Positions 1 through 64,000 of a DNA stretch of 64,000 nt are shown piece by piece. Within the stretch, counting starts at the first letter, position 1. Each line of letters starts with the position of its first letter. The DNA comes from Auricularia sp. M13 (taxonomy: Eukaryota > Basidiomycota > Agaricomycetes > Auriculariales > Auriculariaceae), in the NCBI GenBank assembly GCA_037042915.1, contig CM073201.1, forward strand, positions 2,480,001-2,544,000, written 5' to 3'. The notes under the pieces were generated by a model. That model saw only the letters and a program-made list of their open reading frames with translations. It was not told where the DNA came from and made no database searches. Made by a program: the position numbers and the translations under genes.

Positions 1-3000
1 TCGTCTATGCATCGTTGACGTCAGGAATCTGTGCCTGGATCCACTGTGCTTGATCAGGGTTTCTCATCATATTGCAACGCCAGTTGGCCCGCTCTTCGTG
101 CCTTCTCGTAGCCGACGATACTCCCAAGCTACCTGGAGAGTAGACAACGCGCGAGGAGATTATTTTGGAGTGTTCGTGATGGCCGTTCTCAGCGGGAATA
201 CATGGTCGCCGATCTGGGGCGATCGCGACGGTATTGCTGTTGCCTGACAGATGCGACAGTGTCTTCATGCTGAGGAATTGTGGATAACGACTGAGATGGT
301 CTTGGTCGAGCCGTACTGGTCGGGATAGGGCTATCGTGCACAACAAACCCTGCAGACGGCGCGATGGACTTCAGGCGCCTGTCTGACTCCGCATTCCATC
401 GTCTGTCAGGTGGCTTAATTCTCTTTCTACGGTGATATCCAGCGAAACTACATGGTCTCTTTCTTCGCGATGTCTCGACCGATGGAACTTGTGATCTCCT
501 AGCGATCGTGGTGGATTCGACTCACAAAGGCATCTCAGCTTGGCGACTGAGATGGCCGAGTTAACCCTCTTCCATTTTCTCTGCGGGGGCGCTCTGATGA
601 GAGCTGATTGCGAATCGCGCCTCAATGCGGGGGTGGGGAGGCGGCAGGAATCAGAATGCCACATCTGAAAGCCGCACTCTGCGCGCGCGCTAACATTTCC
701 GTCTCCAGGCTACGGGAGCCTCTTTCCGCTACAAATAGGGCAATTTCTCTATCTTCCACTGGTAGCCGCGCCGTGCTATGTGCGACAGGACAGCGGGCCA
801 CGCGTGTCTGCTGATCGCCTCTTGCATCATCAATTATGCATTTGGGGAACGGTGCTAGCCTAGTCAGCCACCATCGCCGCCGGCCTGGCAACGGACATGC
901 CTGTCGCCTAACTGGCCTGGATGGGTATAAATGCGGGCGCGGGGGAGGACAGGGCTACCTTGGGAGTTCGCTCGGCTCTGGCTCCCCACACGCAGGCCGT
1001 CCACGCTCACCTCGGTCGTGATGGACGCCTGCGGCCGTGGTCGTCGTCTCCTTCGACGACCACGCGCCTCCCTCGCTGTCTCTCTGCGCGGCATCACTGC
1101 GTACGTGGATTTTGCTTTGGCTCGGGCAAAGTTGCCAGGCCTCGCGGGATCGATTCGTGTTGGCTGATCATCATCACAGTCTGCACAGTGCGATTGCCCA
1201 GAGAGCCTGAGTGACGGATCGCTCGAGCACCCCTGCCTGTTCGTGGCCTCCTGGCTGCAAATTCCCGTCGATGGTCTCAGTCTCAGTCTTGAATTTGCCA
1301 TCGACGATGTCCCGCTTCTTCGTCCCGAGGTGTAACGTGTAACTGCCACCCCAATTCGTGTAGGCCAGGTTGAGGTACCCCATTGCCACGCCAAATCAAT
1401 TACCCAAGATGAATTCCAACTGAAACTCGCTGGGTGTGTTTGTGTGTGTGTGAGAGAGAGCCTGGTCTCGGAGCGGGGGATGTGCTGCGCTTTCCCTGTC
1501 AGTGCAACTTCGCATAAACGCAATGACCCCGCGGCGGCTGCAGAAGGGTCCAGCCTGAGGCGTGTCCAGCCAGCAAACGAAACATACACTGCAGTACACA
1601 ACGAGAGTCCGAGTCTGAGAAATGGGCCATTGGTCGCGTTTCAACGGAAGTCCGGAATGCCGTGAATGACTGTTTTCTGCGGCTTTGCGCCCTTCTGCTA
1701 AAGCATCCTTGGCCGCGCGACGCGCATGGGTGAACCAGAATGAACCATGAGAGCAACCGGAATAAGCAGCTGGTATCGGAATTTAATCGTTCACATCCAG
1801 TTTCAAGGATGTCAAGGACTCGAAGACGCCCTGTAGCACCCAGAAAATACTCAGAAGTCTGCGGCATATGCAAATAGCAGGTCAACGCGATTGCTGATAA
1901 TCGGAGGGTCGTCGAGGACGGCGTAGTGCTGATCACGACGTCGTTATTGTGAACCGGTTATCGTCACGGCAACGCTTTCAGGAACCGCAGGGTTCATGGC
2001 ATAGCGAACCGACGAGTAAAGGGCGTTTGAGACAGATTAAATCCTCGCAAGTCTGAATCGCATAAAAGAGAGTAAAGAACCAAAAGTGACCGAAAAGCCT
2101 CGCTCAGGAATTCCTTTTGTGCAAGTGAAAAAGCGACGACTCGGAGCTGCGCAGCTCTCGGCACAAAAACGCCTGTAGAAATTCTGTCAACAGTCAGACT
2201 CCCCTTTACTTGTGCCGTATGTACGTGCTTGACATGTCAAGCGTCTGTCGACGGGATTCGCACGCGTGTGGCTGAAAAGAATCCACCTCGCCGTCGACGT
2301 CAGCGATGCCGGTTAGGTCTCGAAGGTCGGCGCAGTTTCTGGTGCGAATGCGATTCAGATGAGCCACTGGACAGGTACGATCGCCAGAGACAAGTGGAAG
2401 CTGTTGCGCCGTGTATCGTCGGACCGTCGTGCAATAGGACATGGCTGTGAGTGCGCCAGCGTAACGGACAAAGCACCCAGGATCGATCGGAGCCAGGGAA
2501 ATTAGCAGTCAACGCGCCCCAAGACAAACTTCAGAGGTTTACGCACAAGTCGGGAGCTTTGTGTAAGCCGGATGAACATCAAAAGATAGGCTCTGAGTCG
2601 GTGTCGAACGCCCATTCAATCAGTGCAGTGCATGAGCGCAGCAGGGATCGGAAGTCAACAGGAGGCATCGTCGGCGCCCATTCGATTGTCCAGACCCTTT
2701 TGTAATGGCAGTTGGAAGAATGGGAAACCAGCAGCCAGTCACATTGGATGGCAAGCAGGATCAGCGTGCCGAGGTTCGAGCAGGGTTCGAGGTTCTATTT
2801 TATGATGATTTCAGCGCCCGTTACTGCAGCAGTATCAACTGCTCAGACAACGGCACCGGGACTGGGTTTTGGGTCGAGCACAAATTGCCTCGAGCAACCA
2901 ACTGCTAAAGACAACTTTTTATGGGACATTATAACTAAATATGTTATATCTCGGTCGATGTAAGCGGGGAAAAAGCTCTATGGTTTATTTGTGTGCTAGG

Positions 3001-3174
3001 ACGAATTTCCGGTGCTGTCACTTGCCGCCTTCCTGGGACCACCCACCTGTGATATTCAAGTAAAATAATTATACATATCGGTAGAGCTTCTCCTAAACAA
3101 TATTCCCCAGTAAGCGAAGGGAGAAATGTTGGAGAGCTGGCAAATTCAGACCCCCTGCGGGAACACCGCAACGC
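1..3174. other. No recognised gene (left end)
   Basis: I see no domain motif and no chain of phase-compatible exons on either strand. Open frames of up to about 245 codons exist (for example 864-1601 on the minus strand) but their translations are Arg/Ser-rich and look like shadows of GC-rich DNA. A short GT-rich then GA-rich simple repeat lies at about 1436-1460. The stretch could be intergenic or hold a lineage-specific gene that I do not recognise. Confidence 0.5.
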
Positions 3175-3391
3175 CCCTGCTTCGCGAGCTCCCTTGGCTT
3201 GTCGATGTCAGGACCGGAGTTGCTGAACGTTCGAAACTATGCATTGGCCGTTAAGTTGGCAGAAATAGCATTGGCTGAACGGCCCTGCTTCGCGAGTTCC
3301 CTTGGCTTGTCGATGTCAGGACCGGAATTGCTGAACGTTCGAAAGTATGCATTGCCGTTCAATTGGCAGAAAATAGCATTGGCTGGACGGC
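3175..3391. repeat. Tandem duplication, two 108-bp units
   Basis: Unit 1 (about 3175-3282) and unit 2 (about 3283-3391) are nearly identical. Both start CCCTGCTTCGCGAG and run to TTGGCTG-ACGG, with a handful of substitutions and small indels. No coding sense is evident. It looks like a simple local duplication and not a dispersed transposon, since I see no terminal inverted repeats. Confidence 0.8.
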
Positions 3392-3814
3392 CCGGGACTG
3401 CGGGAGCATGTCAGCTCGCAAGGCACATGCCAGAGCCACAGCCAGGGACAAGGCGCTTCTTGAAGCAAGCTGACAGGAACGGGACGCGGGAGCGGTGAAC
3501 CGGTGAGCGTGATGATGGCATTGGGCATGGGCATCAGGCCATCTGGATGGGTAATGGGATTCAATGCTTGTGCGGGGGAAGCTGAAAGGCCTGCTGGGCC
3601 ACTGTGAGACTACCCCCCAGACATGGGCGGCGCTGGCAATCGAGGCTCAGACTGGGCCGGCCGTCGCGATCGGGACCAGTGGGGGTGGCGGTCGAGTCTG
3701 AAAGCCGGCGCGCTATTCCGGTCGCGGCCGACGGGTTTCTTGCTCTCAAAACCCACCCGCCGCGGACTCTGGCGGCACACTCCCAGCCCAGCACCCACGC
3801 AGCATACAACGACG
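3392..3814. other. 5' flank of the SH3-SAM-PH-CH gene
   Basis: This 423-bp stretch between the tandem duplication and the start codon at 3815 contains no recognised gene. It presumably holds the promoter and 5' leader of the downstream gene. I do not see a clear TATA box. Confidence 0.4.
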
Positions 3815-6800
3815 ATGAGCGGCGACTACGTCTATGCCCTTCATGATTTTGTGCCCGAGCACGAGGACGAGATCAGTTTCCGTACTGGAGAAAGGATTGA
3901 GGTCATCGAGCGCGACGATGTCTACTCCGACGGCTGGTGGCAGGTCAGTAATTCGTCCAATTGCTGATATCTGTTGCGCTGACTTCAATACCAATCATAG
4001 GGCCGTAATGCAGCGGGCCAAACGGGGCTCTTCCCGCAGTCGTACACTGCGCCCAATCCGCCAGAGACGCCCTTGTCGGCCAGGACGCCCACAGTGTCCA
4101 CGGCCCTGCAGCCGCTGCAGGAGGACGACGAGCCGGCCGAGAGCATCAAGGATGGCGGAAATGACAGCGCCGTAATGGCCGCAACGCTGACCGATGTCCA
4201 GGACGCACTGGATCAGCTTGGAGACGATGGCGCGCGCTCGTTCTCGTTCGCGAGCACCCGCGCCGACTCCGAGGACCAGTTGTCCGAGGACGGCACCGAT
4301 GACAACGACCACGACGATGCATGGCGTGTCGAGGCCAGGCGTGCGCTTGCTGAGAAGGCTCAACGCGAAATGGAGCGGCGCGAGGCGCAGGAGAAGGCTT
4401 ATTCGCCGCGGGCTTCGCTTCCGCCAATCCATGCCGAGATTTCAGACGAGAGCGAGGGCGAAGATGACATTTCTCCCTCCTCCGACCACCATCTCCACTC
4501 GGCAGCGACACCCAGGACTGCATCCTACCCGGTCTCCCACACTGTTTCTGCGCCCGAGCCGGAAACAGTTCGCGAGCCTGAGCCGCAGCCCGAACCGCAA
4601 CCCGAGCCTCCGCAGGCGCCTGCACCCGCGCCTAGCAGCCCTGTGCTTGCACCCAGCAGTCCCGTACCCCCGCGCCGCAGCCCTACCCCTCCGCGCTCGG
4701 ACAAGTCCGCCCTGCTCACGCACACTCGCGATGCGAGCACATTGTCTTTGCCCACGCCGAGCTCTGACGCCTCGCTCTCACCGCGCGGCAGCACCTCGTC
4801 GCACTCCCGCCAACCCTCGCTCACTACTCCTTCTGTTACTGCCTCTTCCATCCCGACCACTGCTGAGGTGTCCCCGACGCCTGTATCGACCACGCCTGTT
4901 TCTGCTATCCGCACTTCTGGGGGACTCGCAGCATTCCAGGCTAAGACCAACACACCGACTAGGCCGGGTTCAGGCGCCGCTACGCGTACTCACTCTTACT
5001 CCAGCATCCCGATGTCGTCACCCCGCACGCAAGAATATTCGTCGCACTCGCGTACGTCCACTGACATGGCGGCCGCCCTTCCGTCGCCTGCCGCGTCCTC
5101 CGTTGGCACGCAAGGCTATGGAAATACATTCTCCAGTACTATCGGTGCGCAGCGCACCTCGGCTCAATCGTGGCAACAACCGTCTCTGTCTACATCGGCG
5201 TCAGGCTCTGTGTTTGTCACGAATGTCCACCCGTCAGAATGGAGCGTTGAGCAGGTCGTTGCATGGTTGCGCTCTAAGGGCTTCGACGAGGCTGTCTGCT
5301 CCAAATTCATTGGTACGTTGCCGTCCACTGTTCCCTCCTCCCCCGCTTCACATGAATTTCATTTATCGCCCATTAACACGCCGTTCCCCGCTGTTTGAGC
5401 ATGAGCACGATCCTGACGGCATTTTCAGAGCACGAAATCACGGGCGACGTCCTGCTCGATCTCGACGCGAACCTGCTCAAGGAGCTTGATATCGCGGCGT
5501 TCGGCAAGCGCATGCGCATCGCGAACGCCATTCACGAGCTGCAGCGCCCGCCTTCGATCGTCTCGTCAGAGAACTCCGCGTCGCGCCTTAACCAGCAGCA
5601 GCAGCAGCAGATGCGTCACCAGTCAGGCCAAAGCCAGCCCGGCGTGTCGCCCCTCATGACGAGCTTGATCAGTCCCGAGAGCCCGCCGCACTCGGGCGAC
5701 GTCGCTGGCACGCCGGACCGCCGTAGCCAGCCCAGCTCGGAACCGGGCACTGCGCAGAGCGCAAGTGTCGTTGGGCTTGGGTTCCAGACGCCTGATAGGA
5801 ACTCTAACTCCAACTCGGCGAATGGGAAGGGTGTTCGTCCTGCTGCGCTGAATCTGAACACCAGCCCGAGCGACAGCGCGCTCAAGGCACGGGCAGCACT
5901 TGCGGACCAGATTCTGGAAGACTTGCACGAAGAGAGGACTGTGGACGAACGCGCCGTCATGAGCGAGGTATGCAATTGCGTTATATTTGGCAATTGGGTC
6001 TGACGTTGAATGCGCAGGGCGAAACTGCCGAAGGGTTCGAGCAGCGCACGAACAAGCGCCGCAAGGCGAGCAAGGACGAGCCTCCGGCGTCGGCGTCGAC
6101 ATCTGCGAGCCTTGCGCTCAGCACCAGCTCCAAGGAGAAGGAGGGCAAGTCAAAGCGCAGTATCAGCGTCGACATCTCGGTCAGGCCGGACAAGGACGGG
6201 CAACACAGCGGCGGCGGCGGAGGTCGCCTGAGCTTCTTTGGAGGCACCCTGAGCAACAGGTCGCGCAAGCCCCCGCCTCGGTGCGCTCTTCCTCCTCTTG
6301 CTCTTACTTCAGTGTTCGATGTTGCTCATGTCCTGCCTCAGCCTTGCGTCGACGGACGGCGAGAATACCGCGGTATCGACGCCGCCAGCAGGTGCTGAGA
6401 AGGAGAAGAACAGGACGCTGTCGCGTTTGCACTTTGGCTCGTCGTCGAAGCGGCCGACGTCGCGCTCTGGCGCGCCGGTTGCGCTTACCGACAGTGAGAG
6501 CGCCAACTTGAGCGTCAACACGCTGCGCAAGCGCACAGTGTCTGCCACCGACACGAACGCGTCCGGGAGCACACGCGGCAAGGCCGTCCTCAAGCCCGGA
6601 ATGAGCATCGTCGACCAGATCGGGGACCCCGATTACAGCGGCTGGATGCGCAAGCGTGGCGAGCGGTACAATACGTGGAAGCTGCGCTACTTCGTCCTCA
6701 AGGGCCCGCACCTGTATTACCTGCGCAGCCGCAACGTGCGTTGGTCGTCTTGTGCTATTATTGCGCTAACGTTTTTTGTCGTTTTGCAGGAGACGAAGCT

Positions 6801-7949
6801 GAAGGGTTACATCAACATTGTTGGATACAAGGTCATTGCGGACGAGAACGCCAACCCTGGCCGGTATGGCTTCAGGATCATCCACGATACCGACAAGCCG
6901 CACTATTTCAGCTCGGAAGAGCAGATGGTCGTGCGCGAGTGGATGAAGGCCATCATGAAGGCCACCATCGACCGCGACTACACTCGTGCGTTTTGTGGAC
7001 ATTCAGATCATTCTTACTGACGCTATATCCTTGTGCTGCAGGCCCCGTCATCTCGTCGTGCAATATACCCACTATCCCGCTCACAATAGCACAGGCGATG
7101 AACCCTGCGCCGCGCCCTCCGTCGCCAGGGGCGCGCGAGGCAACGCAGCGCGCTATGCGCAGAGAGAACCCGAACCAGCTCTCCAGCCGCGACGCGCGCG
7201 TGCTGATGGGGCTGCCAAACAACAACGCAGAGAGCACGACGAGCGGCGAGCGCCGGCTCGAGTCGTTCTTCGAGACTGACTCGATATCGCCGCCCGTGTC
7301 GCCGACGGCCGCCCCGCCCAGGCCGAAGCGCGAGAGCAGGAACAAGCCGCGCACCATTTCCGACCCTGTAGGCGCATTTGCCTTCCCGTATGGCGATTTC
7401 TGAAGCATTTTTTGCTTTTTCTCCTCGTGCCTCGCTCTCTCTCACCATGCAACTCCATCCGACTCGATTCGACTTCGCTGTGCAACATTCAACTTGGATC
7501 CTGGACCCCTCGGTGTAACAATGTGTTATTTTTCTTCTTTCTTGCCTTTGCATGCGCAGACTGCTGCAGAGGATGCGGAGCTCATCAGGTGGATCAACGG
7601 CCACCTGCCAGAGTCGCTGCACGTCAACGACCTCTCGACCTCGCTCTCCACGGGCCTCGTGCTCTTCCGTTTGGCGGAGGCCATCAAGGGCCGGCCGTCG
7701 CAAGTGCCGGATTCGGTCTTCCCATCCAGCTCGAACGACGACAGGCTAGAGGGCCTATTCAAGCTGTTCGATTTCCTGCTCGACAACGATGTCAAGACGG
7801 GCAGCGTCAGCATCAACGACGTCCGTCAGGGCCGCCGCGACAAGATCGTGCAGCTTGTGCGGTCGCTCAAGGGGTGGGAGGACAAGCGGCTCGCAATTGC
7901 CAAGTCCGTCGGCGTCGGTGCCGTCGTTGCTGGACAGTGGGTGTCGTAG
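3815..7949 (+). CDS. Boi/Pob1-like polarity protein: SH3, SAM, PH and CH domains
   Basis: Proposed exons are 3815-3943, 4001-5312, 5429-5967, 6018-6280, 6342-6735, 6790-6985, 7042-7367 and 7560-7949, giving 1,182 aa. Residues 1-60 form an SH3 domain (ALHDF near the start, WWQGR across intron 1). A long Ser/Pro/Thr-rich stretch follows. A SAM domain at about 455-520 (WSVEQVVAWL, then LLDLDANLLKELDI) spans intron 2. A PH domain sits at about 845-940 (SGWMRKRG, WKLRYFVL, VREWMKAI) and a calponin-homology-like domain at about 1056-1150 (ELIRWINGHLP, LFKLFDFLL). Budding-yeast Boi1/Boi2 and fission-yeast Pob1 carry SH3-SAM-PH and act at growth sites in polarised secretion with Cdc42; that role is inferred here. 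The last intron (192 nt) is longer than the others. If it were retained, the protein would stop at 7403 and lose the CH domain. The stop codon lies in a 25-bp tandem repeat. Confidence 0.88.
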
Positions 7950-8023
7950 ACGCTGGATAGTACGTGTGTCGTAGACGCGGGACAGTACGTGTGTCGTAGA
8001 CGCTGGACAGTACGTGCGTAGAC
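7931..8023. repeat. 25-bp tandem repeat overlapping a stop codon
   Basis: About 3.7 units of a 25-bp motif (TGGACAGTACGTGTGTCG plus TAGACGC) run at 7931-7953, 7954-7978, 7979-8003 and 8004-8023, differing by a few bases. The TAG stop of the SH3-SAM-PH-CH gene (7947-7949) is in the first copy, so the repeat covers the end of the coding region and the start of the 3' UTR. Confidence 0.85.
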
Positions 8024-8458
8024 CTTTCCTTATCATCGAAGCTTTCTTGCATCTTTCTTGCTTGCAATGGACTCTGCCTAGTGTTTGAAATTCAGCTGTC
8101 TTTACGAGTTATTTTCCCGCTCTTCTTGCGCAAGTGTACTTACTGCTCCTTAGTTGGATTCAATGGATGTAAACTGCGTTGCTGTGCATTATTCTCTTGG
8201 GTATCCAGGTTCATCGCATCCCAATGTTTGCGATGGCCGCAAGTCTAGGACTCCTCGACGATCAGGAAGCTCCTCTGCACGGATGAGGCCCTGTGTCTTT
8301 CAGCACAGCGTTTACCCCGGCGCTCGGGGAGCGAAGTCCACGCACTGCACAGGCGACCGAATTCGAACTGCCCCGGGCCCGCGACGGGCGCAATCACCTC
8401 TTCGTCCTTCCCATAATCCTTTCTCTTTCATTCTCACCTGTTTCTTTCTTTGTGCCTT

Positions 8459-10172
8459 ATGCTCCCTGCCAATTCGACTTCGGGGATCGAGGCCCCGCCT
8501 GACTTTCGCTCGTCGAAGCCAAAGACGATCGCGTACTTCGTCCTCGTCATCGCCGGTGGACAGGTTCTTGTCCCCCTTCTGCTTTGCGTGTTCCTCTTCA
8601 GCAAGGGCTTCAAACGCCACCCGACGCTCTTGCTTTACCTCCTCTCGTGGGTGGCATACTCCGTCGCGTCGTGTTTGCTGTGAGTTGAGTCCGAGTCGCG
8701 CCACCGGCGCTTTGGAGGCGGCGTGTTTGAGAGCGCTAACCCGCGTTTGTAGTCTGTACGCCGGGCACATTAACGACGTCGTCCCGCCCTACGGACTGTG
8801 CCTCGCACAAGTCGGTCTCATCAATGCTGCATATTGGATGTGCGTCACGGTGGGATTTGCGGATTTGCGGCTTATCAGATGATTACGATTAGGATCGCGT
8901 TTGGCGCTGTGGCCCTGATGCTTCATGTAAGGCTCGGGATGCGGAGAGCTGCGCTGGAAGCTAACGGCAAGGTGCAGCTACATTTCACGTTGCCAACTGT
9001 GAATCCCAATGCCACGGCGACTTCACCTATCCGCGATGGAATGGTAAGTGGATGCTGCCCGGTATTCGCTCGTGCTGACGGAATAAAGCTTGTCGCATTG
9101 TCGCCTACTATGGCAGGCGTGTACCTCGTCCTGTTCTTCGTGGTGCGTGATATTGAGTGTTTGTTCCCGACTCGAAGTCTAGAGCTGAGCGTCGGTCCCG
9201 CGGGCGAACAGGTCAACCGCGTCAACCCGCGCCTGGTGGCCGTCGAGCGCGGGAGGGTGACGTGTCGATTCCAAGCGACGCCCGACGCGCGGTTCTTGTG
9301 CGTCTCCGCTGCACAAGCATGACTTGGAGCGACCGACATAATAGCTACGCAGCTCGAAACTGACGCCGGTCTTGCTTGCGATCCTTCTCACGATATGCTT
9401 TGCCATGAGCAGTACGCGCTCCTCTGCCGCTGCCGCTTAACGGACAATGAGATTGACTTAGCCATGCAGTTTACATGCTGCGAAAGACGGTTCATAAGCT
9501 GCTCGATGTCCGCGGCTGGAGGCTCAAACGCACCCTCAAAGCGCCTCGGGGGGCGTGGCTCCGCATCCTGACGCGGTTCATCGTGTTTGGATTCTACAGC
9601 ATCACAACTATGATGTGAGCATGCCTTGCCGTTGAGCGCGTAACTAGCCCCATGTTGACGCCGAATAGCGCATCGTTCATCGAGGCAGTCACTCCTCAAG
9701 GTCCGGCGCATGAGTTTGTGGATTTCTACGTGGCAACACGTGCGTACCTTATTTTTATGCCGGGAGTCTTGGGCTGACGACTGGTGCCACCGTGCCCTGC
9801 AGTACCGATGGCGGCCTTCCTGATATTCGGTGCGTGGCGCTAGCAGGCTTGAGCACGAACGTGATGTTGGATTGATCCTTGCCCGCATTTTTAGGGACGC
9901 TTCCCGATATCCGCAAGATCTGGGTTGAATGGCGTACCAACCGCAGCATGCGGACCTCCGAATTCGATTTTGACTTGGAAGCGGTCCAGGGATATCGCGC
10001 TCGGCAGAGGACGCACGAATGGACCCGCGCCAGCGTCACGATAGCAAGCCCCACGTCCGTCGCGTGGAAGGACTCGAGCTCCGCCCCTTCGTTCGACAAG
10101 GGCAAGGCGCCGAAGGATTTCGGGACCGAGTCGGACGAAGACGAGTTTGTCTTGATTATCGGCAACGTTTAA
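8459..10172 (+). CDS. Multi-pass membrane protein, GPCR-like, function unknown
   Basis: Ten proposed exons: 8459-8679, 8753-8839, 8893-9043, 9089-9142, 9212-9297, 9353-9411, 9470-9614, 9669-9739, 9803-9829 and 9895-10172, giving 392 aa. Phases match at all nine junctions. The N-terminus is short and polar (MLPANSTSG). Hydrophobic segments follow, including FVLVIAGGQVLVPLLLCVFL, HPTLLLYLLSWVAYSVASCL, GVYLVLFFVV, LLAILLTICFAM and a last one near AAFLIFG, with a charged cytoplasmic-type tail of about 90 residues. The layout of about seven helices plus tail resembles the orphan seven-helix proteins common in Agaricomycetes genomes. I cannot assign a ligand or partner. Exon 3 (junction 8839/8893) is the least certain splice. 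Confidence 0.78.
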
Positions 10173-10934
10173 AGTTGAAAGAGAGTGTCGGACTACGAGT
10201 CAGATAGGATAGCGTAATTTTGTACGATTGTACTTGGCGTTGGGTCCTGTATTTTATTATTTTCGGAGGTCCAGCCGTCGCCCCAAAAAGACGGCAAGCA
10301 GCATAGCATCATCCAGCAAGTCGTTCGTGGTCCGCACAGACGATATTGAAGGGTGAAATATACCTACGTAAGGCAATCGGGGAAACAGACTGTGGCGAAA
10401 CGAAAAACGAGCCACTGGCATTTCGCGGTCGCTGGCACCATTTGAGCATTATCCGCAGATTTGTGCAGAAGCCCCAATCGCTAGGTGATGCTCGCAGCTT
10501 ATGGTTTAAGGAGCCGCTTGTCCAGCCTGAGCATCCCGCGAGTTCAAGCCACCGAAGCACCCTGCACAAGACACGGTTCAAGGCGACTAGAGCATGTCGA
10601 ATAGTGTTTGGGTAGCCAGGTTAATCATAAAACCGTTATTTCAGTAGCCAGAGAATGCGTGAATGGTAGCGAAGTTTGGAAGGATGAGCACAGTGAGGCT
10701 GAAGTCAAGTATTCTGGAGTCTGGACCAGCCGCCGCGCAGCAGAAAGGTATCAGGCAACGCAGGAAGAACAGGGGCATGGAAATCGCCAGTGGACTGAAT
10801 AATCGTAAGAGTCAGCACCAGGACGCCCAGAACGGAGGATTGCAGTATCCAGTCCAAGTGAGCGGCCAGGAGGAAGAGAGTCGCAAAGGCAAACACCGGC
10901 TCGAATCATCACCCTTCAATTGCATTCCGATTCG
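10173..10934. other. Intergenic, nothing recognised
   Basis: The stretch lies between two genes on the plus strand. A minus-strand frame at 10705-10896 encodes one hydrophobic segment, but I see no flanking exons or family motif and do not call it. The rest presumably holds the 3' UTR of the membrane-protein gene and the promoter of the next gene. Confidence 0.4.
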
Positions 10935-11610
10935 ATGTCGCTCGCTGTACGGCGCGCCCTCGCGCTGCGGCGCGTCGCGTCGGCGCCCGTGGCCCTAGGA
11001 GGCCGCAGATTTGCGTCCACGCACGACGAGCACCACGACGACCATCACGGCCACGGCCACGACGTCGTCGACACCAACGTCTACCCCGAAGACAGTGCGT
11101 CCTATCTCCCCATCCGCCCGCAGGCGCGCACTGACAGGCTCTTCCTTGCTTTCTTCAACTATCTCGATGTCATAAACTCATCACACGCTGCTGCAACCAC
11201 GACCACAAACAGCAGGCTTCCGCGCGCCCATCTGGCGCAACGTCCTGCTGGCCGCGATAGCGGGCGTCGCGCTCGCCAAGACGCTGCCGGACGACTGGCG
11301 CGAGGACAACTTCCTGCTGCGCGCGTGGCGGCACCACGGCTACGTCGAGCCCGAGGTCTACCGCGAGCGCAACGTGCGGCACCTCGAGCAGAGCGTCCAG
11401 GCCGCGCACGACCGCCTCGTCTTCGAGCACGCCGAGCGCCCCAGGAAGAAGCAGTGGGCCTACCAGGGGTGCGTTCCTTTCTTACCTATTTATTGTGGTT
11501 GGGTTGGGTTGGGTTGCTGACGACACCGGACGATTCGCAGGTACACCGACTCCGGCAGCCCGCACCGCGTGTCTGTGGGCACCGAGGTCCACTTCAACAC
11601 GAGTAGATAG
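10935..11610 (+). CDS. Probable mitochondrial complex I accessory subunit (17.8-kDa type)
   Basis: Exons 10935-11094, 11216-11468 and 11541-11610 give 160 aa. The N-terminus is rich in Arg/Ala/Ser without acids (RRALALRRVASAP, ending RRFAST), as in a mitochondrial presequence. A His/Asp-rich stretch follows, then one membrane segment (IWRNVLLAAIAGVALAK) and a charged tail with ERNVRHLEQ, AAHDR and GSPHRVSVG. The membrane anchor followed by an ERN...AAHDRxxF...GSP pattern resembles what I recall of the fungal NADH:ubiquinone oxidoreductase 17.8-kDa subunit. This identification is from memory of the family pattern and is not certain. Another small inner-membrane protein is the main alternative. 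The ATG at 10935 is the first in frame. Confidence 0.7.
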
Positions 11611-12193
11611 GCTGTACGCATGGCCCGCGCTGTCTCTCCCAATTCAAGCTGTTTCGACGCTACGCTCCTTGAGTTTCGGTTCGATTTGAGCGTGACCCTC
11701 TTCGCTGCCCGGGAGAGCTCTCGACAAATCTCATAAAGGCATGCTTGCGCTCATGGAGCGTGCTTCATGCGCTCAATTGTGGCCGCACGAACGCTGACGC
11801 GGAGGCCGCTTGTCGTCGTTCGAACTGGATCCCCTCAGAGAATGCCTGTGAAGCGGAAGACTTCCAGCTGCAAGACGAGCGTCGCCAGTCCGTACGTGCT
11901 ATACAGCACAATATGAACGTAGCCGTCGGGCACGCTATGGCATTCACGGTTGTACGCAATGTCATATATTAGTCTACATCGTGGCTCTCGACCTGATATG
12001 CTCTACAAAAGTCTGCTCGCGTCTTTCAGTCTTTGCCATTCCGTGAACTGTGCGCTAGGATGATACTTACCTATGCAGAAATCCCTGGGAATTCACACAG
12101 CATCACCAGTACGCGCCATATCATACCCAGCTGCAACGGCGGTCAATCATCCACGCAGCAACCTGCGCAACACGAGGACTCACATTCTGAAAA
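11611..12193. other. Convergent intergenic region, nothing recognised
   Basis: The stretch lies between the 3' ends of the complex I-type gene (plus) and the ZIP transporter gene (minus). I see no coding evidence or repeat here; it should contain both 3' UTRs. Confidence 0.45.
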
Positions 12194-13629
12194 TCAAAGC
12201 AAAAACAAGCAGTCAGCAACAGCACAACAGCACAACAACGCAGCTCGGACGGACCCAAGCGCGCCCATACACGCCGCGCCCGCAAAGAGCGCGACGATCG
12301 CCTTGACGCCCTCGGCGCCCCTCACGCGGTCCTCACCCGCATGCACAAAGTCCTCCGCGAGCATCTCGACGGTGCCCGCGTAGATGAGCATGCCCGCGCT
12401 CGCGGCCTGCAGCAGCCCGGCGACCTCGCGCTGCCGGTGCGGGAGCGCGAAGAGGCCGAGCAGGATGCCCGCCGGGACCGTCAGCGCGAAGAGCGCGATG
12501 AGGACGAGCGGGAAGAGGCGGTGGCGGCGCGTCGTGTCGCTCGTGGGCAGCTCGGATATGCGCACGCCGAGCGAGATGCCCTCGAAGAGCTGGTGGAAGA
12601 CGATCGCTGTCACGAGCGACGCTGGTGTGCGTACATATAATGTGAGCGAAAGGTGAAGGGAGGGAGCCAGGACATTTGGGACGCACTGAAGTCGGGCCCG
12701 CGCGTGAAGGCGAGCGTGATGCCGATGACCAGCGAATGCAGCATGATGCCCAATTGTATTACCTGCGAAACTTGGGTGAGCGCCGGCCAGGGTACCACGA
12801 GGCACACGTGAACGGTGAAGGCGTACGAGTATGCCGATGATCTGCGTTCTGCGGTCGAGAAAGTCCGCGGCGACGCTCTTGGTCTCGCTGCGCTCGTAAT
12901 GGGACGCCCGCCGTCTGCGTATACTGGGCGTCTGGACGGCAAAGTAGTCTTCTTGGGCCGGCGGCGGGACGGGCAGCGCTACATGCGCGTGGGCAAGCTC
13001 CTCGTCGGGGTCGTCGCGGTACTCGGAGAGGCGGGGCGTCGCGTCGGACAGCACGGAATGGCGTCTGCGCGAGATGACGATGTGCTCGACGTAGGCTGTA
13101 CACGAGTCTGCGGGTACATATCAATCCAGCAGACCCGACCGACGCAGCGACCGTCGACGCAGCCGACTCACACTCCACCAGGAATATCGTCAGAAGCGAG
13201 CCTAATCTGCAGCAGCGTCGCGTCAGCGTGCCAGCGGTACACGCGCTTCGTATTGGACACACGTTACGAGCCCCGCGACGTGTCGCCACCGCGGCCCCGC
13301 GCGCCCGAGGTTGGCGAACGCGTCCTGTAGCAAATGCGCGAACGCCGTCGCCAAAATGACGCCTGCGCAGTGCCTGCTTTCAGCGCTGTCTCGAGCACCG
13401 TACAAAGGCCAAGCCCACCCGTTCCAAAGTGTTTTCCAACGAAAAAGACGGCGCGGGCATGGCGCGAGTCCATGAAGCGCCGGGACGCGAGCGGGAGGCC
13501 CGCCGCTGCGCGCACCGACTCAGACACAGCTCAATGACGACAGCCAGTGGAGCTCGACGCACCGAACAGCGAGCAGAAGAATATGCCGGTCAGGCTCAGT
13601 AGCTTGTGGTCGACGTCGGGCGGGGTCAT
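12194..13629 (-). CDS. ZIP-family zinc/iron transporter
   Basis: Seven exons in transcript order: 13563-13629, 13419-13505, 13263-13362, 13172-13206, 12827-13107, 12687-12762 and 12194-12621, giving 357 aa. ZIP signatures appear only after splicing: SLTGIFFCSLF and FFVGKHFGTG, then GVILATAFAHLL (helices 1-3); LLTIFLVE; an acidic and His-containing loop at about 110-190 (EELAHAHV, possible metal sensing); then QLGIMLHSLVIG and VFHQLFEGISLG, which carry the His/Glu residues of the transport-site helices 4 and 5; and three C-terminal helices. ZIP proteins move Zn2+ or Fe2+ into the cytoplasm. The ATG at 13629 gives a very short luminal N-terminus, typical for fungal members. Which metal and which membrane cannot be read from sequence. 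Confidence 0.9.
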
Positions 13630-15275
13630 CGTATTGGTCGAGGGCAGAAGGGAACGAGCGCTGTGGCTCCCGGCGCGACTCCTCACTCGGATCTGCACGA
13701 GGACCGCATCGGTCGTTATGCTCCATGACTTGATTACATAAGCTTATCCCTAGTTTCTTTCCAGCGAGTCGTGCACGCCGTCTCCTGACCCGCGCAGAGC
13801 GTGCATTCGATACTCAAGCATGAGCCCATTGCCTGCGGGCCTGCCAAGGGTCGTGCCCCTCAGCGACGCCTTGGATGAGGACCGCAGAAGTGAGCGCCTA
13901 CTCCGCCGCGGACGTAACGCCCTCAGACGTTTCCCGCATGACAGGAACACCGGTGCGGTGCGCGTTTCAGACGCAGGCTACAGTCAAAGGCGGTGAAGAT
14001 GCGCAGGTTTTGCTTGTCTGTGGCAGGAGACGACGAATGCAGACGTTGACATGCAGACGTTGAGGTTCTGCAGTATCATATGTCCCATGAACAACCATAT
14101 TTTACTTCATTCGGGATATCCTGTACTGTGCTATCAGAGCGGTCGAAGAAAAAAAAGGCGGCCGCGAACGGTCTGGAGAATGTGACACTCCCTCTGCGAT
14201 GAGAAGTGCCACCACCCCTGAGTGTCCTTGAAGATCCGAACGCTTCATCTGGTTGGTAGGACATATACATGCGCGTAGACTCTCTGTCTTGCCTCCAGTG
14301 CCAGTCGCAAATGAATACTATATCCTTCCAAAAACGGCGTCGTCGTCGTGCAGGCGCACATGTACAATCAGCGGACGGGGGTCCTTGGGACAGACGAACG
14401 CCGTTCTCGATGCGGACACTTTCAATGCACTTGTCCGACTTCCAGGGGTCGTCCGAGTGCTGGCTGATGCGCTAGAGACTCAGCGGGACAGACGTAGCCA
14501 GTATTCTTTCGGACTCAGACTCGCCAGCGCATTGACAGACACAACCATGTCCGAAGTCTGGCCCTTGGCGGACAGCGATTCCAGTGGGGTGCACGTAGTC
14601 ACGTATCCGAAATCCAGAGGTCTTTCAAGCGAAGCTCAAAGCCGCAAGTCGTCATCGATCAACCCCAGGAAGGCGAATGAAAGCAACTGCCTCCTAGATG
14701 ACGAGCTGACAATTTAGGAAGCTGGGAGCTGTGTAGAACGGTCAACGCTCGTAGTAATTAGCTCGAGGAACAGCGCGTCCGGTCGACAGGCCGCCAGTGA
14801 CAGGTTGAACCTGAAGATTGTTCAAGGCAAACGGAGCGAGATGCAAGGCAATGGCAGAATATGATCCAGACTGGCACAGCGACCGACCAAGGCAATTCAG
14901 AAAGCCGGAAGCTGTGTAGTGCGAACAACGCTTTCAGTAGCTCGAGCAACGGCGCGTTCGGTCGGCAGGCTGCGGGTTACACGTTGAACTCGAAGATTGT
15001 TCAGGTGGAACGGAGAGAGATAGAGACGCAAAGCAGCCGCAGCATATAATCCAGCAGGCACGGCGGAATAACGGGGCAGGATGCAGCGAGTGCACTACGG
15101 CAGAGAGCGGCAGAGTAGTCAGATTCACGAAGCATGGAAGTCGGAGTTGCTGCCGCGTCAGCTGTGGGAGGCCAGTGTCCAATTTATTTAGTCTCCTTTG
15201 CAGACTTGATCTCGGAAGATAATCGTTCCTTTGATTGAACAATTTATTCGAGCACGAACGCCTGGAGTTATACGC
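13630..15275. other. Intergenic, unassigned ORFs and a direct repeat
   Basis: There is no recognised gene in about 1.6 kb. A plus-strand frame at 14253-14717 (155 codons, Ser-rich end) reads well but matches no family I know. It could be the last exon of an unrecognised gene whose other exons lie around 13875-14250. The 14717-15062 direct repeat is listed separately. Confidence 0.4.
14717..15062. repeat. Diverged direct repeat, two copies of about 163 bp
   Basis: Copy 1 at 14717-14879 and copy 2 at 14900-15062 align along their length. Both contain GAAGC...GCTGTGTAG, then AGCTCGAG-AAC-GCGCG and GAAGATTGTTCA, and end at ATCCAG...GGCAC. Divergence is moderate (roughly a fifth of positions by eye). 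No coding sense or terminal inverted repeats are seen. Confidence 0.7.
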
Positions 15276-15899
15276 TTAACATACGAGCAGTTCAGCAGCC
15301 GCGAATAGGAACGCGACGCTGAGCAGGCCAGCGCGGAAGCCGTGCTGGGTGCTCCAGCGCGCGACAAGCGCGTCGCTTTCCTGCCCAGCGGCCTGCGCAT
15401 CCAGCGAAGCTGCATACCGCGTCACGCATCATGAATGGGGGTGCAGACGGCCACAGACAGACCTTTGCTCTCAATGGCCTTGAGCCTCGTAATCCCAGGA
15501 ATCATCACGACGAACGTGAACGGGATGATGCTGAGCGCGGTCGCCGCCGCCGTGCCGAGCAGCGCGCGCCTGTGGATGGCGGCGAGGCCGAGGTCCGCCT
15601 CCGGACGGTCGCGGCGGCGAGCGAGAGCGCGGAGAGGACGGTGAGCGCGGGGATTTGCGCCTTGCCGAGGTCGTACAGCCGCGACCACACGCGCAGCCGC
15701 TCCGAGGGCTGCAGCGCGGCGGACAGCGCGGGCACAAAGAGCGTGCTGGTGCCCACGGTCATGCCTCGCGGTTAGCATGTAGGTCAGTAACGGCTGCCAG
15801 TGCTTAGTACTTGTGCGTTCTCCGCGCACCTGCGACGAGCCCGAGCCCGACTGTGCCTGCTACACGCAGGCCGTCGATGTACTGCGTTGCGATGACCAT
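15276..15899 (-). CDS. DUF1772 membrane protein with an apparent frame break
   Basis: Exons in transcript order: 15830-15899, 15463-15764 and 15276-15409. The start reads IDGLRVAGTVGLGLVAG then MTVGTSTLFVPAL. The middle gives YDLGKAQIPALTVLSALSL and IIPFTFVVMIPGITRL. The end gives ARWSTQHGFRAGLLSVAFLF. This is the order of hydrophobic segments and the RW-x-H/N end seen in DUF1772 (anthrone-oxygenase-like) proteins of about 170 aa. Exon lengths sum to 506 nt, not a multiple of three: the frame must shift by one near 15600 to pass from the first half to the second. As written, translation would end near 15505 in a wrong-frame tail. This is either a young pseudogene or a 1-nt sequence error. A relic of the same family lies at 58.8 kb; both copies neighbour tyrosinase loci. 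Confidence 0.75.
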
Positions 15900-16156
15900 C
15901 GTATGACTTGAGGAATACAGTGACAGTGAAGTTCAGATTTGAAGCTTCACGCGCAGCCGGATGGGCGCGACGGCGAAGCATCCAGCTGAATGTCCGCGGC
16001 TCCCCAAATCGGGATTCTTGCCGAAGGTCGTAGGCTACTGGCCGTCTCGCTGGTCCAGGTATAACGATTCAAAGAGTGAAAAATTGAAGGCCGAGAGCTT
16101 CTCCCAGTAGCAAGGAACACGAATCAAACGTCAAAGTTCGAGGTAAGTAGTAGTAC

Positions 16157-17376
16157 CTATTCGTACTCGAAACACATATCACCGAATCCAACGGCCATCA
16201 GCTCACGCACTGGGCGCGCGTTTCCTAGCGGGCCCCAGTTAATAAGAGTGTCAAATGTCACGTTGGGGCTCGGCGGAATGTTGTTCGTGGTGACAGTTCC
16301 GGAGAGAGCGTTGTCCCCAGAGACCCGCGCGGGATCCACGCTCTGCCACTGAGACCACACCCTGTCAATCATCGCGTGATGCAGGAAGAACGTTGGTTCC
16401 GTCGGGCTGGAGAATATCTCGCCACCGACGGGTCCCGTGGCAAAATGGCCCGAGGCGTGCAGCCCAGGCAGTCCCACGCCGGAGACGTTGTCCAGCACGT
16501 CCTGGAAGCCCTTGATCGTCGTCTGGCTAAGCAAGTTGTCGAGATTTTGCTGCGTCTGGAAGTTCGTGGCGACGTATTGGTTGAGGTCGCGCGTGAAGCA
16601 GCGTGAAATGTAGGCGAAGACGGTCGGCGGTAGACCCGGGTTGGGGTCGGTTAACGCGCTGCCATCGACAGGAAGGTAGCCAATCCTATTTCAAAAGTAA
16701 GGCCGCTCGATGAAACCATAGGAATAAGGCGAGTGACGCTTACCGATAATTCTTGAAGGGGCCATCTGTGACGCAACCTCCCCCAGGTCCGTTGGGACAG
16801 GTTACATTGACAAATGGTTCGAAGCAGTCCGGCTCAAGTTCCTTCTCCTCAGGCGTCAGCGGGAGCCCCTGGCCCGAGAATGAGAACGCCGATCCATCGA
16901 ACAACGGAGAGGCGGTGAGATTCTCGTGGTGCTTGATCCAGTCCCAGTACGGGAGCGCGCCGGCATAGCCGCACTCAGTCTGAAGTGTGCTCTCGAATAT
17001 CTTGATGAATCCGCGGTGCCAGGCGAGGAAGACGCCGTTGAAGTGAATGAGTCTAGTCTGGTTCATGTGTACTGCGACGAAGTCTTCGTAGCGCGAGGTG
17101 GTGTTGTAAAGAGCGTGGCTGAGCTGAGACGGCCTGCTCTGAAGACAGAGGACCGCATCCGTGTAGGCCTTGCGCTCCGATGGTCGCAAATTCCCCCTGG
17201 TAAATAGTAAGACTCACAAGAGCGAGCCTAAGGAACGGTAAAGACACTGACCATTCCCGGCGAGTAACGATTTGATCAGGGTCGCACGCTCCGCCAGTCG
17301 CGGCGCCGGCCGCTGCATGGGCAAGCATGGGCGAAGACAACAAGAAGGGGAGGATGAAGTAGAGAAATTGCATCAT
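16157..17376 (-). CDS. Secreted tyrosinase 1 (short fungal type)
   Basis: Exons in transcript order: 17252-17376, 16744-17196 and 16157-16685, giving 368 aa. Residues 1-20 form a signal peptide (MMQFLYFILPFLLSSPMLAH). The CuA region has VHMNQTRLIH and LAWHRGF, and the CuB region has LHASGHFATG and FFLHHAMIDRVW, so all six copper-ligand histidines appear present. Tyrosinases oxidise monophenols and o-diphenols to quinones (melanin formation, phenolic detoxification). The protein is a catalytic core without the long C-terminal lid domain of the mushroom PPO type, like other short secreted tyrosinases. A TATAAAA lies 55 bp upstream of the ATG. It shares intron positions with tyrosinase 2 at 33.8 kb (after the RxEW/RKDW tryptophan and after GPFKNY). 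Confidence 0.93.
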
Positions 17377-17430
17377 TCGGTCGTCCAGCAGCAGGCCGCA
17401 CCTATGTCCCCCGATACGAGCACAGTCTGG

Positions 17431-17437
17431 TTTTATA
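17431..17437 (-). promoter_or_regulatory. TATA box of tyrosinase 1
   Basis: TATAAAA on the minus strand, 55 bp upstream of the ATG at 17376. Position and sequence fit a fungal TATA element. A transcript start about 30 bp downstream would leave a short leader. Confidence 0.5.
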
Positions 17438-17789
17438 ACAGTTCAGAGGTACCAAACATATTTCAAACCGTGATTACTCACCTGTTTGGTATGAGAACCG
17501 GCAATGACTTGAAGTTCATCTGGCATCAGGCTTGGGCGCCGCCTGTCAGCGGCGAGTTGGATATGCGAACCGTGGCTAAAACTGCGTGGAATGCGGCACT
17601 GCGGGACCCTATTCAGTAGTAGAAAAGCAGCTCTATATCGCATTCACCGAGGAATACTGAACGGAACACCAGCAAGCAGGTGTCGTGCATATAATCCGAG
17701 CTGTCTGATAAGGCTGGAGTGAATCCTCAGTGATACTGCATCCCTCAGCACAGTGGATCATCCTATGAGAGGAGTGGCAAATATGCCTC

Positions 17790-18866
17790 AGGCGCTGGCA
17801 AGCCGCAATCCACGTTTGTACCACGGGGGCGCAGAGCATTCAACCAGGTAGCCCGTTCCGCATGACCAGCTTGAAGTCCTTCGCAGTGATGCATAGTATA
17901 CTTCGGAGGTGTAGCAGCGAGACAATGCCCCGATCCAGGTTCGGCGGCTCGGTGTTGTATAGATCGAAGGAAACTTTGAGAGTCTGCAAACTGGCAAAGC
18001 CCCGCGCGTAGTATCCGAAAGAGGTCACCGGGAGATATTTCGTCGACAACGAGGCCCTTGAAGCCAGATCGCAGATATTCAAGGATGCCTCGCCCGCAAG
18101 AATCGAGGCGGAGGCAGGAAAGTCAGGGGGGCGACCGAATCAATGCTGGAAGGAACGTATCGTCGAGTAGAAATGAATCGTTGAGTGCGAGTGCAAAGGT
18201 GCCCATGCAAAGCGCTTGAAGATTCGGCATGGCGCATGACAGGAGTCCGCTTTCGCAGGTATGTGGCCCAAGAATGCGCAGCTCAGATGCTTGCGAAACA
18301 ATCAGGTCAATGACCGGGCTGAGGTCGCGTGGCGCTCCGCTGTAACGCAACGATACATCCTTCCTACAGCAGCCGCTCTTGTCGCACCATTCTTGAATAT
18401 CCCGTAGAGAACCCAATTTGACCCTCGGTCCGCATGCAGCTGCGGAACTGAGATACGAAGGAAGGCGGATATCTATCTTGGTCCATGCTTTTGGGGTGCT
18501 GGGCGTAGCGTCGCGTCAGGTCCACCGTCCTAGAGATAGATGCAAGGTCGCGCAGAGGGTGACAATTTCTCCGAGGACCTCGAAGAGAAGCCTGCAAACG
18601 GGCGCGAAGAAGGCTTCATGGGTGAACATCTCCTCGTGGAAGCCAACTTGAAGAATTTTGGTGGCGTCTTGCGAAGAGGGAAGCCGGCGCACCGTGCAAG
18701 CGGCACCGTGCCGAGCGGAGTTGGCGGCGCGTCTTGTCGTGAACCACGCCTCGGCTAAGGGACTACTAATACTCTCCCTGTTACATCTTCCTCGCCTCTT
18801 GTGCCATTCCGCCTTGAGCTCTTCCGGCCGCGCATCGCAGTGAAGCATTGCACACTGGTCTGACAT
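17790..18866 (-). pseudogene. Decayed F-box/LRR-like gene
   Basis: Fragments in shifting frames match the F-box-like gene at 35.2-37.0 kb in order: RLLFEVLGEIVTL (about 18550-18580), TPKAWTKIDIRLPS (about 18470-18510), LRDIQEWCDKSGCCRKDVSL (about 18340-18410), IDLIVSQASELRIL, LLSCAMPNLQAL and VVDEISPGDLFRILRA (about 18000-18050). Frameshifts and in-frame stops separate them and the C-terminal LRR-like part fades out near 17.8 kb. In the unbroken stretch the paralogue reads FEVLGEI, which shows what the 35-kb copy looked like before its transposon insertion. It lies directly upstream of tyrosinase 1, the mirror of the tyrosinase 2 plus F-box pair. Confidence 0.82.
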
Positions 18867-19171
18867 AAGGTATCAGTGACAGCTGAGCTGTAAATGGCCG
18901 ACTACGTGGACAACGTGCTCAAACCGCTGGCCAACGTCAAGTCCAAGGCACCCCCCGGCAAACTGCTCGAAATAATCTTCCAGAACGAAAGTGTCAAGAA
19001 CGCGCACCAGGCCTTTCTTCAATCTCTCGATTCCAACAAAATCCAGAAAGCATCGCACGGCCTTGCAGTCCAACTCCTCAACTGCATCAGCGCAGCGTAT
19101 TACGAGAATGTCCTCCCAGCAGGCGACGCCGTCATTTTTACCAGGCATTCGAAACCGCCGACTGGGGACTA

Positions 19172-19656
19172 CTGTAGAGCTATTAATTATTACCGTGTCA
19201 CGCGTCACGGACGTCGCGCGGCGCGGTAATGGAGACGTTTTGTAGTATGTCACGCGAGGCTCATGGTAATAGCGTGTCACGGTGCTCAAGCACATGAAAT
19301 ACCCATTATGAATGCCCGGAGCTTCGCGCCTTCGGCGCGCATTACATATGTACACACATGAAGGGCGGTGTGCAACATGCGCAGGTGTAGAAGTGCCATC
19401 TAGCGCCTACCGAGTCGAGTTAGAGCAGAATGCAGGATTCTGCAGCCAGTGGACAGCGACAAAGGATGTTGGTATGTTTGCTTCCGAGCTCCGTCGTACT
19501 TGCTCAAGAGAGCTGCACTCGCTCTTTTGCATCCCAGCAATAAATTCCCTCGAAAATTTGGCCTTAAGGTCTTGGTCACATGTCACGTGGGTGCTGCGGT
19601 AATGTTTCCGACATGTCACGGTCGAAGCTTGGCGGTAATAATTCATAGCTCTACAG
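19172..19656. mobile_element. 485-bp TA-flanked inverted-repeat element (MITE) in the FunK1 gene
   Basis: The left end starts CTGTAGAGCTATTAATTATT; the right end is its inverse with one mismatch in the first 20 bases. The target dinucleotide TA is present on both sides (19170-19171 and 19657-19658). Host sequence without the element reads GGAC-TA-CCTCG, which continues the kinase frame (G-D-Y-L-A). TGTCACG-type motifs recur inside near both ends. There is no transposase ORF. TA duplication is typical of Tc1/mariner-type elements; assignment to that superfamily is inference. Confidence 0.88.
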
Positions 19657-20814
19657 TACCTCGCGCTGAACGTCAAGCCCGAGATCTGCGGCTTCCTAGG
19701 ACCACTCGTCACTCTGCTCCTTGCGCGCCAGCACCCGAATTACAAATTGCATCAGGCTTGGTCCACGCTGGTACAAGTCGCGGAGCTCGAGCGCGTCAAA
19801 GGTGATCAGCTCAGCTGGGGCCAGCTGAAAACCTACGTCGCGGGCCTCAAGCGCTACAGGCCCGACATGACTACCGTGCACGGCATCCGTCTCGCCAATG
19901 GCAAGGTCCGATTGTCTACCCTCAGCGCCCCTGGTATACTCTGGTCCGAACCAACCGCTTGGACCGAACTCTCTCCCTGGATCGCGCACGTCGTGGAAGT
20001 ATACAACTCGCTTACTGGACGGGATCTCGACATGCAATATTGCGCCGCACAGGACGGTTTTCCTCGATGGGACGTCCGCAAATCGGGAGTCGGCCTTGTG
20101 GTAACGCCATTCCAGGTTGGGCCCACTCCGGGGCGAACGACTTTTGCTTGCTTCGAGGTTGGACGCCTTCCGGTGGACGAGCCTGGGATCGACCCTCAGC
20201 TTTTGAGCGAGTTGAACGAGAGATTTGATTCGGGCGTCGTCGAAGGATTTTGGAAATTCTCCTGGCAGCGGGCGGATTCGAAAACCACAGAAGCCGAGCT
20301 ACTTACCTACCTCCACAGGAACGGCTGGGTACCTGGATTGGTGAGGCATTATCCAGAGACTACTGTCCGCGGCGAGGTCGCTTCTGCTATTAGTCACCCC
20401 TCGGGCAAAGGACATGGGTATGTCAGGGACATTCTCCACCTCGGCAGTATCGGGCAGCCACTCAGTCAATGCGAGACCGCGGGAGACTTGCTCGATGTCA
20501 TGTACGATTTGATCGAAAGTATGTAGAGCTCAATTATTGTTGTTTTTGCGCAACCATGCTGAACATTGTGTAGCGCACGCTCATCTCTGCGAACTGGGGG
20601 TTCTCCATCGCGATGTCAGCTATTACAACGTTATGTGCAAGCCCCTGCACTACATCTCGACCCATCCGGTTCTGAAGCACAACCGCGTCCTGGAGCGGCC
20701 TTGCATCAAGAAGATTTTGTACGCCACCCATCTTCCTCGCTAAAGCCTATTTTTTCTTATATTCTCTGCAGCGGCGACGAAAGCGGGCAGTCTTGCGTGC
20801 TCTTGACTGACCTT

Positions 20815-23046
20815 CATCAGGAAAACGCGCCGGTGCTGTGGAGACTCCGGGAGTCTCCACGGGCTGTGGAGTGATCGGAGCTCGCTAAGGAATTGGTCGT
20901 CTCTGGCTCCTTCGGGAGTCAGCAAAGTGTCCGGAGCTCCAGAAGCTGTGGTCACTCCAGATGCTGAGGGGACTCCATTTGCACCTCTTGTATTTATTAT
21001 TTTATTCTTGCTTGCAGTCAAAGATGGACAAAATAATAAAGAAACGAGATATATTGGCGACTACGGTAAAACAGCAAGATACAACGGTATATGTATGTAC
21101 AACGCACGACCCGTCCACGACCTCCTCGACCCGCGCAAATCTCCTTAATCACGCCTCGCGCGACGGTGCTTACAATTTTGCTGGAGAGATGTCAATGTGA
21201 ATTCTCTAGGAATAACATATTCCGCACCTGCCACGAGCCGTAATGGATCAATGCGCGCTGACTGGCTCGGCCACTTTGCTGGAATGATATTAGATGAGAT
21301 GACGCGGGGAACGAGATTGGCCAACACACCTGGAGATTGCATACCGGTGCCGGCCCGAGCAGCTGTGCTCTTCCAACTATCAGCCGTAGACCAGGCGCGT
21401 CTACAAGAACGTACCTACTAGTTATAGTGCAGGATAAGCTTGAGAGCAGGGCACAGCTAAGTTGTGTACCTTGTGCACGGACTGGAAGACAGGCGTAGCA
21501 GCGATACTTGCCCTGCGCCGAAGAAAACATGACTGAACAGCCCAAACGGAGCACACGCACCAGCGTGCTCGCGAGTTCCAGGACGCCGCGATGACGGTCG
21601 GGCTTTGCGCAGTGGGAAGGGAAACGCGGCAATGACGTGTGGTGACATAGGGTGCGACGGCGGCGAAGGCATGGGCACGGTGGGGCGCTACACGGCTACC
21701 GGCAGGACTGCAGGATTTCGGTGATTTGGGCGCTCACAGGAAGCGAGCAATCGCCCAAGTGTTTCCTGTGAGTGGTGCAATTGACAAGATTCCTGTAATC
21801 CGGGCTGTGCACTTCGGATCCGTTAACACCGACAGCCAAATCCACCAGGTTTCCACTATTGCCTGCGCTGGCGGCAGCACCGCTCGCATTTGGAAATTTT
21901 AACCTTCGCGCAGGCGCAAGCGTTATCGGAAATTTTATAATTATTATAAAACAGTGCGGATACAGCAGGTAGGCCAGGCAATGCTAGCTAGCAGGGAGGG
22001 TGCATTCGGGTCACGGAATCGTAGCACAGGCTCGCACGAGTGACGGGATACAAGCGTGCAAGAATGCTAGAAAATGAACGAGGAAAGTGCAGGGGCAAGC
22101 TTGTCGAACCGTGCGGCGTGGAAAGGCGAGAGGTATCAAGACCGCGGTGGCACGCAGATATTAACGGATAGCCGGGAAAAAACGTCAGGGGAGGGTGCGC
22201 ATCGAAGCGGGGGATATGTGGGAGGGAGGAGGAGGACGGGTGTGGAGACAACGGATGGGCGACGGGCTCGTCAGCCTTGACGAGGGGGAAAGACGAAAAA
22301 ACGCAAAGTCCACATCCAAACACAGCCAAATCAACCAGCGGTCGCCGAGATGGGCCGACAGTGTACCACATGCCTCGCGGAACGGTATCGCCGAGCTCAC
22401 AGGTAAGTTGTGATCGCATTACAGGAACTGCGTAATTCTGAGCCACCACAGGAAAACTGCACATTACTGTAGTTCCCGGTAATCCGATTCATCAAATCCT
22501 TGTAATCTCTGAAATCACCGAAATCCTGCAGTCCTGCCCGTAGCCGTGTAGCTGTCGAGTGCGGAACTCGAGAAAAATTTGCGGGAAAGCCGGATGGCGG
22601 ACTTCCAACTTCAGTCAGCCAGACTTTGACCAAGTCCGACGGCCCCTCTTCTGCAGTGCACTATCAAGCACTTTTGCCGCAGAAAAAACAAATACAGTTC
22701 CGATTTTTTTTCCCATTTGTCTATGAGCTGTGGCTTATAATTGCTCATAATATGACTAATGCACGATTTCTCGACGTCAATGTGTCAACCGTCGGTCATA
22801 GGAACATTGGAGCATGCAACAGAGCCGCTCTCACATGGTCTCTTAGGAGTGCAATTGTCGGTGATAATTCAATGACCTCAGACGACTCTGGGCACGAGCA
22901 GCTGCAAGGATGAATGGCATCACATCACGCCAAACACTCACTTCGATCACTCTGGTCACTCCGGGAGGCTCCCTCACCGTTTGCTTCACTCTGCTTACTC
23001 CCGGAGGCCGCAGAGCGCGGCTGACACCGAACACGTTTTCCTGATG
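20815..23046. mobile_element. 2,232-bp inverted-repeat element, TT target duplication, in the FunK1 gene
   Basis: The left end starts CATCAGGAAAACG and the right end is the inverse, with the match continuing in patches (CGGTG). TT flanks both sides (20813-20814 and 23047-23048). Subterminal regions are rich in ACTCCGGGAG-like blocks in both orientations. No transposase-like ORF is visible, so it looks non-autonomous. A second element (21688-22551) is nested inside. Removing it joins CTCTTGACTGACCTT to GACCATGCG, giving LLTDLDHA in frame. The ends resemble the 198-bp element at 35.4 kb. Confidence 0.85.
21688..22551. mobile_element. Nested inverted-repeat element of about 864 bp
   Basis: Terminal inverted repeats of about 40 bp start CTACACGGCTACCGGCAGGA on the left; the right end is the inverse with one mismatch in the first 20 bases (CTACACGGCTACGGGCAGGA). 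The second half of the repeat includes CTGCAGGATTTCGGTGATTT on both sides. The ends are symmetric around TA, so the target duplication could be TA, but this is ambiguous. It is non-coding and sits wholly inside the 2.2-kb element. Confidence 0.75.
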
Positions 23047-24482
23047 TTGACCATGCGACGACATTCACCAAGCTCGCAAAGGAGCCAATCGATGCATCCA
23101 AATTCGTTGTAGTAAGCCCGCCTCATTTCCTTTCGTTCGGCATAATGCTGACTTGCGCCTACAAGGGTACACAAATGTTCATGTCGACACACCTGTCAGA
23201 CCCAAAGCTGAAGAGGCGCTACGACTGGGTGAATCTGGGCAGCCTGCTCAAATTTCTGCAAGCAGCAGAAACCGACGAACCCGACCTTTTTCGACGCGCC
23301 TTTCCCGACGGCGACAACGACTTTATGTCGAAGTTCAACCTGGTCGCTGAGGCCGAGCGTCTTCGGCATGCGCTACCCCCGGAGGATCCGCCACGTTATT
23401 TGGTCGCCCCGCCCACACATCACGATTGGTGGCACGATGCCGAGTCCATCTACTGGGTTTTTCTCTACGCATTTGGGCGCGCCCGTCCGCTTGGTCCACC
23501 TATCCCAGAAGGCGGCCTCTGGGATCTCTGCCGGGCAATGTTCGCCTCCTCGGCCAGTGGCGGCGCCCGTGAGAAATGGCTCTTCCCCTACAACCAGACC
23601 GACCTGCTTAGTGGGCCCCTCAAAGAGCTAGGGTTGTTATTCGAAAAGATGGCAGCGTACCTCTCGGTCCCCTGGCACCTGTATTGCGGCGAGGGCGGCA
23701 TCATGGCCGGGAATCGGGACCACGTTCACGTTGCGTTCAGGCGGTTGATCCTCTCGTTCAAGCGCACACCGGAGAACGCGGAAACCCTACGCGTCTGCTT
23801 CGACACGGCGGCGCCGAGGGAGACCACCGCGTTCGAGCCGTTGTTCCCTACGTATAGGAGGCCCGGGGCAGACTCGGATGACGACGCCAACGCACCGCCT
23901 GCGTGCCTGGTATCGTCGACCCAGGAAGCGCGGTTTACCACGGCGCAGAAGCGCCTGGCGGAGGAACAGGCACTCGCTATTCTGCGCGGCTCCTTCCACA
24001 CGCCGCCAATGTCAGAAGGAGCGACCACCGCGGTCGACATCGATGCTCAGGAATCTGCCAGCCATGCCGATTACTGCGCCAATACGGGTGCGCCGACCGT
24101 CGTTGACCAGCCCCAGGTGTCCATCGCGCGGAAGCGCAAGGCAGCCTCCAGCGAGGATGCCACTGCCATCGACAGCGACCGCAGCGCTCGCGTCCTCAAG
24201 AGGCCCAAAACATCGCATGCAAAATCTCGCGCCAGCGGCGACGACGCGCTGCAGCCTCAACTCCATGCGTCGCAAGAATGCACCCCGACCGTTACGGGAG
24301 CGTGCGATGTCGCTCATCAGCCTGAAGGCAGCAAAGTCGCCGGGCTCGGCGAGCCCAAGAACAACGCCGAAGAAAAATACGACGCAAGCTTGCACCTCCA
24401 TTCGCGGTCTGCCAAGGCGCTGCGTCTCATGGTTTTGAAAGATCGGGCGCTGTGGTTTGGTTCTGGGAAGGTGAAGAAATAG

Positions 24483-24998
24483 AAGACGAATTTACTGTAA
24501 CATCCTCTCGCAAGTTAGTACATAAATTAGGTATGTTCTTCCTCTCCCGAATATGTAGACTAGGTGTTCTCCAGCCATAGAACTGGCAATAGCAAATATC
24601 TGCACGCGCAAACCGTCAAGCGGCAATTGCTCCCTGAATGCAAGGTGCTGCAGCTTCACTCCGCAAACCTGCGCGCAAAATTTTCTCCTCGTGGTCACGC
24701 AGCAATTCTCTGAGCGAGGAAAATAGAAGGATTGCAGGAACAGGAGTTTCGTTTCATTGCTGACGTGGCCGGCATCTCTACCTCTATACGCATACGAAGC
24801 CGGGACACGCGACGAGCAAGTAGACGAGTATTATGTGACGGACGACGGACACAGACAGACGTAATGGGAGAGAGAGGGAGAGGGTGAGGAGAGTCGTTAA
24901 TTACAAGCAACTAGTGCTGAATTGTCCATGCACAAGGTACGAGCGAACAACGAAACGGCGGCACGCAGCTCTATAGCACGCAACGCGACGCGGAGACT
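24483..24998. other. Convergent intergenic region, nothing recognised
   Basis: This lies between the kinase tail and the 14-3-3 stop codon. I see no coding evidence. It should hold the 3' UTRs of both genes. Confidence 0.45.
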
Positions 24999-25874
24999 CT
25001 ACGCGTCGTCGGCAGCGACTTCCGCCTCGGGCTTGTCCTCGGGCTTGTCGTTCGCGTCCTGCATGTCGGACGTCCAGAGGGTGAGGTTGTCGCGCAGCAG
25101 CTGCATGATGAGCGTCGAGTCCTTGTAGCTCTCCTCGGAGAGCGTGTCGAGCTCGGCGATGGCGTCGTCGAAGGCCTGCTTGGCGAGGTGGCACGCGCGG
25201 TCGGGCGAGTTGAGGATCTCGTAGTAGAAGACGGAGAAGTTGAGCGCGAGGCCGAGGCGGATGGGGTGCGTCGGCGGGAGCTCAGTCGCGGCGACGTCGG
25301 ACGCGGCCTTGTAGGCTTCGAGCGACTTGTCCGCGCTCTCTTTCCGCTTGTCGCCCGTGGCGAACTCGGCGAGGTAGCGGTGGTAGTCGCCGGTCCTGTA
25401 AAAAGAGTTAAGGAAAAATAAAAGACGCCAAGCCGGGATTGAACGCACATCTTGTGGTAGAAGACCTTGGACTCGCCGCTGGCGGCTGCGGGGATGAGGT
25501 GCTTGTCAAGCACATCGAGGATGTCCTCGCAGATCTTGGCGAGCTCGCTCTCGATCTTCTCGCGGTAGCCCTTGATCATGGTCAACTGGTGCTCGTTGCC
25601 CTTGGACTCCTCCTTCTGCTCGATGGACGAGACGATGCGCCACGACGCACGACGCGCGCCGATGACGTTCTTGTACGCGACCGAGAGCAGGTTGCGCTCC
25701 TCGACCGTCAGCTCCTGGCCCGACGACGCGACGCGCTTCATGTTCTCCACCATTTCTGAGCGCCGTCAGCGAGAGAAACGTGAGCCTGGCAATCACAGCC
25801 AACTGACCTTCGTAGCGCTCGGCCTGCTCAGCGAGCTTGGCGAGGTAGGCGGCGTTCTCGTGAGAGTCGGACAT
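24999..25874 (-). CDS. BMH1: 14-3-3 protein
   Basis: Exons in transcript order: 25808-25874, 25449-25755 and 24999-25395, giving 256 aa, the usual family length. Clear signatures: the start [48 protein letters not shown] (phosphopeptide-groove Lys and Arg); [24 protein letters not shown] in which the groove Arg-Tyr is completed by intron 2; [17 protein letters not shown]; and [13 protein letters not shown]. The tail is acidic and Ala-rich. 14-3-3 dimers bind phosphoserine/threonine clients in signalling and cell-cycle control. Only one copy is present in this window. The symbol follows the yeast orthologue name and does not distinguish BMH1 from BMH2. Confidence 0.97.
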
Positions 25875-26614
25875 CTGCGGGAACGCGCACGCGTCAGTGG
25901 CCAATTTTCCCGCAAAGGACGCTCAGATGGCGCACGATGGTAAAGGCGAGTGGGCTAAGAATGGGTTTAGCTGCGGCCAACGGCACCGGCGGCGGCGACG
26001 GGACACGTACATTGGGGGTGGGGGTGGTGGGGGTGGGTCGAAGGAAAGAACGGGCGGCGGCGGACGGTCCCGGACGCAACCTTGAACCTGGGCAAAGGGT
26101 TGGGCCAAGGGTCTTCCTTATGGAACCTGCCACAGCACGGAGCAAAATGACGCATTGGCTCCATCCGTCCAGTGCACACGTTCTTCCAGTCAGCTTGCAA
26201 AGATGGGACGCAGTTAAAATAAGCGACTGGGCGAGGACTCAAGTACTCAGGGGCCAGTATTCAAAAAAAGCTTCATGGTCATGCAGTCTGAGGATCAAAT
26301 CACAAAGCCCTCACTGGGCCAGAAATGACCGTGCAGGGAGAGCCACAGCTTGAGGCGCTACGACGGAAGAGAGCGAGCACATAAAAAGCACGCGGCAGAA
26401 TAGCTGAGTTGAAGGGCAGCGCGCTGCGCGACTCGGACAACAGCGCGATGCGCCTCTGAATGCGCCTCCGAACGCGTTCTCATCGTTTATGTCCGTATCG
26501 CTGCGGCCATGGTTAAGAGAGTCTGCAATTGACCCAGATTTCGCGCAGCGCGAACGGTACGGCTATGACGAGCTCAACTTCATCATGAGGCCTGTCCCTT
26601 GAAACGTTCAGGTC
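25875..26614. other. Upstream region of 14-3-3, no gene recognised
   Basis: It contains the 14-3-3 promoter and leader, including a G-run-rich patch on the plus strand near 26015-26070. Near 26500-26600 a short frame reads RYGYDELNFIMRP and stops. It may belong to the FunK1-like remnant that follows, but I cannot support it. Confidence 0.4.
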
Positions 26615-27091
26615 ATGCATAACGAGGCGCGCACACACATGCCACATGACTGTATACATACAACAACTTGGACCTCTTGTTGGACACCGAGCGACCGAGG
26701 ATTATCGATCGATTCGCCGAGACCGAGGACAAAAAGAGAGCGGAACTTGGCTAACCCGTCCGGCTCGCGTGCCTCCGCAACTCCTGCCTCTGGCAAGTCC
26801 GGTCGTCTTCGGTCGAGCGCCAACAACCCGTCGAACAAGCGGAAGACGCTGTTTAGCGGGAGCGAGAGCGGCCCACCCGGCAAGAAGCGCACTGGAGACA
26901 AGCAAAAGCCGCACATGCCCGACACCCCAGCGGCTGGGTCTTTGAAGGACGACCCGAGCGCTCACAGCCTCGTGCAGTCTGCGAAGAGATACCAACACGA
27001 CTTGCACGCGCGCGCGCGCTCCGCATATGCGCTTCGCCTCAAGGTATGGAAAGATCGCACGTTATGGTTTTGCGAAGGCGTCTCAGACTAG
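26615..27091 (+). pseudogene. FunK1 C-terminal tail remnant
   Basis: An open frame ends in ARSAYALRLKVWKDRTLWF, close to SRSAKALRLMVLKDRALWF at the end of the split FunK1 gene at 24.4 kb. Before it lies a low-complexity stretch with basic clusters (NKRKTLF, GKKRTG) as in the FunK1 tail. No kinase lobes are seen upstream, so this looks like a truncated duplicate of the tail. It might alternatively be a short gene that has taken up this terminal motif. The true 5' limit is uncertain. Confidence 0.6.
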
Positions 27092-27404
27092 GATGCTGCG
27101 TCGTCTTCTTTCTCTGCTTTCCCTGGCTTTGTATGCCCGCTCTCAGATCTCCACTCTGTATTCCCTGTAAGATAGAAATCTCATTTCAATGAGCGCTCAT
27201 GAAATCGTTGGTCCTTGACATTACAGGAACTATCCCTGAGCTAGCCACTGGGCGGCAAGATTGATCCACCTTTTTAGGTTCACTGTGATCATCTGCCACT
27301 GGCAGTGCCGCTTGCATGTGCGGTTGCTCCGCATCCTGCCCTCGACCCAACCTCGACCTCTACCATCGTCTGAGCTACTGAATACTACTAGCTCACTGCT
27401 TCCG
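27092..27404. other. Promoter region of the P450 gene
   Basis: The frame of the first P450 exon stays open upstream to 27261 but has no ATG before 27405, so I treat it as leader. Nothing else is recognised here. Confidence 0.4.
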
Positions 27405-29205
27405 ATGACATTAGAGCCGGGTGCGCTGATCCAGCATTTGACATATTTCAATGTCCTGTCCGCTCTCGGCCTCTATGTACTCGGCTTTGTGGTCGTCGAC
27501 AATGTCCGCAAGCCGCGGCTGCCAAGCTCATTGCCCACTGTTGGGCGCAGTGGCGGGCTATTCTCTGGGGTTACAACGTTCTTCTTGGGCATGAAGTACA
27601 TCCCTGCCTGGCTGCAGGAAGGTTACGTCCAGGTGCGCAATGATTGAGCTCTCGACTAGTCTACAACAGCGCTAAAAGCTACTACAGTACAACAAGCACG
27701 GCAAATCCTTCGTACTCCCGAGCGACTTCGGCAACAGCGAAGAGATTGTAGTTCCACGAGACCAGCTACAATGGCTGGTTGAGCAGCCGGACAACGTCCT
27801 GTCCACCAGCGCGGCGCACTTCGACACGCTCCACGGCAATTATTCGTTCATCACTCCCCAGCTCCTGCACGACCCGTACCACGAGCACGTAATTCACCGC
27901 AGCCTGGCCCGCAACCTCAACGCTCTTATCCCCGAAATCGCAGACGAGGTGCAGCGATGCATGGACGATGTCCTGGGCACCGACACAGACCACTGGAATA
28001 AGCTCAACGTGTGGGAGATGTTGCTGAGCATCGTTCCCAAGCTTACGAACCGTATGCTGGTTGGGCGCCCGCTGTGCCGCAACAAGGACTACCTAGGGAA
28101 CATGATCGCGTTCACGAACGACGTCGTGCGCAACATGATCATGCTTAACTTTGTACCGCGCGCTCTCCACCCATTCGTGGGATCCGCTCTGGGTTCAGTC
28201 AACAAGTATCATTTCCGCCAAACGGCCAAGCTCACGGTGCCACTTATCAAGGAGCGACTGGCTGCCTTTGAGCGCAGGGACGCCGGCGACTCAGAGTTCG
28301 AGGATTGGCAGGAGCCGAATGACTATATCAGCTGGCACATTCGTCTGGCGCGCGCGGAAGGGCGCGCGGACGAGCTGGACCCGGTGCGCATCGCGCAGCG
28401 CCTTATGCCCATTAACTTCGCTGCAATCCACACGACTGTCATCACCGCGCACGGCACGCTGCTAGACCTTGTGTCGTCTGACCCCGCGCGCGGATATATC
28501 AACGGCATCCAGGAAGAGGCTCAGCGCGTTCTCGAGGAGGAAGGCGGGCGCTGGAACAAGAACGCGCTCGGACGTCTGTACCGCATTGACTCGGCCATCC
28601 GCGAGAGCATGCGCTTTTCCAACTTCGCCCTGACACTCGTCGGACGCAAGGTCGTTGCGCCCGATGGCATCACCAACAAGTTTGAGGGCTGGCACGCACC
28701 TCCGGGCGGAATCCTCAGCATGCCGCTCGGCGGCGTCTTCCACGACCCCGACGTATTTGACACGCCTCAGGAATACGACGCGTTCAGGCATTCGCGCCCC
28801 CGGGAGGAGTTTGAGGCGCGGCCGGCTAACGAGAAGGACCATGAAGAGGGCTTGAAGTTGAAGCAGCGCAGCCTTGTTACCACTGGTGATTCGCATCTAG
28901 CTTTCGGCCACGGTCGACATGCCTGGTGAGCTCAAGACCTTGCACTGTGTGTGAATTTACTCATAGATATCTCTACAGCCCTGGTCGATTCTTCGTCGCT
29001 CACGAGTAACTGATTCGCTGCTTCCGATTCGTTTTGTTGACGTCTTTGCAGGTTGAAGATGGCGATCGCGTATCTGGTCCTCAACTATGATATCAAGCCT
29101 CTACCTTGCCGACCCGCCACTATGTGGATCGGCCGAAACACTGTCCCGGCCATGGATGCCTGCATCGAGATCAAGCGTAAGCCTGGCACCGTAGTTACAT
29201 TGTGA
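27405..29205 (+). CDS. Cytochrome P450 monooxygenase
   Basis: Exons 27405-27632, 27688-28925, 28979-29005 and 29052-29205 give 548 aa. An N-terminal membrane anchor (VLSALGLYVLGFVVVDNV) is followed by a proline-rich turn (KPRLPSSLPTVG). The I-helix region is diverged. The K-helix ExxR is ESMR at about residue 380. The haem loop FGHGRHACPGRFF at about 480 is completed only by splicing the 27-nt exon 3. FGHGRHACPGR is typical of fungal ent-kaurene-oxidase-like CYP clans, so a secondary-metabolite or detoxification role is plausible; the substrate is unknown. The protein would sit on the ER membrane and need a CPR partner. A tiny exon split by phase-2 introns makes this locus easy to mis-annotate. 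Confidence 0.93.
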
Positions 29206-29637
29206 GGTCACTGAGGTGTATCTGAGGGATGATCTTGTACTTTTACTATTCCTTATGACCTTATATACGCCCCATCCACGTCTGTGTATTAATGGAGGTA
29301 CTCATCGTCAGTTGTATCGGTTGCATCTTACATATGTCTGAACTCGGCCCGCATCCGCAGCGGTGCCGGTGTCTATTGTGACTCCGTAGCCACGGCCCAT
29401 GCACGCTCCTTATAATACTTGACCTTCGCACTCAAACCTCGCCCCCTAACCACCGCACTCATTTCTGCCACAGCTACTCGCCCACTGCGACATCTTGAAG
29501 CTGATCCTATCGACCCACAAGGTACGAATCGTTTGTGTTGCAGGTGCCTTGTGCATGGCAGTAGTTCCTGGTAAGCTATCTCGTGTCCAGTTGGCTGTCT
29601 CCGCATTCACCACTTGCAGACTGTGACTTGAAGGGCC
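29206..29637. other. Intergenic, nothing recognised
   Basis: The stretch lies between two plus-strand genes. I see no motif or repeat; it presumably holds the P450 3' UTR and the promoter of the F-box gene. Confidence 0.4.
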
Positions 29638-31281
29638 ATGACTACATCATTGACCTATGCGGCACACCCCTTGGATCCAACGGCGCGACTGCCTGTCGAG
29701 CTTCTCTGGACCATTATGGACTCGATGAGCCTCGCCCAGCTGCTGCGCGCTGCTCAAGTATGCCAGAGATGGAGAGCAGCTGCATACGAGCACAATAATT
29801 TCAGAACGGATATCCGTCTGTATCAAGTGACTCCAATCGCCGTTCAGCTCTTCTTGGCACAACTAGAGCGCTCGCGTGAGAGCCGTATCACCTTCGACAT
29901 CCGTATACCCAACGCTGGCCCACTATGGAGTCAAATCATGGTCCCAGCCCTAACAAAATGTCTCGAACGCATCATCCACTTGACCATCTGGATCGACGTT
30001 ACACTGGCCACTCTGCCATTTACGGCCCTTCTCCAGCCAGCCCCGCTCCTCGAATCATTCAACCTACGCATCACTCGGACTAGCATGATCGTTGGCGCCG
30101 TTCGAGACCGTCAGTGGTGGGAGATTGGCGCTACGACTATTCCTCCTGAAATCTTCGGCGGCGTGCCCCCTCGCTCGCTGCACACATTTCGTGGGCAAGG
30201 TGTTCGGTTTCCTAACCAGCTCGTACCTGCATTTTCAAAGGTGCAGCATGTATGTCTATACGGCGACAGTCCAAGGAGGTCTCCTGCCATGGCATCGCGG
30301 CATATGGGTCCGTGGCCTCCAACGACCACCGCCAATCCCTTGGCATCCACCGTAGCACCACCGACTTTCAGTTTCATGTCGACGATGCAGAATATCGGCC
30401 CGCCACCGCCATTCGGCCCTCCACTAAACGGGCCCGCTGCTGGACGCACTTTGCAATTTTCCCCAATTGCTACTACCGCGTGCTTCCCCAGGATGAAAAC
30501 GCTGTCACTTCACGGCCATACCCTGGAATTCGTACCGGCGTCGCCTTCCTCCACGTTCAAACAAGAAGACCGCATTAAGCTCCAGCTCGAGCGCCTTACC
30601 CTTAACTTGGAGCTCAGCTGTTACTTGACGCTCACTACTCAAGTAGAGGCCAAGGAGATGCAGTCTATCCGTCTCGTCGATGGCTCTCCGCGGGCCGTCA
30701 CAGCCTGCGTTCGGCACATCGCCGGGCCCACGCACCTCAGGATGCTTCACATGCCCGGTCAGGATTCAAGTGGTCGCTCGTTCGTCGTAGACGCCATCGA
30801 CTTTGAGACGGGGCGAAAGCGCACGTTCGAGGAGTATTATTCGACCTACTGTGAGGCGGACCTCCCGCATGGTCGCCTCAGCAACCTCCTCCTACCACCC
30901 GACCTATGTGCGCGCGTCGTCACATTAACTATTTCGCAAACTATCTGGTCGCACCTGGCTGTGGCAGTCTGGATCCCAGTCTTACCAGCCGTCGAGAGGC
31001 TGGTGTTCGTCATCGACGTTGAGGATATCTATACTCCCCTTCACCCGCTGAGCACGCTGTTGAACCTTCCAGCGCTCAAGCATCTCGCACTCGCCACTGT
31101 GTTTGAGACAAGACATGTTCGCGCTTGTGATGTCGCAGCCATTGTCGGCCAGTGTTTGTACGATCCACCCCAAACGCTGTCGATCTGGGTCTGCGAAGGT
31201 GTCATCATCCGCGGGACCTTCGATCCACGCAATGTCATCCACGTCGGCGAGCTCCCTCGTTTCGAGTTGGAAACGCAATGA
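29638..31281 (+). CDS. F-box domain protein, single exon
   Basis: 547 aa without introns. Residues about 17-55 form an F-box (LPVELLWTIMDSMSLAQLLRA, then CQRWR), which binds Skp1 in SCF ubiquitin ligases. The rest is long and weakly LRR-like, with repeated L-x-x-L and PRMKTLSLHGHTLEF elements as in the many lineage-expanded Agaricomycetes F-box proteins, and a Pro-rich insert around 260 (PPPPFGPPLNGP). The target substrate is unknown. The start at 29638 gives a short lead into the F-box. It is intact, unlike the transposon-split F-box-like gene at 35.2 kb, and is not closely similar to it. Confidence 0.85.
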   Translation: MTTSLTYAAHPLDPTARLPVELLWTIMDSMSLAQLLRAAQVCQRWRAAAYEHNNFRTDIRLYQVTPIAVQLFLAQLERSRESRITFDIRIPNAGPLWSQIMVPALTKCLERIIHLTIWIDVTLATLPFTALLQPAPLLESFNLRITRTSMIVGAVRDRQWWEIGATTIPPEIFGGVPPRSLHTFRGQGVRFPNQLVPAFSKVQHVCLYGDSPRRSPAMASRHMGPWPPTTTANPLASTVAPPTFSFMSTMQNIGPPPPFGPPLNGPAAGRTLQFSPIATTACFPRMKTLSLHGHTLEFVPASPSSTFKQEDRIKLQLERLTLNLELSCYLTLTTQVEAKEMQSIRLVDGSPRAVTACVRHIAGPTHLRMLHMPGQDSSGRSFVVDAIDFETGRKRTFEEYYSTYCEADLPHGRLSNLLLPPDLCARVVTLTISQTIWSHLAVAVWIPVLPAVERLVFVIDVEDIYTPLHPLSTLLNLPALKHLALATVFETRHVRACDVAAIVGQCLYDPPQTLSIWVCEGVIIRGTFDPRNVIHVGELPRFELETQ

Positions 31282-31551
31282 GGACATGATCGCGCGCTCG
31301 CCGCGACCGGCAAATCTTCTTCCACGCTAACGTCGCCAGGACGTAGCGCCGAATCTTTATGGACACTGCGCACTGGATGCCCTCCGGTACCCACTGCGCC
31401 ACAACCATGTATCGGAAACCTGAACCTTGCAAAAGGGTGTTTTTGTGCTGTCAACTCAACTGTCATATTATCATTAACCAATGTAACCCATGCGCTTGCA
31501 CCATGTCAGACCATCCGAACGTCATTGATGATGTGAACCTTTGAATTGCCC

Positions 31552-32874
31552 TCATTCTAATACAATGTACTTGTGCAAATGCTGTGGGATGGCGTCCAGG
31601 AGATGTTTGCTCTTCAACCACTTGTGCGAAAATAGTCTGCTCTGATAGCGATACGCCCCGTCGCATAGGACAGTCACGATTGTTTTGCCTGAGGAGCACG
31701 ATTAGTCGATTATGGATATGAAAGCTGCAGCACATGCCTGGCCCAAGTTTCTCGGCGAGGTCGACGGCGGCGACAACATTGAGCGCTGAGCTCGCGCCGA
31801 GGTAGAGACCTTCTTTGTCAAGCAGCTCGTAAACCATAGCAATAGACTTGGCGTCCGGGATATGCAGCGCGCCAGCGAGATGGTTGATTTCAGTGGCAAG
31901 GTTGTCCGTAATGCGTCCCTGTCCAATGCCTGCACAAAAGTCAAGCACAAGAAGCAAACGGGCACAAGGCTTGACTGACCTTCCGTTATCGAGCTGCCAC
32001 TGCGCTCTGTGAGCTTGCCCCCACTGGTGATGTACGAGTGAAGGACACTGCCCGGCGGATCCGCCAGCCAGTTCTGCACGCGTCCATCGCTCTTCTCGCG
32101 CAGATAGCGCGCCACGCCTGCCAGGGTACCGCCCGTGCCAGTCGCGCAGATGAACGCGTCGATGGTGCCTTCGGTCTGTTCCCAGATCTCAGGGCCCGTG
32201 GTAAGGTAGTGGATGCGCGCGTTCGAGGTGTTATCGAATTGGTGCGTCCAAAACGCGCTCGGCGCGCGTCCTGCGGCATAATCGCGTGCCTGGTGGTTGT
32301 AATTCAAGGGATTCTCATATGCCACTGCGGGCACGGGGAAGACCTCCGCGCCGAGCATGCGGAGCAGTTCAATCTTCTCGCGACTCTGTGGGTACAGAGC
32401 GTGGGTGAATGGTTCGATATAAACGAGCGGCGCTGGAGCTCACCTGAGTGTCTGGCATGAATATGACTAGGCGGTAGCCCAGCGCGCGGCAGACATGAGC
32501 CAGACCGATACCAGTGTTGCCTGCGGTGCCTTCTACGACGGTGCCGCCGTGTTTAAGCCTGGCGGTTGCGGCACTTCAGCTACGCGGGGAGCCGGGCCAG
32601 GCGCGGACGTACAAACCGCGCTCCTCCGCGTCACGCACGATGCCCAGCGCAGCACGGTCCTTGACGCTGCCACCCGGGTTCATCCATTCGGCCTTGCCTA
32701 GGATCTGGCACCCAGTCTTCTCCGACAGCGATTTCAGTAGAATCTGAGGGCGTTCATGAGCCTGTGCTAGCTGGCTACGAACGCTTCGACGCGAACCAAG
32801 GGCGTATTCCCAATGGCATGCGTGAGTCCTGATACTGCCCGCTGAGTAAATTGTCGAGTGAGGGTTGGAAGCAT
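31552..32874 (-). CDS. Mitochondrial cysteine-synthase-like PLP enzyme (MCY1 type)
   Basis: Six exons in transcript order: 32797-32874, 32613-32743, 32444-32558, 31980-32385, 31738-31929 and 31552-31688, giving 352 aa. The basic N-terminus [17 protein letters not shown] suggests mitochondrial import. AIGNTPL is followed by [12 protein letters not shown] with the PLP-binding Lys at about residue 50, then [14 protein letters not shown] (substrate loop), [15 protein letters not shown] (phosphate loop) and [13 protein letters not shown]. This matches the fungal cysteine synthase 2 / yeast Mcy1 group, which resembles O-acetylserine sulfhydrylase; its in vivo reaction is less certain. The last intron (31689-31737) begins with GC, not GT (CAG/GCATGT), the only donor giving the right phase. 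Intron 1 has the weak donor GTTCGC. Confidence 0.9.
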
Positions 32875-33801
32875 CGTGCACAACAGCGTCCAACCTGGAC
32901 GCCCTTTCGGCCGCTGCCGCCGGGCTTCACGCTGTTGAGCACGTCATTCTTTCACCACTGCCAACAGCCAGCTACATAACTCGCGGTATCCTCGACTATC
33001 ATACTATGAACCTCAGAGTCATCGTATAGTTTCTGGCAGAACTGTTCTGAAGTCGCCGAGGCTTTTGTTGCTTTGGATGAACGCCGCCATGGGATCGACA
33101 TCTCTTTGTTCTGAACGGTCAGCTCGTGCCACGGAGCAGCTTGGCAGCACACGCATATGTCACGAGGCATAACTGAGCCCGTCTCGAGACGCTACCAGTT
33201 TATTTCTCCTTCCTGCGATGCCCGGGCTTGTCGGTCTTTGGCTGGTATGAACCACTTCCACTTTCCCACATCGTGTTTTGCCAAGCTAGAGGAATTATCC
33301 ACGTCTCTCTGGGAGGGCCCGGGCCCGGGGGCGGGGCAGGCCAGTAGCTTCATGCACGAGCGCTTCTCGTGCAGAGTTTTCTTCTCTACAACGCCATCTA
33401 TGCAGTTCACATGGCAGGAGGTTTTCTGAACGTCAGCGACATGGATGGCAGCGCCCTATATCGAAGAAGGCACAAGGCTAACGCCTGTCGAGGATCCAGG
33501 TCTGGTATAGAAGAAGACGTCGTCGGCGTCAGATCATTGGAGATGACACGCTTCCCTGGCGGCCGGCCACGCATCGTGTTCTGTCGTTGGCTCCTTGTCT
33601 CATAATTGCGAGCGAAGGGGGCCGATACTTGTCAGGTGCTGAGCGACGTTGTTGTTCCCTCATGAAAATCCGTTGTTGATGTTGCCTATCTTCCACGATT
33701 CTTTCCCGTCCTGACATGCCAGATCTGCGCGCGCTCAGTCACCCTGGCGGCAAACGTATAAAGTCCCAACCACGCTGTCGTTCTCTCCGACCGCGCCCGA
33801 C
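32875..33801. other. Divergent promoter region, no gene recognised
   Basis: This 927-bp stretch lies between the starts of the cysteine-synthase-like gene (minus) and tyrosinase 2 (plus). No family motif was seen on either strand. A TATA box for tyrosinase 2 is at 33757. Confidence 0.45.
33757..33762 (+). promoter_or_regulatory. TATA box of tyrosinase 2
   Basis: TATAAA lies 45 bp upstream of the ATG at 33802. The placement is similar to the TATAAAA 55 bp upstream of tyrosinase 1, so the two paralogues appear to share a TATA-type promoter design. Confidence 0.55.
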
Positions 33802-35016
33802 ATGCACAGATCAGCTCTTGCGCTCTTTTTGCTGGCCACTTTTTTCACCGCTCTCGCGGCTGCGCGCGCGACGGCCCAACATCACGACCACAAGCATCAT
33901 ATTCCTCGGCCTTGTCATCCACATTCAGTCAGAATTCGCAAGGATTGGCGAGTCTACTCCTTGTCGCTATCTTTCGTTAGCTGACACAGTGCTTGCAGGG
34001 GCGATCTCAGTCACAAAGAGCGCAAGCACTATCTTGACGCGGTCCTGTGCCTGCAACACAAGCCGTCTCAGCTCGATAACGCGTTGTACAACACAACATC
34101 GCGCTACGATGACTTCGTCGCCGTGCACATCAACCAGACGCGCTACGTGCACAGGAGCGCTCTGTTCCTTCCCTGGCACAGAGGCTTCATCTCCCTCTTC
34201 GAACGCACGCTGGCCGAGGAATGCGGCTTCAAGGGAACGCTGCCGTATTGGGACTGGGTGAAGCATTCGCACAATATCCTAGCATCCCCGCTATTCGATG
34301 GCTCGGATTACTCTTTCTCGGGTCAAGGCGCGCCCGTCCCTCAAGAGGACAAGCCCGCGTGTGGCGGCGGGTTCTTCACCTGTCCGCCTACCCCAGGCGG
34401 CGGCTGCGTTACAAGCGGCCCGTTCAAGAATTACACGTATGCGAATCCTCTTTTCACAGGCGCTAGACCACCAGTCACTGATCACCCTCCCGAACGATAT
34501 AGATTCGGATACCAGGCGATCCCAGACAGCGCCTGGCTTGTGCCCGAACCCGGCCTGCCTGCCGACGTCTTCGCCTATAACCCCCACTGTTTCACGCGCG
34601 ACATCAGCCAATATATCGCAACGCATTATCAGACGGCAGCTCAGGTTCACCACCTCCTGTCGACGAAGAACATTACCGACTTCCGCAACTACATGGACGA
34701 ATCTGGGTTGCACGCAGCCGGCCATCTCGTCACCGGCCCGCTCAACGGCGACCCGTTCTCCAGCCCGCAAGAGCCTACTTTCTACCTCCATCATGCAATG
34801 GTAGACAAGATGTGGGCCACGTGGCAGTCGAAGGATTTCTGGGATAGGACCTACGGCGAGAACGCGTTCTCGGGGACGCTCACCGCGTTTAATATCCCTC
34901 CCAGCTCTAATGCGTCCCTGGAGACGATGATGAACTGGGGCCCCCTTGGATGCGAGCTTAGTATGCGTGACATTCTGGCGATTGGACGTGGCGAATTTTG
35001 TTACAGATATGACTAG
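33802..35016 (+). CDS. Secreted tyrosinase 2 (short fungal type)
   Basis: Exons 33802-33947, 33999-34436 and 34503-35016 give 365 aa. Signal peptide MHRSALALFLLATFFTALAA is followed by a His-rich run (QHHDHKHHIP) not seen in tyrosinase 1. CuA: VHINQTRYVH and LPWHRGF. CuB: LHAAGHLVTG and FYLHHAMVDKMW. It is a catalytic copper oxidase core without a C-terminal lid. Intron 1 appears to use a GC donor (TG/GCGAGT); only this cut gives phase and the Trp-Gly junction of the paralogue. Intron 2 (66 nt, no stop, multiple of three) could be overlooked as coding, but its position equals the tyrosinase 1 intron after GPFKNY and its ends fit. It is followed on the same strand by an F-box-like gene, mirroring the tyrosinase 1 locus. 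Confidence 0.92.
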
Positions 35017-35235
35017 TACAACGCGCTTTACGGACTTTACCTACTACTGGTTTATCACCTAATCGGATAACTAGTTTCACGGATACCGATTTTAGAATAT
35101 AGTAATTGGGGCATGATCTCGGTCCGACAGGCAGTTCGTGCTGGGAAATTTCAGGCTCCGCCGTCTTCCTTGCACCACGATCACTTCGTCTGACGCTTTC
35201 CTAACGGCCGAATACTCGCTCCGTCGTACCATAGG

Positions 35236-36998
35236 ATGTCTTATGCGCCTCTTCCGACTGTCGCGCAGGTCGATGTCACGCGACAGCTGATTTCGAGCAA
35301 GAAAAGCGAGATTGCGACCACCGAGCAACAAATCCTGGAGTACGAGGCGCGCATTGTCGACTTGCGCTCCAAGATCGTTGGCATTCGGCATGAAATAGAG
35401 ACCCACGAAGCCTACATTGCCCCTGTCCGCCGGCTCCCCTTCGAGGCATCAGCAAAACTGGGGAACACTGCCACAGAAAGAAGCACGTTTTCAGCCAATC
35501 AGGACGCGCTCGGACTGCTCTGCGAGCTCGTCAACTTTTACCGGGAGGGGTAAAAGTTTGAGAGCTCGGTGAGCAGTCCGAGCGCAACCTGATTGGCTAA
35601 AAACGCGCTTCTTTCGGTGGCAGTGTTTTCCCGTTTTCACGATGGGTTCTTGGCGAAATCGTCACACTCCGCGCGACCGATCCGGATGCGCCTGTACAAG
35701 TCCAGCGCGACCTTGCGTCTATCTGCAGGACGTGGCGCGATGCTACCCTTAGGACGCCGAAAGCATGGACCAAGATCGACATCCAGCTTCCCTCGGATTA
35801 CCAGTATCTCGACGGCAGCGAAACAAGCCGACTGAGGAAGAGGCTGGAGTCTCTGCGCGATGTTCAAGAATGGTTTGACAGGAGTGGATGCTGCAAGAAG
35901 GACGTATCTTTAAAGTATCATGGACACAAGGACGAACTCCGCTCCATTATCGACTTGCTCGTTTCACGCGCTTCCGAGCTACGCAGTCTCCAATCGCCAT
36001 CCATTCGCGACGTGGAACTTCTATCCTGCGCCATGCCCAGCCTCGAAAGCCTCGGCATAAGAACACTCGAGGTTGATGACAAGCTCATGTCCACACTGGT
36101 TCACTCGTCTCCTCGGCTTTCCTTCCTCCGACTCAGTAACGGCGGGCATCAAGTTGATGGCCTCCTCGGACTCGTGCAAGCACGTCTCAAGAGCCTCATT
36201 GTCGACGAGCTCACACCGGGTAATCTCTTTCGGATATTACGCGCCGACGGGGCATTCGCAAACCTCCAAGTCCTCAAGTTTGCCTTTAGTAGGTACGACC
36301 GGCAACCCTGGAACTCGAACACGAGCATAGTATCTCTGCCACGCCTTCGCGCACTTAATATTTCTATGAACGGTATAACGATTCCGCTACTGGAGTTTTT
36401 GCATCTGCCTCAACTCGAGTCGCTGGCGCTCAGGACAGGGTACTCGCCCGGGCGTCCTTCTACGAAGGACGCAGCTGCTTTGCTTCGTTTTCCTGGGGAT
36501 GGTGTCTTGCAACTTCGGGAGCTGCGATTGGAAGACCTTTGGATCTCGGATGCGGACTTGCTCCGTCTGCTAAAACGTACGCCGCGACTGGAATTGCTGG
36601 CCATCGTCAAGGGCAAGACGTCGGACAAGGTCGTGTCTGCGTTGGCGAGCAAGCAGAGTCGACCCTCCCGCTGGTTATGTCCCGGTCTCTCGCGCATCTG
36701 CATCATTGCCGACTCGTCTTGGAAGTCGGACAAGTTTAAAGTGTCGAAACAAGGCATGGGCGCGCTCATTACAGCCCGCCTGCGTGCAAATCAAGCTCCG
36801 TTGCAGGGATCGCCCCCACCTGTAGCGCGGCTGATGAATGTGCGCGTAGACGACCATGATATCGTTTTCAACGACATCCTCAGCCTCGACTGGTGCTGGA
36901 AGCCAGACGAAGATCCAAACGCGTTTGGAACTTACCACGTTGAGTCGGATCCTATTCTCTACGGGGCTCGTTGGTGGCACTGTCCGAAGATGATGTAG
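35236..36998 (+). pseudogene. F-box/LRR-like gene interrupted by a 198-bp hairpin element
   Basis: Host coding segments are 35236-35446 and 35647-36998, which join to 520 codons. The N-terminus is a coiled coil (KKSEIATTEQQILEYEARI) followed by the Agaricomycetes F-box-like start PVRRLPFE/VLGEIV, cut by the insertion. Then come TWRDATLRTPKAWTKI and a long LRR-like part (LRALNISMNGITIPLLEFL, LRELRLEDLWISDADLLRLL). Members of this expanded class are thought to be SCF substrate receptors. Upstream and downstream frames differ by exactly the length of the element plus one GG, so its removal restores E-V-L-G. With the element the frame runs into a stop inside it. The C-terminal 440 codons stay open, so either the insertion is recent or a shorter product is still made. 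Confidence 0.86.
35447..35644. mobile_element. 198-bp near-perfect hairpin MITE, GG target duplication
   Basis: Both halves are inverted copies over about 80 bp (for example AACACTGCCAC, AGCCAATCAGG, GCTCGGACTGCTC and GAGCTC occur in each arm), meeting at a small inner palindrome ACTTTTACC...GGTAAAAGT. Ends are CATCAGCAAAAC on the left and CATCGTGAAAAC (reverse strand) on the right. GG flanks both sides (35445-35446 and 35645-35646). No ORF. The end sequence and 2-bp target size match the 2.2-kb element in the FunK1 gene. Confidence 0.92.
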
Positions 36999-37334
36999 TC
37001 GTAATTGAGGTTTGACTGTAACTTGATTATGCATTGCATATGCACTTGTCTTTCATGCTAGACAACACGTAGTACGCATATTCACAGTGATTGCACAGGG
37101 TAATGCCGTCCCTGGCACCTCCGATGTAATTCTGATTATCCAAGCACTCTTGGCGGCCGCCACCCTGCTGTACTACTACTTCATGTTCTTCGTCACAACC
37201 TGAAAGCTAAAATTGAGATCTAATTCAAAGCTTGCAAGTGAAGTCGATACATATGGACAATGCAACAATATGTGGGGTAGACTTGCAGCCGTCTGAGCGC
37301 AAGGCCTCTGGATTGTCGATATCGGATAGTAACG

Positions 37335-38105
37335 CTACGTATCAGCTGGCGCAGTTTTCAGATACCTCTCGATCAACTCTCGAACGGCTGCGTCGTCCAC
37401 TTCGTCGAGGTCCGGCTGTAGTCCATTCGAGATATCATAATCGAGGTACTTGTGCTTCTTCGGGTCAAACGGCGCCCTGCCCTGCCAAATATGCCAGATG
37501 GAAACACCGAGTGCATACAAATCGTCCTCCTTGCACAACGGGAGGTCGTAATTCCGACACCTCCAGGGACTCTGGTACGCCGTCGTCCCTTCGCGCGGTG
37601 CCACCGCCTCGCTCTTCATCTGCGCGGCCGCCCAGTCGCACAAAACCAGTTGCCCGTCCGAATTCCGCAGCACGTTGTCGGGTTTGATGTCGCCGTGGAG
37701 AATGCCTTTCGCATGCACACGATGCACAAGCGCCTGCAGCTGTTGAATCCACTGCATCTTGGTGCTCGTGGAGGCGGAGGCGAGCTCGGCCTCGAGAGGC
37801 TGCTCGTACGGCATGACGAATCCCTCGATCGTGCCTTCTCGAATGAACCGTCCTATGAGCCTCACGGACACGTCCTCGCCAGCCAACAGCATCATGCGCA
37901 TCTCATATATCGCCTTGGGAGTGACGTCCGCTCCGGTGAGGCTGTAGAAGGACTTCACGACGAGCTCGTCGTGCGGGGTGGCGTGAACGAAGGAATGTCC
38001 AGACGCGTGGAGACTCCGACCTTGCGAAGGGTCGTAGTAATCGAGGTCGTTGGGCCATGCTCCCAACGGAGCTGTAATGCGCGCGTTGATATCGTCTGGC
38101 GACAT
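37335..38105 (-). CDS. Small protein-kinase-like protein (copy 1)
   Basis: 256 aa, single exon. Kinase landmarks: VVKSFYSL with the probable ATP-binding Lys, an acidic helix region (AIYEMRMMLLAGEDVSV), ILHGDIKPDNVL in place of the usual HRD loop, VLCDWAAA in place of DFG, EGTTAYQSPWR as the activation segment, and DDLYALGVSIWHIWQGRAPF of the F-helix. The catalytic Asp, Lys and Asn are kept, so activity is possible in spite of the HGD and DW changes. There is no glycine-rich loop I can recognise, and the N-lobe is short. A close paralogue is at 62.6 kb. Its start is only 98 bp from the 2.67-kb transposon at 38204, so the promoter may have been displaced. Confidence 0.85.
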   Translation of the reverse strand: MSPDDINARITAPLGAWPNDLDYYDPSQGRSLHASGHSFVHATPHDELVVKSFYSLTGADVTPKAIYEMRMMLLAGEDVSVRLIGRFIREGTIEGFVMPYEQPLEAELASASTSTKMQWIQQLQALVHRVHAKGILHGDIKPDNVLRNSDGQLVLCDWAAAQMKSEAVAPREGTTAYQSPWRCRNYDLPLCKEDDLYALGVSIWHIWQGRAPFDPKKHKYLDYDISNGLQPDLDEVDDAAVRELIERYLKTAPADT

Positions 38106-38203
38106 TTGACGAGTGAAGAGGAAGATGGAAACGTCGCGAAAACAAGCGTAACCAAACCTTCGGTGAGCGGACTCTGAACACATACACCTAGACGTCTGGC
38201 AAA

Positions 38204-38560
38204 CACCCGAGCGGTATACCAAACAAGCCTAGTTAGGCCTGTATCACCGGGGGGTGATGCAAGCCTAACTAGGCTCAGTAGGCCTTCATACGCACACACG
38301 CGTATAATACCTCCAATATCTCCAGAAAGTGCGCCCCGAGCAAAGGAGTTCAGAGTGCAGGGGACACTGGGCGTCACCGGAACGGCCGCCCGGCCGCATC
38401 AACGCCGGCGATCAGTCGGCGCCATCGCCCGCCGCCTGCCAAACATGCCCGGCATCGTCAGCGGTGGCGACGACGACGAGCCCGACCGTCGCTTCCGCTG
38501 CAAATGTATATAGGCAACCCTTATATCGATCGGCTCCGATTTTCAAGCTCTGTTCAATGG
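38204..38560 (+). repeat. Left terminal inverted repeat, 357 bp
   Basis: Begins CACCCGAGCGGTATACC and ends at TCTGTTCAATGG. It matches the reverse complement of 40516-40872 at nearly every base. Differences are seen near 38219 (C/T), near 38465 (T/C) and near 38546 (A/G). Sequence identity stops sharply at 38560. Confidence 0.9.
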
Positions 38561-40515
38561 CAGTGTTCCTACGTTGGGAATGCCTTTCCTTTCGCTCCCA
38601 GAGGCGATGGAAGTACTTAGGCACAGCATTATTCCTGAGAGACAATCGGTGCTGTAGTCTGTCTATAGACTTAAGCAGAGCTAGCAGTATATGGCACTAT
38701 ATTAGCTAGTGTCTAGATCTATATTGAATGCATACAATACAGAAATGCGATTTGGATGAGAAGTAAGGGCTTATACTCCGCATCAGGGTCCCTGCTTCGC
38801 TGAAAACGCTGGACATTTGATCCTAAGACCCACACCTGTGTATCCATGTTGCTTCAGGCTCGTATGAATTGAGCTACGGTGAGAAAGCACAAAGGAAGTT
38901 GAGATTGGGCGGAGTTTCATTTCGTGTTGTTCTCGTTCACTGCCGCTGAGACACGGCCATTTCAGGACCCAGAAGTATATATCTTGCTGGATTATACTCT
39001 CCCATAATTATACTGCCTATTATCAATGCTTAAACATCTGCATTGTCCTTGGATCCTTGTAGAGTTGGAGTTTCCTCCTCCCTCGGAGTCTAGGCAGCCG
39101 ATAGAGTACAATTTAAGCTAACCCGTCGGCTGCACAGAGTACTCCAGCTAATATATGCTATACTGGTAGCTTTTGGCGAGATTTGCGGCTCTTTTGATGA
39201 AGATCTCTTCGACATTCAACACCCAGGCTTCCTCGGCCTATATCTCCTTGTAGCTGCGCTGCATGGCTGAGTCTTTGCGTTCTATAAATGAATCATATGT
39301 AAGGAATATTATTGCGAAGAGAGAGTATCTATTACCTCTGGGAATACCCTGGAGTGCAAGACTGTTCATTATCTACTCTACGCACCTCCGGGCACGAAAG
39401 TAAAGGTATATTCTGTTACTCGCGCTACAACAACATTTTTGACGACTAGATACAGTGAATTCCAGAGTCTCATGGCCGCCGGGAACGTCTAGCGTTGGGA
39501 ATGCATGTTGCGGCGAGTTTGTTCACTCTTGTCCTCAACCACCATGACACTCTACCCCCCGATTCAATGCTTCCTGTCCCATCTCGCAACTTCGCACGCA
39601 GGACTACATACCATATGAGGGCCTAAACCTGCATTGTCACACTGCTTCTGTGCCTGAGCCTTGTGCTAGGGGTCTCGAAGGTGTGTGAGCAGTTCTGCAC
39701 CTTGCTCTTGCTTACCTACCCACAGTTCTCGAGATTTATCGAGCTCTGGTGCCTATTTAGAGCATTGTATGCATGCAATTCTTAATGCAAGGCACTTGGG
39801 GCGTTTATATCCAGCCTACAAGTCACGGTGCACTCAATGGTGCGTTGGTAGCAACCTGCCATCCGCTCTCGGGCGATACAGACCTCAGTGGTGCGTACTC
39901 TCCTCTTATATATACCTTATGTGATGTCTTACATGCTATATTACTTGTAATTGCTCTTTGGAGGCTCTCTGATCTGTGCCCGCCGGGGAATGGACGACGC
40001 GGCTTCCTCGGGTGGAACCTGAAACATGCATTCCGCGCCATTGTGACCCCATATCATCATCGGTACGCGTATACTATAATATTTGAGTATATTTCAACTT
40101 GCCTTGACGTAGATCTCGTGTCCTGAATCATGGTTGCATCTGGAGAGCCTCGCTCTTTGCGCGCGGGTTACCTCCCATCCCGATAATGGCCGTTGCTCAT
40201 TTAATGCAGCTACAATGGCCTCCCCACGTTTCAGGTAGCACAGGACCACCTTCCCCATCCTCTTCCATGCATTATTCGTCGCAATATAACCGCTCATATT
40301 GTTGATCGCGCCGCTGCCACCCGCGGCCAGTTCCTCCACACTCACATGATCCCCGATGACCTTGGGTACGCTGATTCCTTAATATAACGATATTTGACAT
40401 GTCTTCCAGCCCATATACACAGATAAACAGTAGTTATATCTCGAGTAAATGCAGTTTTTCTCTTTGCACCGTCATATTACAGCGGCCAAGTGGTGCACCA
40501 TGGAAGACAGTAGTA

Positions 40516-40872
40516 CCATTGAACAGAGCTCGAAAATCGGAGCCGATCGATATAAGGGTTGCCTATATACATTTGCAGCGGAAGCGACGGTCGGGCTCGT
40601 CGTCGTCGCCGCCGCTGACGATGCCGGGCATGTTTGGCAGGCGGCGGGCGATGGCGCCGACTGATCGCCGGCGTTGATGCGGCCGGGCGGCCGTTCCGGT
40701 GACGCCCAGTGTCCCCTGCACTCTGAACTCCTTTGCTCGGGGCGCACTTTCTGGAGATATTGGAGGTATTATACGCGTGTGTGCGTATGAAGGCCTACTG
40801 AGCCTAGTTAGGCTTGCATCACCCCCCGGTGATACAGGCCTAACTAGGCTTGTTTGATATACCGCTCGGGTG
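40516..40872 (-). repeat. Right terminal inverted repeat, 357 bp
   Basis: The reverse complement begins CACCCGAGCGGTATATC and runs to TCTGTTCAATGG. It is followed outward by the target duplication CTGGCAAA at 40873-40880. Confidence 0.9.
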
Positions 40873-41070
40873 CTGGCAAACCACACTGTCGCCATTGACG
40901 TTCATTACATACTATACATAGCTAGCAGCCATGGCAATGAGCCACGGAAAATGAGTCTCGACACAATTTCGTGTATTCATCAAATCGTTGAACGCGTTGC
41001 CAAATTGGCTGGTCACAACGATCCCATGAAAACGCGAAAAGCGAAGAAGGGAGGCCCTGACGACACAAGC

Positions 41071-41244
41071 CGGTAGTGCAGTGGCAAGGTCATCGTGCGA
41101 AGCGCCTTGAGCAAGCCCAAGAACGCGACACGGGCTGTCAAAAATAAGATAACAACGAACAGACCCCATAGGGTCGTTATAGTTGTTAAACTATAAAGAA
41201 CAGATACTACACTTGATCTAAGCCAAAAGGCCAGAGTGGTGAGG
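41071..41244 (-). ncRNA. U2: U2 spliceosomal snRNA
   Basis: The reverse strand carries the U2 signature near its 5' end: GGCCTTTTGGCTTAGATC, then AAGTGTAGTATCTGTTC, where GTAGTA pairs with the intron branch site. TTTAACAACTATAA and a U-rich Sm site (TTATTTTTGA) follow, then GC-rich 3' stem-loops. Both ends are estimated to within about 10 nt: the 5' end by comparing with the 12-14 nt before GGCC in other U2 RNAs, the 3' end from the last hairpin. It is a spliceosome component and would pair with branch sites such as CTAAC and CTGAC seen in this window's introns. Confidence 0.93.
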
Positions 41245-41483
41245 ATTCAGGAACGCTCGGGGCCGGGTATATGTAGGGGTGTGATGTGCGCACGGACCAT
41301 CGCAGCGATGGACGGCTCTTTCACGGACTTGATGTCGTGTCCGACAAGGAAATGAGGTTTGGCAGTGATCAATGGTTGGGATTTTTGGGGGTGTCAAGGA
41401 CTTAGGTACAGGCTCAAATAAAACGCCGCGAACAGTGGAAGAGAGTCCACACAACCCGCAAACTTCAGTAAAACGGAGAATGC

Positions 41484-42447
41484 CTAGGAACCAATGGAAT
41501 CAAAGTTCCAGAGCTGGAGAACGTTTCCAGCAGCAAGCGGCTTGATGGTAATCTGGGTTGAAAGTCATTAAAGTTAAGTATCGGTGTGTAGAGCGTTCAG
41601 CCTGAGGAGGCATACCTGTTGGGTGGGGGAGGTGTTGGAGGTTAGGGCCATATTCGAGTTGACGACTTGAATACTAGAAAATGACCACTGCCGTGAGTCC
41701 GCCGATATAAAGAGAGGATTGCGAAACGCAGACGCACGTGACGAGGCCGCGGCCTGCTTGCGGCTGGGCGGTGACATTGAACAGTGTGGGCGTGGCGCTG
41801 ACCACCGCACCGCCGGCGGCCTACAGATAGTTAGTAGTTGACGACTCGCAGCCCTCTGAGAGAGCAGGACGCACGGTCAGGCCGAAGAAGACGGTAGGTC
41901 CAAGCGCAGAGCTGAAGGTGTAGAGGCCCGAACTGCCGCCGAGGCCGACGAGGAAGTTCGCCATCCACTGAATTCCGGTCCGCGGTGAGATCCCTGGTTG
42001 CGTAGTGTAGGGAGAACGAGCATACCTGCTGGTTAGTCGTCGAGGGTGGGAGCTGTCCGAGGAACTGGGCGATGATCTAGTCACGCCAACCGTTCATCAG
42101 ACCTCTCGTCACAGCGCGGCCGGCGAGATCTCATACCGTGGTCTCTCCGAGGACAGGCGCGTCTATATCAGAGTTTGAGGTTAGCGAGAGTAACGCAGGC
42201 GTAGGAAGATGGCACTCACCGTTGTTCCCATTAGCGACGTCCCAGAAAAGCTCGGTAGTCTCAGAGGTCGCCGGCTGGGCGAAGACGAGGTACCTGCCGT
42301 TGGCAAGCGGTTCCTGAGCTGTCACAGCATGTGAGGAAGGAACACATCGCAGTGCTCGCAAAGTGGCAACCGCGTACCGACGGCCGAGGTCGCCAGTTGC
42401 AACGCGAATAGTCCAGCGAGCAGCTTGAAGTTGATAATGTTCAGCAT
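41484..42447 (-). CDS. Small secreted protein, possibly ricin-B-like beta-trefoil
   Basis: Eight exons in transcript order: 42378-42447, 42220-42318, 42137-42162, 42026-42076, 41875-41967, 41738-41820, 41616-41673 and 41484-41552, giving 182 aa. Phases match at all junctions. The N-terminus is a signal peptide (FKLLAGLFALQLATSAVA). The mature part begins AQEPLANGRYLVFAQP and has three similar turns: NGRYLVF, NQQWMANFLVGLGG and LQLWNFDSIGS. NQQW and LQLW near repeat ends recall the QxW of ricin-B lectin folds, so a secreted lectin or inhibitor is possible; this is weak evidence. Eight exons for 182 codons is dense even for this genome. Intron 5 has a clear CTACTAAC-like branch site. A TATAAA lies about 57 bp upstream of the start. 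Confidence 0.72.
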
Positions 42448-43615
42448 TTTTCTTGGCCGCTAGCAGTGGGATGAGGAGATGTAAAGGCTGAGAGTCCCAA
42501 GACTTTATACTCTTGCCCGGTGATAGAACGCGACACTCTCAGCTGCTGAATGGGGCACCTTAAAGCCACTGAACTAATTTTACCGTTGTGACTGTAAAGC
42601 TGTCGAGTGATCTCACCATAGAACACTTTCTGCTGAGTGAATGATGCTTCTGGCCCATGGGTGAAGGGGGGCATGCGCTTGATTATGGCCTACTGCCCGG
42701 GATGAGGCAACGACCAGACCTGTGACGCCCACCAATCTATGAATCCCTGAGGGTTCGTTCAAGCTGACCTCTGCGGCGAACAGACCGAACAAACCCGATG
42801 CGACAGCAGAAGTACTGCAGCACCAGTATTCGGTGACTTACGACCCCTAGGAAATGGTGTGGGAGAAGCCAATGGCCCGACAAACGAGGCGTGATCTATC
42901 GCCGAAAGGTGCATTATAACCGCATAAAATTGCAGGAGACGTGGCGAAGGGCTCGGGTCCGCGAACTCGCAAGATGGCCGTGAGCTCCGCGGCCACTCAT
43001 GACCCGTCTTCCGTACGTACCCCAACCAAAGAGCTGTACTTAAAGATGCCCTGGGGCCTGCGAGAGACGACAGCAGCCGCGGAGACTCCCGGGAGGGCCG
43101 ACCATAACGGACTCGGAGAAGCGGGAGAACGGGGACATCGTGCAGCGCCGCCTGACTCCTGCTAGTAGTCCCAGCCAGCAAGACGCAGGCATAATCAGGA
43201 GCGAAGACAAGTAGTTCGGCCGGAAAAGACATCTGAACGTGCATGGGTACGCAAGCGATGGCGAAGTCGACATGGCACTTCTGAGCTCCGAGTCATCGCT
43301 CGCGGTCCAGGGAGCAGCAAGGCAAGCGTCGAATTCTGCCACTGGCAGGTCAGTGATCATGATATTATAGTTGAGAGACGCGACATCGCGAAGACCACGC
43401 GCTCTGGCAATACATAATGTGAGGTCCGGAGACTTGCCGCCAATTAGGCCGGACGTCGCTGCCACTGGTCAGTAACTCGAAAAGCCACGGTCGTGAAGGT
43501 CCCACATAAGTATACATATGTACCTCAGGATTAGGAGGAATCCAAGGGCAGCGCAGCGATGTACACTCTCGGCCGGCGTGGCGTCCCGTCCGAGTCGGTA
43601 TTCGCATTTGGCCCC
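42448..43615. other. Intergenic with unassigned minus-strand ORFs
   Basis: Apart from the TATA box noted, I recognise no gene. Minus-strand frames at 43040-43465 (142 codons, starting MAATSGLIGG) and 42759-43244 overlap and might be exons of a lineage-specific gene, but no motif or exon chain supports them. Confidence 0.4.
42504..42509 (-). promoter_or_regulatory. TATA box of the small secreted protein gene
   Basis: TATAAA on the minus strand, about 57 bp upstream of the ATG at 42447, placed as for the tyrosinase genes. Confidence 0.45.
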
Positions 43616-45140
43616 TCAGGCCGTCGGAGAATCACAGCCTACAAGCGGCAATGTGCAGGTCAGAATCCACTGCGAATCCACGCACGTACTTTCGGTTTGG
43701 GATGCGCCGAGGAGGCGTACGCGACGGCCATGCTGGGCGTCGTAAACGCGCACCACAGCCGGACTGCCCCGTCAGCGCGTCTGCGGGAATGGGATAGACG
43801 AAGCTATGTATGTGGCTCACTCGCGCTGTCCTCGCGGACGAGGACGATGGCGCCCGCGCTCGGCTCGTGCTCGCCGCGCGCGAAGCAGGGCTCTGGCGTC
43901 CGCGCAGGCATCCGTCAATGAGAAACGGAAAACACAAGAAACAAGAAGCGAACCGACAACTGACCGCAGAACGAATGCACGAACACATCCCGCAGCGCGT
44001 CGTGCGTCTCGTCGGGCCCGCGCGCGACGACGCTCTCGGCGATCGTGCGCGCCAGCGCCGCGCGCACGATGTCCTCGCCGGTCCCTGCGAACAGGGGGAG
44101 ATGGCGGGAGTATGGAAAGGATAGGTAGGTAGGCAGTGTACCCTATTACCCACCTGAGACGCTGCACGCGACGCCCTCCGCGGCCCAGCACCCCGCGCCG
44201 TACACCGCGGCCTGATCATTGATCATGACAGCGTTCAAATCGCGAATTTGGCAGGCAGGCATGACGCGGCCACACACCTCGCCCACGCGCCCGGGCAGCT
44301 TGAGCAGTATGCCGCCACTTGCAGGCAATGGCATCAGTTTCAGGCTGTCAACCGCAAAAACACGGAGAGCACGAAACCGCACCTGGAGACGCCCGCGGCC
44401 ATCGCGCCCCGCACGCACGCCGCCGCGCCGACCGTATCCTGCAGAGGAACCGGCGTCGCGTCCGTCCGAGAGCAATCGTAATGGTCCAGCCGCGCCCTCC
44501 ACGCCTCCCACATCGCCCGCGCGCGCGGCACAACCAAGCTCTCATTGTCGACGCGTTCCTCGGGCGGCGCGAGCCGCGCCGCGCCGTCCGCCACCAGGGT
44601 CCTGTACAGTCGGCCCTATGAGGGATCGACAGGGCACAAGGCAGGGAACGAGAGCAGCACTCACAGCGGCGGCACGCGCCCGAGCGCGCCGCGCGCGCGC
44701 CCGGCCTCGAGCACGCGGCGCGCGAGGCGCACGGCGCTGCGCACGCCGCCCACCGCGCCGACGCTGCCGAACGCCGCCCCACCGGCGCCAGCGCCCTCCA
44801 TGAGCGCCGCGTCGCACTCGACGCGGCCGTCCTCCGTCAGGTTCGAGCCGAACCCTAGCGCGCGTCAGCTCCACAACGCATTGGACGGGGAGATTACAGT
44901 AATATTGTCCTGACCGGCATTGAGCACCGCGTCGTCCTCCAGCACGCCAATCGCGGCCTGCGCGGCGTCCAGCGCGCCCGCCGAGTCCAGCGCGCGCTTG
45001 CACGCGCTACGCGTCCAATCCGAGTCAGCCAGTGCGATAAGAGCTCAGCACGCTGACCTGCGCAGGGCGCGCTTTACGGCGCGCTCGTCCTCTTCGGCGT
45101 GGTCGCCCGCGCCGCCGTGCACGGCGATCACGCAGTCCAT
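43616..45140 (-). CDS. Threonine-aspartase/asparaginase-like Ntn hydrolase (TASP1 type)
   Basis: Ten exons in transcript order: 45058-45140, 44915-45006, 44665-44854, 44383-44601, 44278-44317, 44154-44211, 43965-44084, 43821-43892, 43686-43763 and 43616-43638, giving 324 aa with all phases matching. The start VIAVHGGAGDHA is the family's N-terminal strand. LEDDAVLNAG and GFGSNLTEDGRVECDAALM give the substrate pocket. DTVGAA carries the candidate nucleophile Thr exposed by autocleavage, followed by SSGGILLKLPGRVG. The end has LWCAFTTPSMAVAYASS. Taspase-type enzymes cleave after Asp; related asparaginases hydrolyse Asn or isoaspartyl links. I cannot separate these here, though the C-terminal pattern leans to the Taspase side. 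The last two junctions (43821/43763 and 43686/43638) are the least certain. Confidence 0.82.
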
Positions 45141-45427
45141 TGAAGAATACTTGTGGTGGATCGTCACAAACACAAGTACAAGATCTAGACAAAGCCAAAG
45201 CAGTGATAAATATATTTATGCGCTTCTTCTTTCACTGGCTATTCTATGTATGTATGTATGGGATATGGACGATATGGACGAGATGTAAGATAGCAAGAAA
45301 AGAGCGGGAGAGGGGTGGCGGCGTGTGGCTGTTGTACAAGGTGCGGTGGGGAGGAGGGCGGCAGGGTGAGGTAAAATGCGAGCAAAGCAACGAGAACGAC
45401 GGACGACGGACGAGAGGCGAGAGAGCA

Positions 45428-46404
45428 TTATTTGCTGTCGGGCGAGTGGTAGACGGGCTCGTCGCCCGTGTCGTCGTGCTCGGGGTCGACCTCCGCCGTG
45501 ACGGGCGCATGCGGAGACGCCGATTGCTCAGCGTTTGCGTCTTCGGCGGCCACGTCCACGTCAACGTCAACATTGTCGTGCTCGGCGTGCTTCGCAGCAT
45601 TAGAATCCGAATTCGAATCCGCATCTGCGTTTGCGTTTGCGTTTGCGTCCGTGTCTGGATGAGCGTCCGCGGGTGCAGTCGGCGTCTTGGCGGTGGCGGC
45701 CTTCTTGAGGTTGCGCAGATCGTCCTCGTCGGGTACGTCATGCTCGTCCAGATCCTCCGAGATGTCATGCTCGGGGACAGCGACGGGCACCTGTTGCGGT
45801 GTGGAGCCGGCGTCGGGCGCAGCAGTCGGCACGGCGTCTTCGAGGTCGTCGATGCTCTCGGTGGTGTGCGGGCGGCGCCCCAGGCCGGCCATGGCCTTGT
45901 CCTCCATGACGCGCAGCCAGTGCAGCGCCTCGGCGCCGGGCGCGCGCTGGTGCAGCGTGCCCGCGCCCGCGCCCGCGTCCTCCTTGCGGATCTTGGCCCA
46001 GAGCCCGTCGCCCGCGCGGCCGCGCAGGCGCTGCCACTGCTGCTCGAGCGCGTGCTGCGAGTGCGGGCCCCAGCGCTGCAGCAGCGACGGGTGCTTGGCG
46101 ACCGCGGCGTCGGCGTCCGCGCTGAACGCCTCGTCGTACCCCGCGCCGAACAGCGCGCGCACGAAGATGATAAAGCATCTAATCCGGGAGATTATTATTG
46201 TGGCAGAAATGAAAGAAAAAGAGAAAAGCCAGCGCACCCGCAAAAGACGACAAACAGCGCAAAGTTGCCCTGGCGCAGGTTGTGCACGCTGCGGGTCACA
46301 AAGTGCCGCGGGGCGTGCGCCAGAGGTATCGGCCGGTGCTTGGGCGCCGGCGGGTTGAACAGCGCCAGCGCGGGCGTGTCAATGGCGCTCAGGCTTCCGT
46401 CCAT
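45428..46404 (-). CDS. Conserved-looking membrane protein with acidic dipeptide-repeat tail, unknown
   Basis: Exons in transcript order 46238-46404 and 45428-46178, giving 305 aa. I do not recognise the family. The N-terminal 60 residues are Pro/His/Arg-rich (NPPAPKHRPIPLAHAPRHF), then one hydrophobic segment (FALFVVFCGCFIIFVRALF) is made by the splice. A region with Trp/Arg-containing helices follows (LLQRWGPHSQHALEQQW, EALHWLRVMEDKAM). The last 110 residues are acidic, with alternating Asn-Ala, Ala-Asp, Ser-Asp and Val-Asp pairs. The layout suggests a single-pass protein with a soluble domain and a disordered acidic tail. The plus strand is open over much of the same DNA because of the repeats; I consider that a shadow. 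Confidence 0.72.
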
Positions 46405-47008
46405 CGGGCTAGCTGTGAGTGTGCGTGTGAGTGTGTGGGTGGTAAGGGGAGAAAGAGCGGGAGGGCCGGCTTCTTGAAGAGACGGCGAAAGTATACTACA
46501 ATGCGGAGTCCCAAATGCTCCCGGGCGGCTTCAGGTTGTCCTGGACCTAGCCAGTCTGAACCGCAATCCCTCGATCGCGTTTCACTTTCCAGCCCAGACA
46601 GTCTGAGACTGCACAGTCCTTCCCTCCTCGCTTCCGACTCTCAGTCCTGCAGCAACGCCTACCGCAACAACGGCGATAATCGCTGACTTTACTCCCGATG
46701 GAGCGACCCTGGCGTGCCAGGTGTCCGAGAATCTCTCGCCGCATTCTAGTGGCACGCCCAGCGCGCGCGCGTCCCTTTGTCTTCTTGCCTTCTTCATTGC
46801 GTCGCCCGCGATCGTGCGTGTGAATCCCACAATCGAGATCGTCCGCCGGGCCAAGCCCTGATGAGATAACGTTTCGATTCAGTCCAGCAAGTATGCGCGG
46901 GAGCAATTGTGCAAGTGCTGCATATGGCGTCACCGTCCAGCTCGACATCTCCCGCTTGTACTCTACTCTATCCAGCATTCAGTTTCCTTCCCTGACCTAT
47001 GGCATAGC
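46405..47008. other. Intergenic, nothing recognised
   Basis: The stretch lies between the start of the acidic-tail gene and the stop of MRI1, both on the minus strand. Short GT-rich simple sequence lies near 46415-46440. No coding evidence. Confidence 0.4.
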
Positions 47009-48474
47009 CTAGCTCTGCACCCCACATCGCTCGAGCTCAACGCCAATATCGAACCCCTCACCGCCGTTGACAAGATGCACCCCGCGCTCGGTGACGACGG
47101 CGCGGATGAGGCGCGCGGGCGTCACGTCGAAGCTGGGGTTGTACACGTCCCCCTCCGCCGCGCCAAGCCCGTCCGGCGTGATCTGCACGACGGCCTGCTC
47201 CACCGCGCCGCCGGCAGCCCGGGGGTACACGGCGCCGCGCGCCAGCGTCGCCTCCACCGCGGGCCGCTGCTCAATCGGGATGCTGCCAAGCCGGGGTGTC
47301 AGTCTCAGAGGCCGGGCGGGTGCAAGGGATGAACGAAGACGTGCACTCACTGCGAGCCGTCCGGGATGGCGAGGTCGACCGTGCTCACCGGCGCGATGAC
47401 CGCGAACGGGATCTTGTGGTAGTCGGCCAGCACGGCCGCGTTGTACGTCCCAATCTAGCGCAAGAACGCGTCAGACAACAAAGAGCAGAGAATGCGCGCA
47501 CGCACCTTATTCGCAGTATCGCCGTTGCGCGCAATACGGTCCGCGCCCACCACTATAGAGCATACAGCCGTCAGTCCTCCGTCCCCAGCAGAAGCAAGGA
47601 CACCAGGGACGGACCGACAGCATGGATCTCGTGCGTCTGGAAGAGCGAGCCGACCATGGTGTCGCAGATCATGGTGCACGGCACGCCGAGCGCGAGGAGC
47701 TCCATGGCCGTCAGGCGCGAGCCCTGGTGGTACGGCGCGCTCTGCGTGAAGAACGCGCGCCGCAGCCTGCCCGTCTCGTGCAGCCGCGTGATCACGCCCA
47801 GCGCCGTGCCGTAGCCCTGTCCGCCCAGCATTCAGCCAAGGGGAACGGGACAGGACGGAACGCACCGACGTCGCCAACGAGCCCGTATTGCACACCGTGA
47901 GCACGTTGAGCCCTCCAGGGGGGTCGCCCGCCACCCCAACAAGCCACTCCGCGCCGCGCCTGCCCATCGTGCGATTGCGCCCGACGTCCTCGTCCGCGAC
48001 CGCCCGTCCCTCCAGCACCAAGCGCCGCGCCACCGCCCGCACATCACCCCCATCCCCACCCCCTCGCCCTCTAGCACAGCGCGCAGCCTCGCAACGGCCG
48101 CACCGAGGTTCACAGCCGTCGGGCGCGCGGTATACACGAAATCAAGCAGCGGGCACACATGCGCGCCCAGCGCGCCGACATCCGCAAGCCACTCCGGCGC
48201 CGGCTCCGCATTCAGGCCGTCCTCGACGTGCGCCGCCACGGCCAGCGCCGCGAGCGACGCGATCGCCGGCGCGCCGCGAATCTGCCGTCTGGGGTCAATT
48301 CGATGTGTACGTAGTGTCGGACGGACGGGCAGAGCGCACCCGCATGGCCTTGATGGCGGCGTGTGCGTCGTGCACGGACGCGATCTCGACGTACTGCACC
48401 ACGTGCGGCAGCAGCAGCTGGTCCACGATCTCGATCTTGCTGCCCGTCGTCCGTATCGACACCAGCGGCGCCAT
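47009..48474 (-). CDS. MRI1: Methylthioribose-1-phosphate isomerase, with an apparent 1-nt deletion
   Basis: Exons in transcript order: 48340-48474, 47866-48281, 47615-47816, 47506-47552, 47351-47454 and 47009-47282. Signatures: [52 protein letters not shown] with the catalytic Cys; [24 protein letters not shown] with the catalytic Asp; [15 protein letters not shown]; and [13 protein letters not shown] near the end. The enzyme converts MTR-1-P to MTRu-1-P in the methionine salvage pathway (eIF2B-like fold). Expected length is 392 aa. Exon 2 is 416 nt where 417 is needed: the frame shifts near 48050 inside a C-run-rich stretch, between LEGEG and RAVARRL. As all other motifs are intact, a lost base in a homopolymer is the simplest reading; a real recent mutation cannot be excluded. 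Confidence 0.92.
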
Positions 48475-48894
48475 GGCTATGTACACTGTACAGAGCAGAA
48501 GCTCAAGTTTTGCGTTGACGAACGTGTGGCGACATCCGGATGCACAGTCCGAAGCCGAAATCAAGCTCAAGAATTGCGCTCGGAAGCCGCATCAACTGCC
48601 GCAATCGCAACGAGGATTTGCACGGGGGTCATCTGGAATTGAGCAGAATCCGGGAGACAGACAAAAAACATATCATGAGCCTGACGGGCAACTTCGGAAT
48701 GGACAAACGCGGAGAACCGTGACAGACAACGCAGGACGAGGAAGCAACCGACGCGACCGACCAAATGTGTGTGTATCGTGGGGCGACGAGAGAAGCGAAG
48801 AAACGGGAAGTGGCGGGGAATGCGGGGGGAGACCGGGGGGAATAGATTATGGCACACTCATGCAAAAAACGACGACCATCGAACGCGGCGGCCT
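48475..48894. other. Region between MRI1 start and ARF1 stop, nothing recognised
   Basis: 420 bp without coding evidence, probably the MRI1 promoter and the ARF1 3' UTR. A long plus-strand frame across it (part of 47888-49189) is a shadow of the two minus-strand genes. Confidence 0.45.
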
Positions 48895-49791
48895 TTACGC
48901 CGGCGCCCGCTTCTTGACGTTTTGCGACAGCCATTGCAGGCCCTCGAACAGCCCCTCGCCCGTCGTCGCGCAGCTAAAAACAAAAAGGAGCGCAGACAGG
49001 GGCTCGTCAGCGCCGGCGCCAGAAGAGCTACACGCGTTGGGCGGCAAGCGACAGGGACGGCGGACGTACCTGGGGTGCACGTACCACGACCGGTCGCGCA
49101 TCCGGTGGAGGCCCAGCTTCTCCGTCACCTCCGCGGGCGACATGGCTAATGAGGGCAGTAAGTCATTGCTGTTGTTACGATTACGATAATTATCATCAGG
49201 CGTGCTGACCGGACGGCAGATCCTGCTTGTTGGCAAAGACGAGCAGGAGGCAGTCCTTCATCTCGCGGTCGCTCAATATGCGGTGCAGCTCCTGCTTCGC
49301 CTCGTCGATGCGCTCGCGGTCCTGGGAGTCGACGACGAAGACGAGGCCCTGCGTGCCGGTGTAGTAGTGCCGCCATAAGGGACGGATCTTGTCCTGCCCG
49401 CCGACGTCCCACACGTTGAACTTGACGTTCTTGTAGGTCACAGTCTCCACGTTGAACCCGACTGCGCCAGCCAGCGTCAGCAACCGCCCGCAAAATAAAA
49501 TAAAATACAAAGGACGTGCCGGTCGGGATCGTGGTCACAGACTGGTTGAGTTTGAGCTTGTACAGAATCGCTGCAGCACCCCCCCAACGCATTCAGCATT
49601 CAGCGGCGCCCGTCAAGGAATAAGCAGGCACGCACTGGTCTTGCCCGCCGCGTCCAGGCCCAGCATGAGCAGGCGCATTTCCTTGTTGCCGAAAAGTTTG
49701 GCTGCAACGGGCCGAATCAGCCCACTTTGCGCCCGGGCGCCGCGCGGGACGCAGTTGACGCACCCATCGCCTTGGAGAGGTTCGCGCCCAT
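48895..49791 (-). CDS. ARF1: ADP-ribosylation factor GTPase
   Basis: Exons in transcript order: 49764-49791, 49636-49701, 49520-49570, 49210-49461, 49070-49145 and 48895-48973, giving 183 aa (the family has about 181). MGANLSK gives the N-myristoylation Gly2. P-loop GLDAAGKT; switch 1 [24 protein letters not shown]; and SCAT for guanine binding. Arf1 drives COPI coat assembly at the Golgi. The third intron (49462-49519) has a GC donor (CG/GCACGT); no GT in reach gives the conserved IPT-VGFN junction. The last exon ends in KKRAPA. Confidence 0.96.
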
Positions 49792-51999
49792 CGTTGCAAT
49801 GCGTTAGGTTGAAGAGGAGAGGGGTAAAAGGAGCGACTGGCGGCGGGGCGGGAGCGGGAATCGAGGCGGGCGGAGTTCTGACTTGTAGCCGCCCTGCTCA
49901 ACCCAACCCCCAGCGCGCAACTTGCCCGCTGCTCGCAAAACTGACAACTGAGATCTCGTCGTCGCTCGCCCGGAATTGTGCTCTGCTGATACAGGGATTG
50001 GGCGAGCCGCTGGCTGGCGCGTTGGTTCGGTAGTTTTTTTTTTTGCTCACATACACCGCAAGTACTCTGCACTGTGCTGTGCTCTAACGAACCCGGCGCT
50101 CGGGATGCATTCCACCGACCAAGCCTTGTTTCATCTTACACAACCTGCATGCCATCAGTTATGGTAGCTCGCGGCTTACAGTTTGTTCCGAGTCCGTCAC
50201 CAGTGCATCTCTGGGCGTTGTTCTCAACAAGTTCGTCGTATCAAGCTCAAGCGCCGGCCTAAAATCTGCATTATATTCTCGAGCACTCGACGGACTATGC
50301 GCCCACTCGATTAATGGATGAACACTGCGCCGGCTGACTGCCAGCTTTCCCGAGGTGCGAAAATTTCGACGCGCTACAGTTGGGTTCCGGCAACCCATTC
50401 AGTCGTTATCCCATCAGCGGCAAGCCCCGTATGGCAGCCTTGTCCGATTGCTGGAATGGTAGTTTATGTTCGATAATCGACAGTATTAAGGCTCATTAAA
50501 CAGGAAACAAACATTCTAAGTCACTTGTTGCGAGCGGAATTTCGATTTTCGCCCGGGAACGTGCACGATGCAGTCATCGGTGCTGGGGAGAGCTCAATCA
50601 AATCGGAATTGGCACGCTGGGGGGAAATGGGGCACCGGAGAGAAATTCTCTTGCAAAGAATCTTCTCTTAATGCCCTTAATATACTATATGCCAAGTTGC
50701 ATGCCGTTCTGCTCCTACAATCCCGAGGGCTGCAAACCGTATCGGAGTTTACCGATTCAACCTCTTCCTCGTCGCCGCTAGACGTTTCTGGCCGTCGGCG
50801 GGTGCTAACAAGTGAGAGAAGATTCATATGGCTTATTATGGTACAGTAATTGCTAAAGCGAGGTTCTTGGGAGCTATATAGCCAGCGTAAGCACACAAAG
50901 GGGCGGAACATTCAATATCACCTGAATGGTCATCTCACGACTAGGCTGAAAGTTTGAACTGTTTCTCAGTACTCAAAAACATGTTGAAGTCCTTTATAAG
51001 ACTTTTGAGCTCTGAAACTGTGTATGAGAACGCTATAAAGCACAGAGATCAAGGAGTCTTGTCCCATCAAAGTCACTGTGTGCATGTATATGGATTGTAT
51101 CATGTTCTACATAGCGCTTCCTGGTACTATATTTTGGGGGCAAAGACTAAATAACGCATTGCATGTGTATAAATATGTAGCACAGAGGGAAGATCAACAG
51201 GCATGTCCCAGCGCAGTCAGTTACACCTCAGGGTCCAAATCCTGCTGACTAAGCCATCCGATCAATTGAATGGAGTTGCCGGAACCCACTACAGTCTACC
51301 TGGATAGTTGGCATGTAAAGCGTGTAGGGGATGCTCCAACGCCTCGTCGCTACACCGGCTCGCGCCCTGGAAGACGGTCTCTTTCCGGCTCGTCATGCTT
51401 CAAAGCTATTGTAACAGCGTGGCCGTACTCTCGGGACATATCATTATCCCTGCCCATTTCGATATTCGAACACGTGCCTGCGCCTGCTGCCTAGGTCTAT
51501 GAACGCGCATTCCTTCCGCTTTGCAAGTCCCCGCGCCGTCACGCTCTGTAAGAGCAGCGGCGCATCTCTCTTTCTGGACTTTGTGCACTACTATGAGCCT
51601 GGCTATGCGAGCTTGCTGCCGCCGCGAGGTCTGCTTGGTTCGATTAGAATCTTCGCCTGCTGGCTGTGATGTGGATCGCCGTTTCATCTCTGGCTCTCTG
51701 GTCTTGGACCACATCGACCACTTGGAGCTCATAAACCTATCTCACTACTTTTCCTTGGAACATCCTAGGACCGGTCAAGCACCTTGAGACCTGCCCCAAA
51801 TTCTTACTGTCCCAACTGTATTTAGTGAAGAAATGCAGCTGTGAATGGGATAGCAAAAAAATGCCTCTCGGCATTGCTCGGATCTTACTCAGAACGGTCC
51901 TTCCTCGTGAAAGCAGTTCTTGTGACACAGTTTCGTTGATACATACAAGTTTGCGGAGAAATAACAGGTGCTGCTGCAGAGGTGGCTAGTCAGGCAGGT
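49792..51999. other. Long intergenic region, nothing recognised
   Basis: 2.2 kb upstream of ARF1 and downstream of the R3H-associated gene. Frames of up to about 110 codons (for example 51406-51732 minus) show no motif. I see no terminal repeats or simple repeats beyond short T and C runs near 49570-49590 and 50033-50043. It may contain the ARF1 promoter and an unrecognised or decayed gene. Confidence 0.45.
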
Positions 52000-53014
52000 T
52001 CAGTCCGCATCACGAGAGCGAAAGGATATAGAGCTGGCCGAAAGCAGCTCGTACGCATCAGAGTCGGCGCCCTCATCGTCCCCTTCAGCAAGATCCTCAA
52101 CAGCCTCCAAAGTCGGTTTGGCGATGACGGCTCTCTGCGGCCTGGGCGTTTCGTCGACAAGCGATATTCCGTCCGGCTCCTGCTCGCTATCAGTAGTGAA
52201 CTCCGAGTCGATATCACTCTCGAGCGCCGCGGCAGAGGACGTCTCGTGGTCCGTCGTAGCGGGCGAGTGCAGCCCCGCGGCCTTCGCGTCCCTCCTCGTG
52301 GCATGCGGCCTGAGCAGCTTGGTCGCGCGTCCGCCCGGCGCGCGCGCGTCGTCGACGGACACGCTGACGACGCCGTGGAAGCGCGCCACGCAGTGCACGA
52401 CGTAGCGCGTCCACGGGTCGGGGACGGCCCACACCATCTCGGCCGGCGCGCGGCGCAGCTCGAAGACCGCGTCGCGCACGATCTCGCCCGTCTCGCCGTC
52501 CGCGGGCTGGAAGACGCCCACGGCGTCGCGCCACGCAAGCAGCGTGTCTTCGACGGTCGCGACGAGCGCCTGCATCCGCGGGCCCGCGCGCGCCAGCGTC
52601 TTCTGCACCCCGCGGACGCTCAGGCGGAAGTTGCCCGCCTGCGCGCTGGCGGCGTCGTAGACTGGCCGGCTGTATGATGGGGCGGGCGTGCTGCGCTGTA
52701 TGCCCTGTGGAGGCGGCGCGGGGAACGTAGGCCGCGTGCGCGGGAGAAAGAGCTCGTAGTCGGCGGTCGTGGGCGGGACGACGTGCGGGTTGCCAGCGAA
52801 GCGAGCTGAATAGCCAGCCATCGTTCAGAGTTGGCTAGTAAGCTATCACAGCGGCAAGCGCACCATCCTCTCGTCGACGCTGCTTGCGTCGGCCGAGCTC
52901 GCGAGTGCGCTGCACCTGTGCAACGAAGCGGGTCGGCAGTTGCAACTCGATTGGCGAGTACGAGGTGGCCGGAGCAGCCGTCGTAACAAATGAGCTTTCC
53001 AGCGCTGTGGCCAT
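52000..53014 (-). CDS. R3H-associated N-terminal domain protein
   Basis: Exons in transcript order 52864-53014 and 52000-52805, giving 318 aa. The N-terminal part has LPTRFVAQVQRTRELGRRKQRRRED, then after the intron PPTTADYELFLPRTRPTFPAPP, a pattern I associate with the fungal R3H-associated N-terminal domain. Further on, MVWAVPDPWTRYVVHCVARFHGVVSVS looks like the R3H-type segment that may bind single-stranded nucleic acid. The C-terminal 90 residues are acidic and Ser-rich, probably disordered. A simpler model starting at the ATG at 52821 would lose the conserved Arg-rich start. The intron with donor GTGCGC and acceptor ATTCAG removes the stops in between and keeps phase. Function in the cell is not known to me. 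Confidence 0.75.
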
Positions 53015-53214
53015 CGTTCGGACGTTCAGGTGCAGCGAAATGTCAAGACTGGAGTCAAGAGCAAGACAGAGTAGCACTCGGAGTCCGGATCGCGGTGGCC
53101 ACTCGCCGCGATGATCGCCTCCAGCCTGAAAACTGAGTCATGGAGAGTTGATTTATTCCTTTTACTACACTCGCGCTCCGGCGAGGTCTGCCTATCCTTC
53201 TAGCTATACAATAA

Positions 53215-54400
<1,186 letters not shown>

Positions 54401-55519
54401 AGTTGGAGGGCAGACGAGCGAACGTGGAGCTTTGGCGGTCAGTTATATATATGCGATGCTACTGTATGTAGCGGTGCAGCGCCTGGCCGGTTTTGAGGAG
54501 AGCCGGAGAAAGCAGAGTCGCGGATGCAGATCTGCCGGCTCGTGCTCATCCCTTTCTTTCCGACGTGCCTCGGACCGACAACGTGGAGGCATACCCGGCC
54601 ACCTGTCGAGCCATGTTGGCAGCAGAACATCGCATGGCCTGCTTTCTGGCCATAAACCGACCGCTCCAGCTTATGGAAATCGTCGAAAAAATGGCTCTGA
54701 TCATCCTTCGTAGTTGTTCAACGGTGCTTGGTGCTCAGCTATCTGAAATACCTCACCGAACTGTGCTTGGAAAGTCTGGTGCTTGACTGGGACTACATAC
54801 GTGTCCATTTGGCAACGGTCAGTTCGACTCGGACAAACACTACTATGCTTCCCGTGTGGTGGTGAGGCAAAGCCAGAACTGGCTTGGACCTGGCTTTTGA
54901 CGACCCACCTCCTTCTCCTCCGAGTCGGAGCTTGTGCCTCTGGTAGAAAAACTGTGTCGTTGTCAACCGGTGGCCATAGGCTCTGACGCCCACAGGACTC
55001 GCACGTCTACCTTCAGAACAGAGCCACACCACCGCCAGAGGGGCCCCGAACTCACTGAATCCTCGAATCCGACTCGAAGCGGATGGTCCTATACAATGGG
55101 TACCGTGGAGAAATCCCGCCCATGTCGCGGATATCCGGCGTGGATTGTGCTGTGCCCGCGAATACCACTTAAAGCTTTTTCCCAGTTCGAGCTGCCCACA
55201 AGGGCGTTTCCGTCGTTCTATATGAGACAGTGTGTCTTCAATCGAGCTGACTACTGCCGGCAACCTGGCTGCGAAACGCTCCCAGCTGCCCTGCAGAAGG
55301 AAGCAGAGTACATGATCCTATCAGTTGGATCTAACACAGTAAGGTACGCTAAATTATTGGTAGAGAATGAATGTGAGAAGAGCGATACAGAGGGTGCATC
55401 GAGCACAGCTAGAGTCGAGGGGAACGAGCGCTGGGTGTACGACTATGGATACAGTACGCATCATCAGACAGCACAGTAGCGCTTCAAGCGCAAAGGCCGG
55501 AATATCGAGACGTAAAGAC
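54401..55519. other. Intergenic, nothing recognised
   Basis: 1.1 kb upstream of HEM2. A plus-strand frame at 54934-55479 (about 180 codons) has no motif and mixed composition; I do not call it. No repeats seen. Confidence 0.4.
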
Positions 55520-56425
55520 TCAAACGCGCGACGAGAGACTGACGACGCGGCGCAGCTCGCCGGAGCCGCGCAGCAGCTCGCGCGAGACGGTGCGGGTGAG
55601 CGCGCCGGCGGCCTTGCGGACGTCCTTGCGCGCGTACTTGGCCGCGACGCGCAGCTCCCACGCCTTGTCCGTCGCGGCGTGGTACGCGTCGAGCGACGTC
55701 TTGCGCACGCGCGCGCCGGCGTGCCGCGCGGTCTTCAGGAACTCGCCGAACGTCCGCGTCGCAGCGGCGGGCGGCAGGCCGTTGCGCTCGCGGTTGCGCT
55801 CGTAGTGCGCCTCGACGCTGTTGCACGAGCCCTTGTACAGCAGCGTCGGCGAGCTGCGCGCGAGCGAGTCCGTCGACGCGCGCGCGGAGGTCACCATCGC
55901 GGTGTACTGCGCCCAGCGCAGCTGCCCAAGCTCGGGGCTGAGCGCCGGCCCCGGCGCGCCGGTTTCCTCGGACCCGACATAGGACGCCGTCGAGTTGAAC
56001 GACTCGGCGCGCTTGCGCGGCGCGGGTGAGGGCGGCAGCGGCTTGTTGCGGTCGCTCGGGGGGAGCGGGAGAGGCGCGCCCGGGAGCGGCATCGGCTTCT
56101 GCGCCGGCAGGTCACGTGGGGCACGTGCGTGGTGGTGGTGGTGGTGGATGGCCGCCGTGGGGAATGGGATGCCCCCCGCGGCGGGCGCGGCGGCGCGGAG
56201 GCTGGCGTTGCACGCCTGGATCTTTGCCAGCGCGCGGTCGAGGTCGTCGCTGTCTTCGTCGGACGTCATGTAGTAGTCGTCGGCGCGCCTCCGAGGGTTA
56301 GTTTTGCCGGACCGCTAAAGAACAGGGCGCGTCAGCAAGGGTGCAGTTTGAGAAAGGAAAAATCGCACGTTGTGCTTCGCGGAAGCGTGTGAGGAAGGAA
56401 CGTGAGTGGGAGCGGAGAACGACAT
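55520..56425 (-). CDS. Unknown protein with natural His6 run and basic C-terminus
   Basis: Exons in transcript order 56369-56425 and 55520-56314, giving 283 aa. The splice joins a Ser/His-rich start (MSFSAPTHVPSSHASAKHN) to RRRADDYYMTSDEDSDDLDR. Features: an acidic CK2-like cluster (SDEDSDD); a helix (LDRALAKIQACNASLRAA); a natural HHHHHH run; Pro-rich PxxP stretches (LPPSDRNKPLPPSP); and a basic helical end (EFLKTARHAGARVRKTSL, ELRVAAKYARKDVRKAAGAL). No family is recognised. The mix of PxxP motifs and acidic and basic regions suggests a scaffold or adaptor. A shorter model starting at the ATG of MTSDED (56269) is possible. Confidence 0.68.
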
Positions 56426-57359
56426 GTCGAGTGAATGAGTGACTGAGGACTGAATGATGGGATGCGATGGCGCTGCGGGACGGGTTTATATGGATGATGT
56501 CGACCACCCTACGAGTGTGACCACGGGACCTTTGTTAAGCGAGTGAATCGTGGTGGGAACCGATGGTCGGCGATGTTACCGATCTCGCAGCCGAGCCCGG
56601 CAGCCAATGCAGAAATTTATCTTCACATAAGCGTGGCTCATCTCGAAGTAACAACATAAAATCACTAATCCGCGTCCTTCTGCTGAGCAGATGTAAGCGT
56701 TCTGCAGCCAGGTTTCCGGCGACAGTCGGTTCGATTGAAGACACACAAGTGCCTTGATCCTCGGAGATAGGAAGTCCAAAAAAAGGCATATCAATCAAAT
56801 GACCGAAAGAAGTGCTCAGTAGCAGATGTTTCACCATTTTTGAGTGGGTGAGAGGGCATCAGCGATAAAATGCAGACTCATCAGTAGCTCGACGTCGCTC
56901 ACTCTGGGAAGTTCCGTGTCATTGAGGTGTCGTCTGGGCCTGTGAGTCTGGCAACAGTGACCAGAATCTACATCGCGTGCAAGGAGAAATAATGAAAGCA
57001 GAAGTATCCTGTGCAGAGTACGCTGAAACTTGCTCACATAGACCTTGTACTTACTGTAACCCAGCGCTAGGACCCAAAACCGGACATTCATCATTGTTGC
57101 CTCCTTTACTGCGCAAATTTCAGAATCTCATGCTTATATGAAAGAGGGAACCTTTTGCGACGCGTCGAGTGAGGGTCGGGCTGAGACGCGCTGTGCAGTG
57201 GATCGTGCCGAGCCGAACGAGCGCGTCATCCGCTTACGCTGCACAGATTTTCTGAACACGCGCCTACGCAGCCGTTTGTAACCTTGAGCGCAACCACGAC
57301 CACTGCACGCGCCCGCACATAAGTAACAGCACAACTCTCTTCATTCTTCTTCGCGAGCG
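56426..57359. other. Divergent promoter region, nothing recognised
   Basis: 0.9 kb between two divergent starts. No coding motif or repeat is seen. It should contain both promoters. Confidence 0.45.
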
Positions 57360-58061
57360 ATGTCTCTCTCCACATTACGCGCACCCGGCCTGCGCTCGCT
57401 TTTCAGCCTGCCGCGAAGACCAGTGCTCCCTCTCGCGCACCTGGCGTCCAGACCGCCTGCATTCGCATTACTACGCTCGACACGACCTCCAGCATCCGGC
57501 TCGCTCTCGCGGACGCTACAAACGCGACTCTTCTCGTCCTCGACACGCCGACACCTCGCCTCGCCGGCGCCGCCTCCACCATCTTCGGGCGGCGGCGGCA
57601 GTGAGGCAGCGGCGCCGCAGACGTTCGGCGCGCGGCTGAAGCACCTGTTCAAGACGTACGGGCTGTACGCGGTGGGGGTGTACTTCGTCATCGGCGCCTT
57701 CGACTTCGGGTTGGCGTTCGCGGCGATTAACGTCTTCGGCGCCGAGCACGTGCGGGCGCTGGCGACGCGCGCCAAGGACGCCGTGACGGACGCGCTGGGC
57801 CTGCGGCGCACGCGCGACGCGGAGATCAGCCCGGGCGGCGGCGAGGGCAAGGAGGGCCTGTGGGCGATGGTCGTGCTCGCGTACGCCGTGCACAAGATCG
57901 TCTTCCTGCCGGTCCGCGTCGCCGCGACCGCCGCCGTCACGCCCGCCGTTGTGCGCTGGCTGCGCGCGCGCGGCTTTGCCGGCGGCGCGGGCACGCGGCG
58001 CGCCGTCCAGGAGATGCGGGACAAGGTGCGCGACCTGCGCAATCGCGAGCGCCGCGACTAG
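57360..58061 (+). CDS. DUF1279 mitochondrial membrane protein (FAM210/Nat2-like)
   Basis: 233 aa, single exon. The first 80 residues are Arg/Ser/Ala/Pro-rich with almost no acids, a long mitochondrial presequence. The DUF1279 core follows: LKHLFKTYGLYAVGVYFVIGAFDFGLAFAAI, a lysine-helix into a membrane segment; then a variable loop with Gly/Glu; then a second helix AMVVLAYAVHKIVFLPVRVAATAAVTPAVV with the conserved K-x-x-x-P-x-R. The C-terminus is a charged coiled coil (AVQEMRDKVRDLRNRE). Homologues FAM210A/B in animals and Nat2 in yeast are mitochondrial membrane proteins with roles in translation and metabolism that are still being worked out. The long minus-strand frame over the same DNA is a GC-driven shadow. 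Confidence 0.88.
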   Translation: MSLSTLRAPGLRSLFSLPRRPVLPLAHLASRPPAFALLRSTRPPASGSLSRTLQTRLFSSSTRRHLASPAPPPPSSGGGGSEAAAPQTFGARLKHLFKTYGLYAVGVYFVIGAFDFGLAFAAINVFGAEHVRALATRAKDAVTDALGLRRTRDAEISPGGGEGKEGLWAMVVLAYAVHKIVFLPVRVAATAAVTPAVVRWLRARGFAGGAGTRRAVQEMRDKVRDLRNRERRD

Positions 58062-58235
58062 GCTGAGCTGGCGCGCACAGCGACGGCGGCTTACGGTCAA
58101 GGCCCAGCATTCGAACTGAACCGATATTGTATCATATCATCTCTGGCAGTCACATCCGCTAATAGACAGACAAGACAATCTCCCAACTACTCGTACAGTC
58201 ATTGTCCTTCAATCGTAGTACTAGAGTACAAAGCA

Positions 58236-58598
58236 TTACTTGGCGGGCGGCACCTCGTCCTCTGCAGCAACAGGATGAGAGGACTGTATGCGGTTACCTA
58301 AGCGACGACGCACCGGTGAGGATGCCCTCCTTGACGAGCTCCTCGGGCTTCGGCCGGTGCTGCAGCGCCTGATCGAGCTTATCCTCCAGCTGCGACCGCT
58401 GCAGCCGCTCCTGCGCTGCCTGGAGCGACGGCGCGACCGTCGTATCTGGTGCCATCAGTGCTCGGCGTCGTGGGCAGCAGCGGCAGACGCACCCTTGAGG
58501 ATGTTGCGCTCGACGAGCTCCTTCTTCTCCGGGCGGTCGCTCAGCTTGCGCTCGAGCGCCTTGCGCGTCTCCTCGGAGATGTGTGCCTCGGTGCTCAT
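58236..58598 (-). CDS. Small RPEL-repeat protein
   Basis: Exons in transcript order 58493-58598, 58314-58445 and 58236-58261, giving 87 aa. There are two RPEL-type repeats: LERKLSDRPEKKELVERNIL (about residues 14-33) and LDQALQHRPKPEELVKEGIL (about 58-77), joined by a short helix (LQAAQERLQRSQLEDK). RPEL motifs bind G-actin in animal MRTF and Phactr proteins; small fungal RPEL proteins of about this size exist, but their partner is less clear. The ends EISEET-like start and EDEVPPAK finish are only seen after splicing out 47- and 52-nt introns. Confidence 0.85.
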
Positions 58599-58804
58599 GG
58601 TGGGTTGTGGTGGTGGTGGGACGGGGATAAGGTTGAAACTGGGCTGGGAGTGGCGGGCGCTAAATGACGTCGATCGGTCCAGATGCGCACGCCGGATGCT
58701 TTCACGGGCATAGACAGCGTAAAGTGCGCCATGGTCCTCCGCGACGTCGACAGGCTGGCACGGCAGCGCAACGCCCAGCTCCAACGCGTCCCGGCGCGCT
58801 CACA

Positions 58805-59145
58805 TGTACAGGGATGAGCGTGGGCACGAGCACGCTCTTCGTGCTCTCCCTCTCGCTGATGCCCACGCACCTAGTCGCTGCTCTACAACCGCAAATCCCC
58901 GTCCTCGCCGTCTCCGCCCCCTCGGCCTCATCAGGCCGTTCTGCATCTGTTGCATTCTTTAAAGTTGACGCGACTGCCAGTGGCAGAATTACGCTTTGCG
59001 GGACACTGGACAGAAAACCCCCACGCGCTGGGGCGAGAGCGACAGGCTCGTCGAGCGCTGGAGCACGCAAAACAACTTCCGCGCAGTCCTGTTCACCGCC
59101 GCCTTCCTGCTCCTGCTCGCCGCGGCCGATCCGCTCGTCAGTTGA
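58805..59145 (+). pseudogene. DUF1772 relic
   Basis: MSVGTSTLFV at 58814-58845 matches MTVGTSTLFV of the 15.3-kb DUF1772 gene, preceded by a ChAG-like acceptor (TACAG/GGATG) as in its intron 1. Further on, RLVERWSTQNNFRAVLFTAAFLLLLAAADPL (in two pieces: ERWSTQNNFR then AVLFTAAFLLLL) matches its C-terminus. The central membrane segments are lost and the frame changes at least twice. It lies upstream of the decayed tyrosinase. Confidence 0.65.
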
Positions 59146-59894
59146 CAGAACCAACTCCAGCCTGGGGCAAAGTATCTTATATTAAGTATGCGGAATAGCT
59201 TGGAGGCATTTGTCGACGGCCCAAATCGACGCGTTCTTCGTCTTCAGAATCTGGCTACGTCCCGTCCCCATGATCGTCAGCTCTCGCTGCACCCGGCCTC
59301 GGTCTGCATCATGTCCTTTGGCGGACAAACGACGCTGAACGATCGAGGACCGCCTCGTACGCGGCAGGCTCTTGTTCAATGTTCTCGACAGGTGCTCTGC
59401 GGGGAACTTGACGTCGACGGTCGCGGCAAACCTGGTTCAAGTCGCGCGGCGGGAAATTTCGGAATCCGCAGCCTCCTCCGACGGCGGGTGGGACTCTCAG
59501 GCTTGCAGTCTGGACGGCTGACGTGTGGCGTGCCCATCATCGTCGAAGCGGGCTGCAGTGCGCGAGCCCCTCGTTCTCCTCAGACTCTCCGCGCCCAAAG
59601 GTCGGCGTCCAGCTCTGATCATGATCTCCGCCGGCAGGACGACCGTGACGGGAAGACTTCACGGTTGCCGCACGGGGCCCTGTTCGTTCAACCAGCTGAG
59701 TCCCGGTGACTGTGACTGTGGCTTGGAGCTCGCGACTCGGCCGGCTGATACTCCTGATCCCTCCTCGCCTTGCGAGGCTCACTGGCAGAGGATAAATTCA
59801 ACTTGTCCGAGTCGGCACCGTCTAGCCCGGGCGAAATTCGCATGCTGCTTCCCACTCCCGGATGCCAGCAATACGAGTTGCCGCTCTGTTGGCG
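59146..59894. other. No recognised gene between relics
   Basis: A stretch between the DUF1772 relic and the first tyrosinase relic. Plus-strand frames run through it without family motifs. It may hold further decayed sequence that I cannot identify. Confidence 0.35.
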
Positions 59895-60060
59895 GGCGCG
59901 ATGGTCGACCTGCATCCTGCATTCTGCGCAGCGGCAACGTCTGCTCCAACCCGGCGCACCGGCAGAACTCACTGGCAGGAGCCCACGTTCTTCTTGCATC
60001 ATGCATCATATGCTGGATTGGTTGCGGGCGCCCACTGGCACGGGCAGCACCAGGATTGTT
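59895..60060 (+). pseudogene. Isolated tyrosinase CuB-region relic
   Basis: The frame around 59979-60012 reads WQEPTFFLHHAS, matching EPTFFLHHAM of tyrosinase 1 CuB. The preceding DLHPAF at about 59910 may correspond to GLHASGHF. Downstream similarity fades. As a separate tyrosinase relic with its own CuA and CuB parts follows at 60.2 kb, this is an extra fragment, not its continuation. Confidence 0.5.
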
Positions 60061-60191
60061 TTGCACATCGGCGCGCGCCGTGTATAGTATGGGGACGCTG
60101 TTTGGGGCACCGTTGACTCTACCCCGCGACAGTGGCGAGCGGTGCTGGAGAAATTTTTGGTCGCGGTAAACTCAGGCTGAAGACTAATCAG

Positions 60192-61228
60192 GGGAGACTT
60201 GCAGCCGCTTCAAGTCGAAGGCCTTTACTATACGGACGCGGTCGTTTTGCCTCCAGCGCAGGCCTTCCGCGTCAGCTCAGCCACGCTCTACTTTATACAA
60301 ACATCACCTCGTGCAACGACTTGGAGGACGTCGTCGCCGTGCAGATCAACCAGACCCGGCGCATCCACGTCAACGTCAACGGCGTCTTCCTCGCCTGGCA
60401 CCGCGGCTTCATACAAATATTCGAGCGCACGGCACGCTCCCGTATCGAGACTGGATCAGGCACCGCGAGAATATCACCGCCTCGCCGCTCTTTGACGGAT
60501 CGCCGTACTCGCGGTCTGGCCAGGGGCTTCCTCGCGCCCCCGAGAAGGAGCTCGAGCCGGGTTACTGGCAGCTTGGCAACTACTCTCCAAAGGGTCCTGG
60601 TGGAGGTTGCGTCGTGAATGGTCCTTTCAAGAACTATCAGTACGAAATTATATCTGCCCCTCAATGCGTTGCCGTCGCTGAACCTTATCTCGCAGTCTAG
60701 GATCGGATACTTATCCGTCGGCGGGAACGTCCTGACCGACCCCAACCCAGGTCTCCCTCCGATGGTCTGAGTCTTCGACTATGTGACGCGCTGCTCGACG
60801 CGCGACATCAGCCAGTACATCGCGACGAACTTCCAGATTCCAGAGAATCTCAACAACTTGCTTAAGCAGCCGACGATCAAGGCTTTACAGGCCACGCTCG
60901 ATGTTGAGAACGACTCTGGCGTCGGTCCGCCTGGCCTGCACCCTAGGATTCCGCGACGGACGACATCTTCTCCAGCCCCTCTGAGCCTGCATTCTGACTG
61001 CACCATTTCGACAAGGTCTGGACGCAGTGGCAGAGCGTGGATTCCGCGCGTGTTGCCAGCGATAACGTGCTCTCCAGGACGGTCACCACGAACCGGCGAT
61101 ATCCCGCCAAGCGCAGACGCAACGTTTGACACGCTTGTTGACTGACTGGGGCCCGCTGGGAGACGTGTGCCCCGGAAGCTGATGGCCGTTGGATTCGGTG
61201 CCTTGTGTGTGCCTATCTACTGTTCAAA
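60192..61228 (+). pseudogene. Decayed tyrosinase 3
   Basis: Fragments in different frames follow the tyrosinase 1 order: ALLYTNITS then VAVQINQTRRIH (first CuA His changed to Gln) and VFLAWHRGF at about 60340-60415; ITASPLFDGSPYSRSGQGLP; GPGGGCVVNGPFKNYQ at about 60597-60645; DPNPGLPP then a stop near 60768; STRDISQYIATNFQ; LHHFDKVWTQWQSVDSA at about 61000-61050; and LMAVGFGALC near 61180-61205. The LHASGH pair is lost and several frame shifts are present, so no enzyme can be made. Closer to tyrosinase 1 than to tyrosinase 2 in the LTDPNPGLPP and SVDxARV segments. Confidence 0.88.
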
Positions 61229-62599
61229 TCGGCACACCGAGACGCAGCACGGCTTTGCGCACGCACACCAAGGTCGCAACGACCGGATGGCCGTCAACCT
61301 TGTTCATCGCGAACTGTCTGGACGGATCCCAGTTCCCTCAAGTTTTGTCTCTTGCGAACGTAACGTCTAGGTCGCGGGTCCGGGTCGGTCAAAGCTCTCT
61401 CATCTCACGACACCTCTGTTACAGTACACTGGCAATTCTGGACACCGTTCTGCGCAGCATTGGCTACACTCAACTCCGCGATAAACTGCTGCGATGGACA
61501 TGTCTGCAGGTGCAATCAGGAGGCAACGTAGACGAGCAACCGAGCAACCGCACTTCACATATTGTACCGCGCGCCGGTACAGTAGGGGCAGTTGATCGAC
61601 TCCGTAGTGTGGAGTTCGTCACCAACTACTCCGTAATGAGGATTGTGCAGGTTCACGATGGGACACATCGCGGCGGGATAGCCAACACCATGTACGCCGT
61701 TGCCACCTGTAGCGCGTCTTTGGGCAGCGTCGCAGGCGAGGTCCATCCAATACGTATGCCTGTGCAGGGCATTGCGGACCCTGCAGTTCTTGTACACCTT
61801 GAGTTTGCTGTGGCACATTCTGAAGGCAACGAGTGAGTAGAGAGGAAGTTGGTGAAGACGGTGACTGCACCTCGCGGAAGGTCGTCAGACGCGAAGACCT
61901 GAAGAAGAGGTTAGCGTTGGAACGGAGCTCTTTATACACATGTTCTGTTTGAGCTTGTTTCATCTGCAGCGGATATGGGGACACACAGTTGCGATGCGGC
62001 GATCACCTGCTCGTGCACGAGGGATACTGCAACCGCAACACGGAGAGAAAGTCGGTGGCCGTCTCCACTCCATCGTTCATTCTTCTGAAATTCGACGAGT
62101 CCCTGGGGCTGTTTTCGGCGCTCCGGAACAACAGAGCATCAGATAACCCGGAGCCCTGAGAGCAAACCAGAGCAGGCACTCGCGCGCGACATCTTTATCA
62201 ATTTGGGATGACTTTGTTCGTCTTACTTCCAGATCGTATAGTGGGTTTGGTTCCAAAAATGTGATATGTACAACGGAAACTGAACGGGGATGGCAGTGGA
62301 TAATGTGCACTACTAAAACACGATCGCCGGGCACTCGAGCTCCGAGCTTGCAAGGGCACATCGGATTCAGAGCTTGAGAGCAGCGTTATCAAAAAGCATG
62401 CACGACAAGTCGGAGGGCAGATTACAGAAGCTGTAACATTGCACAATTACCCAGCTTTGCTCGCGTTCCATAGCCCGTGTGACCGCGGTGGCTGCTGTCA
62501 GGTCTCGGCCCCGCCCAATTTCCACGCTGTCAGCGAACGCCTATGAGGCAGTTGATTATTGCCTCCCGATATTCTACAAACGGGTCGGAGGGGTATTCC
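61229..62599. other. Intergenic, nothing recognised
   Basis: 1.4 kb between the tyrosinase relic and the kinase-like copy 2. A plus-strand frame at 61189-61836 is open through the relic's end but has no motif. A short block CACACCGAGACGCAGCACG at about 61216-61234 recurs in diverged form at the right edge of the window (63976-63994). Confidence 0.4.
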
Positions 62600-63385
62600 C
62601 TACAGATCGTCGATATTGGATACGCTAGGCACAGCTTTCAGATACCTCTCGATCAACTCTCGAACAGCTGCGTCGTCCACTTCATCGAGGTCCGGCTGTA
62701 GTCCATCCGAGATATCATAGTCGAGGTACTTATGCTTCTTCGGGTCAAACGGCGCCCTGCCCTGCCAAATATGCCAGATGGAAACGCCGAGCGCATACAG
62801 ATCGTCCTGCACGCACAGCGGGGGGTCGGTATTCCGACACCTCCAGGGGCTCTGGTACGCCGTCGTCCCCTCGCGCGGTGCCACCGCCTGGCTCTCCATC
62901 TGTGCGGCGGCCCAGTCGCAGAACACCAACTGCCCGTCCTTCGGCACGAGCACGTTGGCGGGTTTGATATCGCCGTGGAGAATGCCTTTCTCGTGCACAC
63001 GATGCACAAGCGCCTGCAGCTGTTCAATCCACTGCATCTTGGTGCTCGTGGAGGCGGAGGCGAGCTCGGCCTCGAGAGGCTGTTCGTACGGCATGACGAA
63101 TCCCTCGATCGTGCCTTCTCGGATGTACCGTCCTATGAGCCTGACGGACACGTCCTCGCCAGCCAACAGCATCATGCGCATTTCACGTATCGCTTTGGGA
63201 GTGACATCCTCTCCGGTGAGACTGTAGAAGGACTTCACGACGAATTCATCGTGCTCGATGGCGTGAACGAAGGAATGTCCAGACACGTGCAGACGTCGAC
63301 CTTCAAAGGGGTCGTAGTAATCGATGTCGTTGGGCCATGCTCCCAACGGAGCTGTAATGCGCGCGTTGATGTCGTCTGGCGACAT
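62600..63385 (-). CDS. Small protein-kinase-like protein (copy 2)
   Basis: 261 aa, single exon, close paralogue of the gene at 37.3-38.1 kb: same start MSPDDINARITAPLGAWPND, same HGDIKPANVL loop, same CDWAAAQM and EGTTAYQSPWR. Differences are scattered, and the C-terminus is five residues longer (AVPSVSNIDDL). The catalytic Asp, Lys and Asn are conserved, so it is probably a functional gene. Similarity between the two loci extends a little beyond the stop and about 60 bp upstream of the start, then ends, so the duplication was local. It neighbours the tyrosinase 3 relic as copy 1 neighbours the tyrosinase 2 block. Confidence 0.86.
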   Translation of the reverse strand: MSPDDINARITAPLGAWPNDIDYYDPFEGRRLHVSGHSFVHAIEHDEFVVKSFYSLTGEDVTPKAIREMRMMLLAGEDVSVRLIGRYIREGTIEGFVMPYEQPLEAELASASTSTKMQWIEQLQALVHRVHEKGILHGDIKPANVLVPKDGQLVFCDWAAAQMESQAVAPREGTTAYQSPWRCRNTDPPLCVQDDLYALGVSIWHIWQGRAPFDPKKHKYLDYDISDGLQPDLDEVDDAAVRELIERYLKAVPSVSNIDDL

Positions 63386-64000
63386 TTAGCGAGTGAAGAG
63401 GAAGATGGAAACGTTGCAAAAAGCGTGACCAAACGTTGTCCGCGCGGACTTTGAAGTTTAACGAACACATCACTGCGTAAAGTAGCTTTGCCTTTGCCCT
63501 CATCCCACTGCCCACCACGCTGCCACACTTGACCTCGCGCTCTCAATTGTTGAGCCAGCGCGTGCATCTCAAGGATTGTCCTGGGATACACGCGCCTCAG
63601 CAGCGCCTCCAATCATCGGTCTGGATGCACTGCCGATACCGGTACGCACTCCCGCATTCTTTGCTGTCTTAAGCACTACATTCACGAGACCGTTCAGATC
63701 AGAAATATTTCCTGTCTCCAGTAGCCGTCATGGCCCAGCAAGCGGTATGTCGCTCTGTACTGAGCATATCTAGTGGCGCTTGCTCGTCGCTCATTTCCAT
63801 GCTATGCCCACTGCTAATGGACATTGACATCCTGGGCTTCGTTAGGTGCGTGTCTTACACTTGACCTAAGCGACCCATACGGCATCACGGGTCCCGCACA
63901 CATTTTAGAACGGCAGGATCGCTGCAAATGCTCTCAGACAGTAGTAGTCACAGTACCTATCTAGTGCTTAGATCGGTACACCGAGCCGCAGCACGATCTC
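63386..64000. other. Right end, nothing recognised
   Basis: It contains the upstream region of kinase-like copy 2. The final bases resemble the sequence just downstream of the tyrosinase 3 relic (CACCGAG-CGCAGCACG), so another duplicated piece may begin at or past the window edge. Confidence 0.4.

Follow-up and report, generated by a model that had tools for sequence, protein, structure and literature searches.

A FunK1-type kinase gene of Auricularia sp. M13 interrupted by nested DNA transposons, probably recently inactivated

The window, i.e. the whole 64,000-nt stretch of DNA analyzed here, corresponds to C9:2480001-2544000 of the 52.1-Mb genome of Auricularia sp. M13 (14 contigs; G+C 57.6%). 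Its positions 18894 to 24482 are occupied by a FunK1-type kinase gene, in which one insert (E1, with a TA duplication) splits GDY/LAL and another (E2, with a TT duplication) splits the metal-binding motif LLTDL/DHA. A preliminary description of this DNA had reported a FunK1 kinase hit by two transposons. Direct reading of the sequence reproduced its element coordinates, both target duplications, the three introns and the 901 open codons; the presence of E1 and E2 in a FunK1-type gene stands, but the number of elements has to be raised to three, as another one (E3) is nested in E2. The features are listed below in window coordinates, with the lengths of the corresponding introns in the nearest paralogue (L065).

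18894..19171, + strand: kinase exon 1, 5' piece, which begins with ATG and ends in GDY; its last 2 bases, TA, are the target copy
19170..19171, unstranded: left TA target-site duplication of E1
19172..19656, unstranded: E1, a 485-bp non-autonomous DNA transposon (MITE-like) with inverted ends CTGTAGAGCTAT... and TA duplication
19657..19658, unstranded: right TA target-site duplication of E1
19659..20518, + strand: kinase exon 1, 3' piece
20519..20573, + strand: intron A, GTATGT...TGTAG, 55 nt (49 nt in L065)
20574..20718, + strand: kinase exon 2, containing VLHRDVSYYN, with serine replacing the usual lysine
20719..20771, + strand: intron B, 53 nt (49 nt in L065)
20772..20814, + strand: kinase exon 3, 5' piece, ending in LLTDL
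20815..21688, unstranded: E2, left part, with end CATCAGGAAAACG; TT duplication at 20813-20814 and 23047-23048
21689..22550, unstranded: E3, an 862-bp element nested in E2, with inverted ends TACACGGCTACC... and GC/GC flanks
22551..23046, unstranded: E2, right part
23049..23111, + strand: kinase exon 3, 3' piece, beginning with DHA
23112..23165, + strand: intron C, 54 nt (47 nt in L065)
23166..24482, + strand: kinase exon 4 through the stop codon

With 19172-19658 and 20815-23048 (each an insert plus one target copy) and the three introns left out, the joined kinase coding sequence (CDS) comprises 2706 nt, i.e. 901 codons and a stop codon, with no internal stops. Read in its other two frames, the joined sequence contains 19 and 12 stops, thus the open frame is not a product of chance. 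The introns were picked to fit the frame, and L065 possesses introns at the same three places. A break of the kinase frame elsewhere, on whose absence the preliminary description had staked its reading, does not occur in the 901 codons. The same description called both elements removable without a scar. This is true of the inferred empty site on paper, since two bases of the target were duplicated by E1 and likewise by E2, and omission of the elements recreates the old sequence, but no excision was seen.

The joined protein matches PF17667 (Pkinase_fungal) with 69.6 bits, against a cut-off of 24.1, over residues 354-564. Its active-site loop reads HRDVS, with a serine in place of lysine, and the serine of HRDxS is given as a FunK1 mark in PMC3203195. 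On the grounds of the profile and of HRDxS the window gene is a FunK1-type gene, whose joined protein is a predicted kinase. The profile is not perfectly specific, as it was also matched in 4 of 14 bacterial control genomes (two of them over the cut-off). A genome-wide PF17667 scan returned four matches, the interrupted window gene not among them, while the joined protein used as a query found at least 81 matching pieces in the genome, the window's own included (50 of 125 candidates scored); many of the pieces sit on C9 at 2.29-2.50 Mb. The window gene thus has in common with FunK1 kinases the profile match over the cut-off, the HRDxS serine and the many genome copies, whereas it differs in being interrupted by transposons and in matching the profile only at positions 272-385 of 387, its last third. 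Among the matches listed in our literature search, titles and the beginnings of abstracts contain no mention of a transposon insertion in FunK1 genes.

Both sites are empty in the nearest paralogue, L065, which lies ~89 kb away (C9:2409500-2412750); because this paralogue aligns across both of them, it lends independent support to the join. The joined motifs proposed in the preliminary description were found unbroken (GDYLAL and LLTDLDHA) in all three paralogues examined, namely L065, L066 and L067; pieces from two further loci (L001 and L004) cover only residues ~288-400 and added little to the alignment. L065 is itself a frameshifted copy: relative to the window gene, one base is missing after each of CDS positions 576 and 900, two are missing at 2348 and one at 2375, one extra base is present at 2505, and translation that starts at the ATG hits stops. 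These lesions may be assembly errors. The similarity between the two genes extends from the start codon to a point six bases short of the stop codon's end, and the ~1.1 kb on either side of the L065 gene gave no further match to the window. A 125-nt tract (CDS 193-317) that spans site 1 (CDS 278) is identical in the two copies. The longest run of unchanged third positions between them is 51, a length reached in 44 of 10000 shuffles, and the tract suggests gene conversion in the past. A random site would fall within a 125-nt tract with a chance of ~5%, therefore the location of the E1 site within it is weak evidence.

E1, E2 and E3 each have relatives elsewhere in the genome. The arms of E1 (26 nt including TA) are 96% complementary. 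A search of the genome with E1 yielded 79 matches, counting partial ones and the window copy, and 24 of the 30 loci examined (again with the window) hold a full-length copy according to a search pattern that required the left TA and left the right TA free; the right TA is present in 23 of the 24. The closest full-length copy (L006, C8:1829243-1829731) is 96% identical. A 4.4-kb relative with both ends was found at C2:311639-316053 (L068); none of its four reading-frame pieces matches Pfam, and its joined middle part matches DDE_1 only below the cut-off (E 0.17, 11.9 bits versus 22). Like MITEs and non-autonomous elements of the Tc1/mariner type, E1 is short, has TA on both sides and inverted ends, and contains no evident gene; the DDE_1 match of its long relative stays below the cut-off. 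We consider E1 a putative Tc1/mariner-type element, a superfamily assignment that is so far unproven, its basis being the TA duplication. When junction-spanning open frames at the 24 copies were compared with those at random places in their own flanks, the fraction was 0.00 in three cases (the window copy, L018 and L024), 0.07 in L029 and at least 0.19 in the other 20, hence we do not claim a general preference for coding exons. Junction frames were inspected for eight other copies of the E1 family, and a Pfam search with pieces of three of them placed these copies beside or within an F-box frame, a reverse-transcriptase frame and an LTR-type integrase frame. Derived changes in the window copy amount to 5 of 410 polarized sites (~1.2%; 2/170 and 3/240), with three more ambiguous; they set an upper bound on the age of E1 and agree with a young insertion.

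The 2-bp target duplication of E2 varies in sequence: the flanks are identical in seven of the eight other both-ended copies examined (TT, TT, TG, AA, CA, TT and TG), and one copy has CT/AC. Constant ends and a target duplication of fixed length across the copies identify E2, at the level of sequence, as a cut-and-paste DNA transposon. The place occupied by E3 in the window copy is continuous in the E2 relatives L037, L038 and L039, with only a few bases in between, and nearly so in L064, while in L051 and L055 the place is taken by 452 and 455 nt of a different sequence without an E3 match. E3 is thus missing from that place in all six E2 relatives examined, which makes the second insert a composite and the number of insertions three instead of two. 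The inverted ends of E3 have 52-nt arms (88%), and its best relatives are 90% identical over 678 positions or 97-98% over 194-220 bp. The empty E3 place in L037, L038 and L039 is 4 bases longer than the joined flanks in the window (GCCAGC versus GC once), so that the arrival of E3 may have been accompanied by a small loss, or the source copy may have differed. In a comparison of seven E2 copies, the terminal branch of the window copy ranks first in length for the left part (0.110) and second for the right part (0.080). Columns private to it number 27 of 618 and 23 of 473, respectively, 14 and 8 of which are C-to-T or G-to-A.

The count of synonymous and non-synonymous changes against the nearest paralogue, which the preliminary description had recommended, yielded dN 0.084 and dS 0.253 (ratio 0.33) over 888 codons shared with L065. 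With L066 and L067 as outgroups, changes at codon positions 1, 2 and 3 were 28, 16 and 47 in the window lineage (third-position excess P = 0.0003) and 16, 16 and 49 in the L065 lineage (P = 5e-7), with 104 more changes unassigned; the two patterns do not differ (P 0.28). The third-position excess shows that the window copy was under constraint, i.e. past purifying selection, through much of its independent history. The preliminary description had argued that a clean frame is unlikely in an old pseudogene, and simulated neutral decay of the 901 open codons supports a young inactivation. At an assumed ratio of 0.1 indels per substitution the probability of no lesion is 0.24 at 0.5% divergence, 0.07 at 1% and 0.004 at 2%; at 1% it is 0.165, 0.07 and 0.005 for assumed ratios of 0.05, 0.1 and 0.2, and it drops to at most 0.003 at 3% and at most 0.001 at 5%. 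Under this model the lesion-free kinase frame would imply less than roughly 1-2% of neutral divergence.

A recent burst of E1 and E2, another suggestion of the preliminary description, is not supported: the best full-length sibling of E1 is only 96% identical, and E2 is matched by long pieces of ~77-86% identity and by one 134-bp piece of 96%, whereas E3, with its 97-98% pieces, is closer to its relatives. Neither E1 nor E2 has a near-identical full-length sibling in the assembly. This and the long private branch of E2 (0.08-0.11) speak against simple recency, for the kinase would very probably contain lesions if the whole branch had accumulated after the insertion. It is likely that the E2 branch mostly predates the landing, and a cut-and-paste move would leave no source copy in the assembly.

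The preliminary description had also considered that the inserts might be removed by splicing or by excision from DNA, and neither idea gained support. Exact canonical introns at E1 and E2 were rejected: in all three registers the removed piece never combines a GT or GC start with an AG end, and exact removal of E1 would need an intron starting with TA, AC or CT. Splicing of E2 was rejected as well, as 9 of the 360 GT-AG pairs around it (donors 20773-21099, acceptors 22700-23109) are in frame without a stop and none keeps both TDL and DHA. For E1, 13 of 160 GT-AG pairs maintain the frame and introduce no stop, among them 19174-19648, and E1 carries GTAGAG near its left end and TCATAG/CTACAG near its right end. 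It could accordingly be imagined that E1 is removed as a 475-nt intron with the frame kept and four codons added, in a manner similar to Introners, which in Aureococcus bring both splice sites and add 12 bp, according to PMC9860276. The likeness is that the ends of E1 happen to hold GT and AG, which makes an inexact in-frame removal possible on paper; the difference is that canonical sites do not permit exact removal of E1, E2 is not usefully spliceable, and the locus itself offers no evidence of splicing. Moreover, the outermost sites of E1 (19174-19656) would leave four extra bases and shift the frame, the kinase's own introns measure only 53-55 nt, none of the eight other E1 copies inspected (pieces of three searched in Pfam) was seen as an intron, and splicing of E1 would leave the gene still broken by E2, hence we regard this scenario as very unlikely. 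The sequences that ciliates eliminate from their DNA comprise, among others, TBE and Tec elements, members of the Tc1/mariner superfamily (PMC7325037), and a similar excision at some stage of the life of the fungus would fit the empty sites, which can be written exactly, and the TA duplication of E1. Against it, no empty copy of the kinase locus exists among the scored candidates in the assembly, and copies of the E1 family elsewhere keep both ends. We know of no programmed excision in mushrooms, and we find this scenario barely conceivable.

A different matter is whether the insertions are polymorphic, such that the sequenced haplotype is broken but an intact allele exists in other strains or in the second nucleus. 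We think this quite possible, if somewhat short of an even chance. The locus is present once among the scored candidates (50 of 125), so another haplotype, if there is any, is not represented, and no intact allele was seen among these candidates. The clean kinase frame fits polymorphic insertions, and monokaryons of Marasmius oreades are reported to accumulate transposon insertions (PMC9674265). A polymorphism would be compatible with the recent inactivation that we favor below, and would help to explain both the clean frame and the missing close siblings. The insertions could instead be old, the frame having been kept clean by selection on the gene or its pieces, or by repeated gene conversion from paralogues. 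The E2 branch, the L065-identical tract across site 1 with its run of unchanged third positions, and the confinement of L065 similarity between the start codon and the end of the stop codon agree with this; however, dS between the window and L065 is 0.21-0.39 in five other sections, which shows that the gene as a whole has not undergone recent conversion, the 5' frames hit stops inside the elements, and the overlap of site 1 with the tract has the chance level given above. Gene conversion as a general keeper of the frame was rejected, there being one identical tract only, and old insertions appear improbable to us. In a related version, the inserts would be older than the clean frame suggests, the E2 branch having accumulated largely in place under selection, with E1 spliced at the price of four codons and E2 absent or removed in expressing nuclei; we give it very little credence. 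An assembly artefact, in which repeats were wrongly joined into the kinase, conflicts with the 2-bp duplications and complete ends at both insertions and with a nested order that is consistent with the E2 relatives, and is extremely unlikely.

We therefore consider it highly probable that a FunK1-type kinase gene was recently inactivated by three non-autonomous cut-and-paste DNA transposons, and that the cause is an ordinary one. A member of an expanded FunK1-type family would have been under selection, and presumably working, until recently, when E1 would have landed within exon 1 and E2 in the metal-binding motif, with E3 nested in E2 and either added after E2 had arrived or already on board when E2 moved. 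The elements would have been transposed by enzymes made elsewhere. The assembled copy is predicted to be null, because stops in E1 and in E2 interrupt its frame and the motif is not restored by any canonical splicing, and the clean frame would reflect the little time that has passed rather than removal of the inserts. The mushroom Marasmius oreades is reported to have active hAT and Mariner transposons, with structural change in monokaryons (PMC9674265). The window gene resembles that case in showing presumably recent DNA transposon insertions in a basidiomycete, and differs in that the locus is known from one assembly, without a parental or sister strain. A wider importance would follow only if the inserts were truly removed at the RNA level. 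The locus presents a snapshot of birth-and-death in an expanded kinase family, in which one paralogue appears freshly broken by nested transposons, while its nearest relative carries frameshifts instead of inserts.

The nearest paralogue of the interrupted FunK1-type kinase (locus L065) carries both insertion sites without a transposon. It has several frameshifts, and its likeness to the window kinase is limited to the coding sequence. We also found, within the window, a remnant that resembles the C-terminal tail of these kinases (27.7% across 130 columns, E 1.8e-5) and ends with a comparable LRLKVWKDRTLWF motif; at E up to 1, no further kinase piece was matched next to it.

L065:229-3100 (C9:2409500-2412750): nearest kinase paralogue
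26708-27079 (+): remnant resembling the FunK1-type C-terminal tail

Elsewhere in the window lie two small protein kinases not of the FunK1 kind, about 25 kb apart and, judged by eye, highly alike, and three tyrosinase-like genes or fragments, recognized by eye.

37335-38228 (-): small protein kinase
62600-63385 (-): small protein kinase, matching Pkinase (PF00069)
16157-17213 (-): tyrosinase-like
33985-35016 (+): tyrosinase-like, matching PF00264
60117-61145 (+): tyrosinase-like, apparently broken according to the reading-frame list

Among relatives of E1, the TA-flanked MITE-like element in the kinase, a 4.4-kb locus (L068) possesses both ends and has coding pieces in which PGGC and GVFQPADVGLQR stretches occur; its match to the Pfam family DDE_1 lies below the cut-off. 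Some E1-family ends stand without a nearby partner: two left ends close to contig starts, which are alike across the 160 nt aligned, and a left end and a right end separated by 12 kb on one contig.

C2:311639-316053: long E1 relative (L068)
C13:20645 (L007) and C2:34432 (L008): left ends
C7:3545073 (L009) and C7:3557284 (L012): left end and right end

Where the window copy of E2, the second interrupting element, contains the nested element E3, two E2 relatives, L051 (C3:2216497-2219919) and L055 (C1:1270551-1273962), have about 450 nt of non-E3 sequence, which perhaps represents a longer form of E2 or a separate insertion.

Two further E1-family copies are associated with retroelement genes: L024 sits at a reverse-transcriptase frame (PF00078), and L029 lies inside a long open frame that carries integrase domains of the LTR type (PF17921). 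Both are cases of a transposon residing inside a retroelement.
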